NCBI GenBank assembly: GCA_017629215.1
Contig: JAGBXP010000051.1
Location: 62,001 to 126,000 of the forward strand
Direction: 5' to 3'
Source of the DNA: a bacterium
GTDB taxonomy: Bacteria > Cyanobacteriota > Vampirovibrionia > Gastranaerophilales > Gastranaerophilaceae
Length of the DNA: 64,000 nucleotides
Shown here one piece after another: positions 1-64,000 of this stretch (position 1 is the stretch's first letter; each line of letters starts with the position of its first letter). The position numbers were made by a program, and so were the translations under genes. Below the pieces are notes generated by a model. It was not told the DNA's origin. It made no database searches and saw only the letters and a program-made list of their open reading frames with translations.

Positions 1-1401
1 AATAAATTTTTCTAAATTCGCTCGTGCTGTATTAAATAAATAAAGAGTATTATAATATTTCAACATTGCATCTTGATATTGAACTTGAGCTTCCTTAAGT
101 TCTATAGGATTTCCTACTCCAACTTTATATCTACCATAAGAAAGCTCATAATTTTCTTTTGCTTGTTTAAGTCCCAAGAAAGCTACTGGTATTGAATTTT
201 TTCGCTCAATCATAGAATAATAAGCTTCTTGTATTTCAAAATATATATTATTTTTTGTATTTATTGCATTTGCTTGTTCTCTAGAGTGAAGAGCCTTAGC
301 TTCTTTTATCTCATTTTTAATCAACATAGCATTAATAGTCGGGAAATTTAGATATCCACCAAAATTATAACCATAATTTGAGGTCCAAGACCTTCCACCT
401 TTTTGATACTGTCCTTCTACTGTTATTGTTGGGAAGTAAGATTTCTTTACTAATTTAACATTTTGATTTGCTTCTTCAACCTTAATTTCAGCAAGTTGAA
501 ACTCTGGGCGAGATTCTTTAGCTGTTTCTATAGCTTCATTTAATGTAATATTACAAGGGTTATATCTTAAATTATCAGAAATTCTATATTTATTTGAATA
601 AGGTAATCCCATTGTATTATTCAATTTTGCCATCGCTATGTCAACAGCATTTTCAGCTTGTATCAACATTAATTTCGAGTTACTTAAATTAACTTCTGCT
701 ATTGTTACATCAACCTTTGGAGAAGTTCCTGAAATATAAAAAGCTTTAGCCTGATTATAGAATGATTCATAGCGTGTTACCATTTCTTCAGCAACTTTTC
801 TTGCTTCTAGAGCGTATTGCAAATTAAAATAAGCTTTTTTTACTTCACAAATAACATCATTTACAATACCTGTTAAAGTGATTTTATAACCTAAATTATC
901 CAATTTTCTAATCGTTACAACATTCTGAGTTACACCAAAGTCATATAACATTTGTGAAGCAGAAATTTGACCAAGTACATAATAATTAAATATTAAATTA
1001 CGTCCCAATGCATCTGATAATTGTAATTGTTTTATCTTAGTATAACCAGTTTGCCAGCTTAATTGAGGGAAATATGCAGACCAAGCTTGTCTAATTCTCG
1101 CATCTGACGCAAACACATCTTGAAGAGCTGATTGAACTCTTGGATTATTACCTAAAGCACAACGTAAGCATTCCTCAAGTGTTATATCCATAACTTCCTC
1201 AACACCACCAACAATAACTTTCGTTTCCGTCATAGCATCTTCAACATTAGGTTCTACATCCTTACTTTCAGGATACTCTTCTTGTTGGATACTATTTCCA
1301 AGAGATTTGGTTTCATTTTTTGACCAAAAAGCTGCTAAAATAGAATTTTGAGTCAAAGATATAATTATTAATAATGTTATTATTAGTTTTATTTTTTTCA
1401 T
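1..1401 (-). CDS. TolC-family outer membrane efflux protein (3' end cut by window edge)
   Basis: This is the outer-membrane channel of a tripartite efflux pump. I translated it from the minus strand; it runs off the left edge, so the C-terminus is missing. The ATG at 1401-1399 is followed by a signal peptide (MKKIKLIITLLIIISL...). After about 70 residues of acidic linker comes an OEP domain that starts with the typical TolC phrase DITLEECLRCALGNNP. Long helical repeats follow (for example QAKAFYISGTSPKVDVTIAE and YELSYGRYKVGVGNPIELKE), as expected of the two OEP repeats. The RND pump gene stops at 1402, directly before this ATG, so the two are one operon. Family assignment is firm; substrates cannot be read from sequence. 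Confidence 0.93.
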   Translation of the reverse strand, partial: MKKIKLIITLLIIISLTQNSILAAFWSKNETKSLGNSIQQEEYPESKDVEPNVEDAMTETKVIVGGVEEVMDITLEECLRCALGNNPRVQSALQDVFASDARIRQAWSAYFPQLSWQTGYTKIKQLQLSDALGRNLIFNYYVLGQISASQMLYDFGVTQNVVTIRKLDNLGYKITLTGIVNDVICEVKKAYFNLQYALEARKVAEEMVTRYESFYNQAKAFYISGTSPKVDVTIAEVNLSNSKLMLIQAENAVDIAMAKLNNTMGLPYSNKYRISDNLRYNPCNITLNEAIETAKESRPEFQLAEIKVEEANQNVKLVKKSYFPTITVEGQYQKGGRSWTSNYGYNFGGYLNFPTINAMLIKNEIKEAKALHSREQANAINTKNNIYFEIQEAYYSMIERKNSIPVAFLGLKQAKENYELSYGRYKVGVGNPIELKEAQVQYQDAMLKYYNTLYLFNTARANLEKFI

Positions 1402-4400
1402 TTAATTTTTATTCCTTAACCTATAAATATATTTAGCCGTCTTTTCTTTCATAACATTTACTGCAACAAAGAATGCTGGCACTAATATACTACCGATAAA
1501 TGCAACTGCTAACATCCCACCAAAAACTGAAACTCCAATTGAATGTCTACTTCCAGCTCCTGCACCTTGAGCAAATACTAAAGGTATTAAACCTAAGATA
1601 AAAGCTATATTTGTCATCATAACAGCTCTAAATCTAAGCTTTGCAGCTTGCATAGAGGCCTCTAAATAACCTAAACCATCTTTTTCCATAGCATCTTTAG
1701 CAAATTCAACAATTAATATAGCCTGTTTTGTACTTAATCCAACCAACATAACCAATCCGACTTGAGCATAAATATCTAATGCTAAACCTGATATATATTG
1801 GAAGAACAATGCTCCGACGAGTGCTATTGGTGAAATCATCAATACTGCTATTGGTAAAGTCCAACTTTCATATAATGCCACTAGGAATAAATACACAAAA
1901 ATAAGTGCCATTGATAATATTGGTCCAATTTGTCCTGATGAATTTTTCTCTTGCAAAGATGTTCCTGACCATGCGTAGCCCATGTCTTTCGGTAAAATTT
2001 CATCAGATATTTTTTGCATTTCATCCATTGCCTGTCCTGAGCTGACTCCATTTGGAGTTAAACCATTGTATGTTATTGCAGGATACATGTTAAATCTTGT
2101 TAATTTATAAGGACCAACAATATGTTTTGTTGAAACAACAGAAGTAATTGGTAACATTTTACCCTGATTATTTTTTACATATATTTTACTTAAATCACCA
2201 AGATTAGCCCTATATTGTGCATCTGCTTGCATATAAACACGATAAACTCTACCATATTTATTAAAATCATTAATATATGAAGCTCCGAATTGAGCTGCTA
2301 ATGTTGAATAAATTTCATTAATAGCAACCCCTTGTGCAAGAGCTTTCTCTTCATCAATATTTACAATTACTTGAGGAAGTGAAGATGTATAAGTTGTGTG
2401 AAGAGCCTGGATTTTATCAGAACCAGCAACGGCTTTAATTAAATTCATACCCTCTGCATATAATTCATCAGGAGTTCTATCTCCTTTATCAAGAAGCTGA
2501 TACTCAAATCCACCAAACATACCCATGCCTGAAATAGCTGGAGGTTGTGATACAAATGATACAGCCTCTGTTGTTTTTGATGTAATAGCATTAACCTGAG
2601 CCATTATATTATTTATTGATAATTTTTTTGATTTCCTTTCATTCCATGGTTTCAGTTTTGTAACGATAAACGCTGTATTTTCACCATTAAAACCATTTAC
2701 TTGTATTAAACTTTCTACTCCAGGGATTTTAAGAACTTGATCTGTTATTTTTTGAGCTACAGTACCTGTTCTTGACAAAGTTGCGCCATCTGGTAGCTGT
2801 ACCTGAGTAAAGAATGCTCCTCTATCCTCGTCAGGCAAAAAACCTGTTGGACAAATTATAAACATTCCTAAAATTAACACAATAATCAAACCTAAAAGAC
2901 TCATCGTCTTTTTAGGAGATGATACAAAATATTGAACAATATTCAAATACTTATCTCTTATATTATTAAACCAAATATTAAATTTATTAATAAACGCAAA
3001 ATCACTTTTCTCTTCATTAGATTTCAATATCATTGAACATAATGCAGGAGAAAGAGTTAACGCAACAATGGTTGATAACCCAATTGACGTTGCAATACAT
3101 ACTGCAAATTGTCTAAACATTTGCCCAGTAATACCAGTCATAAAAGATACTGGCACAAAAACAGCCATTAAAACTAATGATGTTGCGACAACAGCTCCAA
3201 AAACTTCTTGCATTGTAATTTCAGTAGCTTCTTTGGGAGTTTTACCTTCTTGTATATGTCGTTGAGTGTTTTCTAGCACAACGATAGCATCGTCAACAAC
3301 AAGTCCTACTGCCAATACTAAGCCAAATAGGATTAATAAGTTGATAGAAAAACCTAATACAGCCATGAATATAAAAACACCAATTAGCGATACTGGTATT
3401 GCACAAAAAGGAATAAAAGATGCTCTTGCAGTTCCTAAAAACAAATACGTAACTGTACTTACAAGCACTATTGCTAATATAATAGCGTGAATAACTTCTT
3501 TTATTGACTCTCTAACAAACTCTGTATCGTCATATTGAATTTTATAAACTAAGTCTTTTGGGAAAGATTTACTTAACTCTTCCATTTTAGCTTCAATTCT
3601 ATTGACAAGATCAATAGTATTTGCTTCTGGTAATTGTGCAATAGATATCATCGCTGCATCTGCTCCTTCAACAGTTGCAGATGATGAATACATCTCAGCA
3701 CCTAATTCTAATCTTGCAACATCTTTTAACTTAATATTAGAACCGTCTTGATTAGATTTTACTACTATATTTTCAAACTCTTCTACTGTTTTAAGCCTAC
3801 CTTCAGTGCGAAGTGTAAACTTCATCATCTGAGGATTATCCATTGGTTCAACCCCAATATTACCTGCAGGAGTTTGTATATTCTGAGAATTTACAGCCTG
3901 AGAAATATCAGAAGTTGAAATCCCTAAACTAGCCATTTTATCAGGCTTAAGCCATATTCGCATAGAATAATCACCAGCACCAAAAACATTTACAGTACCA
4001 CAGCCTTTAATACGTGCTATTTCATCTTTAAGGTACATTGTTGCATAATTCGCTAAAAATAGAGCATTATATGTTTTATTTGGTGATGTTAAAGCTATCA
4101 TTAAACAACCTGGACCACCTGTAGATTTTCGCACAGTTAACCCATACCGCCTTACTTCTTCTGGCAATCTTGGCGTTACTAATTGTAATCTATTTTGCAC
4201 ATTGACTAATGCCATATCGGCATCTGAACCAACTTCAAAAAACAAAGTTAATTTATATTGACCATTAGTTGATTCGGATGTCATGTAAATCATATCCTCA
4301 ACACCATTTAATTGTAATTCAACGGGTGCTGCTATTGTTGAAGTTATTACATCAGAACTAGCTCCTGCATAGTTTGCTGTTACTATTACTTGTGGAGGAG

Positions 4401-4518
4401 TTATTGATGGATACTGCTCTAGTGGTAGCGATTTCATTGTTATTAGTCCAGCTAGAATAATCGCTAAAGATATTACTATTGCAAACTTAGGTCTTTTTAT
4501 AAATAAATTTCCTGCCAT
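1402..4518 (-). CDS. RND multidrug efflux transporter, AcrB/MexB (HAE1) type
   Basis: This is the inner-membrane, proton-driven pump subunit. At 1038 residues it has the normal AcrB length. The N-terminus (FIKRPKFAIVISLAIILAG) is the first transmembrane helix. The TM4 proton-relay Asp pair is present in GLVLAVGLVVDDAIVVLENT near residue 405, and the TM10 lysine is present in VGLVMLVGLSTKQAILIVEF near residue 940. Periplasmic porter domains occupy the two large loops, and the duplicated six-helix layout is intact. A Shine-Dalgarno AGAGGAAG precedes the ATG. It lies between the adaptor gene (8 nt gap) and tolC, the usual acrA-acrB-tolC order. Transport of drugs or bile salts is a family expectation only. 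Confidence 0.96.
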   Translation of the reverse strand: MAGNLFIKRPKFAIVISLAIILAGLITMKSLPLEQYPSITPPQVIVTANYAGASSDVITSTIAAPVELQLNGVEDMIYMTSESTNGQYKLTLFFEVGSDADMALVNVQNRLQLVTPRLPEEVRRYGLTVRKSTGGPGCLMIALTSPNKTYNALFLANYATMYLKDEIARIKGCGTVNVFGAGDYSMRIWLKPDKMASLGISTSDISQAVNSQNIQTPAGNIGVEPMDNPQMMKFTLRTEGRLKTVEEFENIVVKSNQDGSNIKLKDVARLELGAEMYSSSATVEGADAAMISIAQLPEANTIDLVNRIEAKMEELSKSFPKDLVYKIQYDDTEFVRESIKEVIHAIILAIVLVSTVTYLFLGTARASFIPFCAIPVSLIGVFIFMAVLGFSINLLILFGLVLAVGLVVDDAIVVLENTQRHIQEGKTPKEATEITMQEVFGAVVATSLVLMAVFVPVSFMTGITGQMFRQFAVCIATSIGLSTIVALTLSPALCSMILKSNEEKSDFAFINKFNIWFNNIRDKYLNIVQYFVSSPKKTMSLLGLIIVLILGMFIICPTGFLPDEDRGAFFTQVQLPDGATLSRTGTVAQKITDQVLKIPGVESLIQVNGFNGENTAFIVTKLKPWNERKSKKLSINNIMAQVNAITSKTTEAVSFVSQPPAISGMGMFGGFEYQLLDKGDRTPDELYAEGMNLIKAVAGSDKIQALHTTYTSSLPQVIVNIDEEKALAQGVAINEIYSTLAAQFGASYINDFNKYGRVYRVYMQADAQYRANLGDLSKIYVKNNQGKMLPITSVVSTKHIVGPYKLTRFNMYPAITYNGLTPNGVSSGQAMDEMQKISDEILPKDMGYAWSGTSLQEKNSSGQIGPILSMALIFVYLFLVALYESWTLPIAVLMISPIALVGALFFQYISGLALDIYAQVGLVMLVGLSTKQAILIVEFAKDAMEKDGLGYLEASMQAAKLRFRAVMMTNIAFILGLIPLVFAQGAGAGSRHSIGVSVFGGMLAVAFIGSILVPAFFVAVNVMKEKTAKYIYRLRNKN

Positions 4519-4526
4519 AACTTCCT

Positions 4527-5717
4527 CTAAAAGTTAAATATTTTTCTTATTTTCTGCCAAGTACTAATTTTTTCTGGTTGCTTAGTTTGTACTAACGGAT
4601 CAACAATTCTTACAGGTTTACCAGGAATAACTTTTTGTAAACCACTTGTAATAATTCTATCACCCTGTTTGACACCAGAAGCAATAATCCATTTTAAATC
4701 AGAAGTTTGGCCATTAGTTTTTATATATGAAATCCGAGGAAGATTATTTTCATCTAAAATATAAACATATCGACCTTCTTGGTTTTCCATTGTAGCTGTT
4801 TGAGGTACTATAGGCACATTGTCTTTTAGCTTTGAATAAATTATAATTCGTCCAAAATCACCTTGTATCAATTGATTTTTTGGATTTGGGAATGTCGCTC
4901 TTAATGTTATTGTACCAGTTGTTTCATCAATCTTATTATCATGAAAATCTTGAATTCCTTTTATATCATACTTTAAGCCAGAGCTAAATATAAATTCTAC
5001 GTCTCTATCTACATTTGCATCTTTATCTATCCTTACTAATTCAACAAAATCTTTTGATTCGAGTGGAAATGTAACATACATAGGATTTGCACTGTTAATA
5101 GTTGTCAAAGCTCCACTAATTGTATTAACAAAATTACCAACAGTTACTGAAATCAATCCTACTTTTCCATCTACAGGAGCTTTTACCTTCGTGTATCCCA
5201 AATTACGATTAGCATCTTGATAAGCACTCATTGCACTATCTACCTGCGCATTATACGCATTATATTGTGCTAAGACATTATCATACTCTGATTTTGCAAT
5301 ATAATCTTGATTAACTAATTCTTCATAACGAGCTAATTGTTTTCTATAATAATCAGCTTGAGATTTAGCATTGTCGAGATTTGCTTTAGCTTTATTTGCT
5401 GCATATTGATATTCTTGAGGTTCAATTTCAAATAAAACTTGTCCTGCTTTAACAAAATCACCTTCTTTAAAATAGCTTTTTGTAAGATATCCATTAATAC
5501 GAGCAAGAACTTCAACTCTATATTTTGCCATAACTCTTGCAGGCGCTTCAAATTGGCGAACAACATCAGACATTTCAACTTCGGAGACCGTAACTGCTGG
5601 TGTTGATAAATTTTTACGCGCACTAGCTGATTTAAGTTTATCAATATTTGACACAATCATTCGTGCAAATATTAACGTAATAAATACTAATAATATTATA
5701 ATAATTTGTTTTTTCAT
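4527..5717 (-). CDS. Periplasmic adaptor (membrane fusion) protein of RND pump, AcrA-like
   Basis: This protein links the RND pump to the TolC channel. The 396 residues begin with an N-terminal membrane anchor (KKQIIIILLVFITLIFARMI). A lipoyl half-motif (RVEVLARINGYLTKSYFKEG) and a long alpha-hairpin follow (about residues 95-165, NAKSQADYYRKQLARYEELV). Next comes the second lipoyl half (GYTKVKAPVDGKVGLISVTV), then beta-barrel and membrane-proximal domains. No lipobox cysteine was seen, so anchoring is probably by the uncleaved helix. It is the first gene of the operon. GGAGAG lies just before the ATG and a sigma-70-like promoter sits at 5759-5787. Confidence 0.94.
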   Translation of the reverse strand: MKKQIIIILLVFITLIFARMIVSNIDKLKSASARKNLSTPAVTVSEVEMSDVVRQFEAPARVMAKYRVEVLARINGYLTKSYFKEGDFVKAGQVLFEIEPQEYQYAANKAKANLDNAKSQADYYRKQLARYEELVNQDYIAKSEYDNVLAQYNAYNAQVDSAMSAYQDANRNLGYTKVKAPVDGKVGLISVTVGNFVNTISGALTTINSANPMYVTFPLESKDFVELVRIDKDANVDRDVEFIFSSGLKYDIKGIQDFHDNKIDETTGTITLRATFPNPKNQLIQGDFGRIIIYSKLKDNVPIVPQTATMENQEGRYVYILDENNLPRISYIKTNGQTSDLKWIIASGVKQGDRIITSGLQKVIPGKPVRIVDPLVQTKQPEKISTWQKIRKIFNF

Positions 5718-5758
5718 TCTCTCTCCAATGTAACCAACAAGTCCCCTGTCAATACTTT

Positions 5759-5787
5759 AAGATAGAACAAAGATACATTTGAGTCAA
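5759..5787 (-). promoter_or_regulatory. Probable promoter of the efflux operon
   Basis: Read on the minus strand there is TTGACT (5787-5782), a 17-nt spacer and TATCTT (5764-5759), about 40 nt before the adaptor start codon. No operator palindrome or neighbouring regulator gene was recognised. Confidence 0.4.
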
Positions 5788-5830
5788 TAATAAATCAATA
5801 CTAATTAAGAATTTAATTTCATCATAAAAC

Positions 5831-6049
5831 TTAACCAGCGATAGCTCTTTTTGCCAACAATGCTGGATCAGCAATTGCTGTTGTATAAATTTCATAATCA
5901 TTATCTGGAGCAAAATATTTACGCAGCGCACTTCTGTTTGTTACTTTTTCATAACAAACATACGAATCAATATTATCCTTAATATAGCCAGCAAAAATCC
6001 TTTGCTTGTGGGACAAATCATAGTCCTTTAAGTTTTTGACGATATACAT
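5831..6049 (-). CDS. Small uncharacterised protein, 72 residues
   Basis: I do not recognise this protein. It is 72 residues with balanced composition, mixed charge, no signal peptide and no membrane helix (starts MYIVKNLKDYDLSHKQRIF, ends ADPALLAKRAIAG). It is the only reading frame in the gap between the efflux operon and lspA that looks like protein. A TATAAT box ends 8 nt before the ATG and there is no Shine-Dalgarno, so the mRNA would be leaderless or nearly so, like several other genes here. It could be a real small gene or a chance frame; I favour real. Confidence 0.5.
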   Translation of the reverse strand: MYIVKNLKDYDLSHKQRIFAGYIKDNIDSYVCYEKVTNRSALRKYFAPDNDYEIYTTAIADPALLAKRAIAG

Positions 6050-6057
6050 ATACTATT

Positions 6058-6063
6058 ATTATA
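6058..6063 (-). promoter_or_regulatory. -10 element, near-leaderless start
   Basis: TATAAT on the minus strand lies 8 nt before the ATG at 6049. A weak TTTAAA lies about 17 nt further upstream. No ribosome binding site lies between. Confidence 0.35.
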
Positions 6064-6182
6064 TACCATTTCAATATTATTTAAAAGCTAAAAAACATAA
6101 AACTTTACAATTTAGATTATTAAATTACATTTCTGTAACACATTGTAAAACCCGAAACTTTTTTATTGAATAACCAGCGAGT

Positions 6183-6650
6183 TTACTTATTAATAATAGC
6201 TTTATTTCTAATAATAAGAATAATTAATGCAAAAACTCCAATATTAATGAAAATATCTGAGATATTAAAGATAGGGAAATTAATAAAATTAATTTTGAAA
6301 AAATCTTGAACGTATCCTAATAAAATTCTTTCATAAAGGTTACAACTAATACCTGAAATTAATATACTAATCCAATACAATGAAAACATTGATAATTTTT
6401 CAATATTTTTAAATACATAAATAATTATTAATAATGCTATTAGTAATGAAAAAATTATTAATAGTTCTTGATAATTTTTTAAAATACTAAATGCAGCACC
6501 TGTATTTTGTGTAAGGACTAATTCATAAAATGTATTAGATATTGTTTTATTTTTTAAAGTTTGAATGATTAACGATGTGAAGTACATGTCAAAAAATATA
6601 AAAAAAACTATCGTCAAAATAAAATATAATATTTTACTTGTTTTTGACAT
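6183..6650 (-). CDS. lspA: Divergent lipoprotein signal peptidase (LspA family)
   Basis: LspA is an inner-membrane aspartyl protease that cleaves signal peptides from diacylated prolipoproteins. The 155-residue protein has four hydrophobic helices and the family blocks QNTGAAFSILKN (about residues 49-60), SGISCNLYERILLGYVQDF (about 98-116) and FPIFNISDIFINIG (about 125-138). The Asp of the NxxDR block, catalytic in Bacillus subtilis LspA (D102), is Glu here (GAA codon, 6330-6332, residue about 107). The usual GGxxGN is SGISCN. The second catalytic Asp (FNISD) and the N-terminal Asp (FFDMYF) are kept. I chose ATG at 6650 over GTG at 6653 because GGAG is well spaced from it. It overlaps the upstream gene by 17 nt. 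Activity is uncertain. Confidence 0.82.
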   Translation of the reverse strand: MSKTSKILYFILTIVFFIFFDMYFTSLIIQTLKNKTISNTFYELVLTQNTGAAFSILKNYQELLIIFSLLIALLIIIYVFKNIEKLSMFSLYWISILISGISCNLYERILLGYVQDFFKINFINFPIFNISDIFINIGVFALIILIIRNKAIINK

Positions 6651-7473
6651 CACTAACTCCGTTATCTTGGACTATATTTACACGCTTTATCTTGTAGCCA
6701 AAACCAACAAGGCTAAATCTTATGTCTAAATTACAAACTGAGGTTTCAGTTAAGCCAATAGAAGCTACAATATATTCATTAGCATTTTTATTATTTGAAG
6801 TGAATAATCTTTCAAGAATGTTATCATCAGGCATCGCTCTAAAAACTTCTTCTGTAGGCTTCTGTGGATATTCAATTATATCATTAGCGATTGAAGCTAC
6901 TGCTAAAACATTTTTTGGAGGATTAAATGATAATAAAGCGCAATATTCTTCATTGGGTTTAATATTGTTTGGAACGACTAATTCTATCTCCAAATCTTTC
7001 GCTAATCCATAAAGCATGGTTGTTGTTTCATCAAGCACACTATCTGATACAACTTTCCAAGTCCCATTAATTTTCTTTAAATAATAAACTGTACTAGCCT
7101 GGCTTTTTAATTCACCCTTATACGCTTTTGAAGTGTTAATTTCAGCAAATGAGGTTTCAAGGACTTCTACTTTAGCATCATCATCCTTTATTTCAATATT
7201 TTTTATATCGATAAAATATTTTATGTTGTCAAAAGCTTTCCAAGCATCTTTAATTAAACAAGAATAGATATCTAAATTAAATCCATCAGAGTTTATATAA
7301 GCTGAATCATAAGTTTTAATAAATTTATCAAAATTCATTTTATTTGCATATTTAACTTGTGAATTTAAAACCCGTTTAACAGCTTTAATATCTTTATTTT
7401 CAGCGCATTGAAACGCAAAGCAAGAATTAGGGAGAAAAACTAATATAAATAGTATTGTTAATAATCTCTTCAT
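6634..7473 (-). CDS. Secreted or periplasmic protein with NTF2-like domain
   Basis: The function is not known. The 279 residues begin with a clear signal peptide (MKRLLTILFILVFLPNSCFAFQC; cleavage likely after CFA). Residues about 28-155 read like an NTF2/SnoaL-like cone fold: an opening helix (KRVLNSQVKYANKMNFDKFI), a loop with YINSDGFN, and closing strands (ASTVYYLKKINGTWKVVSDS). The C-terminal half is a beta-rich domain of unknown type. It is translationally coupled to lspA by overlap. It has a good promoter (TTGAGG, 16 nt, TATAAT) whose -10 ends 8 nt before the ATG, and no Shine-Dalgarno. Confidence 0.75.
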   Translation of the reverse strand: MKRLLTILFILVFLPNSCFAFQCAENKDIKAVKRVLNSQVKYANKMNFDKFIKTYDSAYINSDGFNLDIYSCLIKDAWKAFDNIKYFIDIKNIEIKDDDAKVEVLETSFAEINTSKAYKGELKSQASTVYYLKKINGTWKVVSDSVLDETTTMLYGLAKDLEIELVVPNNIKPNEEYCALLSFNPPKNVLAVASIANDIIEYPQKPTEEVFRAMPDDNILERLFTSNNKNANEYIVASIGLTETSVCNLDIRFSLVGFGYKIKRVNIVQDNGVSDVKNK

Positions 7474-7481
7474 AATTTAAA

Positions 7482-7509
7482 ATTATACTTAAAAAAAAAT
7501 TTTCCTCAA
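7482..7509 (-). promoter_or_regulatory. Promoter with near-leaderless start (NTF2-like gene and lspA)
   Basis: On the minus strand TTGAGG (7509-7504), a 16-nt spacer and TATAAT (7487-7482) lie only 8 nt before the ATG at 7473. No Shine-Dalgarno is present. Confidence 0.55.
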
Positions 7510-7520
7510 CCAAATTTAGT

Positions 7521-7549
7521 ATGACAAGGTAATTAAAATGTGATATACT
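7521..7549 (+). promoter_or_regulatory. Promoter of the stand-alone receiver gene
   Basis: ATGACA (7521-7526), a 17-nt spacer and TATACT (7544-7549) sit 28 nt before the ATG at 7578, with GGGAG in between. Confidence 0.5.
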
Positions 7550-7577
7550 AATCAAGAAGTAGTAATTGGGAGAATTT

Positions 7578-8189
7578 ATGGTTAAAGTAGAATTAGATGA
7601 TGAGTTTTTGGGATTGTTCTATGAAATAACAAATTCAAAACCTCCAGTAGAGCCAACCCTATTAGATTTAAAAAAGCAATTAAAGGATATAGTTTGTACT
7701 TTTCAGGAATTAAATAAAAATTCAAAAAAACCAATTATTAATAAAGCTATTGGAGAAAATGGAGAAGAAAATCTGGAAGATAATGCACCAGCAATACTGA
7801 TTATTGATGATTTAGGAGTAATAACATATCAGTTAAAAGTTTTATTATCACAGTTTAAACTTGAGGTAGATTGCTCACAAGAAATTTATGATGCAGTTAG
7901 TAAATATAAAAAACGTAGACATGCTTATGTTGTAATGGATTTATTTATTCCAACAGAAAGAGAAGGTTTTATACTACTTACTGAACTAAAAAAATTAGCT
8001 TCAGCAAGCAATTCAAAGATAATTATTGGAGTTATAACAGCATCTCCGAGAAAAGAAATTGAACAACAATGCAAAGCCAGAGGCGCTGATTTCTTTTTAG
8101 AAAAAAATAATGATTGGCAATCTCAGCTTACAAATATTATGAGTGAATACATTAAAGAAAATAATGGTGATGAAGAAGATGATTGGTAA
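7578..8189 (+). CDS. Stand-alone response-regulator receiver protein
   Basis: This is a signalling protein with a CheY-like receiver domain and no output domain. The domain covers about residues 70-195. It has the acidic pair (ILIIDDLGV), the phospho-acceptor Asp in YVVMDLFIPTEREG, the switch Thr in GVITAS and the lysine in FLEKN. The first 65 residues are a separate extension and the C-terminus is acidic (NNGDEEDDW). I chose ATG at 7578 because GGGAG (7568-7572) is correctly placed for it; a TTG at 7566 would overlap that site. No histidine kinase is nearby. A strong hairpin follows the stop. Confidence 0.8.
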   Translation: MVKVELDDEFLGLFYEITNSKPPVEPTLLDLKKQLKDIVCTFQELNKNSKKPIINKAIGENGEENLEDNAPAILIIDDLGVITYQLKVLLSQFKLEVDCSQEIYDAVSKYKKRRHAYVVMDLFIPTEREGFILLTELKKLASASNSKIIIGVITASPRKEIEQQCKARGADFFLEKNNDWQSQLTNIMSEYIKENNGDEEDDW

Positions 8190-8214
8190 TCCTAAAATCA
8201 CCTTAAATGTATAG

Positions 8215-8256
8215 ATAATAAAAGAGGATGATACAAAAATCATCCTCTTTTATTAT
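8215..8256. terminator. Bidirectional intrinsic terminator
   Basis: A 12-bp perfect stem (8221-8232 with 8239-8250, loop ACAAAA) is flanked by A-rich and T-rich runs. It separates the receiver gene (plus) from the end of pheS (minus) and can serve both. Confidence 0.85.
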
Positions 8257-8266
8257 CTTTTATTAT

Positions 8267-9301
8267 TTAAAATTGCTTTAAAAATCTATTATCATTATTA
8301 AAGAATAACCTTATATCATCTACAGCATATTTAAGCATAGCAAGTCTTTCAACCCCCATGCCAAATGCAAACCCTGAATATACATCAGTGTCAATCCCAA
8401 CACCTTTGAGTACATTAACGTCAACCATACCACAACCTAATACTTCTAACCAACCCGTTCCACTACAAGTTCTACACCCTTTGCCTTGGCACATTATGCA
8501 CTGAACATCGACTTCAGCAGAAGGCTCTGTAAAAGGAAAGAAGCTACTTCTAAAACGTGTTGGACGAGACGAACCGAAGTATTGTCTTATAAATTCGTTT
8601 AGTACACCTTTTAAATCTCCAAACGTAATATCTTTATCAACATAAAGACCTTCAATTTGATGGAAGAAATTGTTTTTTCTTGCGTTTACATTTTCGTTTC
8701 GATAAACTCTTCCTGGTGAAATAACTTTTATTGGAGGTTTTTGATTTTCCATTACATGAATTTGCGCACCTGAAGTTTGACTGCGTAATACTACGTTCGA
8801 AGCAAGACTTAAATAAAATGTATCTTGTACATCTCTCGCTGGATGGTCTTTAGGGACATTCAACATATCAAAATTATAATATTCAGTTTCTACTTCTGGT
8901 GATAAACTAGAATCTACAATAGAAAAACCTAAATTTTGGAATATTTTAACGATTTCATTTGTTGTTTGAGTTAATGGATGAATTTTACCCATTGGAACAA
9001 ATTTCCCAGGTAAAGTTATATCAATTCTATCTTTTTGTAGTCTTTCTGTCATTTCTTTTTGATAAAATTGTTCATGCTTCAATTTGAGCATTTGCTCTAA
9101 ATCTTCAGTTATTTGATTAGCAAAAGCTCCAACTGTTCTTTTATCTTCATCTGATAAATCTTTTAAACCTTTTTTTATTGAATTAAATTCACCTTTACGA
9201 CTTAGATATTTCAATCTAATTTCATCAATATCAGCAATAGTTAATGCATTATCAATATCAGCCTTAGCTGAGTTGTAAATATTTTCAAGTAATGTTTTCA
9301 T
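8267..9301 (-). CDS. pheS: Phenylalanyl-tRNA synthetase, alpha subunit
   Basis: This is the catalytic subunit of the alpha2-beta2 enzyme that charges tRNA-Phe. The 344 residues show the N-terminal coiled-coil (about 1-85), the class II motif 2 region (SPGRVYRNENVNARKNNFFHQIEGL) and motif 3 (GFAFGMGVERLAMLKYAVDDIRLFFNND). The phrase HPLTQTTNEIVKIFQNLGF is also typical. A zinc-like Cys group, CIMCQGKGCRTCSGTGW, precedes motif 3, as in many bacterial PheS. pheT is not adjacent, as in cyanobacteria, where the two genes are apart. The start has a Shine-Dalgarno (AAGGGAGAA) and a promoter at 9322-9350. Confidence 0.98.
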   Translation of the reverse strand: MKTLLENIYNSAKADIDNALTIADIDEIRLKYLSRKGEFNSIKKGLKDLSDEDKRTVGAFANQITEDLEQMLKLKHEQFYQKEMTERLQKDRIDITLPGKFVPMGKIHPLTQTTNEIVKIFQNLGFSIVDSSLSPEVETEYYNFDMLNVPKDHPARDVQDTFYLSLASNVVLRSQTSGAQIHVMENQKPPIKVISPGRVYRNENVNARKNNFFHQIEGLYVDKDITFGDLKGVLNEFIRQYFGSSRPTRFRSSFFPFTEPSAEVDVQCIMCQGKGCRTCSGTGWLEVLGCGMVDVNVLKGVGIDTDVYSGFAFGMGVERLAMLKYAVDDIRLFFNNDNRFLKQF

Positions 9302-9321
9302 TTTATTTCTCCCTTAAAGCT

Positions 9322-9350
9322 ATAATACAGCGACAATATTAAAATGTAAA
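9322..9350 (-). promoter_or_regulatory. Promoter of pheS
   Basis: On the minus strand TTTACA (9350-9345), 17 nt and TATTAT (9327-9322) lie about 20 nt before the pheS start. It nearly abuts the divergent -10 at 9361, so the two promoters share about 40 bp. Confidence 0.5.
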
Positions 9351-9357
9351 TATTTTA

Positions 9358-9366
9358 TGGTATACT
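9358..9366 (+). promoter_or_regulatory. Extended -10 promoter, leaderless start (PurD-like gene)
   Basis: TGG-TATACT (-10 at 9361-9366) ends 6 nt before the ATG at 9373. There is no Shine-Dalgarno, so transcription should start at or within a base or two of the ATG. Confidence 0.5.
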
Positions 9367-9372
9367 TTTACC

Positions 9373-10617
9373 ATGAACAAAAAAATATTAATAATCGGAA
9401 ACTCTGTAAATACAGCTGGACTTGCTAAAAGCCTAGCTAGTAATAATACAATTTTTGTAGCTCCTGGAAATAATTTAATAAAAGATTTTGCAACATGTGT
9501 TGATATTAGAGAAGATGCGATAACAGAATTACTTGAATTTGTATTAGAAAATGATATTGACTTAACGATTCCTGTATCACAACGTTCATTAAATACAAAT
9601 ATAGTGGAGTTGTTTACAAGGAATAATCAACAAATATTCGCCCCTAATTTAGAAGTAACAAATTCTATTTTTAATAAGTATGCGATAAAAAAACTTCTTT
9701 ATAAATTGCATATTCCAACACCTAAGTTTGGAATATTTGAAAAACAAGCAATGGCAATTGATTATATAAAAAATTTCAGTTCACCTTATGTGATTAAAAC
9801 CAATGAACAATCAAGCTCTATTATATTAACAACTCAAAAATCTGCAAAAAATATAATAGAATCATTATTTAAAGAAAAAAACCAAAAAGTTTTAATTGAA
9901 GATTATATCTGGGGAACTTCATTTGTTTTTTATGTTATTAGTGATGGCTATAAAGCTCTACCGATTGGTTCTTCAATTTTATATAATCATTCCCTTGAAG
10001 GAGATGGTGGGCAACTAACAGATGGAATGGGTGCTTGTTCTCCAAACTATAAATTAACAATTGATAATGAATATTATTTAATGGACAATGTCGTTTATCC
10101 AATACTAGAAACCCTTGAAAGAAACGGAAATCCATATTTAGGGATATTAGGTATTCAAGGCATTATAACAGATACGGGAAATCTACAAATTTTAGGTTTT
10201 AAACCGTTCATGCAGGATGTTGACTGTACTGCAATTTTAGAATTACTAGATGTTAATATCCTTAATTTAATTGAAGCTTGTATAATAGGATCTTTTAGTG
10301 ATGAATTTGATTATATTCCACAGAAGAATATGTCTGCGACAGCCTTGGTTATAAAATGTAATAATAAAAATAACCAAGAAAATATTATTGAAGGCTTAGA
10401 AAATATAGATGAAAATATTAAGATTTCTTTTTACCCACAAATTAATAAAAATAAATATTTAGAATATGAAACTAATTATGGAAATTCATTAATCTTAACA
10501 AGTATAGCTAGAACTTTAACCTCATCAACAAAGTTTGTTTACGAAGAAGCCCAAAATATTAATTTTAAAGGAATTACATATCGCAAAGATATTTGTAAAA
10601 CATTCGATAAAAATTAA
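9373..10617 (+). CDS. Degenerate PurD-like ATP-grasp protein
   Basis: It resembles phosphoribosylamine-glycine ligase (PurD) over its whole 414 residues but has lost key sites. Kept: the N-terminal Rossmann start (KKILIIGNS), FVAPGNN, a segment matching PurD's GPNTGGMGAYSP (GDGGQLTDGMGACSPN, about residues 210-225) and a C-terminal YRKDI. Lost: the glycine-rich ATP-loop (KADGLAAGKGV in PurD) reads KTNEQSSSIIL. The metal-binding EFNxRFGDPETQ reads GFKPFMQDVDC (about 274-284), so the Glu and Asn ligands are gone. Glycinamide ribonucleotide synthesis is therefore doubtful; it may be a pseudoenzyme, a regulator or a ligase with a new substrate. No purine genes are adjacent. The promoter predicts a leaderless mRNA. 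Confidence 0.7.
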   Translation: MNKKILIIGNSVNTAGLAKSLASNNTIFVAPGNNLIKDFATCVDIREDAITELLEFVLENDIDLTIPVSQRSLNTNIVELFTRNNQQIFAPNLEVTNSIFNKYAIKKLLYKLHIPTPKFGIFEKQAMAIDYIKNFSSPYVIKTNEQSSSIILTTQKSAKNIIESLFKEKNQKVLIEDYIWGTSFVFYVISDGYKALPIGSSILYNHSLEGDGGQLTDGMGACSPNYKLTIDNEYYLMDNVVYPILETLERNGNPYLGILGIQGIITDTGNLQILGFKPFMQDVDCTAILELLDVNILNLIEACIIGSFSDEFDYIPQKNMSATALVIKCNNKNNQENIIEGLENIDENIKISFYPQINKNKYLEYETNYGNSLILTSIARTLTSSTKFVYEEAQNINFKGITYRKDICKTFDKN

Positions 10618-10651
10618 AATCTTAACATTTCTTAATATTTTAAAGAAAAAA

Positions 10652-10688
10652 GGCAATTTTTTAAACAATAAATACTTTATATATATAA
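10652..10688 (+). promoter_or_regulatory. Shared promoter module, copy A (upstream of RHH gene)
   Basis: GGCAATTTT (10652-10660) is followed after exactly 14 nt by CTTTATATATATAA (10675-10688), 50 nt before the ATG. The same pair with the same spacing occurs at 17665-17701 and 33328-33364. Confidence 0.6.
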
Positions 10689-10737
10689 GAGTAATAAATC
10701 AGAAATAAAAGATATAAAGTTTTAGAGGAGTAAATTT

Positions 10738-10926
10738 ATGGCAAGAGTATTGATTTCCATGCCTGAAAGTTTTTTAGGCAAAATTGACGAAGTAGCTGAT
10801 ATGGAAAGCAGATCACGTTCAGAGTTAATTCGTGAAGCGTTGAGAACTTATATCGCTAAGAGTCAAGTTAGAAAAACAGGATTAGCAGATAAAAATGCTA
10901 GAATTCTTGAGGCGCTATTGGATTAG
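10738..10926 (+). CDS. Ribbon-helix-helix DNA-binding protein (CopG/MetJ superfamily)
   Basis: This is a small transcription regulator or antitoxin-like protein. The 62 residues begin with the RHH beta-strand (RVLISMPESFLGKIDEVAD). The two helices follow with the typical turn SRSRSELIREALRTYIAKSQ. The C-terminus (KNARILEALLD) is a short helix that could contact a partner. No toxin reading frame lies next to it; what follows is a non-coding stretch with strong RNA structure. A clear AGAGGAG precedes the ATG, and the shared promoter module lies upstream. Family is secure; target genes are unknown. Confidence 0.85.
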   Translation: MARVLISMPESFLGKIDEVADMESRSRSELIREALRTYIAKSQVRKTGLADKNARILEALLD

Positions 10927-11085
10927 CAAAATTGGGGAAAAGAGGTCTTTCGCTCCGAGACTTAATTTTAAATAATAGTCAAAGATCTCTTTTAAATCGG
11001 AGCAATAACATAAAACTAAATTTATTTAGAATTTGGTTTAACTAGCTAAAAGACACGAGGAGAAAACACGAAAAACGCGAGGATA

Positions 11086-11142
11086 ATGGTAAACACAGTT
11101 AGGACATTATTAGAAAAACAAAAATTTATGGAATATAACTAA
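11086..11142 (+). CDS. Possible 18-residue peptide inside the structured RNA
   Basis: ATG at 11086, preceded closely by GAGGAT, opens an 18-codon frame (MVNTVRTLLEKQKFMEYN) whose stop codon lies in the loop of the terminator hairpin. This could be a leader-type peptide, but the GAGG to ATG spacing is short and chance is a real possibility. Confidence 0.2.
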   Translation: MVNTVRTLLEKQKFMEYN

Positions 11143-11160
11143 TATATTCCATTTTTTTTA
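11128..11160 (+). terminator. Intrinsic terminator of the structured RNA / RHH transcript
   Basis: TGGAATAT (11129-11136) pairs with ATATTCCA (11144-11151), followed by eight T. Confidence 0.8.
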
Positions 11161-11167
11161 TTAATTA

Positions 11168-11196
11168 TTGACATGAAAAAGAATTAGCTGTAATCT
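11168..11196 (+). promoter_or_regulatory. Sigma-70 promoter of MFS gene
   Basis: TTGACA (11168-11173), a 17-nt spacer and TAATCT (11191-11196) lie 22 nt before the ATG at 11219. Confidence 0.7.
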
Positions 11197-11218
11197 AACA
11201 ATAGATTTGGTAGGAGTT

Positions 11219-12457
11219 ATGAAAAATAAGAGCTTCGTTTTGCATTTGGCATTAATAATATTAGGCACATTGTTTTATTTTGTTGCGAATTTTCAACGCA
11301 TAGCTATCCCAGGTGCTATATTTGATTTATTAGAACAAGAACTACACGTTGGCGCACCAGAAATAACAGCCTTTGGTGCTATTTATATGTATGTATATGC
11401 TTTTACACAACTAATAAATGGTATATTTGTAGACAGGTTTGGTGGCTATAGAGTTATGCTGGTTGGTGCAATTATTATGGGGATTGGGTGTTTGACATTC
11501 CCACTTACAGCGAATTTACCACTAATGTATTTTTCAAGAGCATTATTAGGATTAGGTGGAAGTATGTTTTACCTAAGTTTGATTAAGGAGTTGGGGTATT
11601 TATTTGATGAAAAAGATTTTGGGATAGCTCTTTCTGTGATGTTATTTGTTGGATATGCAGGTGGAATTGTTGCAAATGCGCCTTTTGTTTTAGCTATGCG
11701 TATGCTTACATGGCGAGAGATTTTATTAATAATAGCAGGTATTGTTCTTGTTTCTATAATAGCTTATGTACTAATAATGTTAAAAACAAATTCTCATGAT
11801 ATTAATAAACACGCTCAACTAAAATTACTACCTTTTCGATTAGTACTACATAAAAGTCATAATCGTTCTTTATTCACTTTTGCCTGCTGTAATTTTGGGA
11901 TATCATACGTTATTCAAACAGTAATTGGGAAGAAGTTTTTAGAGGATTTTTGTTTGATGACATCAGCTAAAGCTGCAGTTGTTTTATCTATAATGGCAAT
12001 TGTCGCAGCCGTTTCAAATCTTGTAAACGCTTCTGTATGTAAACTTTTCCATAATCAGAGAGTTATATTCTTAAAAGGTGCTTCATTGATAACTTTTTTA
12101 TCATTATTAATAATATGTATTTTAATATGGCTAGATATAAAAACAATTTTTATAGCGTATATATTTTGCGTATTAGCTGCTAATTCTAGCCTTTCATCAT
12201 TACTTGTACCAGTATTATATGCTACGAATAGAAAAATGGTTTCTGGAACTGCTGTAAGTATATTGAATTTTAGTTATTTTATGGCTGTTGGACTTTTAGG
12301 AACAATTACAGGATTTGTATTAAATATCTTTGAACCAACTCGTATTGGAAACACGCTTATTTATAACAATAATTCTTATTTATTATTATTTTCGCTATTC
12401 CTAATTCTTAGTATTTATGAGATTTATAGAGCATTAAATCTTTCAGATAGATATTAA
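11219..12457 (+). CDS. Major facilitator superfamily transporter, 12 TM
   Basis: This is an inner-membrane secondary transporter of unknown substrate. The 412 residues contain about 12 hydrophobic helices. Motif A is between TM2 and TM3 (NGIFVDRFGGYRVMLVG), and LPLMYFSRALLGLGGSMFY lies in TM4. The central loop (about residues 190-215) is short and basic. I placed the start at ATG 11219, since AGGAG (11212-11216) precedes it; the upstream TTG at 11207 has no site. Its stop overlaps the convergent hemW stop by 4 nt. Confidence 0.88.
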   Translation: MKNKSFVLHLALIILGTLFYFVANFQRIAIPGAIFDLLEQELHVGAPEITAFGAIYMYVYAFTQLINGIFVDRFGGYRVMLVGAIIMGIGCLTFPLTANLPLMYFSRALLGLGGSMFYLSLIKELGYLFDEKDFGIALSVMLFVGYAGGIVANAPFVLAMRMLTWREILLIIAGIVLVSIIAYVLIMLKTNSHDINKHAQLKLLPFRLVLHKSHNRSLFTFACCNFGISYVIQTVIGKKFLEDFCLMTSAKAAVVLSIMAIVAAVSNLVNASVCKLFHNQRVIFLKGASLITFLSLLIICILIWLDIKTIFIAYIFCVLAANSSLSSLLVPVLYATNRKMVSGTAVSILNFSYFMAVGLLGTITGFVLNIFEPTRIGNTLIYNNNSYLLLFSLFLILSIYEIYRALNLSDRY

Positions 12458-13530
12458 TCTATAAATTCTGCTAATATATTATTGCTTAGTAAAACACCGT
12501 TCAATGTTAATTTGTATCCCGATTTTGTTTTTTCAATATAATCAGGCATAAATTTATTTAAAATACTATTGTATTTAGTATTAAAATCAATTCCATATTT
12601 TTCTTGTATTTTATTAATATCAAGACCTTCAGCCTTTCTAAACCCTAAAAAGATTTCTTCTTCGAGTTTTTCTTGGATTGTTAAAACTTGTTTGTTTTCA
12701 AAATTAGTTGGATTATTAATATATTTATCAAAAATTTGAGATTTAGAATAACGAATGCCATTAACATATCCGTGCGAAGCTAGTCCAAAGCCATAATATT
12801 CATTATTATCCCAATAGTTTAAATTATGCCTTGATTCATATCCTGGAATAGCAAAATTGCTTATTTCATAGCGTTTGTAACCTTTTTTACCCAAGAAATC
12901 ATTTATCATAGTATACATATCAGCTTGTTCGTCATCATTTGGAATATTTTGAGGAGGAAATTTTCCCCAATAAGAATTTTCTTCAATTTTTAAACCATAA
13001 GTTGAAACATGCTTTATTCCTAAATCAGATATAATTTCAAGATCGTTTTTTAGATTAACAAATGGTAGACCATATATTAAATCTAAACTGATGTTTTTAA
13101 AACCTGCCTTATCTGCAAACTTAATAGCATTAAATACTTGTTTTGAGTTATGTCTACGTCCTATTAAATTTAAAACATTGTCATCAAATGTTTGTGAGCC
13201 TATACTAATTCTATTAATACCAATATCAAATAAAGATTGTAAATAATCTAAACTTGCATCATCAGGATTCATTTCTAATGTTACTTCACAATCTGTATTT
13301 AATTTGAAAATATTAATAATTTTTGATAAAAATTCAATATCTAATAAAGAAGGAGTACCTCCACCAAAATATAACGTATTAAGAGCTTCTCCTTTATAGT
13401 TTGAGTTTATATCTTCAATAAGAGAATCTATGTATATATTTATTTTGTCAATATTTGTAAATGAGACAAAAGAACAGTATTTGCATTTTTGTTTACAGAA
13501 TGGGATATGAATATAAGCAGATTTTATCAT
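12454..13530 (-). CDS. hemW: HemW-type radical SAM protein (heme chaperone-like)
   Basis: It belongs to the family once called oxygen-independent coproporphyrinogen oxidase-like and now HemW, which binds heme and a 4Fe-4S cluster. The 358 residues open with HIPFCKQKCKYCSFVS, the CxxxCxxC radical SAM motif, with Phe rather than the extra Cys of true HemN. TLYFGGGTPSLL and LEMNPDD are the SAM-binding loops. NRISIGSQTF and the C-terminal HemN-type domain follow (LEEEIFLGFRKAEGLD). It is last in the murC-ftsQ cluster, 1 nt after ftsQ. HemW rather than HemN is based on the cysteine pattern and length. Confidence 0.88.
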   Translation of the reverse strand: MIKSAYIHIPFCKQKCKYCSFVSFTNIDKINIYIDSLIEDINSNYKGEALNTLYFGGGTPSLLDIEFLSKIINIFKLNTDCEVTLEMNPDDASLDYLQSLFDIGINRISIGSQTFDDNVLNLIGRRHNSKQVFNAIKFADKAGFKNISLDLIYGLPFVNLKNDLEIISDLGIKHVSTYGLKIEENSYWGKFPPQNIPNDDEQADMYTMINDFLGKKGYKRYEISNFAIPGYESRHNLNYWDNNEYYGFGLASHGYVNGIRYSKSQIFDKYINNPTNFENKQVLTIQEKLEEEIFLGFRKAEGLDINKIQEKYGIDFNTKYNSILNKFMPDYIEKTKSGYKLTLNGVLLSNNILAEFID

Positions 13531-13531
13531 T

Positions 13532-14377
13532 TTATATGTCCAATTTTATATAATTAGAATCCCAGCGAAGGTCTATATATTTTACTTTTTGATTAATCAT
13601 TTTAACTTGAGGTATTAGTGATGGTAATCTCCATATTTTATCAAATACAGACGGATTAATGCTACCTAATCTAATATTAGCTGTAGGAATTTTTATATAG
13701 ACATCTTTAGGATTGCGATAATCAATATATTCGACTTCTTCACCTGTTTCAGCTTTAATTAAATCTGCAAGCTTTTTGAAATTCTTTACTTTATTTACGT
13801 CCCAGTTTCTATAATCATCACCACTTCCATAAGTAATTACAGCTACAGTATCATAGCTTTCATCTAAAGGCATATACTCACGTCCAATGAGCTTACCATC
13901 TGCTGAGAAGAACGCTATTGGAGGGGTTTCAAGGTTTGGTGAAATTGTAACAATAGGAGTTCTTTCTATTACTATAATCTGTAATCTTGCAGGAAACCAA
14001 AAACGTCTAATATAAACATTTTGTATTGGCTCTAATTGGGTTATACTTTTCTTTAAATCATCAGTTTTTACTAAGAAGATAGGTTGCGTAGGAACTTGAT
14101 TTCTTCTTAGAGCAGAGAGTATTTTTTGTTCTGGAACAATATGGTTATTGACAATTTCTAAAGCGCTATTGTTTAAACTATCAAAAGCGTTTTCATTAAG
14201 TCGCCATTGAGGCATTTTTAAAATAAACATTATTAAAAAAACTAAACCAAAAATCAAAAAAAGTTTATAAAACATTCTAAGCCTAGCAAGACGTTTTTGA
14301 GACTGCCTTATCTTACGCTGCAACTTTGCTTGTTTTAATCTTCTATTTTGATTATATTTTGGTTTTTCATTAGTCAT
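13532..14377 (-). CDS. ftsQ: Cell division protein FtsQ/DivIB
   Basis: This is a bitopic divisome protein that connects early and late division proteins. The 281 residues have a basic cytoplasmic N-terminus (about 1-35, rich in Lys, Arg and Gln) and one transmembrane helix (FYKLFLIFGLVFLIMFIL). A POTRA domain follows (about 65-140, ending VYIRRFWFPARLQIIVIER), then the FtsQ beta domain with FFSADGKLIGREY. It overlaps ddl by 1 nt and precedes hemW. The position after murC-murB-ddl is the classic dcw order and supports the call. Confidence 0.9.
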   Translation of the reverse strand: MTNEKPKYNQNRRLKQAKLQRKIRQSQKRLARLRMFYKLFLIFGLVFLIMFILKMPQWRLNENAFDSLNNSALEIVNNHIVPEQKILSALRRNQVPTQPIFLVKTDDLKKSITQLEPIQNVYIRRFWFPARLQIIVIERTPIVTISPNLETPPIAFFSADGKLIGREYMPLDESYDTVAVITYGSGDDYRNWDVNKVKNFKKLADLIKAETGEEVEYIDYRNPKDVYIKIPTANIRLGSINPSVFDKIWRLPSLIPQVKMINQKVKYIDLRWDSNYIKLDI

Positions 14378-15309
14378 TATTTATTTAGCCCTACACTATG
14401 AAGTATTAAATCTACTAAATTATCGTAATCAATACCACAAGCTAAAGCTTGAGCTGGCAAATCGCTGGTATCTGTCATGCCAGGATTTGTGTTTATTTCT
14501 AGTATGTATGGAATATTGTCAACAATCAAGAAATCTACTCTTGAGACACCAGAACATCCACATACTTCAAAAGCTTTTACAGCATTTCTTTTAACATTTT
14601 CCGATAATTCTTTTGGTAATTCAGCAGGTAATATAAATTCTGTCATACCTTTTGTATATTTTGCTTCATAATCATACCATTCATTTTTTGGACGGAGTTC
14701 TAGAATTTCAGTAGCAAATGCTTTTCCATTCTTTTCAAGTACTCCAACAGTAGCAGCAATTCCAACTAAATATTCTTCAATTAGAATTTCGGAATTATAT
14801 TTGCGAGCTTCTTCTACAGCAGTAACAAGCTCTTGCTCATTATTAACCTTACTCATTCCAAAGCTTGAGCCTTCAGAAACAGGTTTTATCATTAATGGAT
14901 AGTTTAAATTTTTAACTTTACTTATTGGATCTTCATTTGCTAATAGATATACTGATGTTATTAGAGGGAGTCCTGCTGTTCCCATAACTTTTTTGGTATA
15001 TTCTTTGTTCATACAAATAGCACTAGCCATAACACCACACCCAGTATAAGGTATTTTTAAAATTTCTAGAACACCTTGTATGCAACCATCTTCACCATAT
15101 TTTCCATGAAGCGTATTGTAAGCATATTGAAATCCTTTTAAATCATTCATGATGTTTTCGGAAACATCAACTATTTCTGCGTATTTATAGCCAAGGCGAT
15201 GTAGTGCGTTTAGACAATTTTTCCCAGATCTAAGGGAAATTTCTCTTTCTGATGACATACCACCACATAATACTGCTATTTTTGCATCTTTTGATATAAT
15301 ATTTTGCAT
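14377..15309 (-). CDS. ddl: D-alanine--D-alanine ligase
   Basis: This cytoplasmic ATP-grasp enzyme joins two D-Ala for peptidoglycan. The 310 residues include the N-terminal AVLCGGMSSEREISLRSG, HGKYGEDGCIQGVLE, the ATP-binding YPLMIKPVSEGSSFGMSKV and the metal-binding EINTNPGMTDTSDLPAQ. The start has GAGGAAA 5 nt upstream and lies inside the end of murB (34-nt overlap), which suggests translational coupling. Confidence 0.97.
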   Translation of the reverse strand: MQNIISKDAKIAVLCGGMSSEREISLRSGKNCLNALHRLGYKYAEIVDVSENIMNDLKGFQYAYNTLHGKYGEDGCIQGVLEILKIPYTGCGVMASAICMNKEYTKKVMGTAGLPLITSVYLLANEDPISKVKNLNYPLMIKPVSEGSSFGMSKVNNEQELVTAVEEARKYNSEILIEEYLVGIAATVGVLEKNGKAFATEILELRPKNEWYDYEAKYTKGMTEFILPAELPKELSENVKRNAVKAFEVCGCSGVSRVDFLIVDNIPYILEINTNPGMTDTSDLPAQALACGIDYDNLVDLILHSVGLNK

Positions 15310-16190
15310 AAATTTTCCTCTTTTTCAGTTTTATCTCCGATAAAAATAATTTCTGGAGCTAGTTCTATTTTATAATTATTTTTTACTGCTGTAAACATTT
15401 TAACCATTAATTCTAAAACATCTTCTGAAGTTGCGTTATTGTTATTTACAACAAAATTTGCGTGTTTTTCCCAAACCTTAGCTCCATTTATTTCAAAATT
15501 TTTAGCACCAATGCTGTCTAATAGCCTACCTGCTGAATTATTTTCAGGGTTTTTAAAAACACTTCCTGCGTTAGGAATTACTAAGTTTGGTTGTTTATCT
15601 TTTCTGAACGATAGATTTTTATTAATTCTCGCCTCAATATCAGCCTGATTATCTTTTTCTAACACAAATTCTGCATCTAGAAGAATATACTTACCTCCTT
15701 GTAATATAGATTTTCTATATTCAAATTCCATTTCTTGTTTTTCTTTATAAATGACAGTTTTTGTATCTTTGTCAAAAAGAGAACAGCGAATTAATTTATC
15801 AGAAATAGCTTGTCCATGACAAGAAGCATTCATGTAAATCTCACCACCAATAGAGCCAGGAAAACCTATCATAAATTCAAACCCACTCAATGATGCTTCA
15901 CAAACTTTTTTAGACAATAAAGGACCTTTAACTCCACAATCTGCAGTAACTTGCGTACCTTCAATTTTCCAATTTTTCATTTGTGTTGTTAAAATAAGAT
16001 TACCTTTATAGCCATTTGAGGAAAATAGAATATTTGAACAATTACCTAATAAAACATAATCATCCAATTCTGTTAAAAGAAAAACCAATTCTTCTTTATT
16101 CTTAGGGAAATAGACTCGCTCAACTTCGCCACCAATCTTAAAAGAAGTATGATTTCTTATTTCATAATTATCTTTATATTCTATCTGCAT
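15276..16190 (-). CDS. murB: UDP-N-acetylenolpyruvoylglucosamine reductase
   Basis: This FAD enzyme makes UDP-MurNAc from UDP-GlcNAc-enolpyruvate using NADPH. Seen: NHTSFKIGGEVERVYFPKN (FAD domain start), GNCSNILFSSNGY, GFPGSIGGEIYMNASCHG, the Ser-bearing NAGSVFKNP and a C-terminal APEIIFIG with the conserved Glu. It is a short type lacking the extra domain of E. coli MurB (304 residues). I placed the start at 16190 because GAGGAA in the end of murC is 6 nt upstream, whereas ATG 16211 lies inside murC without a site. Confidence 0.95.
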   Translation of the reverse strand: MQIEYKDNYEIRNHTSFKIGGEVERVYFPKNKEELVFLLTELDDYVLLGNCSNILFSSNGYKGNLILTTQMKNWKIEGTQVTADCGVKGPLLSKKVCEASLSGFEFMIGFPGSIGGEIYMNASCHGQAISDKLIRCSLFDKDTKTVIYKEKQEMEFEYRKSILQGGKYILLDAEFVLEKDNQADIEARINKNLSFRKDKQPNLVIPNAGSVFKNPENNSAGRLLDSIGAKNFEINGAKVWEKHANFVVNNNNATSEDVLELMVKMFTAVKNNYKIELAPEIIFIGDKTEKEENLCKILYQKMQK

Positions 16191-16191
16191 T

Positions 16192-17535
16192 TTATTCCTC
16201 GAATTTTGCAAGATATTTGCCTAATGTCGTAATTGTTCCAGCTCCTAAGCCAATTACAACATTATTTTCTTCTAATGTTGGTAACAAGTTTTTTGCGACT
16301 TGTTCAATTGAGCCTGAAAAATGTTCAGCATTGATTTCATTGGCAAAATTTTTCCCTGTAATACCTTCTATTGGAGTTTCTGATGCTTCATAAACATCTG
16401 TAACGATAATTCTTTCAGCGTCAGAAAATGATGTTTGAAACTCATTCCATAATCCTTTAAGGCGAGTATATCTATGAGGTTGGAATACAGCAACAATATT
16501 TTCTTTCCCAAATTTAGTTGAAGCAGAATCTAATACAGCTTTTATTTCAGTTGGATGATGAGCATAATCATCATAGACTTTAATATTGTTTTTCAAATCA
16601 CAAACATGTTGAAATCTTCTTCCCATGCCTGTAAATGTTGAAAAATGTGTATTAATATCATTAATATTCACATTGGCTTCGATAAGAGCTACAGCAACTG
16701 CAAGTGTATTATAAATATTATGTGTTCCAGTAAGCTCAATCTTAATCTCTGTAATTTTTTCTTCATTTTTATACAAATCAAAAGTTGTACCACTTTGTGA
16801 GATATTAATATTTTGTGCAGTATAATCACCCTTGGTTAAGCCAAAGGTGATAAACTCTCCAGATAATAATTCACAGCCTTTATCATCAGCATTAATTATA
16901 ACTTTTTTTGATTGCGAAATTGCTTTATTAAATACATTTTTTATATCATCCATACCATTTTTATAAAAATCAAGATGGTCCTCTTCAAGATTATTTATAA
17001 CCAAAATATCTGGTTTGTATTTAACTAAAGTTCCATCACTTTCATCAAGCTCTGCTGTAAAATAATTTCCATTTTTAAATTGAGCATTTGTATGTAATTC
17101 AGGAACAATGCCTCCAACAACAAAAGATGGAGCTAGATTTGCTTTCTCTAATACATAAGAGGTCATTCCACTTGTTGTAGTCTTTCCATGAGTCCCTGCA
17201 AAACCAATAAAACATTTACCATTAGCTTGTGTTGAGTCTGCTATTTCTTTTAATAAATCAGAACGATGGTATGTTTTTAGCCCAAGTTTACGAGCTTTAA
17301 TTAATTCAGGATTAGAGTCTTTAATTGCAGTACTTACAATTACCGCATCAACATCATTAGGTAAATTTTTTTCATCATGTCCAACGCTAATATTTGCACC
17401 GAGATTGCGTAAAGCTTCTAAATATTTACTATCTTCAATGTCTGAGCCTGAAACAGAATGTCCATTCTCTAAAAGATACTTAGCTAAGCCACTCATTCCA
17501 ATTCCACCAATTGCTATAAAATGATATTTTTTCAA
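16192..17535 (-). CDS. murC: UDP-N-acetylmuramate--L-alanine ligase
   Basis: MurC adds L-Ala to UDP-MurNAc, the first peptide step of peptidoglycan. The 447 residues start with the UDP-binding fold (HFIAIGGIGMSGLAKYLLENG). The P-loop GFAGTHGKTTTSGM follows (about residues 112-125), then ELDESDGTLVKYKPD, the Mur-ligase HNIYNTLAVAVA and YDDYAHHPTEIKAVL. It is first in the operon. AAGAGGATAA precedes the ATG. The 189-nt gap upstream is shared with the divergent gene at 17725. Confidence 0.97.
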   Translation of the reverse strand: MKKYHFIAIGGIGMSGLAKYLLENGHSVSGSDIEDSKYLEALRNLGANISVGHDEKNLPNDVDAVIVSTAIKDSNPELIKARKLGLKTYHRSDLLKEIADSTQANGKCFIGFAGTHGKTTTSGMTSYVLEKANLAPSFVVGGIVPELHTNAQFKNGNYFTAELDESDGTLVKYKPDILVINNLEEDHLDFYKNGMDDIKNVFNKAISQSKKVIINADDKGCELLSGEFITFGLTKGDYTAQNINISQSGTTFDLYKNEEKITEIKIELTGTHNIYNTLAVAVALIEANVNINDINTHFSTFTGMGRRFQHVCDLKNNIKVYDDYAHHPTEIKAVLDSASTKFGKENIVAVFQPHRYTRLKGLWNEFQTSFSDAERIIVTDVYEASETPIEGITGKNFANEINAEHFSGSIEQVAKNLLPTLEENNVVIGLGAGTITTLGKYLAKFEE

Positions 17536-17630
17536 TAGTTTATCCTCTTAAATCTAAAGAAATTGTATTACAAATAGTTATAAAAGTATAGTTTATTCAA
17601 AATAAGAAATATATAAATTTTAATAAAGAT

Positions 17631-17701
17631 TTTGTAAATTTATGTAACAAATATTGTAAAATTTAGCAATAATTACTAATAAATATACTTTATATATATA
17701 A
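17631..17701 (+). promoter_or_regulatory. Shared promoter module, copy B (upstream of 562-residue protein)
   Basis: TTTGTAAATTTA (17631-17642), 45 nt, then CTTTATATATATAA (17688-17701). AGCAATAAT (17665-17673) sits exactly 14 nt before the latter. The same three elements with identical spacings occur at 33294-33364. Confidence 0.6.
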
Positions 17702-17724
17702 CGAAACAACGAGGATATTGAAAT

Positions 17725-19413
17725 ATGGTATTTAACATACTAAATACAACGAATTATGGAATGATGCAGAATCAAATGGCTGCGGGGCTATGGAATGCAG
17801 CAGCTCAAAATTGTAGTTTTTGGAGTGTAATGACACCAAGTTGTTTCCCGACTATTATGTTAGATCCAAGATTTCTATTACAACGAAATTCAATATTCCC
17901 TGCATTTGGTAATCAATCTAATAATCAATCTTGGCAAAATTGGATAATACCATCGAATAATCAAACTCAAGGTGGAAATCCTTGGGATGGTTATTGGGAG
18001 GCTTGGAATAAAAATAATAAAAAAGTTGAAACTGATGATAGCGAAGATGTAGCGAAAGAAGGTACTGTTACTAAAGAAACAAGAGTAGAAAATCTTACAA
18101 CTTTGTTGAAAGAAATTCAAAAGGAAACTGATGTAGCAGATGAAGCTATTAAGACAGCTTTGGAAGAAGCTGAAAAAGCTCCAACACCAGAAGAAAAATT
18201 AAACGCTTTAAACAAAGTTTTTGACAATGTTAGTATTAAATTTGATGATATAAAAAATTGTTTAGATCAGAAAGATATAGATTTATTAGTAGAAGCTGGA
18301 CTAGCTAGTAATAAATCAGAAAAAGAAATTGATGAACAAATAAATAAAATTAAAAAGAAGGTCAAAGAAATCAGCGACTCGAATTTCAATACAGGGACTA
18401 TAACTGGACTTGTTCGTGATAATAAAATTGACATCTTTGATTTAGTAGCAAAATATCCAGATATAATAACAGCTATTAATGCACAAAAAGCCAAAATAAT
18501 AGACCCAGAAGACCAAGTTTCTTGTAACGAGACAATCAAAGTTATTTGTGATAATTTAATTAAAAGAGCTAAAGCTATTGACGAAACAGGACTAAAAGAT
18601 GAAATTACAGCTCTAGAGAACGCTCTAACTGGGGAGAAATATGACAAAATACAAGAAGTATTTGACAAATTATATGTTGCTGCAAGATTGAAAGCAGAAG
18701 AAAAAGTTATCACTCATTTAAAAGCAAAATATAGTAATGAGATAGCTAACGATAAAACTTTTGATGTTGCAAATAAATTATCAGAAGTTGACCGATATAA
18801 GACTGCAGTCGATGAGTATAACGAAAAGAAAAAGAAAGAAGTAAAAGACACACCACCAGCAGCAGAAACACCAGCAGCAGAAACACCAGCAGCAGAAGCA
18901 GCAGCTGCTCAGACAAACAATAATGGTAAAGAAAAAACAGTAATATACCCACGGTATGGTGAATCTAGAGCAGAGGTAGTTTCTAATTTATTAGTTGGTT
19001 ATACTTATCCTACTGATGCAAGAGATGCGTCAAATTGTATTAAAGAGATTAACTGCGATCATATTTTTTATTTCTTAAGAAAATATAATGAATTAAATCC
19101 AAAAGAGGGTATATTCACTCAATTAGCAACAGAATGGGGTTTTGATACTGATCTAAATGGAGCATATACTAAAGAACAATGCATGAAACATTTAGCAGAA
19201 TGTATGATTGGATTTTTAGAGGGGTATGAAAAATTGTTTGAACAAGATAAAAAAGGAGAGTTGTTAGAACGAGTTAAAAAAGAACTAAAAATAGATATAG
19301 ATTTGTTAAATAAAGCTAAAATGAAACCACTATCATACGCAAGCGCACTTGATAATATTGCAAAGAAATATATACAAAAATTAGGTGAATTTACTATCTA
19401 CGTAAAAAAGTAG
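17725..19413 (+). CDS. Lineage-specific helical protein, 562 residues, unknown function
   Basis: I do not recognise this protein. The first 95 residues are rich in Asn, Trp, Gln and Met and lack a signal peptide (MVFNILNTTNYGMMQNQMAA; WQNWIIPSNNQTQGGNPWDG). Residues about 115-375 are charged and helical with coiled-coil character. A low-complexity Pro-Ala-Glu-Thr linker (repeats at 18856-18900) leads to a globular C-terminal domain of about 165 residues with four Cys. The N-terminal composition resembles proteins exported by other routes or stuck to surfaces, but that is guesswork. GAGGA lies 9 nt before the ATG, and expression is from shared promoter module copy B. Its last 20 nt overlap the convergent GT10 gene. 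Confidence 0.7.
   Translation: MVFNILNTTNYGMMQNQMAAGLWNAAAQNCSFWSVMTPSCFPTIMLDPRFLLQRNSIFPAFGNQSNNQSWQNWIIPSNNQTQGGNPWDGYWEAWNKNNKKVETDDSEDVAKEGTVTKETRVENLTTLLKEIQKETDVADEAIKTALEEAEKAPTPEEKLNALNKVFDNVSIKFDDIKNCLDQKDIDLLVEAGLASNKSEKEIDEQINKIKKKVKEISDSNFNTGTITGLVRDNKIDIFDLVAKYPDIITAINAQKAKIIDPEDQVSCNETIKVICDNLIKRAKAIDETGLKDEITALENALTGEKYDKIQEVFDKLYVAARLKAEEKVITHLKAKYSNEIANDKTFDVANKLSEVDRYKTAVDEYNEKKKKEVKDTPPAAETPAAETPAAEAAAAQTNNNGKEKTVIYPRYGESRAEVVSNLLVGYTYPTDARDASNCIKEINCDHIFYFLRKYNELNPKEGIFTQLATEWGFDTDLNGAYTKEQCMKHLAECMIGFLEGYEKLFEQDKKGELLERVKKELKIDIDLLNKAKMKPLSYASALDNIAKKYIQKLGEFTIYVKK
18856..18900 (+). repeat. 15-bp tandem repeat coding for a PAAET linker
   Basis: Three in-frame copies of ccagcagcagaaaca (the third with one change) encode Pro-Ala-Ala-Glu-Thr units joining the helical and C-terminal domains. 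Copy number is likely to vary between strains by slippage. Confidence 0.85.
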
Positions 19414-20356
19414 TATACACATAATCAAATGGGTTGATGTATTCTTTCACTCGCTCATAGTTATCAAGTACAGCTGAAATTCTACTTTCGTAATTTTCTT
19501 TTGTACATTCTTTCAAGACTTTTTCAATATCACTTGTAGTATTAATTTGAATAATACCGTCTAGATTAAATTTTTCACCAATTCTAGTTGCACCAATATA
19601 GATAGGTATTGTTTGATTTGCTAACGCAGCAACTAATCTTTCTGTAAAAAAGTATGGTGATACTAAGTTTTCTATACATATAGAATATCTATAATCTCTC
19701 AATGTATCAGTTAGGGTAACATATTTACCGCCATCAAAAGTACCATAAGTATCAGCTAGATTATAGTTTTTGCATTTCCAAGCTAAATCATAACGAAACT
19801 TATGCAAGTCGCACATTAATTTGTCTGAAGATAAAATTGAGACATTCTTAGTCTTGTGCAAATAAGCATCTTCTGGAGAGAATTCGCTATTATATAGACC
19901 TGCACAAAAAGGTGCATAACGAGCATTATCAAGTTTTTCCAGCAAATTCGCATCATAAGTAAAAATTAGATCAAAATCTTTTTCTAAGCCTTTGAATTTA
20001 TCAAAAAGTTTATACGATTTTGGCACAATTGCAGGTGATTCTATTAAAAAACCGAACCTTCTATCAGGATTTCCCTGAGTTTCTAGCATTGATTCATGTG
20101 AATAAAAATGAGTCTTTAAACCTATATTATATCTGTCAAAATGAAAGTATCTAGACATTCTATAAGGATGAGTTCTCATGTGTTTATCTCTCAAGAAAAA
20201 TTCTTCAAGTTTTTCTCCGTATTCATTATATAAATTAGAATCTCCATCAATGATTTTGGTTCTATTATTATAGTTAGGAAGATAAACATAGCCATAAGCT
20301 TTGTTTTTCACTCGTCTCAAGTTTTTATAGATGTTCTTATAGAGGTTGCTAAACAT
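19394..20356 (-). CDS. GT10-family fucosyltransferase-like glycosyltransferase
   Basis: It probably transfers fucose from GDP-fucose (alpha-1,3/1,4) to a surface glycan. The 320 residues carry the GT10 donor-site block YRYSICIENLVSPYFFTERL (about residues 225-244). ALANQTIPIYIGA follows, matching the family pattern FxxENS..DYxTEK...A...G..PVxxG. There is no signal peptide, as expected of a cytoplasmic bacterial enzyme. It is last in a seven-gene glycan operon and its start overlaps the preceding gene by 8 nt. Exact linkage and acceptor cannot be told. Confidence 0.8.
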   Translation of the reverse strand: MFSNLYKNIYKNLRRVKNKAYGYVYLPNYNNRTKIIDGDSNLYNEYGEKLEEFFLRDKHMRTHPYRMSRYFHFDRYNIGLKTHFYSHESMLETQGNPDRRFGFLIESPAIVPKSYKLFDKFKGLEKDFDLIFTYDANLLEKLDNARYAPFCAGLYNSEFSPEDAYLHKTKNVSILSSDKLMCDLHKFRYDLAWKCKNYNLADTYGTFDGGKYVTLTDTLRDYRYSICIENLVSPYFFTERLVAALANQTIPIYIGATRIGEKFNLDGIIQINTTSDIEKVLKECTKENYESRISAVLDNYERVKEYINPFDYVYTTFLRR

Positions 20357-21209
20357 TTATACCCTTTTTATAATTTTCTAGAATTTTTGTTATCTTTAAA
20401 TTCTCACCATATACAATTGGTGAATCATATTGACGTTTTGGAAAAACTCCATAGTTTAGTTTTATTTTAAAATTATGTTCTTTTAGATATTCTTCAACCT
20501 TATCTTTTAGTGATACTGGCGTACCTGAACATACATTTATTATGCCATCAATTTCGTTTTGCAGTGTCGCAGCAAGTATTTGATTTGATAATTCATCAAT
20601 ATGGATAAAATCATAAAAATTTGTTCCATCTGTAAATGGGAAAGTCTCTTTTCCTTCTTTTTCTGCCTGAATAAGTTTTGTAAATATAGAATGATTTTTC
20701 TCGTCATTACCATAAATATAATATGCTCTAAGCCATTTTATTGAGGTTTCTTTATCTTTTGCATAAAGCAAAGTTGATTGTCTAAGTGCGTTTTTAGCAA
20801 TGCCATAAAAATTTAATGGATTGCAAGGAGTATTTTCTCTAATTATTCCTTCAACATACCCAATTTCGTGCATTGTTCCCATTATAGAAATTGATTTACA
20901 TCCAAAATCAATTAGATTTTTAATAAAATCAAAATGTTTTGGGAAATTTTCAATATGGCTTGGCGCATTATGAGAAAACCCATCTTTCCAAGCAAAATGA
21001 ATAACATGAGTTGGGTTTCCAAGTTTAGTATATAAATCGTCATTATTAGCCAAATCTAAGATATTTATATTTTTAAATTCAATACTTGGATTTAGGTTTG
21101 AATTAGAAAAATCGCATGCAACTACATCATAGCCAAGTTCATAAGCTAAATTAGCGACATGAGATCCTATATATCCATTTGCTCCTGTTATTAAAATTTT
21201 TATACCCAT
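20349..21209 (-). CDS. NAD-dependent epimerase/dehydratase (extended SDR)
   Basis: This is a nucleotide-sugar modifying enzyme of unknown substrate. The 286 residues begin with the Rossmann motif KILITGANGYIGSHVANLAY. They contain the catalytic pair in FYGIAKNALRQ (YxxxK), an upstream Ser region (SIMGTMHEIG) and FYDFIHIDELSNQI, typical of sugar SDRs. It sits between the GT10 and acyltransferase genes, so it probably makes or reduces a sugar used by this cluster. It is divergent from GalE and from the other epimerase in this operon. Confidence 0.82.
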   Translation of the reverse strand: MGIKILITGANGYIGSHVANLAYELGYDVVACDFSNSNLNPSIEFKNINILDLANNDDLYTKLGNPTHVIHFAWKDGFSHNAPSHIENFPKHFDFIKNLIDFGCKSISIMGTMHEIGYVEGIIRENTPCNPLNFYGIAKNALRQSTLLYAKDKETSIKWLRAYYIYGNDEKNHSIFTKLIQAEKEGKETFPFTDGTNFYDFIHIDELSNQILAATLQNEIDGIINVCSGTPVSLKDKVEEYLKEHNFKIKLNYGVFPKRQYDSPIVYGENLKITKILENYKKGINV

Positions 21210-21211
21210 TG

Positions 21212-21877
21212 TTATCCTCTTTTATGATTTTCTAAAAATTCTATGGCTTTGTCAATCTCTTTGTAAGGACATTTTTTGAGGATTTCAATATCCATATCCC
21301 ACCATTTGAGTTCTAAAAGCTTATTAATAATTGTTTCATCAAAACGATATTTTATAATTTTTGCTGGAACTCCGCCTACAATTGCATAAGGTGGAACATC
21401 TTTTACGACAACAGCTCCAGCTGCAATAATTGCGCCATCACCTATATTTATACCATCTTTGATAAATGCTCCGTGTCCTATCCATACATCGTTGCCAATA
21501 TGGCAAGGTGTTGACATATCATTATATTCATTATTATTTACCCATCCAAGAAAATCACAGTAAAAGTATGGTGAAGAAGAAAGAAAGTTTGTTGGATGCA
21601 TTCCTGGTCCAATTACTACATCTCGACCAATTGAACAGAAATTTCCAATAATCGTATTAGTGTTACCAACATAAAGTGAATTATCACAGTATGAGTATTT
21701 TCCTATTTTACAACTTTGCTTTTGTCTTATTCTTTCAATCCTGTTTCTTGCTTTTTCTTTTGAAATATTAGATTTTAGTTTTTTCCTTAAAGTTTTTATG
21801 GGTATTAAGTCTATAAAAAGTCCTGCTAATTTATATTTAAAACTGATAATATCGTTTATAATATGTTTTAATTTCAT
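21212..21877 (-). CDS. Left-handed beta-helix acyltransferase (hexapeptide repeat)
   Basis: This is an O-acetyltransferase-like protein acting on a sugar. Hexapeptide repeats run from about residue 60 to 180. The catalytic-type His is in [16 protein letters not shown], and the CatB/WbbJ-like ending is [20 protein letters not shown]. The first 50 residues are basic. It is in the glycan operon, 2 nt from the next gene. The call as acetyltransferase is by family; the acceptor is unknown. Confidence 0.85.
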
Positions 21878-21879
21878 TT

Positions 21880-22764
21880 TTATACTCCAATTTTAACCCA
21901 ATTTTCAGGAATTATTTTATCATCATTATTCATCCAAGGAGTTGGTGCAATTACAATTTTATCTTCATTTTCATTAAGCCAAGCTGCCCACCATGAATAT
22001 GAACTGTTAGCAATAATTGCGTGTTTGCAAGCTTTCATAAGCCTCATATTTTCATAGAAAGTTTCTCGAGTTTTATTCTTTTCACCGATAAGTTTGAACT
22101 CACATCCTATATCAAATTCGTTTTTAATATAATCAACATCCTCAGCACAAAAAACGAAAAATGTCGGATTTTCAACTTTTGATTTAATATATTCAACAGC
22201 TTTTCTATAATAATCAATAGTAATCGAATATCCTAATTTTATGTAATCATCTCTTCTAACATGAATAAATACAGGATTATTTGAGCATTCAATCTCATTT
22301 AATAGATTTTTATTATAATCATCATTTTCTTTTATTGCAGGTAGCTCAAAATCTTTAATTAATTGTTCTCTTATTGATTTAAAATATTTTTCGTTTTGAA
22401 AATATCCAGTAAAGTAGCTGTATTTATGATTAGTAAAAATATTTTCATCATAATTAAAAGCGTCTTTTTCTTTGTATTTTTTAGAGAGTCCGATTGTATT
22501 AAAAATTTTTACAATATTTGTCTCAAAACTATGAGCTAATTTTATATCAGCATTTTTAAATATATTTATTTCATATTCTCGAATACAAAGTCCATTTTTA
22601 TCTTTTCCAGTATTTCCAACAATCGTCTTTTTAGCTTTTTTATATGACGAAATATCAAATAAAACTTTACAATTAGTTTCTTTTTCTAAAGCTTTACCAA
22701 AAGCATATTGAAACATTTGATTGCCTAATCCACCAATAAATTTTATAATTTTTGTTTTTGACAT
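21880..22764 (-). CDS. GT11-family alpha-1,2-fucosyltransferase-like protein
   Basis: It probably adds fucose in alpha-1,2 linkage to a terminal sugar. The 294 residues open with the GT11 signature [21 protein letters not shown]. The donor-binding [15 protein letters not shown] follows (about residues 158-172; HxRRxDY), and later [18 protein letters not shown], the conserved S-S-x-S-W-W-x-A-W-L block. It is similar in layout to bacterial WbgL/FutC enzymes. Together with GT10 it suggests an H- or Lewis-like structure. No gmd or fcl for GDP-fucose is in this window. Confidence 0.9.
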
Positions 22765-22778
22765 TTATTTTTTAACCC

Positions 22779-23633
22779 TTATTTCAATACTATTTTCAAA
22801 CCTAAAATTTGTATAATTTTGTTTTTTTTCAACCCATCCCATTCGTTTCTTATTGAAAATAATTTTTCAAATATAGACGATTGTTTTTGTGAGTGTTTTG
22901 AAATTATTTTAACCAAGTCTTTTTGTAGTTTTTTATTATCTGTCAATTTATCCAATAATCTTTGTTTGATTATTAAATCTGCTTCAGCTATTTCTTTTTT
23001 CTTAGTATGCACTAAAGAATTAGGATTGCGCCTGTATTTTAATAAAACTTCTTGTAAATTATATAATCGAACTTTTTCTATAGACCTCGACCATAAATCG
23101 TAATCCTCAGAGGTCATAAGTTCGTCATTGTATTTTAGATCATATTTTTTTATATCTGACGTTCTTAGCATTGAACAAGGCTGAGAAAATTCACATCCAC
23201 CTATAAAATCAATTATTTTTGGCTCAGAAATATTTGTTAAAATCTTATTATAAGGAAAAGTTTCAACCCACGCACTCACGCCTGAAAATTCTGGATTTTC
23301 ATCCAAAAACCTCACTTGTTTTTCTAAACGTGTAGAAATCGAAATATCATCAGAGTCTTGAAATGCGACATATTCGCCAGTTGCAAGCTCTAAAAGTTTA
23401 TTACGAGTTTTCCCTACTCCTAAATTTTTTTCATTTATATGAAATTTGATTCTATCATCATTAAAAGATTTAATTACTAATTCAGGGCTATTTTTTGAGC
23501 CATCATCTAAAATTATAATTTCAAAATCCTGAAAAGTTTGATTTAAAACACTCTCAATGGATTCTCTTAGCCATTCTTCTTTAGTATTATAGGTCGGCAT
23601 TAAAACTGAAACTTTTATAATCTTATTTGTCAT
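22779..23633 (-). CDS. GT2-family glycosyltransferase
   Basis: This is a glycan-assembling transferase with a GT-A fold. Seen: VSVLMPTYNTKEEWLRESI, FEIIILDDGSKNSPE, the DxD-like FQDSDDISISTRL (about residue 95) and SEDYDLWSRSIEK as the acceptor-side ED motif. The final 70 residues are a Lys-rich helical tail. It overlaps the upstream epimerase by 11 nt. Donor sugar is not predictable. Confidence 0.9.
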   Translation of the reverse strand: MTNKIIKVSVLMPTYNTKEEWLRESIESVLNQTFQDFEIIILDDGSKNSPELVIKSFNDDRIKFHINEKNLGVGKTRNKLLELATGEYVAFQDSDDISISTRLEKQVRFLDENPEFSGVSAWVETFPYNKILTNISEPKIIDFIGGCEFSQPCSMLRTSDIKKYDLKYNDELMTSEDYDLWSRSIEKVRLYNLQEVLLKYRRNPNSLVHTKKKEIAEADLIIKQRLLDKLTDNKKLQKDLVKIISKHSQKQSSIFEKLFSIRNEWDGLKKNKIIQILGLKIVLK

Positions 23634-24525
23634 TCATATCCTTTATCATTTTGGTTAAGCCTTCTTTTATTCCAATTTCTGGAATATAATTAAACAATTT
23701 TACCAATTTTTTGTTATCTAAAACACTTTTTGGGATATCGCCCAAACGAGATTCTGTATGTTTTGCTTCTAGACTGTAATTTAAACCAGATTTTAAATAT
23801 TGATACAATTCATTTACAGAAGTTCTTGTATTTGTAGATACATTTATTATTGTATTTGTAATTTGGTTTTTTAATGCTAAAACATTAACTCTTGCAACAT
23901 CCTCTACATAAATAAAATCTCTATATTGTTCACCATTTCCATGAATTTCTATAGGTTTATTATTACTCATTAATTCAAAAAACTTTGCAACAACACCTGC
24001 TTCGCCTTGAGAGTCTTGACCTGGACCATAAACATTTGCATATCTAAAAATTATGTAATCTAAACCTGAAAATTTGATAAAGTTTTCGGAAGCATTTTTG
24101 GTAATTGCATAAGGAGAAAGATAATCTGTAGGATGGTCTTCGTCAACTGGTAAATATTTTGGGTTTGCATATACAGCTGCTGTTGATGAAAAAATTATTT
24201 TTTTAACATTATATTTTTGCGAATAAGTACAAACATTTACAGTTGCGTAGTAATTATCCATACAATCTTTTAAAGGTTTTTTAATTGATTCTGCGACAGA
24301 GGGTAATGCGGCTAAATGTATGACATAATCTATCTTATTTTCTTTAAAAACAGTCTCTAATTTTTCAGACGTAACATCCATTTGATAGAACTTGCATTTT
24401 ATATCTTCTGTTTTTTCTTTTCTATCAACAATAATAGGTTCAAAGCCTTCTTGGATTAAATTATTTACTGTATGCTTACCTATAAATCCAGCTCCACCAG
24501 TTACTAATACAGTTTTCTTAACCAT
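23623..24525 (-). CDS. UDP-sugar 4-epimerase-like SDR (GalE/WbpP type)
   Basis: It likely interconverts UDP-hexoses or HexNAc. The 300 residues begin TVLVTGGAGFIGKHTVNNLI. They contain the catalytic Ser region (IIFSSTAAVYANP), the YxxxK pair in LSPYAITKNASENF and the family phrase FRYANVYGPGQDSQGEAGVV. HGNGEQYRDFIYVEDVARVN is the usual substrate-side block. It could supply UDP-Gal or UDP-GalNAc for the glycan that the fucosyltransferases decorate; that link is inference. Confidence 0.88.
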   Translation of the reverse strand: MVKKTVLVTGGAGFIGKHTVNNLIQEGFEPIIVDRKEKTEDIKCKFYQMDVTSEKLETVFKENKIDYVIHLAALPSVAESIKKPLKDCMDNYYATVNVCTYSQKYNVKKIIFSSTAAVYANPKYLPVDEDHPTDYLSPYAITKNASENFIKFSGLDYIIFRYANVYGPGQDSQGEAGVVAKFFELMSNNKPIEIHGNGEQYRDFIYVEDVARVNVLALKNQITNTIINVSTNTRTSVNELYQYLKSGLNYSLEAKHTESRLGDIPKSVLDNKKLVKLFNYIPEIGIKEGLTKMIKDMNDK

Positions 24526-26338
24526 TTTTATCTCCCTGTTTGTTTAATAATGCGGGAATTTGAGGATATTTTTCAAACATTATATTAAACGCATCCTTAT
24601 CACTCATTGCAACTTTCTTATTATTTATTTTACATAAAGCAATACTTTGAGAATTTTCTACATTGTATAAATTAACGTCTTTATTTTTTATTAAACCAAT
24701 TTTTGTTTCGTTTAATAATGCCATTGCCCAAAAATAAATATCATCATAAGTTGGAATTAAATTTTTAATATTTTCAGTGTTTAAAACATCTCTATGTAAA
24801 GAATTTGGAGGATATAAAGTCCCTGCACCTCCCATTAATTGATTTGAATAATTAGGTTTGTAATCTTGATTTGCATAATGTGGAATTACCGAATAATAAT
24901 ATCTTTTTCTCTTTACTGCACACGCTCTTCTTGTATAAATATTTTTAGAATCTTTTAAGTATGCACTATAAAGACTCTCTAACCAATCTTGTTGATAATA
25001 CAAATCATCATCAGCAGTTACTATTATATCATCTGGAAATTCTCTAAGAGTTGGTACAAGTTTTTTATAACTTCTTAAATCCTCGCACCATTTTATTTCC
25101 AATCCAAATTCTTTTAATTTTAAAAGTATTTCAGGAAGGTCTTTTTCTTTATTCAAAAATTGTTCTTCCGCCAGCCAAAGTATTAATTTATCAGGTTTTA
25201 CAGTTTGTTGTAAAAGAGTATTTATGGTTTTATGAATAATATTTATCCTTGCTGGAAAGGTCGTTAATGAAACTATAAGCTGAGGATTTCTTTTTTCAAT
25301 AGTTAATCCAAACTCTATAGCTTCTTTATAAGATTTTTGTTTTTTATTTTTAAAACCCAAATGTATGCCAAATATATCAATATAGAAGTGAGAATCTAGA
25401 TCTCTAAAAAAGAATATTTTTCTACCTTTCTTAAACTCATAAAACGGCTTAGATTTTGTTCTATATAAAGGCAAGAAGCCGAATAATAAGGTTGTATCAT
25501 AACCTTTACTTTCTTTTACTTTTATTACAGGTAAGCCAAATTTATAGAAAATATGTTTTGTAATTTTTTTACCACTACTAGATAAATTTAGGTTGTTAGC
25601 CTCATAAAATTCTACAATACCTTTTTTAGCAATATAGCTATCGTGCTGTTTTTTTTCTGATTGAACCGATTTTACAATAGAAGAAAAATTAGCTCTATAA
25701 AAATAATAAGTATTTGGCACTGTAACAAGCCTATTTGCATCTTTTATTATATATGGTGTCCAAATTACGTCCTCAAAATACACACCCTTTTTGAATGGTC
25801 GATTTTGAATTAACTCTTTTCTGAATAATTTACCACAAGCATAACAACAGTCTGGAATTCTACAAATATCCAATTTATCTTGTAAATTAGTATAAACTTC
25901 CTCTTTTTTAAAATTCAATCTATACTTAAAACTTTTTTCTCTTTGGCGTTTCATTCCACCAACTGCAATATCTGCATTATTATTTTTCGCCGCTTGATAA
26001 AGTTTTTCAATAAAATCCACATCTAGCCAGTCATCTGAATCTAAAAATGTAATATATTGCGCAGTTACAACTTCTATACCACTATTTCGAGCGGCAGAAA
26101 GCCCTTGATTTACTTGATTTACAACTTTAATTCTTAAATCTTTTTGGGCATATTCTTCAATTATTTGGGCAGAATTATCAGTTGCACCATCGTTAACAAC
26201 GATTATTTCAATCTCTTTTAAAGTTTGCTGGATTAGTGAATCTAAACATTTGGCCAAATATTTTTCTACATTATAGACAGGTACTACAATAGAAACTTTA
26301 GGTGCTTCTATAGTATTTCTATTTAGCTCTTTATCCAT
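24518..26338 (-). CDS. Two-domain glycosyltransferase (GT2 plus second GT-A-like domain)
   Basis: This is probably a bifunctional transferase and the first gene of the glycan operon. The N-terminal domain (about residues 12-280) is GT2: VSIVVPVYNVEKYLAKCLDS, IEIIVVNDGATDNS, FLDSDDWLDVDF. A linker carries a segment (GFLPLYRTKSKPFYEF...) of the type found in LPS-type transferases. The second domain (about 350-600) starts LIVSLTTFPARINIIHKTIN and has a DDD metal site in IIVTADDDLYYQQDWLESLY. YDDIYFWAMAL follows later. AAGGAAG precedes the ATG. The domain fusion is seen; dual activity is inferred. Confidence 0.85.
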   Translation of the reverse strand: MDKELNRNTIEAPKVSIVVPVYNVEKYLAKCLDSLIQQTLKEIEIIVVNDGATDNSAQIIEEYAQKDLRIKVVNQVNQGLSAARNSGIEVVTAQYITFLDSDDWLDVDFIEKLYQAAKNNNADIAVGGMKRQREKSFKYRLNFKKEEVYTNLQDKLDICRIPDCCYACGKLFRKELIQNRPFKKGVYFEDVIWTPYIIKDANRLVTVPNTYYFYRANFSSIVKSVQSEKKQHDSYIAKKGIVEFYEANNLNLSSSGKKITKHIFYKFGLPVIKVKESKGYDTTLLFGFLPLYRTKSKPFYEFKKGRKIFFFRDLDSHFYIDIFGIHLGFKNKKQKSYKEAIEFGLTIEKRNPQLIVSLTTFPARINIIHKTINTLLQQTVKPDKLILWLAEEQFLNKEKDLPEILLKLKEFGLEIKWCEDLRSYKKLVPTLREFPDDIIVTADDDLYYQQDWLESLYSAYLKDSKNIYTRRACAVKRKRYYYSVIPHYANQDYKPNYSNQLMGGAGTLYPPNSLHRDVLNTENIKNLIPTYDDIYFWAMALLNETKIGLIKNKDVNLYNVENSQSIALCKINNKKVAMSDKDAFNIMFEKYPQIPALLNKQGDKNG

Positions 26339-26454
26339 AAATAAACTTCCTTAATTACCCAGATCTAGACAGATATATTTTATCACAAAAACAACTTAGT
26401 TGTATAGTAATTATTATGCCGAGATAAAATTTATTTAATCAAATAATTTTGCGC

Positions 26455-26460
26455 TATAAT
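26455..26460 (+). promoter_or_regulatory. -10 element, leaderless start of mnmE
   Basis: TATAAT ends 6 nt before the ATG at 26467 and there is no Shine-Dalgarno. A -35 is not obvious. Confidence 0.45.
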
Positions 26461-26466
26461 AATTCT

Positions 26467-27798
26467 ATGAATATTTTGCAAGAATTTGATACAATAGCTG
26501 CGATTGCAACACCACTTGGAATGGGTGGAGTTGGTATTATCAGAATTTCAGGAGAAAAAGCTTTTGAAATCATTGAAAAGATTTTTACTAATCCAAAATT
26601 TGAGCCACGCAAGTTTAACCTTGGCTGGATTGTTGATAACGGAGTTAAAATAGATGAAGTATTAGTGCTTCCGTTTTTTGCTCCTAATAGTTACACTGGT
26701 GAAAATGTTATAGAAATTCAGTGTCATGGTGGTCTAAATGTTGTTAAAAATATTCTAAATCTTGTTCTTGAAAATGGCGCAAGAATGGCTGAAAAAGGTG
26801 AATTTACAAAACGAGCTTTTTTAAATAAAAGGTTAGATTTATCACAAGCTGAAGCTGTTGCTGATATAATTCATTCTAAAACTTGTGATTTTGCAAAAGC
26901 TACAGCTAAAAATCTTTCTGGAGTCTTAAAAGAAAAAGTTAATGAAATAAGAAATGAAATATTTGAAGTTCTATCTAGAATTACTGCAGGTATTGATTTT
27001 CCTGAAGATGTTGCAGAGCCTGAATATTCTTATTTAATAGAAGAATTTGAAAATATTATAAATAAAATTGACAAAATTCTTTTGAATGCAAGATCCTCAA
27101 ATATTCTTCGACAAGGGATTTCTGTTGCAATTGTAGGGAAACCAAATGTAGGAAAATCATCGCTTTTCAATGCTCTTTTGAGTCTTGATAGAGCAATTGT
27201 TACTGATATCGCAGGAACAACTCGTGATGTACTCAAAGAGACTCTTGATTTAGGTATTCCAGTAACTTTAATAGACACTGCTGGGATAAGAGAAGAGGGT
27301 GAAAATAAAGTAGAAGCCATAGGCATAGAATATTCTAAACAATCATTGAATGAAGCTGATTTAGTACTTTTTGTATATGATTCAACACAAGGTATTCAGA
27401 AAGAAGATGAAGAAATTTATAACCTAGTTAAAGATAAAAACCATATTGTTATCGCAAATAAATGCGATTTAATTTCTGAACGAAATCCTGAAAAGGTTTA
27501 TTTATCTGCTCTTACAGGTGAAGGAGTACAAGATTTAAAACACGCATTAACAAAAAAGGTTTGTGATATCGAACCTGAAAACTTAGAATTTGTTACAAAT
27601 TCACGTCAACAAGCATGTTTAAATAATGCAAAAAAAGCTCTTGACCAAGCACTTTTGGCTGCAAATATTCAAGAATTACAAGATTTAATTTCTATTGATG
27701 TAAAAGCTTCACTTCTTGCGCTTGATGAATTGACTGGCGAATTAATTACAGATGATATATTAGATAATATTTTTGATCATTTTTGTATCGGGAAATAG
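26467..27798 (+). CDS. mnmE: tRNA modification GTPase MnmE (TrmE)
   Basis: With MnmG it forms the (carboxymethyl)aminomethyl group at U34 of certain tRNAs. The 443 residues include the folate-binding N-domain (DTIAAIATPLGMGGVGIIRI). The G domain has G1 GKPNVGKSSLF (about residues 223-233), the G2-region DIAGTTRD, G3 DTAGIRE and G4 NKCD. The protein ends with the invariant FCIGK. The frame is open from TTG 26449, but I chose ATG 26467 because the protein family starts here and the -10 box lies right before it. yraN follows after 3 nt. Confidence 0.97.
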   Translation: MNILQEFDTIAAIATPLGMGGVGIIRISGEKAFEIIEKIFTNPKFEPRKFNLGWIVDNGVKIDEVLVLPFFAPNSYTGENVIEIQCHGGLNVVKNILNLVLENGARMAEKGEFTKRAFLNKRLDLSQAEAVADIIHSKTCDFAKATAKNLSGVLKEKVNEIRNEIFEVLSRITAGIDFPEDVAEPEYSYLIEEFENIINKIDKILLNARSSNILRQGISVAIVGKPNVGKSSLFNALLSLDRAIVTDIAGTTRDVLKETLDLGIPVTLIDTAGIREEGENKVEAIGIEYSKQSLNEADLVLFVYDSTQGIQKEDEEIYNLVKDKNHIVIANKCDLISERNPEKVYLSALTGEGVQDLKHALTKKVCDIEPENLEFVTNSRQQACLNNAKKALDQALLAANIQELQDLISIDVKASLLALDELTGELITDDILDNIFDHFCIGK

Positions 27799-27801
27799 TA
27801 A

Positions 27802-28146
27802 ATGGGGAACATTGAAATAGGTAAAAAAGGCGAGCAATTAGCAACAGATTTTTTAGTGAGAAATGGATATAAAATAATCGAAACCAATAAACATTTTTCA
27901 AGATTTTGTGAAATTGATATTATTGCGTTAGATAAAGATACCTTAGTTTTTATCGAAGTTAAAACTCGCAAAACAAATTTCTGTGGTAGCCCTTTTGAAG
28001 CAATTACTAAAACTAAATATCAAAATATAAAAAAGGGAGTTTTTTATTATTTACAAGAAAAACCAAGCTATAAAAAATTTAGAATTGATGCTATTTCAAT
28101 TGTTTTACAACCTAAACTTGAAATAAAACAGCTAAAGAATATATAA
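27802..28146 (+). CDS. yraN: UPF0102 / YraN-family nuclease-like protein
   Basis: This is a small PD-(D/E)XK-fold protein of unknown role, often near DNA-processing genes. The 114 residues show GKKGEQLATDFLVRNGYKII, FCEIDIIALDKDTLVFIEVK (the E-I-D and E-V-K active-site set, about residues 37-56) and FRIDAISI. It is co-transcribed with mnmE. The fold is well supported; biochemical function is not. Confidence 0.9.
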   Translation: MGNIEIGKKGEQLATDFLVRNGYKIIETNKHFSRFCEIDIIALDKDTLVFIEVKTRKTNFCGSPFEAITKTKYQNIKKGVFYYLQEKPSYKKFRIDAISIVLQPKLEIKQLKNI

Positions 28147-28232
28147 GGATATCAGTATTTATATTGAAAAAAAAATAACATTATTGTATAAAAAGAATTA
28201 CGATATTATTTGGTAGTGAGGTAATTTGAGCT

Positions 28233-29582
28233 ATGAATGAGTATTTAAAAGACGTATTGCATGATATTAATCAAAAAAACCTAAACGAGCAAGAATTTTT
28301 ACAAGCTGTAAAGGAAGTATTAGGCACTGTTAAACCCCTTTTAAACTCTCATCCAGAGTATAAAAAACTTGCAATTTTAGAACGTATAACCGAACCTGAA
28401 AGAATTATTACATTTAGGGTACCTTGGGTTAATGATAAAGGCGAAATTAAAGTTAATAGAGGATATCGAGTGCAATTCAGCTCTCTGATTGGTCCATATA
28501 AAGGAGGATTAAGATTTCACCCAAGTGTTAATCAAAGTATTATGAAATTTTTAGCATTTGAGCAAATATTTAAGAATGCGTTGACAGGATTACCAATCGG
28601 TGGTGGAAAAGGTGGTAGTGATTTTGATCCAAAAGGGAAATCAGATAATGAGATAATGAATTTTTGCCAAAGCTTTATGACTGAATTGTATAGACATATT
28701 GGTCAAGATGTTGATGTTCCAGCTGGTGATATAGGTGTTGGAGCAAGAGAAATTGGATATCTATTCGGCCAATATAAAAGAATTCGTAATGCCTATGAAG
28801 GTGGAGTTTTAACAGGAAAAGCTGTAAGCTACGGTGGCTCGTTAGCAAGAAAAGAGGCAACTGGCTATGGATTAATATTTTATGTTAGAGAAATGTTGAA
28901 GGCACACAATACTTCTTTGGAAAATAAAACTGTTACAATTTCAGGTTCTGGAAATGTTGCAATTTATGCAGCAGAAAAAGCTATAAAAAACGGAGCAAAA
29001 GTTATAGCAATGAGTGATTCTAACGGCTGTATTTATGATAAAAATGGTATTGATTTAGAATTGATTAAGCAAATAAAAGAAATTCAGCGTGGACGCATTT
29101 ATGAATATATAAAAAAATATCCAGATGCTGTATATATGGAAAAAAATAGCAATGATTCTCCAATATGGACTATTAAAACAGATATTGCATTACCTTGTGC
29201 TACCCAAAATGAATTGACGTTAAATTCTGCTAAAATTTTGGTAGAAAATGGAGTATTAGCAATCGGTGAGGGTGCAAATATGCCTTGTACTCAAGAAGCA
29301 ACAGATTATTTATTAGAAAATAACATCTTAGTTGCCCCTGCAAAGGCTGCAAACGCTGGAGGTGTTGCAACTTCAGCTATTGAAATGTCTCAAAATAGCA
29401 TGAGATATTATTATACTTTTGAAGAAGTAGAAGCAAAACTTGAAAGAATAATGATTAACATTTTCAATTCTTGCAAGGATAGTGCAGAAAACTATGGCTG
29501 TACTGGTAATTATGTAGCTGGAGCTAATCTTGCAGCATTTAGTAAGCTTGCAGAAGCTATGATTGCACAAGGCGTTGTATAA
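28233..29582 (+). CDS. gdhA: Glutamate dehydrogenase, hexameric NADP-type
   Basis: It forms glutamate from 2-oxoglutarate and ammonium. The 449 residues match the 450-residue bacterial class. Seen: GGLRFHPSVNQSIMKFLAFE, the catalytic-lysine loop LPIGGGKGGSDFDPKGKSD (about residues 121-139), PAGDIGVGAREIGYLFGQYK, the dinucleotide fold TVTISGSGNVAIYAAEKA and the C-terminal APAKAANAGGVATSAIEMSQ. GAGGT precedes the ATG. NADPH preference is assumed from length and family, not from residues. It converges on the next gene with a gap of 5 nt and no obvious terminator. Confidence 0.96.
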   Translation: MNEYLKDVLHDINQKNLNEQEFLQAVKEVLGTVKPLLNSHPEYKKLAILERITEPERIITFRVPWVNDKGEIKVNRGYRVQFSSLIGPYKGGLRFHPSVNQSIMKFLAFEQIFKNALTGLPIGGGKGGSDFDPKGKSDNEIMNFCQSFMTELYRHIGQDVDVPAGDIGVGAREIGYLFGQYKRIRNAYEGGVLTGKAVSYGGSLARKEATGYGLIFYVREMLKAHNTSLENKTVTISGSGNVAIYAAEKAIKNGAKVIAMSDSNGCIYDKNGIDLELIKQIKEIQRGRIYEYIKKYPDAVYMEKNSNDSPIWTIKTDIALPCATQNELTLNSAKILVENGVLAIGEGANMPCTQEATDYLLENNILVAPAKAANAGGVATSAIEMSQNSMRYYYTFEEVEAKLERIMINIFNSCKDSAENYGCTGNYVAGANLAAFSKLAEAMIAQGVV

Positions 29583-29587
29583 TTAAT

Positions 29588-30199
29588 CTATAGATAACTA
29601 TTATGAGATTTTTCCCATGCAACAGTGGTACTTTTGCCATGTCCAGGATATATTATAGTATTATCAGGTAAAATAAAAATTTTTTGTTCAATACTTTGAA
29701 CTATTTGATTAAAATTACCACCAGGAAGATCGCAACGACCAATAGATTCTTTAAATATGGTATCTCCTGAGAACAAACAGTTATTTACATAGAAACAAAC
29801 TCCACCTTGTGTGTGTCCTGGAGTGTGAATAACTTTAATTTCTAGGTCTCCTAATTTAATAATATCTCCATCGTTAATATATTCATCAATTTTAGGGATT
29901 TCCATTGTTGGCATTCCAATCATAGGAAGATATGTGTTGACCTGTTCAATCCATTCTTTATCAGCAGAGTGTAAAAGAACAGTTGTTTCACTTGGTAAAT
30001 TATTAAGCCCACCTATATGATCAAAATGTCCATGTGTTAATAAAACATGTTTTAATACAGCATTTTGTTTTTTAAGTTCTAGTAATATATCATCACTCAT
30101 TGAGCTACAATCAATAAGTGCAGCCTCTTTTGAAACTTCATCAATAATAAGATAATTATTATTTTCTATTGGTGGTAAAATAAAAGTTTTTATAATCAT
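29588..30199 (-). CDS. Metallo-beta-lactamase-fold hydrolase, glyoxalase II-like (YcbL type)
   Basis: This is a cytoplasmic metal-dependent thioester hydrolase-like protein of 203 residues. The metal ligands are all present: LLTHGHFDHIGG (HxHxDH, about residues 54-65), HTPGHTQGGVCFYV, SGDTIFKESIGRCDLPGGN and YPGHGKSTT. It lacks the C-terminal glutathione-binding domain of full-length GloB, so the substrate may be another thioester or persulfide. It has an extended -10 promoter 6 nt before the ATG and no Shine-Dalgarno, predicting a leaderless mRNA. Confidence 0.9.
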   Translation of the reverse strand: MIIKTFILPPIENNNYLIIDEVSKEAALIDCSSMSDDILLELKKQNAVLKHVLLTHGHFDHIGGLNNLPSETTVLLHSADKEWIEQVNTYLPMIGMPTMEIPKIDEYINDGDIIKLGDLEIKVIHTPGHTQGGVCFYVNNCLFSGDTIFKESIGRCDLPGGNFNQIVQSIEQKIFILPDNTIIYPGHGKSTTVAWEKSHNSYL

Positions 30200-30205
30200 A
30201 AAATT

Positions 30206-30214
30206 ATTCTAACA
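30206..30214 (-). promoter_or_regulatory. Extended -10 promoter, leaderless start (metallo-hydrolase)
   Basis: On the minus strand TGT-TAGAAT (-10 at 30211-30206) ends 6 nt before the ATG at 30199. Confidence 0.5.
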
Positions 30215-30251
30215 TAAAAAAATGAAATATTATTCTTATATTGGTTATAAA

Positions 30252-30281
30252 AATAACGGATGGCAATTGCCATCCGTTATT
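30252..30281 (-). terminator. Intrinsic terminator, perfect 30-bp inverted repeat
   Basis: The 30 bases 30252-30281 are self-complementary (half-site AATAACGGATGGCAA) and are followed on the minus strand by a T-rich run. It lies 4 nt after the stop of the GT5-like gene. Confidence 0.85.
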
Positions 30282-30285
30282 AATT

Positions 30286-33102
30286 TTAGACTAAAGCTGA
30301 AAGATTTTTTGTCTTTGAATCATTATCAAATGTCTCAAATTGGCTTGCATTCAATTCGTTTTCTCTTGAGCATTTCGCTTTAGAGCTTTTGATTAAAGCA
30401 AATCCTAACGCAACAAGTGAAATTGCTCCTGATATTCCTATAGTTATTTTACCAGCTTTAGTTTTTGAGAAATTTGATTTAGAACCAGTTTCATTTTTAG
30501 CTTGTCCTTTTCTTGCATTTTCTAAAATATCTTTACAATTTTCTCTTAGTTTTGATAATAATGTATCTTCTTCTTTTATTATTTCTGGATCTGCTTGTAA
30601 TGCTTCTCTATATTTTTGTGCAGAAGATTTCCCATCTGGCTTTAATGCGCCATTATTTTCCCATTCAGTTTTTAATTTACTAATATTTTGTAACATTTGA
30701 TCTTGAATAGGCTTTCCATTATCTTCAATTAAAGCACGTTGATATAAACCAGTTAATTCAGTTTGAATTAATTTATCTCTGAATGGTCTCAAGACTTCAA
30801 AATTATATTTCCAGTTCAATGCTGCATCTGTTAAGATCTCGTCCTTTATCATCTGTTCAGTAATTTCACTACCATGAAGAGATTTTTTCACTTCTGCATA
30901 AAATTCCTTAACAGCCTTATCTAAATCATCTGCATCATCTGAACTTAAGCATTTTTTCAGTTCATCTAGATGAATAGTATAAGCATGCTTAGTTTTATAA
31001 GCAGTCGCTTTTTCAGCTTCACCCTCAAATGTAGCATCAAAGTTCTTTTGTGCTAAACCTTGTAGATTTGTAACTATCGGAGAAGCAAACATCTTAATAG
31101 ATTCTAAATCTGTAAGCTCACACGGTGCAAATCTTGAAGGGAACACTGTGAAATCTGATGCTGCAGCAAAAGGTTTATTTGGCAAGAAGCCATCAATAAA
31201 CACCATACGTCCTGCTACTTCAGGGTCTCTTGCAAATTTTTTAATAATATCTATACAACCTTTTGAATCAGTATTATTAGGACCACCTATAAACAAAACA
31301 GAATATTTGTCATTTGGATTATTTTTTAAATAATCTACAAAAGCGAGCATAGCAGTATCTAAGGCTTTTTGCACATCTATTCTACCCCAACCAGAAATCA
31401 TTCGAACCTTACTATTTGCTTTAGCAGCCTCTTCAATAATTTCCTTTTTAATATATCCATGAACAGTAGCTTTTTTATCTTCAAGTCCTAAAACAACTTC
31501 ATTTATTAATTTTTCATTACTATCATTTTTCAATGCTTCTAAAACATCTTTATCAAATCTTTGAAGTATTTTAAATTTATTTTGACGCTTAATTTCTCTA
31601 ATATGTGCAGTGTCAACAGCACCTTCTTTAATTTTTTCAGCATCAAAAACTGATAGTTTTTCTATTTTTACATTTTCATTATTTACGTTTATATCAAAAT
31701 CTTTTCCATAATAGCCTTTAGGTCCTTGAGCCGAAGTTGGATTAAATTCAACGTTTTCAAAAGCATTTAATATACCCCCAAAACGTCCTTTTTCTTCTAA
31801 TTCTTTTATATATCGATGAACACTTGGTATAAACTCTGGGTCAGTTGCTATAGCATTGGCATACATTTCTGAAACTGGAATTATTTTTGTAACAAGCCCC
31901 TTATCAGCCCAATATATTGAGTTTCTAAATGGACTAACTTGTTTTTGAACATCAAAACATTCTTCTGGTAATATACTTTTAAAGAATTTATCAACTTCAG
32001 TTTGTCCTTCTTTTGCTGCTTCTGTAAAAGCATCACAATAATAAACTGCGTTTCTTAATTCCTTGTCAGCTAAGTTTACAAACATATTTTGGTAGCTAGT
32101 TCTTTGAACATATCCATCACCTAAATTGTGTCCAATAAATATAGCCTTCTTACCCTTCCAAAACTCTCCACCTTTAACTGATTCTCGTGCCATATATTCA
32201 GTTGCGTATCCTGCTTGTGAATCATTTAAAATGACAGTTGCTGGATCAAACTTGATACCATCTTTGCTTGTCTCCTCGCATATTTCTGGCAAATATTCAA
32301 TAATGGCCTTCATAACTTTTGCATCAGCTTCACCTTTCCAAGTTTGATTTACTCTACCTGGAGTTGTAGAATAACCTCCTCTCTCATACGGAGTTTTTAA
32401 TCCAGCTGTTAAATCAGTAAATACTTTGAAATCATTTGTTTTCTTTAACTCGCCATTTACTTCTAAATTTACTCTATAAAGTCCTGTTGTAGATTCTGTT
32501 AAAGCACCAAAGTCTAAAGGTTTTTTATCTGAAATTTTGTCAAGTATAAATACATTACCTTTGACACCAGAATTTGATATTTGTGCAACGCTTAAGTTTT
32601 TTTCCTTAGCAAAAAAATCCTTAATTTCATTATAATTTTGGAATTGGTTATTTGTTGTCTGGAAATATCTTCCTTCATATTTTTTAAAAGGACTATCTTC
32701 TGGTAATCCTTCAGGTATTGTAGGGACCTTAATCTCTTTTATAAATCCATTACTTTGATATACTTTATGACCATTGTTAAATGGATCAACTAAAACTTTA
32801 TTTGCTTGTTTATAAAAATCAAATGAATTCTTAATTTCATTTGTTACTTGAGGGTCAGATTCATTTATTCTTAAAGCTCTAAAATCTTGCATAACGGTAG
32901 CTACACCACCAGACTTGTTATATGGTGGAACTTCGACACCTATCATAACAACTTGAGATTTGTTACCACTTTTAAAAGAAATAAATGCCAAATTAGCTGG
33001 ACTTTTTGAGTTTGTTTCTATTGGATTTTGAACAGATGTTGTTTCCTTTGAATTTCTCAATTTATTCGTTGCATAGTTTGAATTTACAGCACTAATTCTC
33101 AT
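30286..33102 (-). CDS. Divergent glycogen/starch synthase-like (GT5) protein with C-terminal membrane anchor
   Basis: It resembles ADP-glucose-type glycogen synthase but is much longer (938 against about 480 residues). The N-terminus (about 1-50) is Asn/Ser-rich and ends FISFKSG. A GT5 opening follows: VVMIGVEVPPYNKSGGVATV (KxGG motif). FIGHNLGDGY, MISGWGRIDVQKALD (Arg and Lys of the donor site) and a GT5 C-terminal block come later. There the usual FEPCGLTQL reads FAPCELTDL, so the catalytic Glu of E. coli GlgA (E377) is Ala. Residues about 885-905 are a transmembrane helix followed by basic residues. GAGGAG lies about 10 nt before the ATG. Synthase activity is uncertain. Confidence 0.75.
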   Translation of the reverse strand: MRISAVNSNYATNKLRNSKETTSVQNPIETNSKSPANLAFISFKSGNKSQVVMIGVEVPPYNKSGGVATVMQDFRALRINESDPQVTNEIKNSFDFYKQANKVLVDPFNNGHKVYQSNGFIKEIKVPTIPEGLPEDSPFKKYEGRYFQTTNNQFQNYNEIKDFFAKEKNLSVAQISNSGVKGNVFILDKISDKKPLDFGALTESTTGLYRVNLEVNGELKKTNDFKVFTDLTAGLKTPYERGGYSTTPGRVNQTWKGEADAKVMKAIIEYLPEICEETSKDGIKFDPATVILNDSQAGYATEYMARESVKGGEFWKGKKAIFIGHNLGDGYVQRTSYQNMFVNLADKELRNAVYYCDAFTEAAKEGQTEVDKFFKSILPEECFDVQKQVSPFRNSIYWADKGLVTKIIPVSEMYANAIATDPEFIPSVHRYIKELEEKGRFGGILNAFENVEFNPTSAQGPKGYYGKDFDINVNNENVKIEKLSVFDAEKIKEGAVDTAHIREIKRQNKFKILQRFDKDVLEALKNDSNEKLINEVVLGLEDKKATVHGYIKKEIIEEAAKANSKVRMISGWGRIDVQKALDTAMLAFVDYLKNNPNDKYSVLFIGGPNNTDSKGCIDIIKKFARDPEVAGRMVFIDGFLPNKPFAAASDFTVFPSRFAPCELTDLESIKMFASPIVTNLQGLAQKNFDATFEGEAEKATAYKTKHAYTIHLDELKKCLSSDDADDLDKAVKEFYAEVKKSLHGSEITEQMIKDEILTDAALNWKYNFEVLRPFRDKLIQTELTGLYQRALIEDNGKPIQDQMLQNISKLKTEWENNGALKPDGKSSAQKYREALQADPEIIKEEDTLLSKLRENCKDILENARKGQAKNETGSKSNFSKTKAGKITIGISGAISLVALGFALIKSSKAKCSRENELNASQFETFDNDSKTKNLSALV

Positions 33103-33139
33103 AATTTTTTGACTCCTCGTGTTATTTTTTTTTACACAC

Positions 33140-33164
33140 TATCACACACATAAAAATGGTGATA
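33140..33164. promoter_or_regulatory. Inverted repeat upstream of the GT5-like gene
   Basis: TATCAC (33140-33145) and GTGATA (33159-33164) face each other across 13 nt, within a region of repeated CACAC, about 40-60 nt before the GT5-like start codon. This may be an operator. The rest of the 290-nt gap 33103-33392 holds promoter module copy C and no open frame. Confidence 0.3.
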
Positions 33165-33293
33165 ATTTATTAACAATATCTCTTATAAAATGGTTAACTA
33201 CACATAATTTTAAACAACTAACCTAATTAATAATATTAGAAAAATATATGTTTGGCAACAGGTAATGTGTACAATTTCTTTTATTTATTAAGT

Positions 33294-33364
33294 TTTGTAA
33301 ATTTACGAGCATGATATTTGTTAAAAAGGCAATTTTAAAATGTAAATGAACTTTATATATATAA
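33294..33364 (+). promoter_or_regulatory. Shared promoter module, copy C (upstream of GNAT-like gene)
   Basis: TTTGTAAATTTA (33294-33305), 45 nt, then CTTTATATATATAA (33351-33364). GGCAATTTT (33328-33336) lies exactly 14 nt before the latter. Spacings are identical to copy B, and copy A shares the last two elements. Confidence 0.6.
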
Positions 33365-33392
33365 GGTTAGAAATTTTTAGGTTAGGTTTATT

Positions 33393-34010
33393 ATGGTTAA
33401 TAATATCACAAACATTGATGCGCGTTTGTCGCAAGTAAATGTTGTTAAAACAAGCCCTTCTAGAGTTTGTATAACTCCACCTCCAATTTTGGGATTTAAG
33501 ATACCAATATTGAAGGAAAAAGCAACATTACGGGTAAAAAAAATTAAGCGTAGTGATGATATAATTATTACTGGCGAAATTGATGATGATTATGTTGATA
33601 TAGTCGAAGAAGATGTTAATTTGAATAATAAAGATTTTAATTTCTTCAATATGAAGCCCGAAAAAAGGAAAATAAAGTATTTAAAACACACTTATATTAT
33701 AGATTATATTCAGGCTCCTAAAATGAGGCGTGGCTTAGGGACAGAAGCTCTAAAAAGTCTTGCTGAAAAATCGTTACTTGATGATAGAACAAATGGTCGA
33801 ATAGTAACTTTCTGTATGCCTATTATGCAGGAATCATCACCTGCACAGTTTTTTTATAAACTTGGTTTTAGATTTATGGATCCTAAAGCTAATGAGCATA
33901 TAATGGAATGTATTGAGAAAAAGATTCCAGATATACCTGCTCAGACAGGAATGATGTATTTACCAAGAGCTAATTTACATAAACTAATAAGATATGGAGA
34001 TTTATTTTAG
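33393..34010 (+). CDS. GNAT-like acetyltransferase domain protein, lineage-specific
   Basis: This is a probable acetyl-CoA-dependent transferase of unknown target. Residues about 105-205 show the GNAT motif A region (YIIDYIQAPKMRRGLGTEAL, with R-x-G-x-G/A spacing as MRRGLGT) and the motif B region SSPAQFFYKLGFRF. The first 100 residues are not recognisable and begin with an Asn/Ser-rich stretch ending GFKIP. The gene is driven by shared promoter module copy C and is followed after 3 nt by a small membrane protein gene. Confidence 0.7.
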   Translation: MVNNITNIDARLSQVNVVKTSPSRVCITPPPILGFKIPILKEKATLRVKKIKRSDDIIITGEIDDDYVDIVEEDVNLNNKDFNFFNMKPEKRKIKYLKHTYIIDYIQAPKMRRGLGTEALKSLAEKSLLDDRTNGRIVTFCMPIMQESSPAQFFYKLGFRFMDPKANEHIMECIEKKIPDIPAQTGMMYLPRANLHKLIRYGDLF

Positions 34011-34013
34011 ACT

Positions 34014-34310
34014 ATGACATCAATTAATTTAGATGCACATTATACAGATAATCCTAAAACACAGCGTTCAAAAAAAACTATTTTAAACGCTCCTAAAAAT
34101 TTGCCAATGCCTAAGTCATATAATGTTAATGATGTTGATGTTAAATTAAATGCAATAAATTGTGATATCTATGAGAGTTCAAAAAAAGTTAAAAAAAAGA
34201 AAATATATAAATTTCTAAAAACACTACTTGCTATTTCTGGAGCGATTGTATTAGTTTGGCAAAGCAAGAACATTATTAATTCGATAAAAAAATTCTTTAA
34301 AAAATCTTAA
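34014..34310 (+). CDS. Small membrane-anchored protein, unknown
   Basis: I do not recognise this 98-residue protein. It has a polar, Asn-rich N-terminal part, one transmembrane helix near the C-terminus (FLKTLLAISGAIVLVWQS, about residues 67-84) and a basic tail (KKFFKKS). The orientation is likely C-terminus in the cytoplasm. It starts 3 nt after the GNAT-like gene and lacks a good ribosome site, so it is probably coupled to it. Confidence 0.6.
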   Translation: MTSINLDAHYTDNPKTQRSKKTILNAPKNLPMPKSYNVNDVDVKLNAINCDIYESSKKVKKKKIYKFLKTLLAISGAIVLVWQSKNIINSIKKFFKKS

Positions 34311-34328
34311 TAAGTTTAAAATATTTTA

Positions 34329-34337
34329 TGTTAGAAT
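34329..34337 (+). promoter_or_regulatory. Extended -10 promoter of glmS
   Basis: TGT-TAGAAT (-10 at 34332-34337), 30 nt before the glmS ATG. AGAGGT serves as ribosome site, so this gene has a normal leader. The gap is too short for a glmS ribozyme. Confidence 0.5.
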
Positions 34338-34367
34338 AAAATAATAAGTTACTAAAGAGAGGTAATT

Positions 34368-36212
34368 ATGTGCGGAATTGTTGGATATATAGGAAGTAAA
34401 TCAGCACTTGATATTTTGCTTGACGGCTTAACCAATTTAGAATATCGAGGTTACGATTCAGCTGGTATTGCAGTAAATATAGATGGTATGGTTGAGCTAT
34501 ATAAAGCAGAGGGCAAACTTCAAAATTTGAAAGATATAACTGAAGCAAATAGAACTCATATCACTAAGTCAACTATCGGTATTGGACACATTCGTTGGGC
34601 GACTCATGGCGCACCAACAACAATTAATGCACATCCTCATTCTTGTAATTGTGGGAAAATAGCAGTTGTACATAATGGTATTATTGAAAATTATAAAGAG
34701 CTAAGAGAAAACCTGGAAAAGCAAGGCTGTGTATTTCGCTCTCAAACAGATACAGAGACAGTTGCGCATCTTGTAGCACATAAGTATGCACAAACCAATG
34801 ATTTAACAGAGGCTGTAAGATTAGCAACAAAAGAAATTGAGGGAGCTTACGCCTTATGTGTTATACATCAAGATGTTAAGGATACGATTGTTGCGACAAG
34901 AAGAAATGCACCATTATTAGTTGGGATTGGAGAAGGTGAATACTATTTAGCATCTGATGTTCCAGCAATAATTCAACATACAAAAAAGGCAATGTATATT
35001 GACGATAATCAAATCGTTACACTAACTCCTAATTCAATGAAATACATTGATACTGATAAAAATGTATTAGAACCTAAAATTGAACATTTACCTTGGGAAC
35101 CTGTCGCATTAAGCAAGATGGGATATAAACATTTCATGCTGAAAGAAATTCATGAACAACCAGATGTTGTTAGAAATGTTTTATCTGGAAAGCTCAAAGC
35201 TATTGATGAAAAGATTAAACTTGATGAAGTAACACTTAATGCTAATGATTTTAAGAATTTAACAAGAATTCAAATAGTAGCTTGTGGAACATCGTTGCAT
35301 GCAGCAATGATTGGAAAGTATATAATTGAAGATTTTTGTGGCATTCCTGTTGATGTTGAACCAGCTAGCGAATTTATTTATAGAAGAACAATTACTGATA
35401 AAAACACTTTGGTAATTGGAGTTTCTCAGTCTGGAGAAACAGCTGATACAATAACAGCTGTAAGACAAGCAAAAGCATTAGGCTCACATATTTTAATTGT
35501 TACAAACAGACCTGATTCTACTATGGCAAGAGAAGCGAATAGCTTAGTCCCTGTAAACGCTGGGATTGAGGTCTCCGTTGCTGCTACCAAGTCTTATATG
35601 GCACAAGTGATATCCTTTTATCTCTTAGCTATTTACATGGCTGAAGTTAAAGAATCAATGGAATTAAGTGAATTAAACAAACTAAAACATGAGTTAATTG
35701 TTTTACCACAAAAAATAGAAGAAGTTTTAGCACACAAGGAGTCAATAAAAGCTTGTGCTAAAAGATTTGCCAATGCAAAAGATTTTATTTTTATCGCTCG
35801 TGGCATAAATTTCCCAACAGCATTAGAAGGAGCGTTAAAATTAAAAGAAATAAGTTATATTAATGCAACAGGCTATACTGCAGGAGAACTTAAGCATGGT
35901 CCAATAGCGATGCTTGACGAATCAATGCCAGTTCTTTCGATACTTATAACAGGGAAAGTCTATGAAAAAATACTTTCAAATTCAGAAGAAGCTAAAGCTC
36001 GTAATGCTAGAATGATAGCTCTTACCAATTCAACAGATGAAAAAATTAATGATTTGTTTGAAGCAATAATTAGAGTTCCTGAAATTGATGAATTAGTTTC
36101 ACCAGCTTTAGCAATAGTTCCTCTACAATTGTTGGCATATTATATTGCAGAATTTTTAGGTAAAGATGTTGATCAACCAAGAAATTTAGCAAAATCTGTT
36201 ACAGTAGAATAA
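34368..36212 (+). CDS. glmS: Glutamine--fructose-6-phosphate aminotransferase (isomerizing)
   Basis: It makes glucosamine-6-phosphate, the first step to UDP-GlcNAc for peptidoglycan and LPS-like glycans. The 614 residues start MCGIVGYIG, so Cys2 (after Met) is the glutaminase nucleophile. LEYRGYDSAGIAV and GHIRWATHGAPTTINAHPH follow. The two SIS domains have VACGTSLHAAMIGKY, SQSGETADT and AATKSYMAQV. The protein ends with the conserved DQPRNLAKSVTVE. It is monocistronic here. Confidence 0.98.
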   Translation: MCGIVGYIGSKSALDILLDGLTNLEYRGYDSAGIAVNIDGMVELYKAEGKLQNLKDITEANRTHITKSTIGIGHIRWATHGAPTTINAHPHSCNCGKIAVVHNGIIENYKELRENLEKQGCVFRSQTDTETVAHLVAHKYAQTNDLTEAVRLATKEIEGAYALCVIHQDVKDTIVATRRNAPLLVGIGEGEYYLASDVPAIIQHTKKAMYIDDNQIVTLTPNSMKYIDTDKNVLEPKIEHLPWEPVALSKMGYKHFMLKEIHEQPDVVRNVLSGKLKAIDEKIKLDEVTLNANDFKNLTRIQIVACGTSLHAAMIGKYIIEDFCGIPVDVEPASEFIYRRTITDKNTLVIGVSQSGETADTITAVRQAKALGSHILIVTNRPDSTMAREANSLVPVNAGIEVSVAATKSYMAQVISFYLLAIYMAEVKESMELSELNKLKHELIVLPQKIEEVLAHKESIKACAKRFANAKDFIFIARGINFPTALEGALKLKEISYINATGYTAGELKHGPIAMLDESMPVLSILITGKVYEKILSNSEEAKARNARMIALTNSTDEKINDLFEAIIRVPEIDELVSPALAIVPLQLLAYYIAEFLGKDVDQPRNLAKSVTVE

Positions 36213-36240
36213 GCCATTTTTTTGCTTATGATATATATTA

Positions 36241-36648
36241 TCAAATTCTAGTATTTAGATTTATATCAATATATTTAAACATATTGATATAAATTCCTGG
36301 TGGGAAGTGATAGACATTATTACAAGGAGTTATTCTCAATATTGAGTTGTCATTATCTATCCCAGCAACGGTTGCAAGATATTTATTATTTGTTACAGAA
36401 AAAATTATATATCCATTTTGTGTTTGAATTTCATCAATTGAAAACTTGTTAGCTGTTATAGCTGAAAGCGTTAAATAAAATAATTTTTCTTTATTAATTG
36501 CAAACATTTTAGAACAGTTTTCAAATGCAATGCTTTGAGCTTGCGTGATTGGTGGTGTTGATGTTGTCTGCACTTCAGTATTTGTTGATTCGGCAGAAAC
36601 AACATTAGCTAATAAAAAACTTAATAAAATTAAAACTCTCAATTTCAT
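36241..36648 (-). CDS. Small secreted protein, unknown
   Basis: I do not recognise this 135-residue protein. It has a clear signal peptide (MKLRVLILLSFLLANVVSAES; cleavage after VSA). A Thr/Pro-rich stretch follows, then a compact domain of about 90 residues with two Cys (ENCSKMFAIN; ITPCNNVYHFPPGIY). It is probably periplasmic or surface bound. An extended -10 lies 6 nt before the ATG and there is no Shine-Dalgarno. It converges on glmS. Confidence 0.7.
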   Translation of the reverse strand: MKLRVLILLSFLLANVVSAESTNTEVQTTSTPPITQAQSIAFENCSKMFAINKEKLFYLTLSAITANKFSIDEIQTQNGYIIFSVTNNKYLATVAGIDNDNSILRITPCNNVYHFPPGIYINMFKYIDINLNTRI

Positions 36649-36654
36649 AAAAAT

Positions 36655-36663
36655 ATTCTAGCA
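36655..36663 (-). promoter_or_regulatory. Extended -10 promoter, leaderless start (small secreted protein)
   Basis: On the minus strand TGC-TAGAAT (-10 at 36660-36655) ends 6 nt before the ATG at 36648. Confidence 0.5.
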
Positions 36664-36681
36664 TAATTATTAAATAATGTG

Positions 36682-36710
36682 TTGTTTTTTTATTAAAAAA
36701 GGGCTATAAT
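36682..36710 (+). promoter_or_regulatory. Promoter of helicase-nuclease gene
   Basis: TTGTTT (36682-36687), 17 nt, TATAAT (36705-36710), 30 nt before the ATG, with GGAGAG in between. Confidence 0.5.
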
Positions 36711-36740
36711 TAACTCATTCATATAAGTACGGAGAGAAAA

Positions 36741-39700
36741 ATGTTACAAGAAGCAACAAGAGCGATAAATTCAGCATTCAATAATAGTTTTATAAAAAAA
36801 TTAAGTCAATATTTACACGATTGCGTGCGAGAAGAAGTTAAAAGTTCTACATTTAGGAATTTAAAAGCTGACAGAGATAATAAATGGATTTTCTTAGATC
36901 AAGAAGATAGATTATTCACAGAAGGACTTGAGCATTTACGTTTGGAGGGTTCTGATTCAAAACTTACAGAATTAATGATTCAATCAGAAACAAGTCAAAA
37001 AGATAAATATTTAATTTACGGATATCTTTTTCTTGTAGGCAAAGCTAAATCAGGAAAGAAAAATGAATTCTTAACTCCTCTTTTATATTCACCATGTCGA
37101 CTTGAAAGAAATGGTATAAACATTAATTGTATGCTTACAGATGAATTTATGTCGCTTAATACTGGAGCTCTTACAGCGCTTATGAAAAAAAGTGATGATG
37201 AAGATGAAACAGAACAGCTACTTGAAGGCCTGTTAGATGTTGTACCACAAGTACCAATTACACAAGAAAAAATGGATATTTTCTTAACAACTTTAAAATC
37301 AATCGTTCCTGATATTGATATTTCACTAAATCATGAAATGGATGAAAAAGAAGATAATATTACAAAAGATTTTTATAACACTCAAATAAATGCAGAAAAT
37401 ATCGATGAAATTATAGAAGAGGAAGAAGAAAATAATAAAAAAACTGTTCCACAATTAGAAAAAATTCATTTAACAAAACAATGTGCAATTATTCTTACCA
37501 AACGTCCTTCTGTAACAGCTGGTGTTTTGCATGAGCTTACACAAATAGCAGAAAAGCCAAGTGGGGTTTATCGTGAAACAGTTTTAAACATGATAAATGA
37601 AGAATACACACAATCAAAACCGACAGATTGTCAACAAAAAGTTGTTTCGGATTTTTTCCCAGTAACACCATTGTCATTATCAGACGCACAATTAAATGTT
37701 GTAAGAAATGTTGAAAATACCAAACTTGTTTCAGTTTTTGGTCCTCCAGGGACAGGTAAATCTCAAACAATAGTAAATTTAGTATCACATTTAATAGCAA
37801 ATGGAAAAACAGTTCTTGTTGCTTCAAGAATGGACAAAGCTGTTGACGTTGTAGCAGAACGCTTAAATCAATTAGGCGCGCCTTTTTTAGCATTGAGGGC
37901 AGGTAGGTTAAATTATCAACGTGAGCTTTCTATGCAACTACAAGATTTACTATCAAATAAAGTTGATCTTGATGACGGTGTTGAATCTTCAATAATGTGC
38001 GATGTTTCAGATATGGAAGCTCTATTAAAATCTGTAAAAGATTTAGAGAATAAAGCTGAACAAATAATTAAATTAGAAAATGATTGGTCTGTCGTAAATG
38101 AGGAAATTAAACTTGAAGAGCCAAGTCATAGAAACCATCAATATATTAAATCAAATCTTAAAAATGACGAAATAAAAACTGTTGAAGATATAATTAATAC
38201 TTTAACTTCTAATCTTGAAAAAGCTGGATTTTTTGCAAGTCTTAAAAATAGTTCCTCTTTAGGAAAACTTAAAAAGATTATAAAAACTAACTTTGATGTT
38301 AATAATGAAAATTTAATGATTTTAAAAACCGAATTAGAATTTGCAAAATTAGTTTGTAAAGCTAGAATGATTGAAACTCAGATACAGACTATAGGTAATA
38401 TTCATGTTATCTCTGAGCAATTAAGAACAATGCGTAAAAAACAACGAAAACTAGCAATTGACATCCTTAAATGCAAACGAAGAGAAGCTTTAAAAGGTCT
38501 AATGAGAGACTCGATTAAACGTCAGAGATTATTTGTACATTCAAAATCTTTAGTTGAAAGAAAGAAAAATCTACAAAATAGACTTCTTGAAACTGAAGAC
38601 TTTAAACCGCTTTTAGAAGCTTTCCCTTGTTGGTGTGTTACAACGTATAATGTTTCAGGTTCATTACCTTTAAAACCTGGATTATTTGACGTTGTAATTA
38701 TTGATGAAGCTTCTCAATGTGATATTGCAAGTGCATTTCCTATTTTATATAGAGCAAAAAAAGCTGTTGTAGTAGGTGATGATAAACAACTTCCACATTT
38801 ATCATTCTTAGAGAAAGCTAAAGAACAGTCATTTATGTCCCAATATGGCATTAACGATAGATATCAATTAATGTGGAGATTTAGAACTAACTCAATGTTT
38901 GATTTAGCAAACTATTATTCAATGCACCCTGTGCTTTTAGATGAACATTTTAGAAGCTTACCACCGATTATCAATTATTCTAATAAAGAGTTTTATGGTA
39001 ACAGAATAAAAGTCATGCGTAGAAATGATAACTCTTCAAAAGTTATTGAAGCAGTTATTGTCCCAGATGGAAAAGTAGATTCAGATGCTACAAGAAATCT
39101 TCCAGAAATAGAAGCTCTTGTTAAAAAACTGCATGATATTGTAATTGAAGATGAAAGAAAAAATCCAGAAAACCCTGTCAGCATAGGTATTATTTCACCA
39201 TTCAGAGCGCAAGTTGAACAATTAAAAATTTCTGTATCAAAAGTTTTATCTGAACACATGATGGAAAAACATCAAATAGAAATAGGTACTGCTCATACAT
39301 TCCAAGGCGATGAAAGAGATATTATGCTTATTTCTTGGGCTTATGCACAGAATAGTTATCCTCAAAGCTTAATTTTCTTACAAAAACCAAACTTGTTTAA
39401 TGTAGCTATTACTCGTGCCAGATATAAAACAATTAACTTTATTTCTAAAAACCCAAGAGAATTGCCTGAGGGTATTTTAAGAAGTTATTTTGGATTTATT
39501 GAAGAATATGAAAATAGATATTCACTTATAAATTCAGATGACTTTGATGAAAATGTTTATAAAAATACTCTTGAAAAAGAGGTAGCTGAAGCATTTAGAG
39601 AATTAGGTCATAAAGTTTTATGTGGTGATGAAATTGCAGGCCTCAGTGCAGATTTACTTGTTGATGATAGATTTATAATTGAAATTGATGGTATTGAGGA

Positions 39701-39842
39701 CAAAATTCCTAATAAGGTTTCAAACATGAAAAAACAAGCAATATTTGAACGAACAGGATTAAAAGTTTCAAGAATAACAGCTAGGGAATGGAATCATTCT
39801 TCAAAAGCTTGTATTGATAGAATTCTTAATTGTAATCAATAA
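36741..39842 (+). CDS. Superfamily 1 helicase (Dna2/Upf1-like) fused to a Vsr/PD-(D/E)XK-like nuclease domain
   Basis: This is a large cytoplasmic nucleic-acid enzyme of 1033 residues. Walker A is FGPPGTGKSQTIVNLVSHL (about residues 332-350). A long helical insertion follows (about 400-620). Walker B is DVVIIDEASQCDIASAF (about 650). Further helicase blocks are VVVGDDKQLPHLSFL, LDEHFRSLPPIINYSN, TAHTFQGDERDIMLISWAYA and FNVAITRARYK. The last 90 residues carry EKEVAEAFRELGHKVLCGDE, ADLLVDDRFIIEIDG and a final REWNHSSKACIDRIL, resembling the Vsr-like endonuclease tail of DUF4011-type helicases. The first 300 residues are unassigned. It could act in repair or defence; it stands alone. Confidence 0.82.
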   Translation: MLQEATRAINSAFNNSFIKKLSQYLHDCVREEVKSSTFRNLKADRDNKWIFLDQEDRLFTEGLEHLRLEGSDSKLTELMIQSETSQKDKYLIYGYLFLVGKAKSGKKNEFLTPLLYSPCRLERNGININCMLTDEFMSLNTGALTALMKKSDDEDETEQLLEGLLDVVPQVPITQEKMDIFLTTLKSIVPDIDISLNHEMDEKEDNITKDFYNTQINAENIDEIIEEEEENNKKTVPQLEKIHLTKQCAIILTKRPSVTAGVLHELTQIAEKPSGVYRETVLNMINEEYTQSKPTDCQQKVVSDFFPVTPLSLSDAQLNVVRNVENTKLVSVFGPPGTGKSQTIVNLVSHLIANGKTVLVASRMDKAVDVVAERLNQLGAPFLALRAGRLNYQRELSMQLQDLLSNKVDLDDGVESSIMCDVSDMEALLKSVKDLENKAEQIIKLENDWSVVNEEIKLEEPSHRNHQYIKSNLKNDEIKTVEDIINTLTSNLEKAGFFASLKNSSSLGKLKKIIKTNFDVNNENLMILKTELEFAKLVCKARMIETQIQTIGNIHVISEQLRTMRKKQRKLAIDILKCKRREALKGLMRDSIKRQRLFVHSKSLVERKKNLQNRLLETEDFKPLLEAFPCWCVTTYNVSGSLPLKPGLFDVVIIDEASQCDIASAFPILYRAKKAVVVGDDKQLPHLSFLEKAKEQSFMSQYGINDRYQLMWRFRTNSMFDLANYYSMHPVLLDEHFRSLPPIINYSNKEFYGNRIKVMRRNDNSSKVIEAVIVPDGKVDSDATRNLPEIEALVKKLHDIVIEDERKNPENPVSIGIISPFRAQVEQLKISVSKVLSEHMMEKHQIEIGTAHTFQGDERDIMLISWAYAQNSYPQSLIFLQKPNLFNVAITRARYKTINFISKNPRELPEGILRSYFGFIEEYENRYSLINSDDFDENVYKNTLEKEVAEAFRELGHKVLCGDEIAGLSADLLVDDRFIIEIDGIEDKIPNKVSNMKKQAIFERTGLKVSRITAREWNHSSKACIDRILNCNQ

Positions 39843-40058
39843 ATTTATTCTTTAGATTTAGCCTATTAAAGTTAAATCTAGCGCAACATCATTCTCTGGA
39901 GTTATAGCTAGTAAACTTTATGAATATGCGATGAAAAATTCTAGTGAATTTATAATCTAATAATATATTTAAAGCAAATATAAGATGATTGGCTAATATA
40001 CTGAAAATCTTTACTATTATTTAATAGTACTTGTAGATATTAGTAAGGAGATTTTGAA

Positions 40059-40745
40059 ATGAGTACTACTGTTCAGATTGAAAAAAAGATGATTTCAGTC
40101 ATTATTATTGAAGATTTTAAACTAACACGAGTTGGATTAAGATGTGCGTTGAACGCAAATGAAGATATTAAAGTTGTTGCGGAATGCGATAATGCCATTG
40201 AGGGCTTAGAACTTATAAAAAAACATTCACCAAATATTGTTTTAATGGATTTAGGCCTAGCTGGGATGAATGGTATTGAAGCAACAATAAAAGTAAAAGA
40301 AATGAATAGCGATATCAAAGTAATAGCATTAACATCACACGATAGAGAAGAAGAAGTTATTGCAACATTATCATCAGGCGCAATGGCTTATTGCTTAAAA
40401 GATATTGACCCGTCTAAGCTCGCAGATGTAATCAGAGATGTTGCAGATGGAGTTTGTTGGCTAGATCCTGTCATTGCTAGAAAAGCTTTAGATGCTTTTC
40501 CTAAGCAAGAAACATTAGGAATATTAAAAGATAAATCTATAGATGAAGGACGAGTTCCTCTAACAGAAAGAGAATTTGAGGTTTTAAAACATTTAGTTGA
40601 TGGTAAAAGTAATACAGAGATCGCAAAAGAATTAATAGTTAGTGTTCATACTGCTAAAGCACATGTTTGCTCTATTTTACAAAAAATGTGTGTAAACGAT
40701 AGAGTGCAAGCTGCAGTTAAAGCTGTTAAAGAAGGTTTAGTGTAG
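40059..40745 (+). CDS. NarL/FixJ-family response regulator
   Basis: This is a two-component transcription regulator of 228 residues. The receiver domain (about 11-130) has VIIIEDFKL (acidic pocket), the phospho-Asp in IVLMDLGLAGMNGIEA, ALTSHDREEE (switch Thr/Ser) and YCLKDIDPS (Lys). The LuxR-type HTH (about 160-225) reads LTEREFEVLKHLVDGKSNTEIAKELIVSVHTAKAHV. AAGGAG precedes the ATG. No sensor kinase is adjacent; the family resembles NblR/RpaB-era cyanobacterial regulators only in general form. A strong hairpin follows. Confidence 0.93.
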   Translation: MSTTVQIEKKMISVIIIEDFKLTRVGLRCALNANEDIKVVAECDNAIEGLELIKKHSPNIVLMDLGLAGMNGIEATIKVKEMNSDIKVIALTSHDREEEVIATLSSGAMAYCLKDIDPSKLADVIRDVADGVCWLDPVIARKALDAFPKQETLGILKDKSIDEGRVPLTEREFEVLKHLVDGKSNTEIAKELIVSVHTAKAHVCSILQKMCVNDRVQAAVKAVKEGLV

Positions 40746-40764
40746 TCTGTGTTTGTTGTAGGGG

Positions 40765-40797
40765 AACAATGCGTACAGTTAAGCTGTACGCATTGTT
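40765..40797 (+). terminator. Strong hairpin after the response regulator
   Basis: A 14-bp perfect stem (40765-40778 with 40784-40797, loop TTAAG) lies 20 nt after the stop. It lacks a T-run on the plus strand, so it may be a processing or stability element rather than a classic terminator. Confidence 0.55.
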
Positions 40798-40846
40798 AAA
40801 ACAAAGAATAAAAACATATCTAGTTCCTACAATTTACAAATTTAAT

Positions 40847-40875
40847 TTGACAAAAGATTTCTCTCTTGCTATAGT
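40847..40875 (+). promoter_or_regulatory. Promoter of tRNA-Leu
   Basis: TTGACA (40847-40852), 17 nt, TATAGT (40870-40875), 20 nt before the tRNA 5' end. Confidence 0.75.
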
Positions 40876-40895
40876 AGTAATGTTCCAAAGCATAC

Positions 40896-40974
40896 GGGCA
40901 TGTGGTGGAATGGTAGACACGCTAGTCTTAGGAACTAGTGCGAAAGCGTGGGAGTTCGAGTCTCTTCATGCCCA
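40896..40974 (+). tRNA. tRNA-Leu (anticodon UAG)
   Basis: A full cloverleaf can be drawn. The acceptor GGGCATG/CATGCCC is a perfect 7 bp. The D-stem is GTG/CAC and the anticodon stem CTAGT/ACTAG has loop CTTAGGA, so the anticodon is TAG. A short type II variable arm (TGCGAAAGCGT) is present. The T-arm loop is TTCGAGT with two G-U pairs in its stem. Discriminator A at 40974; CCA is not encoded. The D-loop phrase GTGGAATGGTAGACAC is typical of tRNA-Leu. Confidence 0.95.
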
Positions 40975-40981
40975 GATACTA

Positions 40982-41010
40982 AAAAAAGACACCCAAAGGT
41001 GTCTTTTTTG
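40982..41010 (+). terminator. Intrinsic terminator after tRNA-Leu
   Basis: GACACC (40988-40993) pairs with GGTGTC (40998-41003), loop CAAA, extended by A6/T6 and ending in a T-run. Confidence 0.85.
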
Positions 41011-41044
41011 TTATCTTCATATGATAAACTATTTACAGTCAAAT

Positions 41045-41542
41045 TTAACCTAATGCTTTAGATAATACATCATTTTTAGTGATATCACCATTTTTTTGTT
41101 CAATTTCATTTATAAGTCTAATCAGTAATTTGTTACCCCAATATTGTGGTGCTAACTCATAGCGACCACGTAAAACAAATGCACTTTCTAAAGCTGTAAT
41201 TGGCGTTTTGTTCTCCCCTATAACTTCTTTTGTTTCATTCATAATTTTAAATATTTTTTCACCATTAGAAAGTTTTTCTTCTGCTAATACAAACACTTTT
41301 TCTTTTAGAGAATCTACATGTTCCAAAACTGCATTTAATTTTCCATATATAGTACTTTCGTTCAAAGGGCATTTTTCTGGCATAACTCCTGTATTTCTAT
41401 GAACAAATTTCATTACTGAATTTTGTTTAACTTCAGCATCTTTTAGAGCAGAATCCATGAAAATTTCAATGTGTTTACGTGGAAATCTTGCTTTAAAATT
41501 AAAATTAGCCTGATTAATACTTGAATTAAAATTTACTTGCAT
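41045..41542 (-). CDS. Lineage-specific protein with N-terminal NFKAR motif
   Basis: I do not recognise a function. The 165 residues begin with a short Asn-rich leader (MQVNFNSSINQANFNFKARF) and continue as a mostly helical, charged, soluble domain (for example YGKLNAVLEHVDSLKEKVFV). There is no signal peptide or membrane helix. The leader matches a habit seen in other proteins here of starting with an Asn/Gln-rich stretch closed by FK. AGGTG lies 6 nt before the ATG. It is flanked by the tRNA terminator and a 341-nt gap. Confidence 0.65.
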   Translation of the reverse strand: MQVNFNSSINQANFNFKARFPRKHIEIFMDSALKDAEVKQNSVMKFVHRNTGVMPEKCPLNESTIYGKLNAVLEHVDSLKEKVFVLAEEKLSNGEKIFKIMNETKEVIGENKTPITALESAFVLRGRYELAPQYWGNKLLIRLINEIEQKNGDITKNDVLSKALG

Positions 41543-41883
41543 ATTTACACCTACTTTTTTTATACAAGTAATAAAACCTCTAAAAACAATTTTTTGCTAG
41601 TTAAACTACAAATCATTATCAATACAAATCAACTGCACTAAAGCAATTATTTTTGTCAAACTAAAGCTAAACCTATAAACTCGAAGCTTACCTTTATACC
41701 TAAATAACATTCAAAAATAAATCTCAAAGCTAAATCATAAAAAATTTAATAAAATATATTATAAAAATTGCCGATTTTTATTGCATTTGTAAATTTTTGT
41801 AACAATTAGTCTTAAAACATTAAAGTTTTTACCAACATTAGCCGTAATAAATATTAAGGAAAAACAAAAAGGACGATTGAAAA
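41543..41883. other. 341-nt intergenic region, AT-rich
   Basis: No gene is seen. It holds the upstream regions of two divergent lineage-specific genes. TTTGTAAATTTT followed by TGTAACAA (41786-41805) nearly repeats the upstream half of promoter module copy B, but the TATATATATAA element is not conserved at the matching place (about 41843). No tRNA, repeat array or terminator was found. Confidence 0.5.
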
Positions 41884-43014
41884 ATGGGAATGTCGGCATC
41901 ACAAGGCAGATTATTATTTATAAAAGCAGCTTTAAGCGACAACGCTTTAAAGGCTCAATTTATAATGTCTGAAAAAATTGCATTAGCAACTCAAAAAGAT
42001 GATGCTTATGAAGATTATTGTAATGCTTTAGAAAAAACTCAATTAAAAGTTGCTTGTAATATTGGAGGAACAATCCCTGGCTATGTTGATGCAAACTTTT
42101 CCTCATTATGCACATATAACGAAAACATGACAAGGCAGTATACACTAAGAAATAACGACACAGGGCATATCGTTGTATCAGAAGAAGTTAAAGAAACATA
42201 CGATGTTTATGATAATGATAAATACGCATTTGCCTATGCAATGATGGGTTTTGAAAACGAACAAAGTGCTAAAATTGGAATAAATAACGATGAATCAAGT
42301 TCTTTATATATGACAAGAGCAGAAGAAAGTGTTTTTAATTCCAAAAAAGATACTGACCCTAAACTTCTATCATTATATGAAAAAATTGAGACTTCTGAAG
42401 GTGAATTAAAACAAGAAGCTCTTAATGAATTTAGAGATTATCTTTATTCAAAATATGCCTCATCAATATACAATGCAAATAAATTTGGACAAATAAATAT
42501 TAATTCAGGAAGTGTATCTCAGAGAGTTGATAAAACCTCTGTAAACAAAGATTTTAATCAGGGCGAAAATAAAACTTGGGATGATATCAAAGGTGAGTTT
42601 AACTACTATGTCAATCTTTGGCAAGCAATCCATGAAGCTGGAGGTTGTCAAGCTATACCTGCAGGATATGAAAATGGCGATGAAGGTAATGAATGGCTAA
42701 ACAACATGGTTAATGCTGGTCTTATAACAATAATGTCGTGGGACGCTACAGGTGGTAAAGGTAATTGGAGCGATACAAGCGTTGCTACAAGTATTAATAG
42801 TAATTTTTTACAAGAAGAGCCTGATAAAAAAGAATTAGCTAGAATTGAGCAAGAATATACTCATACCTTAGATGTAATTAATCGTAAAGATACCGAATTT
42901 GACCAAGAATTATCTAAGCTTGAAACAAAAAAGAAATCCTATGAAACAATGGAACAGTCAACTAAAAAAGCTATCGAGGAGAATACACAAAGAACATTTA
43001 AAATATTCTCTTAA
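41884..43014 (+). CDS. Lineage-specific protein of the MGMSASQ type, 376 residues
   Basis: Its function is unknown. It starts MGMSASQGRLLFIKAALSDN. From memory, gut Melainabacteria and some other bacteria carry families of proteins with near-identical starts, but I could not check this. The first 80 residues look helical and may be a structural N-terminus of the flagellin or hook-associated kind. The middle (about 85-290) is a mixed domain with a Trp/Gly-rich part (INEA-like NLWQAIHEAGGCQAIPAG; MSWDATGGKGNWSD). The C-terminal 80 residues are a coiled coil. No signal peptide. An AAGGACG-type site precedes the ATG, and a terminator follows. Confidence 0.7.
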   Translation: MGMSASQGRLLFIKAALSDNALKAQFIMSEKIALATQKDDAYEDYCNALEKTQLKVACNIGGTIPGYVDANFSSLCTYNENMTRQYTLRNNDTGHIVVSEEVKETYDVYDNDKYAFAYAMMGFENEQSAKIGINNDESSSLYMTRAEESVFNSKKDTDPKLLSLYEKIETSEGELKQEALNEFRDYLYSKYASSIYNANKFGQININSGSVSQRVDKTSVNKDFNQGENKTWDDIKGEFNYYVNLWQAIHEAGGCQAIPAGYENGDEGNEWLNNMVNAGLITIMSWDATGGKGNWSDTSVATSINSNFLQEEPDKKELARIEQEYTHTLDVINRKDTEFDQELSKLETKKKSYETMEQSTKKAIEENTQRTFKIFS

Positions 43015-43078
43015 TACTAAATATAAAAATTTATAAATACAATTCTCCAACCTTTTTCCTTTTTCTTTTTCCTATTAG

Positions 43079-43106
43079 CCGCTTACCTATAAGCGGTTTT
43101 ATTTTT
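43079..43106 (+). terminator. Intrinsic terminator
   Basis: CCGCTTA (43079-43085) pairs with TAAGCGG (43090-43096), then TTTTATTTTT. It ends the MGMSASQ gene transcript. Confidence 0.8.
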
Positions 43107-43163
43107 AAAACATGATTATTTTCAAGTTAACAAAAAAAAATCTTACATTTCTTAATATATTAG

Positions 43164-43192
43164 TTGACAGCAAAATTTGCTTTTGTTACAAT
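43164..43192 (+). promoter_or_regulatory. Strong sigma-70 promoter of rplJ-rplL
   Basis: TTGACA (43164-43169), 17 nt, TACAAT (43187-43192). Transcription should start near 43199. Confidence 0.85.
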
Positions 43193-43198
43193 AAAATC

Positions 43199-43370
43199 CT
43201 AATCGCAGACAGTTAGTATCCTTATGTTAGGATTTAAACACGAAAGCTAGCCGAGATTGGGTTCAGGGGTTTCCCTACTCAAACGAAATATAAAATTCTT
43301 AAAGATATAGATAGCTTAGAATTATATAGATTTTGCGATTAGAGAAGATTGCAAAATCTTTTTAGTTTGT
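43199..43370 (+). promoter_or_regulatory. Ribosomal protein L10 leader with attenuator
   Basis: The 230-nt leader before rplJ holds an L10-leader-like RNA, the element that binds L10(L12)4 and represses the operon. The 5' end CTAATCGC (43199-43206) is perfectly complementary to GCGATTAG (43335-43342). That second segment overlaps the left arm and loop of an intrinsic terminator hairpin (43328-43336 with 43351-43359, then T5). The two helices exclude each other, which is the usual attenuation design. The part between (including GCTAGCCGAGATTGGG) resembles the conserved kink-turn and L10-binding segment. The family call is from memory of the consensus. Confidence 0.8.
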
Positions 43371-43430
43371 AAGTACAAGTATGAAACTGGTCGAAATCAT
43401 ATTAATACATATATAAAAAAGGAGCAAAAA

Positions 43431-43952
43431 ATGTCAACAAAAGCTTTTAAACAAGACAAAGTATCTCAAATTAAAGAGAACATCGATAAGGCTCAAGTTG
43501 CAATTGTTACCGAATACAAAGGATATTCAGTAGAAGAAATTACTAACCTTAGACGCGCTCTTCAAAAAGAAGATGGTGATTATATGGTTACTAAAAATAC
43601 TTTAGCAAAACTTGCTGTAAAGAATACTCCTTACGAAGTTTTAACTGAATCTTTCAAAGGACCTATCGCTATTGCGTTTGGTTTCGGTGATCAAGTTGCA
43701 CCAGCAAAAGCTTTATCAAAATTTATCAAAGATACTAAAAAAGGTGAAATTATTGCTGCAGCATTAGATGGAAAACTTCTTTCTGCAGATGAAGCAAAAG
43801 CTCTTGCTACAATTCCTTCAAAAGAAGAAATTTATGCAAAAATGCTTGGCTGCGTAAACTCACCTGCTACTGGTATCGTAGGTTCTATCAACGCTGTTAT
43901 GGCTTCTCTTACTAGAGCAGTTGCAGCTGTTAGAGACCAAAAATCTGCTTAG
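43431..43952 (+). CDS. rplJ: Ribosomal protein L10
   Basis: This is the base of the L12 stalk on the large subunit; it binds 23S rRNA and L12 dimers. The 173 residues match the family: KENIDKAQVAIVTEYKGYSV, EITNLRRALQKEDGDYMVTKNTLAKLA, FKGPIAIAFG and a helical C-terminus (VGSINAVMASLTRAVAAVRD) that carries L12. AAGGAG precedes the ATG. It is controlled by the leader upstream; rplK and rplA, often upstream, are not here. Confidence 0.98.
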   Translation: MSTKAFKQDKVSQIKENIDKAQVAIVTEYKGYSVEEITNLRRALQKEDGDYMVTKNTLAKLAVKNTPYEVLTESFKGPIAIAFGFGDQVAPAKALSKFIKDTKKGEIIAAALDGKLLSADEAKALATIPSKEEIYAKMLGCVNSPATGIVGSINAVMASLTRAVAAVRDQKSA

Positions 43953-44035
43953 GGACAAGCCCCTAACATTTGTGATTATTTAATCACTTGTAAAACAAAA
44001 GTAATACTAAAAAAATAATAAAAAGGAGAAAAACC

Positions 44036-44407
44036 ATGAGTGTAGAATCAATTTTAGAATCAATTGAAAAATTAACATTATTAGAAGCTGCAGAATTAGT
44101 AAAAGCTATGGAAGAAAAATTTGGCGTATCTGCTGCTGCTCCAGTAGCTGTTGCTGCAGTTGCTGCTGCTCCAGCTGAAGCTGCTTCTGAAGAAGCTTCT
44201 GAAGTAAACGTAATCTTAGCATCTGCTGGTGCTAACAAAATCGCTGTTCTTAAAGAAGTAAGAGCAATCACTGGTTTAGGCTTAAAAGAAGCTAAAGATT
44301 TAGTTGATGCTGCTCCTAAAGCTATCAAAGAAGGCGTTAAGAAAGAAGAAGCTGAAGCTATCAAAAAACAACTTGAAGAAGCTGGCGCTACAATCGAAAT
44401 CAAATAG
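44036..44407 (+). CDS. rplL: Ribosomal protein L7/L12
   Basis: This stalk protein recruits translation GTPases. The 123 residues comprise the dimerisation N-domain ([20 protein letters not shown]), an Ala/Val-rich hinge (about residues 40-60) and the C-domain with [20 protein letters not shown] and [26 protein letters not shown] precedes the ATG. It lies 83 nt after rplJ, and a strong terminator follows, so the operon ends here. Confidence 0.99.
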
Positions 44408-44430
44408 TTTGACATTTATTTGTTTTAATA

Positions 44431-44464
44431 AAAACCTCAATCTAGTTCTTAGATTGAGGTTTTT
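44431..44464 (+). terminator. Intrinsic terminator of rplJ-rplL
   Basis: A 14-bp stem (44431-44444 with 44450-44463, loop GTTCT) is followed by T-rich sequence. Confidence 0.9.
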
Positions 44465-44471
44465 AGTGCGT

Positions 44472-44500
44472 TTTACATTTTTATTTATTTTTGGTATTAT
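44472..44500 (+). promoter_or_regulatory. Promoter of tyrS
   Basis: TTTACA (44472-44477), 17 nt, TATTAT (44495-44500); 44 nt before the ATG. No T-box was seen in this short leader. Confidence 0.55.
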
Positions 44501-44544
44501 TTAATGGTATTAATTTTAATTAAGATATTTCAAGGGAGTAAATA

Positions 44545-45765
44545 ATGGTAGATATAAGACCTGAGTTTTTAGAACAAGCTAAGCAGTTGACTCGTAATGC
44601 TGAGTTTTTACCTGATGGTGCGCAAGGTTTAGCTGCGAAGCTACAACATGCTAGTGATACAAACACACCATTAAGAGTTAAATTAGGCATGGATCCAACA
44701 CGTCCTGATTTACATCTTGGACATACTGTTGTCATGAGGAAGCTTAGAGAGTTTCAAGAGCTTGGACATAAAATTGTTCTCATAGTCGGTGGTGCGACAG
44801 CTATGATTGGAGATCCTTCTGGAAAAACCGACACAAGACCTGCTTTAACAAAAGAACAAGTTGAAGAAAATGCAAAATCTTACTTTGAACAAATGTCAAA
44901 AGTAGTTGATACAACTAAAGCTGAAGTTACTAATAATGCAGATTGGCTACACTCAATGAACTTTACAGAGTTATTAAAGCTTGCTTCACAAATCACTGTA
45001 GCACAAATGATGACAAGGGATGATTTCGCTAAAAGGTATGCTGATGGACGTCCGATTGCTATTCATGAATTTTTCTATCCATTAATGCAGGCTTACGATT
45101 CAGTGGCTATTGATTCTGATATTGAATTAGGTGGTACTGACCAAAGATTTAATACTCTTTTAGGCAGAGATATTCAAGCAGCCTATGGTAAAAAACATCC
45201 TCAACACGTAATGTTACTTCCTCTTTTAGAAGGAACTGATGGTGTTGTTAAGATGTCTAAAACTTATCCTGAGCATTGTATTTCATTAACAGATAGTGCT
45301 AAAGATATGTTTGGCAAACTAATGAGTATTCCTGATACCTTAATTACTAGATATTATTCGCTTTTAACAGATGTTTCACAAGTTGAATTAATAGAAATGG
45401 ATAAACAAATAAATTCTAATTCAATTAATCCTCGTGATATAAAAATGAAATTAGCTTATATGATTACAGAAGAATATCATGGAAAAGATGGTGCTGAAAA
45501 AGCTCAAGCCGATTTTATCAATGTTGTATCCAATAAGGGAATTCCAGATGATATTGAAAATGTTAAGATAGATTCTGATATAAATATTTTAGATTTATTG
45601 GTAAATTTAAACTTTGTAACAAGCAAAGGTGAAGCTAAACGATTAATCCAAGGTGGTGGCGTAAAGCTCGATGGAGAAAAGGTTGCAGATATGGGTTATA
45701 TAATTAATCCAAATTTAGGCAAAGTTTTGCAAGCTGGTAAAAGAAAATTTGCGAAATTAGTTTAA
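44545..45765 (+). CDS. tyrS: Tyrosyl-tRNA synthetase
   Basis: This class I enzyme charges tRNA-Tyr. The 406 residues include the HIGH motif as HLGH in PTRPDLHLGHTVVMRKLREF, LIVGGATAMIGDPSGKTDTR, the tyrosine pocket ELGGTDQRFNTLLGRD and the KMSKS loop VVKMSKTYPE (about residues 232-241). The C-terminal S4 RNA-binding domain reads ILDLLVNLNFVTSKGEAKRL. The layout fits the long bacterial TyrRS (TyrZ-like) group. AAGGGAG precedes the ATG. Confidence 0.98.
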   Translation: MVDIRPEFLEQAKQLTRNAEFLPDGAQGLAAKLQHASDTNTPLRVKLGMDPTRPDLHLGHTVVMRKLREFQELGHKIVLIVGGATAMIGDPSGKTDTRPALTKEQVEENAKSYFEQMSKVVDTTKAEVTNNADWLHSMNFTELLKLASQITVAQMMTRDDFAKRYADGRPIAIHEFFYPLMQAYDSVAIDSDIELGGTDQRFNTLLGRDIQAAYGKKHPQHVMLLPLLEGTDGVVKMSKTYPEHCISLTDSAKDMFGKLMSIPDTLITRYYSLLTDVSQVELIEMDKQINSNSINPRDIKMKLAYMITEEYHGKDGAEKAQADFINVVSNKGIPDDIENVKIDSDINILDLLVNLNFVTSKGEAKRLIQGGGVKLDGEKVADMGYIINPNLGKVLQAGKRKFAKLV

Positions 45766-45823
45766 CAAAAATCGAAAGGTTGAAAATTGAAAAGCGAAAC
45801 TTCTCAATTTCTATTAAGCGTTT

Positions 45824-46693
45824 ATGATATATGAAAATATTTTAGAATTAATTGGTAATACACCGTTAGTTAGATATTCCAAAAATGTTTTATTAAAGCT
45901 CGAGTATTTTAACCCATCAGGCTCAATAAAAGCTCGTGCTGCTTTTTCAATGATTAATGAAGCGATGAAGCGTGGTGAAATTGACAATAGTACAATCATA
46001 ATTGAACCAACCAGTGGTAATACAGGAATTGCTTTAGCTATGGTCTGTGCGTTTTTAAAATTAGAATTAATTATTTGCATGCCAGAAAACATGTCCGATG
46101 AACGCAAAAAAGCTATTTCTGCCTATGGAGCAAAATTAGTGTTAACTCCTACAGAATTGGGTATGCAAGGTTCCGTTGACAAAGCGAAAGAAATTGCAAC
46201 ACAATATAAAAAAACATTTATACCTAATCAATTCTCAAACTTTGATAACGCAATAGCCCATAAAAATACAGCAGAAGAGATTTTAAAAGACACTAGCCTT
46301 GATATTGATATTGTAGTAGCAGGTATTGGTACAGGTGGAACGGCATTTGGGTTAAAAAAGTTTTTACCATCAAATGTTGAAGTTATAGGTGTTGAACCTG
46401 AGGAAAGTCCATTGTTTACAGCTGGAAAAGCTGGTTGTCATAAAATTCAAGGTATCGGAGCTAATTTTATACCAGAGATTTCTCGTTTTACATCTTTAGA
46501 TAAAATTATAACCGTAAAAAGTAATGATGCTATTAATGAAGCAAAAGAAATAACAACAAATTATGGGATTTTTGTAGGAATTTCAGCAGGAGCTAATCTT
46601 TTTGTAGCAAAACAATTAGCAAAAAAATATCCAGAAAAGAAGATTGTTGCAATAATTCCAGATGGTGGAGATAGATATTTATCGGTTTGGTAG
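45824..46693 (+). CDS. cysK: Cysteine synthase A-type (O-acetylserine sulfhydrylase)
   Basis: This PLP enzyme makes cysteine from O-acetylserine and sulfide. The 289 residues are somewhat short. They begin with [15 protein letters not shown] and have the PLP lysine in [15 protein letters not shown]. The PLP-binding loop [16 protein letters not shown], the phosphate-binding [15 protein letters not shown] and [15 protein letters not shown] are intact. The usual GSIKDR is GSIKAR. cysE follows at once, supporting a cysteine-synthesis pair. No clear ribosome site precedes the ATG. Confidence 0.94.
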
Positions 46694-46712
46694 TAAATTA
46701 AAAAGGTATAAT

Positions 46713-47348
46713 ATGTTAATACGTGCAATAAATAAGATTAAAGAAGATATTAAAGTAATTTATGAAAAAGATCCTGCTGCTAATAACATCGCAGAAATTA
46801 TATTTTGCTATCCTGGTTTTCAAGCTCTTCTTATGCACAGAATTGCCCATAAGTTGGCTTATTTAAAAGTTCCATTTCTTCCAAGATTTATATCTTATTG
46901 GACTAGAATATTTACAGGTATAGAAATTCATCCAAAAGCAACAATTGGTAATAGATTTTTTATTGACCACGGAGAAGGTGTTGTTATTGGTGAAACAACT
47001 ATCATTGGTAATGACGTCCTAATTTATCAACAAGTTACATTGGGTGGGACAGGAAAAGATACTGGTAAACGCCATCCTACCATTGGTAATAATGTTATTA
47101 TTGGTGCAGGAGCAAAAGTTTTAGGTAATATAACAATTGCTGATAATGTACGGATTGGAGCAGGTTCTGTTGTTGTTGAAGATGTACCCGAACATTCAAC
47201 AGTAGTTGGAGTGCCAGGAAGGGTGGTTCAACAACAATGCATAAACGAAGATGGAGTTTTAATGCACAATAGAATTCCTGACCCAATTAAATGTGAACTT
47301 AATCGACTTAAATACGAAGTTCAAGAATTAAAAGAAAGATTACAATAA
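46713..47348 (+). CDS. cysE: Serine O-acetyltransferase
   Basis: It makes O-acetylserine for CysK. The 211 residues have an N-terminal helical part (about 1-60, with [16 protein letters not shown]) and a left-handed beta-helix. This carries [20 protein letters not shown] (catalytic His-Asp-type site), [19 protein letters not shown] and [21 protein letters not shown] placed the start at 46713, 19 nt after cysK, because AAAGG lies in front and the family starts here; the open frame reaches into cysK. The short SrpH-like form without the E. coli N-domain is usual in cyanobacteria and Firmicutes. Confidence 0.94.
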
Positions 47349-47380
47349 AAACTTTAAAACTTATAAAAAAAAATATAAAA

Positions 47381-47420
47381 AAAAATAAATGAGGTCGTTT
47401 GACCTCACTTATTTTTTTTA
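47381..47420. terminator. Bidirectional intrinsic terminator between cysE and minE
   Basis: TGAGGTC (47390-47396) pairs with GACCTCA (47401-47407), loop GTTT, flanked by A-rich and T-rich runs on either side. Confidence 0.85.
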
Positions 47421-47430
47421 TTTTTATAAA

Positions 47431-47997
47431 TTATGCTTCAGTGCTTTCACATACCACATTTTGATCTTCATTTGAAGATGATGAACAATCTAGCTCATTA
47501 GGTTCTGTTATTATTTCCTCATTACAACCTTCAAAATCTTCTGGAGGAGTAATCTTTTTAGAACGTCTTTTTTTAGGTTTAACAGCCTGTTCTATTTCAT
47601 TTTCTTCTACATTTTCATCCTCATTTTGCTCTAAATCATCATCTTCAGAACAATCTTCTTCTGTTAAATCATCTGTACTTTGTGTCGCAGCTTCAATTTC
47701 ATCTTCATCTTTTGCTCTTATAACAGGAATTGATAACATTAAAGCAACCTGATCACCTTCTTGCTCAAAATTCAATTCAAGCATATCCTTGTCCATTTCT
47801 AAATATTTAGAAAGCAAATCTATCATCTCGCCTCTCATTTGTTCAAGAACTTTTGGAGTTAAGTTTGTTCTATCCTGCATAAGTACAAGTTTTAAACGAT
47901 TTGCAGCTACTGCCTTCGAAGCTTCACCTATAACTGGCTCATCTGATTGCCTGAAGAATTTTGCTACTGTGTTATAAATATCTGTAAAAATACTCAT
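47431..47997 (-). CDS. minE: Cell division topological specificity factor MinE with long acidic tail
   Basis: MinE stimulates MinD ATPase and sets up the Min oscillation. Residues about 1-95 are MinE: an amphipathic start, ASKAVAANRLKLVLMQDRTN (contact helix/strand) and VLEQMRGEMIDLLSKYLEMD, then ALMLSIPVIR. Residues 96-188 are an extra tail: very acidic, then a basic patch (KPKKRRSKK), then acidic again. Typical MinE is about 90 residues, so the tail doubles the protein. It is last in minC-minD-minE, 1 nt after minD. Confidence 0.92.
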   Translation of the reverse strand: MSIFTDIYNTVAKFFRQSDEPVIGEASKAVAANRLKLVLMQDRTNLTPKVLEQMRGEMIDLLSKYLEMDKDMLELNFEQEGDQVALMLSIPVIRAKDEDEIEAATQSTDDLTEEDCSEDDDLEQNEDENVEENEIEQAVKPKKRRSKKITPPEDFEGCNEEIITEPNELDCSSSSNEDQNVVCESTEA

Positions 47998-47998
47998 C

Positions 47999-48811
47999 TT
48001 ACACCTTCGCTTTCAATTTTGCGAACACATTTTTAATTTTTTCTACAAAGCCTTTAGGCTCATCTAAATCCAAGAACGGCACCTCTTCACCTAATATTCT
48101 TTGAGCAACATTTCTATAAGCTTTACCAGCAAGAGCATCTTCACTATTAACAATAGGATCACCTTTGTTTGTTGATGTGATGATACCAGTATCCTCTGGA
48201 ATAATACCAACAAGAGGTATTTCTAAAATTTCAGCAACATCATCTACGCTCATCATCTCATTTGTCTTAATAAGGCTTGGGCGAACCCTGTTTAAAAGAA
48301 GCTTAACACTTGTTATTTCTTCTTTCGGTCCTAATAACCCAATAATTCTGTCAGCATCACGAATAGCAGACATTTCTGGAGTTGTTACTACAATTGCTTC
48401 ACTTGCTCCAGCAACAGCATTTTGGAAGCCTTGTTCAATACCAGCTGGACAATCAACTAATACAAAATCATTTTGTTCTTTCAATGTGTCGCAAATTTCT
48501 TTCAATTGTTCTGCGCTTACTGCAGATTTATCCCTAGTTTGAGCAGCTGCTAAAAGTTGTAAATTAGGATTTTTCTTATCCTTAACCAATGCTTGTTTTA
48601 ACTTACAACGCTCTTCTATTACATCAACAATAGTATATACTATTCTATTCTCAAGACCTAATAATAAGTCCAAATTTCTTAATCCTAAATCAGTGTCGAT
48701 AAGCACAACTTTATAACCTTCTTTAGCAAGTGCTGTTCCAATATTTGCGCTTGTTGTTGTCTTACCAACTCCACCTTTACCGGATGTGATTACTATTACT
48801 CGACCAGTCAT
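47999..48811 (-). CDS. minD: Septum site-determining ATPase MinD
   Basis: This is a membrane-associated ParA-type ATPase that recruits MinC. The 270 residues have the deviant Walker A VITSGKGGVGKTTTSANIG (two Lys), LIDTDLGLRNLDLLLGLEN, DFVLVDCPAGIEQGF (Walker B) and EDALAGKAYRNVAQRI. The C-terminal amphipathic membrane-targeting helix is VEKIKNVFAKLKAKV. It overlaps minC by 1 nt. Length and motifs are standard. Confidence 0.98.
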   Translation of the reverse strand: MTGRVIVITSGKGGVGKTTTSANIGTALAKEGYKVVLIDTDLGLRNLDLLLGLENRIVYTIVDVIEERCKLKQALVKDKKNPNLQLLAAAQTRDKSAVSAEQLKEICDTLKEQNDFVLVDCPAGIEQGFQNAVAGASEAIVVTTPEMSAIRDADRIIGLLGPKEEITSVKLLLNRVRPSLIKTNEMMSVDDVAEILEIPLVGIIPEDTGIITSTNKGDPIVNSEDALAGKAYRNVAQRILGEEVPFLDLDEPKGFVEKIKNVFAKLKAKV

Positions 48812-49812
48812 TAATCTCTCCTTAACTTTTTATAAATTACTATCTTACCATCTTCAATCTGAGCTTCTTCTGGAGTAAACTCATTTGTTTTTTGTACATA
48901 AGGAACATTTAAAGTGTCGTTCCTTCTTGCATATAAACCTGCTATTCTCAATTGTATTGCATTTAATTTCAACGCACGAACCTTGGATGTAATATTGCCT
49001 TTAGCACCTGCGTGAGCTATGCCACCTAAAATACCCCAAACTGTAATATCACCATCTGCAATTATTTCACTACCAGGGTGAGCATCACCTATTATTAATA
49101 TATTACCTTCATAATTTACAGTTTGACCTGAACGTAATGTTTGGCTTAAATACAATGTAGGTAAAGTTTTTGTATCTACAGAGTTTTCTTCTATTCCTTC
49201 AGGTAATACATCTCCAGTGTCTAAAATTATATATTTGCTTATATCTTCATTTGATATTAAACCCTCATTCACTGCTAACATTTCAAATTCAGTTTCAAAA
49301 TGTTCTATTGGAATAACCTCTGATATTTCTTGAGTTGTTTCTTCTGTATATGTATCTTCTATTCCTTCAAGAGTGCTAATTGGTTCCTGTATTTCATTAT
49401 CTAATTCTGCATGAACCTCAACAGACTTTTCTTCATCATTGATTAATTCAGGAGTTTCTTCCTTTACCTCCACTGCCTCTTCTTGAATTTCACAATCAGA
49501 AGCTGTATAAGATGCAACCTCTATATCATTGTCTAATTTTGATATAATTACCCCTAAACTTACAGCTGATGCCTCAGTTTGTTCCGATGTTGTATCAATA
49601 AACGCCATTTCAGCATCCATTGATTCTATAAGTGCTTTTATACTTAAAAGTTGTGATTGCTTTAAATCCTGATTTCCAAGCTTTAAACATACTTTCTTGC
49701 CTTTAACTTCTGGATGTTCCATTACGGAACTTAATTCAAAAACTAATTGCGTTGTATTCTTAGTATTACTTAAATCAATAATAAAACCATTCTCTACAAA
49801 ACCTTTTTTCAT
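48811..49812 (-). CDS. minC: Septum site-determining protein MinC with acidic insert
   Basis: It blocks FtsZ ring assembly away from mid-cell. The N-domain is about residues 1-105 (FIIDLSNTKNTTQLVFELSS...). The C-domain is about 225-325, with the MinC beta-helix signature GDAHPGSEIIADGDITVWG, LGGIAHAGAKG and IAGLYARR. Between them lies an unusual linker of about 100 residues, rich in Glu, Thr and Ile. MinC is usually 220-270 residues; the 333 here are due to this insert. First gene of minCDE, with a promoter at 49847-49875. Confidence 0.92.
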   Translation of the reverse strand: MKKGFVENGFIIDLSNTKNTTQLVFELSSVMEHPEVKGKKVCLKLGNQDLKQSQLLSIKALIESMDAEMAFIDTTSEQTEASAVSLGVIISKLDNDIEVASYTASDCEIQEEAVEVKEETPELINDEEKSVEVHAELDNEIQEPISTLEGIEDTYTEETTQEISEVIPIEHFETEFEMLAVNEGLISNEDISKYIILDTGDVLPEGIEENSVDTKTLPTLYLSQTLRSGQTVNYEGNILIIGDAHPGSEIIADGDITVWGILGGIAHAGAKGNITSKVRALKLNAIQLRIAGLYARRNDTLNVPYVQKTNEFTPEEAQIEDGKIVIYKKLRRD

Positions 49813-49846
49813 CTATAAATACCTAATATAAACTACCACTACAAAA

Positions 49847-49875
49847 AGCATAGCCTAAAGTTTTTTTTAGTTCAA
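49847..49875 (-). promoter_or_regulatory. Promoter of minCDE
   Basis: On the minus strand TTGAAC (49875-49870), 17 nt, TATGCT (49852-49847), 34 nt before the minC start. Confidence 0.6.
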
Positions 49876-49903
49876 CAAAGTGTGTAGTAATTGTAACATG
49901 TTT

Positions 49904-51451
49904 TTAATTAACTTTTTTTAAATTTTGTATCAAAAATATCAAAGGGATTATTATAATACAAGCTATAGCAAAAACTCTAAAAGCATCTATAAATGCCATT
50001 AAGTTTGCTTGTTGCATTAGCTGTCCATAAATCATCTTTTGTCCCATGTAAGTTGCAGTATGAGAATCAACTTGAGTTATGAAAGCACCACTCATTGTTT
50101 GTAAACGCTCAGTATAAGGTTGCACAAAGTCTGTTAAATGCTCAATTAACATAGCTTGATGTTTCTGTCCACCTCTTGATAGTAATGTCGCTACAATAGA
50201 AGTTCCAAAAGCTCCTCCAATATTTTTAAGCAAATTTTGAAGTCCACTAGCGTTTGTCATTTGCTCATTCTTAATAGTCGCCATGGATAAAGTTATAATA
50301 GGTATCATAGCTAATCCTAATCCTAACCCATATAAAATATTAGGTATTGCTATATTTATTGGAGCAATTTGTAAATTCAAAGTTCCCAACATCCAACCTG
50401 CAACGCCCATTAACGATAGCCCTACTACAACTAAAAAACGATTATCTACAACATTTGACAATGTAGCACATAACATCATTGCACATAAAGCCCCTATACC
50501 TCGTGGCATCATAGATAAACCACTTAGGAATGCATCATATCCCATTAATGCTTGTAAAAATTGTGGTAATATCGCTAATGAAGCTAATAGGACTCCTTGC
50601 ATGATGATTTGTACAAAAGTTCCTATTGAATAATTTTTATCCTTAAATACACTTAAATCAGTAAGCGCCTCTTTATTTTTAACTTGAGAAATAAAAAATG
50701 TAATACCTGTTAATAATGCAATAGTAGATAACCAACAAACCCACGGAGTATTAAACCAATCAGCATTATTCCCTTTATCAAGTACTATTTGAAGAGAAGC
50801 TAAAAATATAGTTAATAAGAAAAATCCCAAAAAGTCAGCTTTAACATCTTTTTGTTTCTGTGCATAAGGAGGATCAAAAATTAATGTTTTAGAAAGAAAT
50901 ATCGCAAGGATACCTATTGGTAAATTAATAAAATAAATATAAGGCCAAGACCAATTATCTGTAATCCAGCCCCCTATAACAGGACCAATAATTGGAGCAA
51001 TTACTATAACTAAACCAAACATCGCCATAGCTTTGCCACGTTCTGCAGGTTTAAAATTTTCTAACAATATTGCTTGAGATACAGGAAGTAACCCACCACC
51101 TCCAAAACCTTGTAAAATACGAGCAAATATCATTGTTTCAAGATTTGGAGCGAAGCCACATAAAACTGATGCTACTGTAAAGAGTGTAATAGAAAATATA
51201 AAAAAGTTTTTACGTCCCATGACTTTGCTAAACCAACTTACCATTGGAATAACAATTCCACTAGCTATTAAATAGCTAGTTAATATCCACATTGATTCTT
51301 CTCTGCTAACAGAAAAACTACCTGCCATGTGTGGAAGTGCAACATTAGCAATAGTTTCATCTAATACAAACATAAACGCTGAAACCATTGTTGGTAAACA
51401 CGCTAACCAAGGATTTATCTTATCATTATTTCTTGTTACCTCAACAGACAT
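49904..51451 (-). CDS. DHA2-family (EmrB/QacA-like) 14-TM drug exporter
   Basis: This inner-membrane drug:proton antiporter has 515 residues and about 14 helices. Seen: TM1 FMFVLDETIANVALPHMAGS (the D-E-T-I-x-N motif D1 of DHA2), motif A region WFSKVMGRKNFFIFS, and motif C in AMFGLVIVIAPIIGPVIGGW followed by WSWPYIYFINLPIG. I placed the start at 51451 since GAGGTGA lies 4 nt upstream; the longer frame to 51478 lacks a site. No emrA adaptor is adjacent. An operator-like palindrome overlaps its promoter. Confidence 0.93.
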   Translation of the reverse strand: MSVEVTRNNDKINPWLACLPTMVSAFMFVLDETIANVALPHMAGSFSVSREESMWILTSYLIASGIVIPMVSWFSKVMGRKNFFIFSITLFTVASVLCGFAPNLETMIFARILQGFGGGGLLPVSQAILLENFKPAERGKAMAMFGLVIVIAPIIGPVIGGWITDNWSWPYIYFINLPIGILAIFLSKTLIFDPPYAQKQKDVKADFLGFFLLTIFLASLQIVLDKGNNADWFNTPWVCWLSTIALLTGITFFISQVKNKEALTDLSVFKDKNYSIGTFVQIIMQGVLLASLAILPQFLQALMGYDAFLSGLSMMPRGIGALCAMMLCATLSNVVDNRFLVVVGLSLMGVAGWMLGTLNLQIAPINIAIPNILYGLGLGLAMIPIITLSMATIKNEQMTNASGLQNLLKNIGGAFGTSIVATLLSRGGQKHQAMLIEHLTDFVQPYTERLQTMSGAFITQVDSHTATYMGQKMIYGQLMQQANLMAFIDAFRVFAIACIIIIPLIFLIQNLKKVN

Positions 51452-51470
51452 TTTCACCTCATGCGAAAAT

Positions 51471-51500
51471 AATACCATATATATGTTGTAATTACAACAT
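51471..51500 (-). promoter_or_regulatory. Promoter and operator-like palindrome of the DHA2 exporter
   Basis: ATGTTGTAATTACAACAT (51483-51500) is a perfect 18-bp palindrome. On the minus strand its TTGTAA can serve as -35, with 17 nt to TATTAT, about 20 nt before the start codon. A dimeric repressor (TetR- or MarR-like) bound here would block the polymerase. No regulator gene is adjacent. Confidence 0.55.
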
Positions 51501-51524
51501 GTTGCATTTACTCCAAATTAACAG

Positions 51525-52187
51525 TTATGGAGTTTCAAATTTTCTAATTCTTGTATCAGAATAGTATTCTTTATTTATCATATCAAAATTTTTAATTCTA
51601 TTAATTTTTTCATCTAATTCTTGATTTGGACTTTGTTTTTGCGCTTCATATAAATATCTTAATGCTGAACGAGAATCGCCAAATTTTTCATAAATATCTC
51701 CAAGTTTAAACAACAAATTATAATTAGTATGATATCCTAATTCATAAGACTTTGCATAATATTTTAGAGCTTGTTTATACAATTGTCTTTTATAATAAAA
51801 CTCCCCAAAATAAAAATAAGTTTTTGGATTATTTTTATCTATACCAATAGCTCTTGAAAAGTTACCTTTAGCTAATTTCTCCTTATTAATTTTATCATAT
51901 AAAATTCCTGTTTTAATAGGATACTCAATATTATCAGGATTAACACTCTGTAGCATGTTATATAACATCAAAGCCTTTGTTAAATCTTCATTAAGAGAAT
52001 TTCCAGATATTCTTTCTGCATTAAAGAAAAACTTTCTTGCTTTTAATTCTAATTCTTGTTCGTTTAATTTACTATAATCAACTGGTATTGAATAATGTAC
52101 TTTACCTTTTATAGCTGAAAAACTTGGCAAGCACACGCTTACAAAACTTAGAATTATTAATAATATAACTATAGAAAAGTGTCGCAT
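51525..52187 (-). CDS. Exported or membrane-anchored TPR-repeat protein
   Basis: This is a protein-interaction scaffold of unknown partner. The 220 residues open with a signal peptide or anchor (MRHFSIVILLIILSFVSVCLPSFSA). TPR units follow: KALMLYNMLQSVNPDNIEYP, AKGNFSRAIGIDKNNPKTYF, YKQALKYYAKSYELGYHTNY and SALRYLYEAQKQSPNQELDE. It has an extended -10 box 6 nt before the ATG and no Shine-Dalgarno. It is divergent from the nuo operon. Confidence 0.85.
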   Translation of the reverse strand: MRHFSIVILLIILSFVSVCLPSFSAIKGKVHYSIPVDYSKLNEQELELKARKFFFNAERISGNSLNEDLTKALMLYNMLQSVNPDNIEYPIKTGILYDKINKEKLAKGNFSRAIGIDKNNPKTYFYFGEFYYKRQLYKQALKYYAKSYELGYHTNYNLLFKLGDIYEKFGDSRSALRYLYEAQKQSPNQELDEKINRIKNFDMINKEYYSDTRIRKFETP

Positions 52188-52193
52188 AAATTT

Positions 52194-52202
52194 ATCTTAA
52201 CA
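52194..52202 (-). promoter_or_regulatory. Extended -10 promoter, leaderless start (TPR protein)
   Basis: On the minus strand TGT-TAAGAT (-10 at 52199-52194) ends 6 nt before the ATG at 52187. Confidence 0.5.
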
Positions 52203-52267
52203 TGATATAACAATTACTATTATATCAAATTCTTTTTTTATACAATATAAGAAAAGGAGAGAAATCG

Positions 52268-52621
52268 TTGCGAGAACTTACATGTTTAATAATCTTTATA
52301 GCTTTAGCCACCTTACTTGCTGTAATAATGATTATAACAGGTTTCATTTGTCAATATAAAAATGAAACAAAGATGAAAAATACAGCATACGAATGTGGGC
52401 TGATTCCTATTGGTAATGCTCGAGTTAAATTTGATATCAAATATTTTAACTATGCTATTTTATTCTTAATTTTTGATATTGAAACAATTTTCTTATATCC
52501 ATTTGCACTTTCAATTAATTCTCTAGGATTTTTTGTAATTATTGAGGCTTTCATATTTGTCGCAATACTTTTATTTGGTCTATTTTTTGCTATAAAGCGA
52601 AATTTATTGAGGTGGACATAA
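52268..52621 (+). CDS. nuoA: NADH-quinone oxidoreductase subunit A
   Basis: This is a membrane subunit of complex I near the quinone channel. The 117 residues have three helices and the signature NTAYECGLIPIGNARVKFDI followed by IFDIETIFLYPFAL. The start is TTG, chosen because AAGGAG lies 9 nt upstream and no in-frame ATG fits the family N-terminus. It is first of eleven nuo genes, with nuoB beginning right after its stop. AT-rich -10 candidates lie at about 52236-52246, but no single promoter is convincing. Confidence 0.95.
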   Translation: MRELTCLIIFIALATLLAVIMIITGFICQYKNETKMKNTAYECGLIPIGNARVKFDIKYFNYAILFLIFDIETIFLYPFALSINSLGFFVIIEAFIFVAILLFGLFFAIKRNLLRWT

Positions 52622-53194
52622 ATGAATGTATTTGTAACATCAATAGATTATTTATTAAACTGGAGCAGAGCTAATTCATTATGGCCATTAACTTTTGCTA
52701 CATCGTGTTGTGGTATTGAGATGATGCACACAGTAGCTTCTGATAATGATATTGCAAGGTTTGGTTCTGAAATATTTAGAGGCTCTCCACGTCAAGCTGA
52801 CTTATTAATATGTGCAGGAACAATTACGCATAAAATGGCACCTGCACTTTTAAGATTATACGAACAAATGCCAGAGCCTAAATATGTAATTGCGATGGGA
52901 GCATGTGCGTGTGGAGGGGGGATGTTTAATAACACTTCTTATTCTGTTATTAATGGAATAGATAAAATTATCCCTGTAGACATTTATCTTCCGATGTGTC
53001 CACCAAAACCTGAATCCTTAATTGATGCAATAAAAAAGCTACAAGATAAAATTAAAAATGAAACAATTTTAGATAGAAAGAGTTTTATGTATAATCATGA
53101 TATAAAACTAAAGGAGTATCGTGGAATTCTTATAGAAGAAGATTTTAATATTACAGAAATTGGACTTATAGAACAAAATAAGGAAATCGGATAG
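52622..53194 (+). CDS. nuoB: NADH-quinone oxidoreductase subunit B
   Basis: It carries cluster N2, the last iron-sulfur cluster before quinone. All four ligands are seen: [12 protein letters not shown] (adjacent Cys pair), the Cys of [11 protein letters not shown] and [16 protein letters not shown]. The 190 residues fit the family with a C-terminal extension. No gap separates it from nuoA. Confidence 0.97.
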
Positions 53195-53196
53195 AG

Positions 53197-53625
53197 ATGG
53201 TTTTACATAACATAAAAAACATATTCAACGATATTACAATAGATGGTGATAAACTTTTTGTAAAATCAAACATTTATCAGGTATTAAATTTTATAAAAAA
53301 TAATTATCATTTTAATTTGCTTAAGGAAATAATAGCTATAGATAATAAAGATGCAGGCATTGAATTGATTTATCATCTTTACAATATAGAAGATGATGAA
53401 AATGTTTTTATTTCGATAACTACTAAAGAAGAAATAGAAAGCGTTAGTCAGATTTTTAATTCTGCAATAGCTGATGAAAAAGAAATCTATGATATGTTTG
53501 GTATAAATTTTATTGGGCATAAAGAGCTCAAAAGATTATACATGCCAGAAACTTGGCAAGGTCATCCTTTAAGGAAAGATTATGTAGAAGAAGATGCGAG
53601 GCTAAATTGGAATGAAAAAACTTAA
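53197..53625 (+). CDS. nuoC: NADH-quinone oxidoreductase subunit C
   Basis: This is a peripheral-arm subunit of 142 residues. The signature is near the C-terminus: SAIADEKEIYDMFGINFIGH then RLYMPETWQGHPLRKDY. nuoC and nuoD are separate genes here, not fused as in E. coli. It overlaps nuoD by 14 nt, suggesting coupled translation. Confidence 0.94.
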   Translation: MVLHNIKNIFNDITIDGDKLFVKSNIYQVLNFIKNNYHFNLLKEIIAIDNKDAGIELIYHLYNIEDDENVFISITTKEEIESVSQIFNSAIADEKEIYDMFGINFIGHKELKRLYMPETWQGHPLRKDYVEEDARLNWNEKT

Positions 53626-54697
53626 ACTTAACCTTGGTCCTCAACATCCTTCAACACATGGAGTATTAAGACTTATACTAGAATTAGAGGGCGAAAAAAT
53701 TTTATCCTGTGAACCAGATGTAGGATATCTACATAGAGGCTTGGAAAAAATGGCAGAGAGGCTTAGTTATATACAATATTTACCTCTTGTTGACAGAATT
53801 GATTACCTTGCAAGTTTTTTTTACTCAGAGCTTTTATGTAGGACAGTTGAAAAAGCGTTAGGTATAGAGCTTGATAAAAAAGTCTGCATGATTAGAGTCT
53901 TATTACTTGAACTTAATAGAATTTCATCTCATTTATTATGGATTGGTGCTTATTTAATGGATTTAGGGGCTACTTCTCCTTTTTTCTATACAATGAGAGA
54001 ACGAGAAATGATTTTGAAATTATTTGAAAAAATCACTGGACAAAGAATGATGAATAATTACTTTGTCTATGGAGGAGTAAGACATGACATTTTTGCACTT
54101 GATGATATAGAATGCATTATTAACACAATTGAGAAAAAAATTCTTGATTATGAAAATATAATCACAGAAAATCCGATATTTCTACAAAGAACTAAAAATA
54201 AAGGTATTATATCAAAAGAGACAGGACTTAACGGTTCAATAACAGGAGTTAATTTACGTGCCAGTGGAATTAATTTAGATCTTAGAAAAAATGACTATCT
54301 ATATTCTGATATTAATTATAAATCTATTATTTTAGAAACAGGAGACTCATGGGATAGATATAAAGCAAGAATTTTAGAAATCATAGAAAGCTGTAAGATA
54401 GTAAAACAGACCTTAGATTATTTACAAAAAACATCAGGATTAAAGCAAAATTTAATAAATCCAATAGGCATAAAGCTTCCTGAAGGCAGTTTTTATTCTG
54501 AAATTGAAGCTCCTAGAGGCCTTGCAAGTGTCTATATTAAATCAACAGGAGAAAAAACTCCCTATCGTTTAAAATGGAGAACTGGTTCTTATTATGCTGT
54601 AAATCTATTAAGGAAACTCTTAATTAACGAGCATCTTAACGATGCTATAGCGATAGCAGGCTCTCTTGATATTATTTTACCAGAGGTTGACAAATAA
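53612..54697 (+). CDS. nuoD: NADH-quinone oxidoreductase subunit D
   Basis: It forms the quinone-binding site with NuoB. The 361 residues start with LGPQHPSTHGVLRLILELEG (the conserved His loop) and then VGYLHRGLEKMAERLSYIQY. LVDRIDYLASF follows with the conserved Tyr, then INRISSHLLWIGAYLMDLGA-like text. The C-terminus ends AGSLDIILPEVDK, close to the family's DIVFGEVDR. Related to [NiFe] hydrogenase large subunits, but without their metal-binding Cys. Confidence 0.97.
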   Translation: MKKLKLNLGPQHPSTHGVLRLILELEGEKILSCEPDVGYLHRGLEKMAERLSYIQYLPLVDRIDYLASFFYSELLCRTVEKALGIELDKKVCMIRVLLLELNRISSHLLWIGAYLMDLGATSPFFYTMREREMILKLFEKITGQRMMNNYFVYGGVRHDIFALDDIECIINTIEKKILDYENIITENPIFLQRTKNKGIISKETGLNGSITGVNLRASGINLDLRKNDYLYSDINYKSIILETGDSWDRYKARILEIIESCKIVKQTLDYLQKTSGLKQNLINPIGIKLPEGSFYSEIEAPRGLASVYIKSTGEKTPYRLKWRTGSYYAVNLLRKLLINEHLNDAIAIAGSLDIILPEVDK

Positions 54698-55761
54698 TGA
54701 ATTATTTATATTTTTTATATATAGAATTTCTTGCAAAGCATAATATACCTCAGATTTTTGGAGATATTACATTTTATGTAATACCTTGTACGATAATATT
54801 TATTGCATTATTAATAGCAATACTTGCTTTAGTTTTGTTAGAACGTAAGTTGCTAGGTTGGTTTACACAAAGAAAAGGTCCTAATAGAGTTGGACTATGG
54901 GGATTGTTACAAACCTTAGCAGATGCACTTAAATTATTATGCAAAGAAAATATTACACCTAATAATGCTGATAAATTCTTATTTAATCTAGCTCCTGTAA
55001 TAATTTTTATTCCTGTAATGATAGTTTTAGGATTAATACCATTTAGCTCAGAATTTACGTTTATGAATTTTCAAACAAATCTATTAATCTACATTATAGT
55101 TGCAACCATGCCAGTTTTAAGCATACTTCTTGCTGGATGGGCGAGTAACAATAAATATTCATTGTTTGGTGCTATGAGAAATATTGCTCAAATTTTAGCT
55201 TATGAATTACCAATAGCTTTTACCATTTTGTCTATAACAGTTTTAGCTTCATCAATGAATCTTACTCAAATAACCTTAGCTCAAAGTAGCAAACTTGGGC
55301 TTTTGGGTTGGTTTTTTATTCCTTGTTTTTTGGGTTTAATTATAATGTTTATTTGTACATTAGCAGAGCTTAATCGTTGTCCTTTTGATTTACCAGAAGC
55401 TGAAAGCGAACTTGTTTGTGGTTATAACACTGAATACTCAGGCATGAGATTTGCTCTACTATATTTAAGTGAATATGGTATGCTTCTAGCGAATGCGTTA
55501 TTAATCGCTGTATTATTTTTTGGAGGCTATTTGTCGCCGTTTGGAGGATACTTAACAACTGGATTTTGGATTTATATAGAACAAGTATCTTGGTTGTTAA
55601 TAAAAACGTTTTTAATAATTTTCCTAATAGTTTGGATACGAGCAACACTGCCAAGAATGTCATCGCCTAATTTATTAAAATTATCTTGGTCTATTCTTCT
55701 ACCTGCATCAATAATAAATTTATTTTTAGTTGTTATAATTAAATATATAGGAGGTGTATAA
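54697..55761 (+). CDS. nuoH: NADH-quinone oxidoreductase subunit H
   Basis: This membrane subunit forms the quinone cavity and the E-channel. The 354 residues have about eight helices and the signature block ERKLLGWFTQRKGPNRVGLW. AELNRCPFDLPEAESELVCG follows later (loop with acidic residues), then IWIRATLPRMSSPNLLKLSW-type text at the end. It shares 1 nt with nuoD. Confidence 0.97.
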   Translation: MNYLYFLYIEFLAKHNIPQIFGDITFYVIPCTIIFIALLIAILALVLLERKLLGWFTQRKGPNRVGLWGLLQTLADALKLLCKENITPNNADKFLFNLAPVIIFIPVMIVLGLIPFSSEFTFMNFQTNLLIYIIVATMPVLSILLAGWASNNKYSLFGAMRNIAQILAYELPIAFTILSITVLASSMNLTQITLAQSSKLGLLGWFFIPCFLGLIIMFICTLAELNRCPFDLPEAESELVCGYNTEYSGMRFALLYLSEYGMLLANALLIAVLFFGGYLSPFGGYLTTGFWIYIEQVSWLLIKTFLIIFLIVWIRATLPRMSSPNLLKLSWSILLPASIINLFLVVIIKYIGGV

Positions 55762-55762
55762 G

Positions 55763-56134
55763 ATGCTTAAGAATATAAAATATACACTTCTTAGCCTTTT
55801 AATTGTTTTTAAACATCTGTTTAAAAAACCTGTTACATTAGAATATCCAGAAAAAAAATTTACAGTCGGAGATTTTTTCAGAGGAAAACCTGTTCTTAAT
55901 TCAAATTGTTCTCGTTGTGGAACTTGCTTAAAAGTTTGTCCTAGTGGAGCAATCAAAATAAAACAAGATGAGTTTATTATTGACTTAAAAAAATGTATCT
56001 TTTGTGGAAATTGTACTTTTTATTGTCCACAAAAAGCTATCAATATGAGTAAAAATTATGAATTAGCAACATCTAAAAAAGATGAGTTAAAATTAATTTA
56101 TAATATTGGAGGTAAAAATGAATATAATACTTAA
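55763..56134 (+). CDS. nuoI: NADH-quinone oxidoreductase subunit I (two 4Fe-4S)
   Basis: This ferredoxin-like subunit carries N6a and N6b in the peripheral arm. Both CxxCxxCxxxCP motifs are present: CSRCGTCLKVCPSGAIK and CIFCGNCTFYCPQKAI. At 123 residues it is shorter than most NuoI (about 160-180). I placed the start at ATG 55763, 8 nt after AGGAGG and just past the nuoH stop, not at GTG 55754. With no NuoE/F/G it could receive electrons straight from a soluble donor. Confidence 0.94.
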   Translation: MLKNIKYTLLSLLIVFKHLFKKPVTLEYPEKKFTVGDFFRGKPVLNSNCSRCGTCLKVCPSGAIKIKQDEFIIDLKKCIFCGNCTFYCPQKAINMSKNYELATSKKDELKLIYNIGGKNEYNT

Positions 56135-56657
56135 CCCAATTCTTTTTTATCCAGCTTCTTTATTGTTAATTTTATTCGCACTTTTAGCAATAAAGTTTTC
56201 AAATATTTTTTATTCTTTGCTTAGCGCAATTATTGTATTTTTTATTACAGGGTTTTTCTTTTATATACTTGGTTCAGAATACAATGCTGTGATACAAATT
56301 GCAATTTATGGAGTCGCAATACCAGTTTTATTAGGACTAGCAGTAATGTTTACAGATTTCAAAAAACCTGAACATTCTACCGAAACAAACACTTTACTCA
56401 AGTCTATTGTATTCTTAGTTAGTGGTCTTTTTGTATTGACCTTGATATATTTAACAAAAACAAGTATTCTTATTGACTCTAGCACTTTTAATAAATGTGA
56501 AACTTTTGCTAATACATCTATCCAAGTAATGAATGCTTTTGCACAAGGTCTGTTTGTTGATTATATATGGTCATTTGAATTAATTGCTATTTTACTCACT
56601 ATAATTGTTGTTGGAATAGCTTTTTTAAACACAAAAGATGACAAGGAGAAAAGTTAA
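56118..56657 (+). CDS. nuoJ: NADH-quinone oxidoreductase subunit J
   Basis: This is a membrane-arm subunit of 179 residues with five helices. Seen: ALLAIKFSNIFYSLLSAIIV and the typical TM3 pi-bulge region AVIQIAIYGVAIPVLLGLAV (family: AxxQVxVYxGAIxVLFxFxV). The start was placed at ATG 56118, because GGAGGT is 5 nt before it; the longer frame runs into nuoI. It overlaps the end of nuoI by 17 nt. Confidence 0.92.
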   Translation: MNIILNPILFYPASLLLILFALLAIKFSNIFYSLLSAIIVFFITGFFFYILGSEYNAVIQIAIYGVAIPVLLGLAVMFTDFKKPEHSTETNTLLKSIVFLVSGLFVLTLIYLTKTSILIDSSTFNKCETFANTSIQVMNAFAQGLFVDYIWSFELIAILLTIIVVGIAFLNTKDDKEKS

Positions 56658-56965
56658 TGCAAGATATCACTATTTACCATTATCTAATTCTTGGACTATC
56701 ATTATTCTTAATTGGACTTACGGGTTCTATTCTATCAAAACACGTTATAAAAATATTAATTTCTATTGAATTTTTGCTTACAGGAGTTAATTTGAATTTT
56801 ATAACATTCGCAACATTTTGTGATAATACAGCATTAGATGGTTATATAATTTCATTATTCTATGTAGCGATTGGAGCTGTTGAACTAGCTGTTGGTTTAT
56901 ACATTTTTTATTTTATGTATAGCAAAAAGAAATCGGAAAATATTGATGACTATGGAGAGCTGTAA
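56657..56965 (+). CDS. nuoK: NADH-quinone oxidoreductase subunit K
   Basis: This is a small Mrp-type antiporter-like membrane subunit (102 residues, three helices). The two conserved membrane glutamates are present: ILISIEFLLTGVNLNFI and AIGAVELAVGLYIFYF. AAGGAG lies before the ATG, inside the end of nuoJ. Confidence 0.96.
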   Translation: MQDITIYHYLILGLSLFLIGLTGSILSKHVIKILISIEFLLTGVNLNFITFATFCDNTALDGYIISLFYVAIGAVELAVGLYIFYFMYSKKKSENIDDYGEL

Positions 56966-56967
56966 CT

Positions 56968-58827
56968 TTGACTGAGTTATTTTTAAACAATATTTATCTA
57001 ACACTTCTCTTACCATTATGGATATTCTTAATCATAATGATAGGTAGATTTTTTTCTGTTTATGTAAACAAATTTATCATATATCTTTTAACAACAACTT
57101 CATCAGCTTTTGGAACTTTATTAACTTTTATTGGCTTATTACATCTCCCTGCTGATAATATTATAAATACAGAAACTCCATTTTTGAAAATAGGAGATTT
57201 TGTTATTAATTATGGTTTACACATAGATAAAACTTCCTTAATTTTTGCATTTCTATTATTTTCTATAAGCTTTTTAATTCAATTATTTTCAATCTCATAC
57301 ATGAAAAATGAGAAAAAAACTTACAAATTTTATGCTTTATTAAATTTATTTAACTTTACAATGGCTAGTTTATTTTTCAGTCCTAATTTATTTCAAACAT
57401 ATTTCTTTTGGGAGCTTTCAGGTGTTATATCATATCTTTTAATTGGATTTGAATACTTTAAAAAACAAAAATCCAACGCTTCAAAAAAAGTTTTTATAAT
57501 AAATAGAATTGGAGATACTGCTTTAATTGGAGCAATCCTTCTTTCATCATATTTTATTTATACTTATGCACCAAGCAAATCTCTTGCAACATTATCTTTT
57601 ATAGATATGAATATAATATCAACATTAATTTATGCTTATGCAACAGAACCTATTTTTGAAATTATAGCCATACTATTCATCATCGGAGCAATTATTAAAT
57701 CAGCTCAATTCCCTTTCTACACTTGGCTACAAGATGCAATGCAAGCAAAATTACCAATTAGCGCACTTTTACATTCCTCTACATTAATAGCAATAGGTGT
57801 GTTTTTAACATTAAGGTTATTACCTTTTTACTCATTAGAACCTTGGCTACTAAAGTTTATTACAGAAATTGGTTTGTTAACTACAATTATTTGTTCGATG
57901 TCAGCTTGTGCTGAAGAAGAACCTAAAAAAGTTTTAGCATATTCAACATCTGCGCAATTAGGCTTGGTGTTTTTTGCAATAGGACAACTTGAAATAAAAA
58001 CTGGATTGGTATTATTTTTAGCACACGCATTTATAAAATCTTTGTTATTTATAGTTCTACCAAAAGAAAATGAAAAATGGAATTTCATAAATGTTATCAT
58101 ATTTATACTGGGAGCATTATCCCTATCTGGAGTATTATTTTCTGGATTAATAGCCAAAGAAATGTTTACTCTACAAAATAATACTTTTTCAACCATAATT
58201 GTATCTATAATTTCATTTCTAACTGCTTTTTATATACTTAAAATAATACTTATTAGTACCAATAAAATAGGTGTTGAAAAAAAACGTCCAAACACATTAG
58301 AATTAATAGCAAGTTCTGGTTTGTTAATATTAAACATATTGTTTTTTATATATTTACAAAAAAACATTTCTTACAAAATAAACGAGCCCTTCTGGGTAGC
58401 TATAATAGCATTATTAATTACTTATTTTCTATATCGAAAAAATATGTTTTATAAAATACCTCTTTTATATCCATTAGCTAAAAATGGTTTTTATTTAGAT
58501 AAAATTTATACTAATATTGTCGCTAAAATTTATGATTTTATTGCTAAAACAAGCAATTTATTTGAAATTAAAATACTAAACAATTATTTTTTACCTATAA
58601 ATATTGCAAAAATATCAGTTAAATTCATTAGTTTTATTGAAGAAAAATTTATGAATGGGTTTGTCAAATTTATAATTAAAATATTTAATAAGATATCATT
58701 ATTAAATTTAAAAGCCCAAACTGGCAACATACAAAGATATAATACATACGCTTTTGCAATAATTACAATAATTTTAACTTGTTTAATGCTTAGTTATACA
58801 GCTATACTTATATATATAGGAGGCTAA
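56968..58827 (+). CDS. nuoL: NADH-quinone oxidoreductase subunit L
   Basis: This is the distal antiporter-like proton-pumping subunit with the long lateral helix. The 619 residues match the family. The pump residues seen are the Glu in YFFWELSGVISYLLIGFE, the Lys in IGAIIKSAQFPFYTW and the His in ISALLHSSTLIAIGVFLTLR. The usual F-H-T-W-L-P-D reads FYTWLQD, so a His and a Pro are changed. The start is TTG (56968), since the family N-terminus begins here and GGAGAG lies upstream. Confidence 0.95.
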   Translation: MTELFLNNIYLTLLLPLWIFLIIMIGRFFSVYVNKFIIYLLTTTSSAFGTLLTFIGLLHLPADNIINTETPFLKIGDFVINYGLHIDKTSLIFAFLLFSISFLIQLFSISYMKNEKKTYKFYALLNLFNFTMASLFFSPNLFQTYFFWELSGVISYLLIGFEYFKKQKSNASKKVFIINRIGDTALIGAILLSSYFIYTYAPSKSLATLSFIDMNIISTLIYAYATEPIFEIIAILFIIGAIIKSAQFPFYTWLQDAMQAKLPISALLHSSTLIAIGVFLTLRLLPFYSLEPWLLKFITEIGLLTTIICSMSACAEEEPKKVLAYSTSAQLGLVFFAIGQLEIKTGLVLFLAHAFIKSLLFIVLPKENEKWNFINVIIFILGALSLSGVLFSGLIAKEMFTLQNNTFSTIIVSIISFLTAFYILKIILISTNKIGVEKKRPNTLELIASSGLLILNILFFIYLQKNISYKINEPFWVAIIALLITYFLYRKNMFYKIPLLYPLAKNGFYLDKIYTNIVAKIYDFIAKTSNLFEIKILNNYFLPINIAKISVKFISFIEEKFMNGFVKFIIKIFNKISLLNLKAQTGNIQRYNTYAFAIITIILTCLMLSYTAILIYIGG

Positions 58828-60309
58828 ATGGAAAATTTAATATCAATACCTTTAATAATATTTTTACCGATGTTAATGTCATTTTTAATAATTTCACCTT
58901 TATTTACAAATAACGAAATTATCCTAAGACGTTATACAAAAACATTTTGTAGTATCCATTTTGCATATATGCTTTTAGCATTAATATTATTTAATTCTGC
59001 AAATCCATATCAATCTCAAATTCATTTCTTTGGTCTCGATTGGATACAGACATTAGGAATTAAATTCACCTTTAACATGGACGCTATAAGCACAATTTTG
59101 GCAACACTAACATCATTTGTATTCTTACTTGCCTCAATATGTAGCAAAATGTTTATAAGAAAAAACTATAAATTTTATTATGCAATGTTTCTTTTGCTAA
59201 TGTCTGCAATTCTTGGTATTTTTACTGCAAATGACATGTTTGTTTTTTTCCTTTTTTGGGAGCTAGAATTAATACCTGCGTATTTTCTCATTGCTGGGAA
59301 TTTCAATGCAAATCATTCTAATGACTCTAAAAATTCAGCAATGAAATTTGTTATATACACCTTTCTAGGTAGCATGGTTATGCTACTTGGAATTTTACTT
59401 TTACATTATTATAACTACACAACGACAGGAATTCTTACAGCAACATTTGAAAATGTTTTAGCGACAGAAATTCCTGAAAAAATACAATATTTTATAGCAA
59501 TATGCTTTCTTATAGGTTTTGCTGTAAAACTACCCATTATACCAGTACATACTTGGCTACCTGATGCACATACAAACGCTCCAACTCCTATTAGTATGAT
59601 ACTAGCTGGAATTTTACTAAAAACTGGAGCTTATGGCATCTACAGGTTTAATTACGAAATAATGAATACTACATTTGCAAAAATAGCACCTTATTTAGCA
59701 ATTTTTGCCTTAATCAATATAATTTATACAGCATTTGTAGCTTATGCTCAAACAGATATTAAAAGAATAGTTGCTTATTCAAGTATTTCTAATATGGGCT
59801 TAATTTTATTAGGTTTGTGTGCCTATAATAAAATGGGACTCTCTGCATCAATTTTTCACATGGTAGCTCACGCATTAGTTACTTGTGGATTGTTTATGAT
59901 TTGTGGAATTATATTTTTGAGATGCAAAACTCGTGATATTAGACTTTTAAACGGTATTGCAAATAATATGCCAAGATTATTTGGGTTTGCGACTTTAATA
60001 GTATTAGCATCTATTGGAATTCCTGCTTTCGCACCATTTATTAGTGAAATTTTAACAATAATAAGTGCGCTATTCTCAGAATTAAGCTCAACTATAAAAA
60101 TAGCCTCTGTCTTGTCTTTACCACTATTAATAATGAGTTCCTGCTACATGCTTAGATTTTTACATCAATCCTTTTTTGGAGAACAACTTGAATGTTTCGA
60201 AAAAATTAATGATATATCAGTTAATGAATTTATTATTCTAACTTCAGTTCTTGCAGGATTATTCATATTTGGAATATTTCCAAACATAATATTAGGAGTA
60301 ATACAGTGA
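58828..60309 (+). CDS. nuoM: NADH-quinone oxidoreductase subunit M
   Basis: This is an antiporter-like proton-pumping subunit of 493 residues and about 14 helices. Seen: FFLFWELELIPAYFLIAGNF (conserved Glu), FAVKLPIIPVHTWLPDAHTN (Lys and canonical HTWLPDAH), ILAGILLKTGAYGIYRF (Lys) and SSISNMGLILLGL. It begins directly after the nuoL stop with AGGAGG in the nuoL end. Confidence 0.97.
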   Translation: MENLISIPLIIFLPMLMSFLIISPLFTNNEIILRRYTKTFCSIHFAYMLLALILFNSANPYQSQIHFFGLDWIQTLGIKFTFNMDAISTILATLTSFVFLLASICSKMFIRKNYKFYYAMFLLLMSAILGIFTANDMFVFFLFWELELIPAYFLIAGNFNANHSNDSKNSAMKFVIYTFLGSMVMLLGILLLHYYNYTTTGILTATFENVLATEIPEKIQYFIAICFLIGFAVKLPIIPVHTWLPDAHTNAPTPISMILAGILLKTGAYGIYRFNYEIMNTTFAKIAPYLAIFALINIIYTAFVAYAQTDIKRIVAYSSISNMGLILLGLCAYNKMGLSASIFHMVAHALVTCGLFMICGIIFLRCKTRDIRLLNGIANNMPRLFGFATLIVLASIGIPAFAPFISEILTIISALFSELSSTIKIASVLSLPLLIMSSCYMLRFLHQSFFGEQLECFEKINDISVNEFIILTSVLAGLFIFGIFPNIILGVIQ

Positions 60310-61733
60310 TTAATGATTTTTTAAATATATTGCTTCCACAGACGTGTCTTATATTATTCATTATTATTGAATTATTATTTGCTATATTTGCAAATAATAA
60401 AAATGAAGGACTTGCTAGAATACTTTCAATTACAGGACTTTCATTTACGATAGCGTTACTTTCTACAGTTCAGATTGAACCCCAATATTTTGGAATGCGT
60501 AATGCTCTAATGTCTGATAGTTATACACTCCTTTTTCATTTTATAATTTTACTTTGTGGTTTTTTTGTAGTTTTATTAACTCGTAATTTAACCAATTCAA
60601 TAAAAAATAACGCTTTTACACTTCAAGCATTAATTCTAACAGCCATATTGGGAGCAATGAATGTCATTTGTTCAAATGATTTTTTAACACTTTTTATATC
60701 TCTAGAATTATTAAGCTTTCCAACATATTTTTTAATTGCCTCAGCCAATGGTTATCGCCCAAAAGAAGCTTCGTTTAAATATTTAATTACAAGCGCTATT
60801 TCAACAGGCGTTTATTTATTTGGCGTATCATACCTTTATGGATTAACATCAACTTTGAATATTTCTGAAATTTATGAAATTATTATCACGAAAGAGACTT
60901 CGCTTATTCAGATTTTTTCAATGCTTATGATAATATTTGGACTTATATCAAAATTAGCACTATTTCCTTTTGCGAATTGGATAATTGACATTTATAAAGG
61001 TACTGAGACTTCAATATTAGCATTTCTTTCAACAATTCCAAAACTTGCCCTTTTTGGTATTCTCTGTAGATTAATAGTATTTCCTTTAAGTGGAAGTTTT
61101 GAAATAACAACTGTAATTATACTGATATCATTAATTACTGGTTTTTGGGCAAATATATATGCTCTAAAAGAACATAATATAAAAGCTATACTTGCGTGTT
61201 CATCTTCAGCTAATGCTTCATATATAATGTTAACAGCTAGTTTGGTTTCTGTTTATAATCTTTCAACTGTGATTTTTTATTTATTATGTTATGTTATTTT
61301 AAATATTACTGTTTTTGCTGTGTTAAATATTATTGAGACAAATAAAATTGGTTTATTTATTGATGATTTTAAAGGTCTGTTTAAAACAGATAAAATAACT
61401 ACTATAACTTATGTTATAGCAATTCTTGGATTAGCAGGTTTTCCTGTTACATCAGGATTTGTTGCAAAAATTTATTTATTTTCAGCAATTGCTCATTCAG
61501 GATTAATCTTCTTACCTGTATTGTTTTTATTACTTATTTTGACAGTTATTGCGCTTTATTATTATTTAAAACTCATTTTCCCTATATTTGAGGATTTTAA
61601 TAATAAAGAAACCTTAGAAATTGGATTTTCTCAAAAAATTGTAATCATAGTAACAACAATCATAACTATTTTAGTAGGAATTTATCCTGAAAAATTAATT
61701 GAGCTTTGTAGATATATAGCGTATAACATTTAA
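60306..61733 (+). CDS. nuoN: NADH-quinone oxidoreductase subunit N
   Basis: This is the third antiporter-like subunit (475 residues) and the end of the operon. Seen: LFISLELLSFPTYFLIASAN (Glu), IFGLISKLALFPFANW (Lys) and LSTIPKLALFGILCRLI (Lys). The family's F-H-x-W-x-P-D reads FANWIID, so the His and Pro are lost while the lysines remain. The start is GTG overlapping the nuoM stop by 4 nt. It ends 3 nt from the convergent recombinase gene; no NuoE, F or G gene follows. Confidence 0.94.
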   Translation: MINDFLNILLPQTCLILFIIIELLFAIFANNKNEGLARILSITGLSFTIALLSTVQIEPQYFGMRNALMSDSYTLLFHFIILLCGFFVVLLTRNLTNSIKNNAFTLQALILTAILGAMNVICSNDFLTLFISLELLSFPTYFLIASANGYRPKEASFKYLITSAISTGVYLFGVSYLYGLTSTLNISEIYEIIITKETSLIQIFSMLMIIFGLISKLALFPFANWIIDIYKGTETSILAFLSTIPKLALFGILCRLIVFPLSGSFEITTVIILISLITGFWANIYALKEHNIKAILACSSSANASYIMLTASLVSVYNLSTVIFYLLCYVILNITVFAVLNIIETNKIGLFIDDFKGLFKTDKITTITYVIAILGLAGFPVTSGFVAKIYLFSAIAHSGLIFLPVLFLLLILTVIALYYYLKLIFPIFEDFNNKETLEIGFSQKIVIIVTTIITILVGIYPEKLIELCRYIAYNI

Positions 61734-61736
61734 TGT

Positions 61737-62585
61737 TTAGTTACGAATTTTAAAATAAACATCTTTTAAGCGTTTTTTGCTAATATGTGTATATAATTGA
61801 GTTGTTGACACGTCGCTATGACCTAATAATTCTTGAACTATTCTTAAATCTGCACCATTTTCAAGTAAATGTGTAGCAAAACTATGTCTTAATGTATGAG
61901 GTGATATATTCTTATGAATTTTTCTACCACATTTATGTATAAAATTATAAACATCTTGCCGATTAACAAATCTTCCGTTTTTATTCAATAATAATTTTTT
62001 AGTATTAATATTATATTTTTTTACAAGTAGCTCTCGACAAGGTAAGTATTTTTTTAAAGCAAATATTGCTTTAGATCCAATAGGTATTATCCTTTCTTTT
62101 GATCCTTTACCAAAACATCTAATATATTTTGAATTAATTTCAATATCATTTAACTTTAAATTAACTAATTCAGAGACTCGTAATCCACAACTATATAATA
62201 ACTCGATTATTAACTCTTGTAGCTCATCCAAATTATCTCGTAAAATTTCATCAATTTCTTTAATGGAAATTACTTTGGGTAATCTTTTAGGGACTTTGGG
62301 TTGTTCTAATGTTGAAGCAGGATTTTTACTTAATATGTTTACTGAGGCTACCCATTTAAAAAAACCTCTTATTGATGCAACTTTACGAATAATACTATTA
62401 GGAGCAAGATTTCTTTCTTTTAAAGTTCTAATATAATTATTAATATCTTTTCTTTCAATTTTTTCTAAAGAAATATCGATATTTGAAAAATCATACAAAT
62501 CTCTACGGTAAGCATCTATAGTATTTTGCGCCAAGCCTTTTTCTAATTCAAGATATTCAAGATATTGCGAAATGATATCATACAT
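61737..62585 (-). CDS. XerC/XerD-type tyrosine recombinase
   Basis: This is a site-specific recombinase of the kind that resolves chromosome dimers. The 282 residues have the SAM-like core-binding domain (about 1-85; YLEYLELEKGLAQNTIDAYR). The catalytic domain has Arg in YSCGLRVSELVNLKL, the conserved Lys in the FGKGSKERIIPIG hairpin, HTLRHSFATHLLENGADL, LLGHSDVSTTQLYTH and Tyr at QLYTHI. Size and motifs fit a house-keeping Xer rather than a phage integrase. It shares 1 nt with dacB upstream. Confidence 0.9.
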   Translation of the reverse strand: MYDIISQYLEYLELEKGLAQNTIDAYRRDLYDFSNIDISLEKIERKDINNYIRTLKERNLAPNSIIRKVASIRGFFKWVASVNILSKNPASTLEQPKVPKRLPKVISIKEIDEILRDNLDELQELIIELLYSCGLRVSELVNLKLNDIEINSKYIRCFGKGSKERIIPIGSKAIFALKKYLPCRELLVKKYNINTKKLLLNKNGRFVNRQDVYNFIHKCGRKIHKNISPHTLRHSFATHLLENGADLRIVQELLGHSDVSTTQLYTHISKKRLKDVYFKIRN

Positions 62586-63919
62586 TATAAACGTAAATAA
62601 GCCTCTCTGATTATAAAATCCTCTAACATCTTTTTATCTGAAGGAGAAAGCTGAATGTCATTTATCATTATACAAAAAGCATAATGTTTTCCCTTTTTAG
62701 AGGTTAAAAAACCTGCTATCGAACTTAAATCAGATAAAGTCCCAGTTTTAGCTCTTACATTTTCTTTTATTGGCAACATTCTATGTGTTAAAGTCCCTTC
62801 ACCAGGTTTCGGCAATTTATTATATATTTTATTATCTTTATTAAATCTAAGAAATTCTGTTATAAAATCTGCTGATAATAAATTATTCTTAGAAACTCCA
62901 CTTGCGTCTGTTATTCTAATTCTAGAATTGTCTAATTTATTTTTTTTACAATAATCATTAAACATTTTAATACCAAAAGCATCACTACCATTTTCAAGGT
63001 TAAAATACTTTCCTCCAGCTAATTTGAATAGAGTTTCTGAAACCAAATTATTACTGTATTTAAAAATATCATCTATAGCTTTATTAATATCATGTACTAC
63101 TTCATCATACAATTTATCTGAATTTAAAACTTTTTGATATGTAAAATTTTGTTTTAAATAAATATCTTTTTCTTCAAGAATTCTTGTTAGCTGTACATTG
63201 AAATATCGTTGCAAATTATTTACTGGTACATATATAGTTGTAGGTCTCGCAACAGTGCCTGATAAAATTAAAGTATTAGAAGAAACATTATTATCTCTAT
63301 CCACTTTGACTTTAGTAGATTTACCTGTTTTAATATGATTTAAAAAGACTAAAGGATATTTACTTGGATTTACAATTGTTGCAAGTGCATCTTTTTCTGT
63401 AGGAATAATCATTAATTTAATAAGATTTTTATCAAGATTATAACTACCAAATTTCGGCATCAAAGTATTTAAGTCATCATCCCACTGCCAACCTTCTCCC
63501 CAAATTTTATCATCTAAAATTTTATCATCAACAAAAACACGCTTTACATCTTTATTAATATTTTTAAGTAAGTACTTTAAATCTTTTGATGACAAATAAG
63601 GATCTGCACCTAATTTTATGAGAAAAGTATCATCACCTCGGGAATATAAGGATGTTTTAAATTTATAATCTTCACCTAAAGCTTCATAACTTACAGGTGT
63701 TGTTATAATCTTTTGTATAGAACCTGGGTTCATAAGCGTCTTGTCATTCAATCCATAAACAAGCTTTCCGTTATCTACATTCTTAATAGAGACAGCTATA
63801 GACTCTGTATCAGCACCAAACTCCTCTATTACTGAGGTGAAATCATTTTTTACAGCTTTTGCTTGAGTGCTTAATATAAAACAAGATAACAAAAAGAGTG
63901 TTAAAAATATTTTTTTCAT
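62585..63919 (-). CDS. dacB: D-alanyl-D-alanine carboxypeptidase/endopeptidase, S13 (DacB, PBP4-like)
   Basis: This periplasmic penicillin-binding protein trims peptidoglycan. The 444 residues start with a signal peptide (MKKIFLTLFLLSCFILSTQAKA). The three active-site motifs are present: SxxK in NPGSIQKIITT (about residue 67), SxN in KYSNNLVSETLFK (about 295) and KTG in RAKTGTLSDLSSIAGFL (about 390). Length and the wide spacing between the first two motifs fit family S13. The start codon overlaps the stop of the preceding gene. GAGGT lies upstream. Confidence 0.94.
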   Translation of the reverse strand: MKKIFLTLFLLSCFILSTQAKAVKNDFTSVIEEFGADTESIAVSIKNVDNGKLVYGLNDKTLMNPGSIQKIITTPVSYEALGEDYKFKTSLYSRGDDTFLIKLGADPYLSSKDLKYLLKNINKDVKRVFVDDKILDDKIWGEGWQWDDDLNTLMPKFGSYNLDKNLIKLMIIPTEKDALATIVNPSKYPLVFLNHIKTGKSTKVKVDRDNNVSSNTLILSGTVARPTTIYVPVNNLQRYFNVQLTRILEEKDIYLKQNFTYQKVLNSDKLYDEVVHDINKAIDDIFKYSNNLVSETLFKLAGGKYFNLENGSDAFGIKMFNDYCKKNKLDNSRIRITDASGVSKNNLLSADFITEFLRFNKDNKIYNKLPKPGEGTLTHRMLPIKENVRAKTGTLSDLSSIAGFLTSKKGKHYAFCIMINDIQLSPSDKKMLEDFIIREAYLRL

Positions 63920-64000
63920 TTTACTAATACCTCATAAGATTTTTTTATATCTTCTAAGATTTTACATTTTTTTCTAAATTCATACATTTCTTCTAAATCA
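63916..64000 (-). CDS. C-terminal end of an unknown upstream gene (cut by window edge)
   Basis: The minus strand is open from the right edge to TGA at 63918-63916, giving the last 27 residues (DLEEMYEFRKKCKILEDIKK plus SYEVLVK). They form a charged helix. The stop overlaps the dacB ATG, so this gene is in the same operon. Too little is visible to name it. Confidence 0.6.
   Translation of the reverse strand, partial: DLEEMYEFRKKCKILEDIKKSYEVLVK

Follow-up and report, generated by a model that had tools for sequence, protein, structure and literature searches.

Positions 10927-11159 of the window, the whole 64,000-nucleotide stretch of DNA that was analysed, make up the predicted 3'UTR of the mRNA of an RHH (CopG-type) gene. 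On sequence grounds, this is read, with a probability of about 0.5, as a regulatory 3'UTR that has a conserved architecture in one genus of the Gastranaerophilales and carries repeats that would dock one factor. It lies between the stop codon and the terminator of its gene, its architecture is conserved, and this 3' tail of the RHH mRNA is previously undescribed. The part of the tail that is kept between species is a short repeated word, ACACGAG. The pseudoknot found in the window is probably the form that a quickly evolving folded block of this genus-wide 3' tail takes in a single species. The features of the region are:

10652..10687, + strand: promoter-like block, GGCAATTTTTTA ... TACTTTATATATATA, ahead of the RHH gene (own-genome pattern search; ortholog comparison)
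10738..10926, + strand: RHH (CopG-type) gene, 62 aa, stop TAG (Pfam RHH_1, E 5.6e-10)
10934..10939, + strand: GGGGAA just 3' of the stop, common to a subset of the orthologs as TTGGGGA (sequence read)
10938..10950, + strand: 5' arm of stem 1, AAAAGAGGTCTTT, 13 bp with one G-U (sequence read; shuffle statistics)
10952..10958, + strand: 5' arm of stem 2, GCTCCGA, 7 bp, perfect, crossing stem 1 (sequence read; shuffle statistics)
10959..10962, + strand: 5' arm of the 4-bp inner stem, GACT, which adjoins stem 1 (sequence read; predicted folds)
10977..10980, + strand: 3' arm of the 4-bp inner stem, AGTC (sequence read; predicted folds)
10981..10993, + strand: 3' arm of stem 1, AAAGATCTCTTTT (sequence read; shuffle statistics)
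10997..11003, + strand: 3' arm of stem 2, TCGGAGC (sequence read; shuffle statistics)
11013..11039, + strand: second hairpin, 11 bp, AAACTAAATTT/GAATTTGGTTT (predicted fold)
11053..11086, + strand: single-stranded repeat tract with ACACGAGGAGAA at 11053-11064, ACACGAAAAA at 11066-11075 and ACGCGAGGATAA at 11075-11086 (motif enrichment; predicted folds mostly unpaired)
11128..11159, + strand: intrinsic terminator hairpin ATGGAATATA/TATATTCCAT and T run (sequence read; predicted fold)

The three helices named in a preliminary description of the region (13, 7 and 4 bp) can all be read directly from the sequence, and two of them occur in the crossing order of an H-type pseudoknot at 10938-11003. 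The best crossing-helix stacking sum is -35.0 kcal/mol, compared with a mean of -18.1 (sd 2.3) for 500 dinucleotide shuffles of the 200 nt at 10927-11126. No other H-type candidate on either strand of the 64-kb window reaches -33, the runner-up standing at -31.3. Because none of the 500 shuffles reaches -35.0 and no rival in the window comes within 2 kcal/mol, the crossing complementarity is confirmed as real rather than chance pairing, and the earlier suggestion that the nested and crossing pairings exceed chance holds.

As a plain nested fold the element is ordinary (z -0.5). Two nested alternatives are near-equal in predicted energy, stem 1 with the 4-bp stem at -14.6 and stem 2 with the 4-bp stem at -12.3, and the predicted fold of 251 nt prefers stem 2 over stem 1. 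The linker between 10993 and 10997 has only 3 nt to span the 13 bp of stem 1, so the full knot would need stem 1 to be frayed by about four A-U pairs, or the helices to lie side by side; the 1-nt loop across the 7 bp of stem 2 is feasible, as reasoned from the coordinates. A knot with a frayed stem 1 and a two-state switch are equally allowed by the sequence. It is very unlikely that the element acts as a species-specific two-state switch or a ligand-binding pseudoknot, with stems 1 and 2 alternating to set the fate of the RHH mRNA. The closeness of the two energies and the complementarity far above chance would fit such a switch, but it is absent from all orthologs, has no match in Rfam, and belongs to a unit with no further gene to control.

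H-type pseudoknots of viruses serve readthrough or frameshift. The knot in the window resembles these in its helix order and in lying 11 nt downstream of a UAG stop, but differs in that the 3-nt linker over 13 bp misfits the classical coaxial geometry and in not being conserved. Stop-codon readthrough was considered and rejected, as the extension would add just 12 codons (QNWGKEVFRSET) and is not conserved.

Searched at the DNA level, the 65 genomes of the genus hold no alignable copy of 10915-11060 beyond the source genome, and none of 46 distinct ortholog 3'UTRs has an equivalent knot. This leaves no homologous sequence in which the two stems could show covariation, and the proposal of a conserved, selected fold is not supported, every ortholog in the genus lacking it. 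A weak look-alike (z -2.2) occurs in L032, which shares the TTGGGGA start; a strong candidate knot in L017 sits at the terminator of that locus and is not equivalent. The view that the element belongs to no known family agrees with a search of Rfam 15, in which nothing exceeded the gathering score of any family and matches up to E 10 were implausible eukaryotic ones alone. The region matches its own genome once, and as a single copy with no phage or plasmid match it was rejected as a dispersed repeat or mobile element. An exact match of 20 bases to the viral contig L300 falls within an unrelated coding region of 49% GC and was taken as chance. The case illustrates that a pseudoknot may be genuine and far from random and yet be a local, species-level variant instead of a conserved element.

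It is the layout around the knot that recurs. Within the genus, nearly every class-A ortholog shows the order stop codon, one or more hairpins, a purine-rich tract with ACACGAG(G/A)AA repeats, and terminator. The hairpins, approximately 10-50 nt past the stop, are unrelated in sequence between species, yet are stronger than chance. The UTRs fold better than their shuffles, with a mean z of -1.5 over 46 distinct sequences. Most of this excess lies within the first 75 nt, where the strongest hairpin has a mean z of -1.46 (one-sample p 1.6e-7), with the linker weaker at -0.78; predicted pairing is highest 10-50 nt after the stop. Compensatory changes in the post-stop helices amount to 4 pairs in the group L022/L023/L060/L068 and to 3 in L015/L019/L030, counts that are weakened by the hand-picking of these groups among close species, automatic clustering having joined all 46 sequences, and by the broken pairs also present in them. 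A helix at the site of the knot is therefore a regular feature, variable in sequence and in exact shape. The TTGGGG that follows the stop in some species is found 6 times in the UTRs of the genus, with 1.3 expected.

Most orthologs in the genus end in a related terminator, a GGAATTC/GAATTCC stem after AACAACCAT. The terminator in the window was missing from a simple terminator scan, since its stem contains only two G-C pairs, one short of the number that the scan requires. The preliminary description correctly placed the element after the RHH gene and ahead of that gene's terminator, and the 3'UTR is structured genus-wide. A riboswitch-like role had also been proposed; a riboswitch acting on the downstream gene is unlikely, because the element follows its own gene and the unit ends, at the terminator, short of the next one.

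Two features of individual 3'UTRs are recorded here. The window has an 18-codon ORF at 11086-11142 (MVNTVRTLLEKQKFMEYN) after GCGAGGATA, running into the terminator, with no counterpart in those UTRs of relatives that were read. In genera g43, g52 and g55 (L226, L245, L247 and L252), the RHH 3'UTR has imperfect tandem copies of the surroundings of the stop codon, GCAATACTAGAYTAATAG then GGGGAAA, or GGCATTACTTAAGATTTGGTTTGGTGGAAAA, an arrangement that suggests repeated duplication of the gene's end.

The word ACACGAG occurs 44 times in 6.3 kb of UTR, with 0.6 expected, and in 32 of the 46 UTRs, although the relatedness of the species inflates motif counts as it does helix counts. The window tract has one exact copy and two near-variants. 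The preliminary description had noted GAGGA repeats, and two copies are indeed present (11057-11061 and 11079-11083), but the true unit, and the conserved feature, is ACACGAG(G/A)AA. Overall, the interpretation given in that description is partly supported. ACACGAG continues as GA or AA, so GGA is not the core of the word. The motif is found in the RHH 3'UTRs of this genus, g44 and g45, and is not order-wide.

Within 7.4 kb of 3'UTR, CACGAG(G/A)A has 42 sense copies and none antisense, while the remaining 344 kb of the same loci hold a single copy on both strands together. This corresponds to a density of 5.65 per kb in the UTRs versus 0.003 per kb in the flanks, a difference of more than 1000-fold. 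Motif sites are predicted to be unpaired at 0.76, compared with 0.68 in shuffled flanks (p 2e-5) and 0.57 over all positions. The strict strand bias, together with this predicted openness, favours recognition as RNA over recognition as DNA. RHH proteins are typically DNA-binding autoregulators, and the repeats could instead form an array of operator sites for the CopG-type RHH protein beside its own gene. Such autoregulation is supported by the presence of the motif on both sides of the gene in g45 (L234 and L236). It is nevertheless quite improbable: all 42 copies are on the transcribed strand and 3' of the gene, their predicted pairing as RNA is lower than expected, and the motif is not enriched genome-wide, with 26 sites at no more than one mismatch versus 43 for a control pattern (these, like the other genome-wide motif counts, rest on pattern searches).

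A passive 3'UTR is also to be considered, one that stabilises the mRNA or separates neighbours, for which any helix with a terminator would suffice and the purine tract would be a bystander. The helices are unrelated between species and at times almost absent; in some orthologs the helix is weak, or the UTR is very short and holds a single copy of the motif. Other genera manage with 3'UTRs of 20-40 nt, terminators outside the genus having been called automatically. The genomes compared are mostly metagenome assemblies. A passive tract, however, needs no word such as ACACGAG, strand-specific and so much denser than in the flanks, and this explanation is considered unlikely. The passive 3' end and the DNA operator for the RHH protein remain the main testable rivals.

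In the regulatory 3'UTR proposed here, a helix block approximately 10-50 nt past the stop turns over quickly in sequence, taking in this species the form of a pseudoknot or of a mutually exclusive pair of helices. Behind it lies a tract that is rich in purines and unpaired over most of its length in predicted folds; it holds at least one and up to several ACACGAG(G/A)AA copies and is closed by the intrinsic terminator. The helix block would protect the tract against the terminating ribosome and against decay, keeping the repeats unpaired. Either an RNA-binding protein or a complementary small RNA, one single factor in each case, would dock at the repeats, and docking would either control the RHH mRNA itself or titrate the factor. 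In an alternative form, an RNA released or processed from the 3'UTR would be the active species. The sequence itself shows the presence, position and statistics of these parts, and the conservation, strand bias and predicted unpaired state of the motif; transcription of the tail, its binding, the factor and the effect are inferred. A more specific version is put forward tentatively: the tail may be a novel mRNA-borne sponge or autoregulatory 3'UTR of Melainabacteria without recognisable Hfq, in which the ACACGAG repeats would bind a dedicated partner, possibly the RHH protein, with freely evolving helices or pseudoknots as spacers. A genus-wide, gene-specific 3'UTR with an enriched, strand-specific word offers a testable handle on post-transcriptional control in uncultured gut bacteria.

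Hfq binding was rejected, as no recognisable Hfq was matched in any of the 28 genomes tested. CsrA and FliW are present in 27 of the 28 relatives, adjoining each other in all 27, and the tract contains GGA, so a sponge in which GGA motifs of the 3'UTR titrate CsrA, in the manner of CsrB or the flaA leader, was initially attractive. It was dropped, and now has little probability left, because ANGGA, the reported core of CsrA sites (PMC4894983), is depleted in the UTRs of the genus (42 versus 91.7 expected, z -6.3) and because GGA counts do not track CsrA. Across 116 3' flanks of RHH genes, taken from CsrA-plus and CsrA-minus genomes, the GGA count does not follow CsrA presence (35 genus- or family-level groups, p 0.75); this test covers all 3'UTRs and the ACACGAG tract is present in only a few genera, so CsrA may still have a genus-specific use. 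In addition, nearly half of the motif copies read CACGAGA, without GGA. Among 383 genomes of the order Gastranaerophilales, 153 have a CsrA match and the other 230 gave none, a division that follows genus lines inside one family; of the papers that a search listed on these uncultured gut bacteria, none mentions CsrA. In CsrA-minus genera (L177, L179, L180, L182, L185, L187, L190 and others), an RHH paralogue is followed by a second small ORF (MENxxYIMSSLDEYFEILDKE...), which stands behind a GGGGAAA ribosome-binding-like site.

Sponge RNAs of the CsrB/RsmZ type have fast-changing helices, a repeated short motif and a terminator at the end. The RHH 3'UTR has all of these, but its motif is another one, lies outside the loops, is attached to a coding gene and has fewer copies. 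Another comparison is the flaA mRNA of Campylobacter jejuni, a dual-function mRNA that titrates CsrA (PMC4894983). Both are coding mRNAs with repeated protein sites, here putative, in an untranslated region, both have helices with compensatory changes, and both come from genomes that have CsrA and FliW but lack a canonical antagonising small RNA. The sites in flaA are ANGGA in hairpin loops of the 5'UTR (PMC4894983), whereas here they are ACACGAG(G/A)AA in a 3'UTR tract predicted to be unpaired; the RHH 3'UTR is depleted of ANGGA and has no tie to the presence of CsrA.

The source genome, of 1.8 Mb, is by its nearest named records a member of Candidatus Gastranaerophilales (gut Melainabacteria). 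The RHH gene product passes the Pfam RHH_1 cut-off (39.3 versus 20.5 bits), and the protein is present in 56 of 57 relatives, mostly as two or three paralogues apiece. Its gene is flanked by a GARS/ATP-grasp-like gene upstream and an MFS gene downstream. The promoter-like block is kept ahead of RHH orthologs and also stands ahead of other ORFs; pattern searches for its second half give 14 exact sites and 37 sites at no more than one mismatch in the source genome, with 2 for the control. The motif, GGCAATTTTTTA then TACTTTATATATATA, occurs 13-50 nt upstream of many ORFs of this genome, and within the window at 10652-10687, 17686-17700 and 33349-33362. Several of these ORFs encode large proteins with no family assigned, for example 17725-19413, and the set resembles a regulon under an alternative sigma factor.
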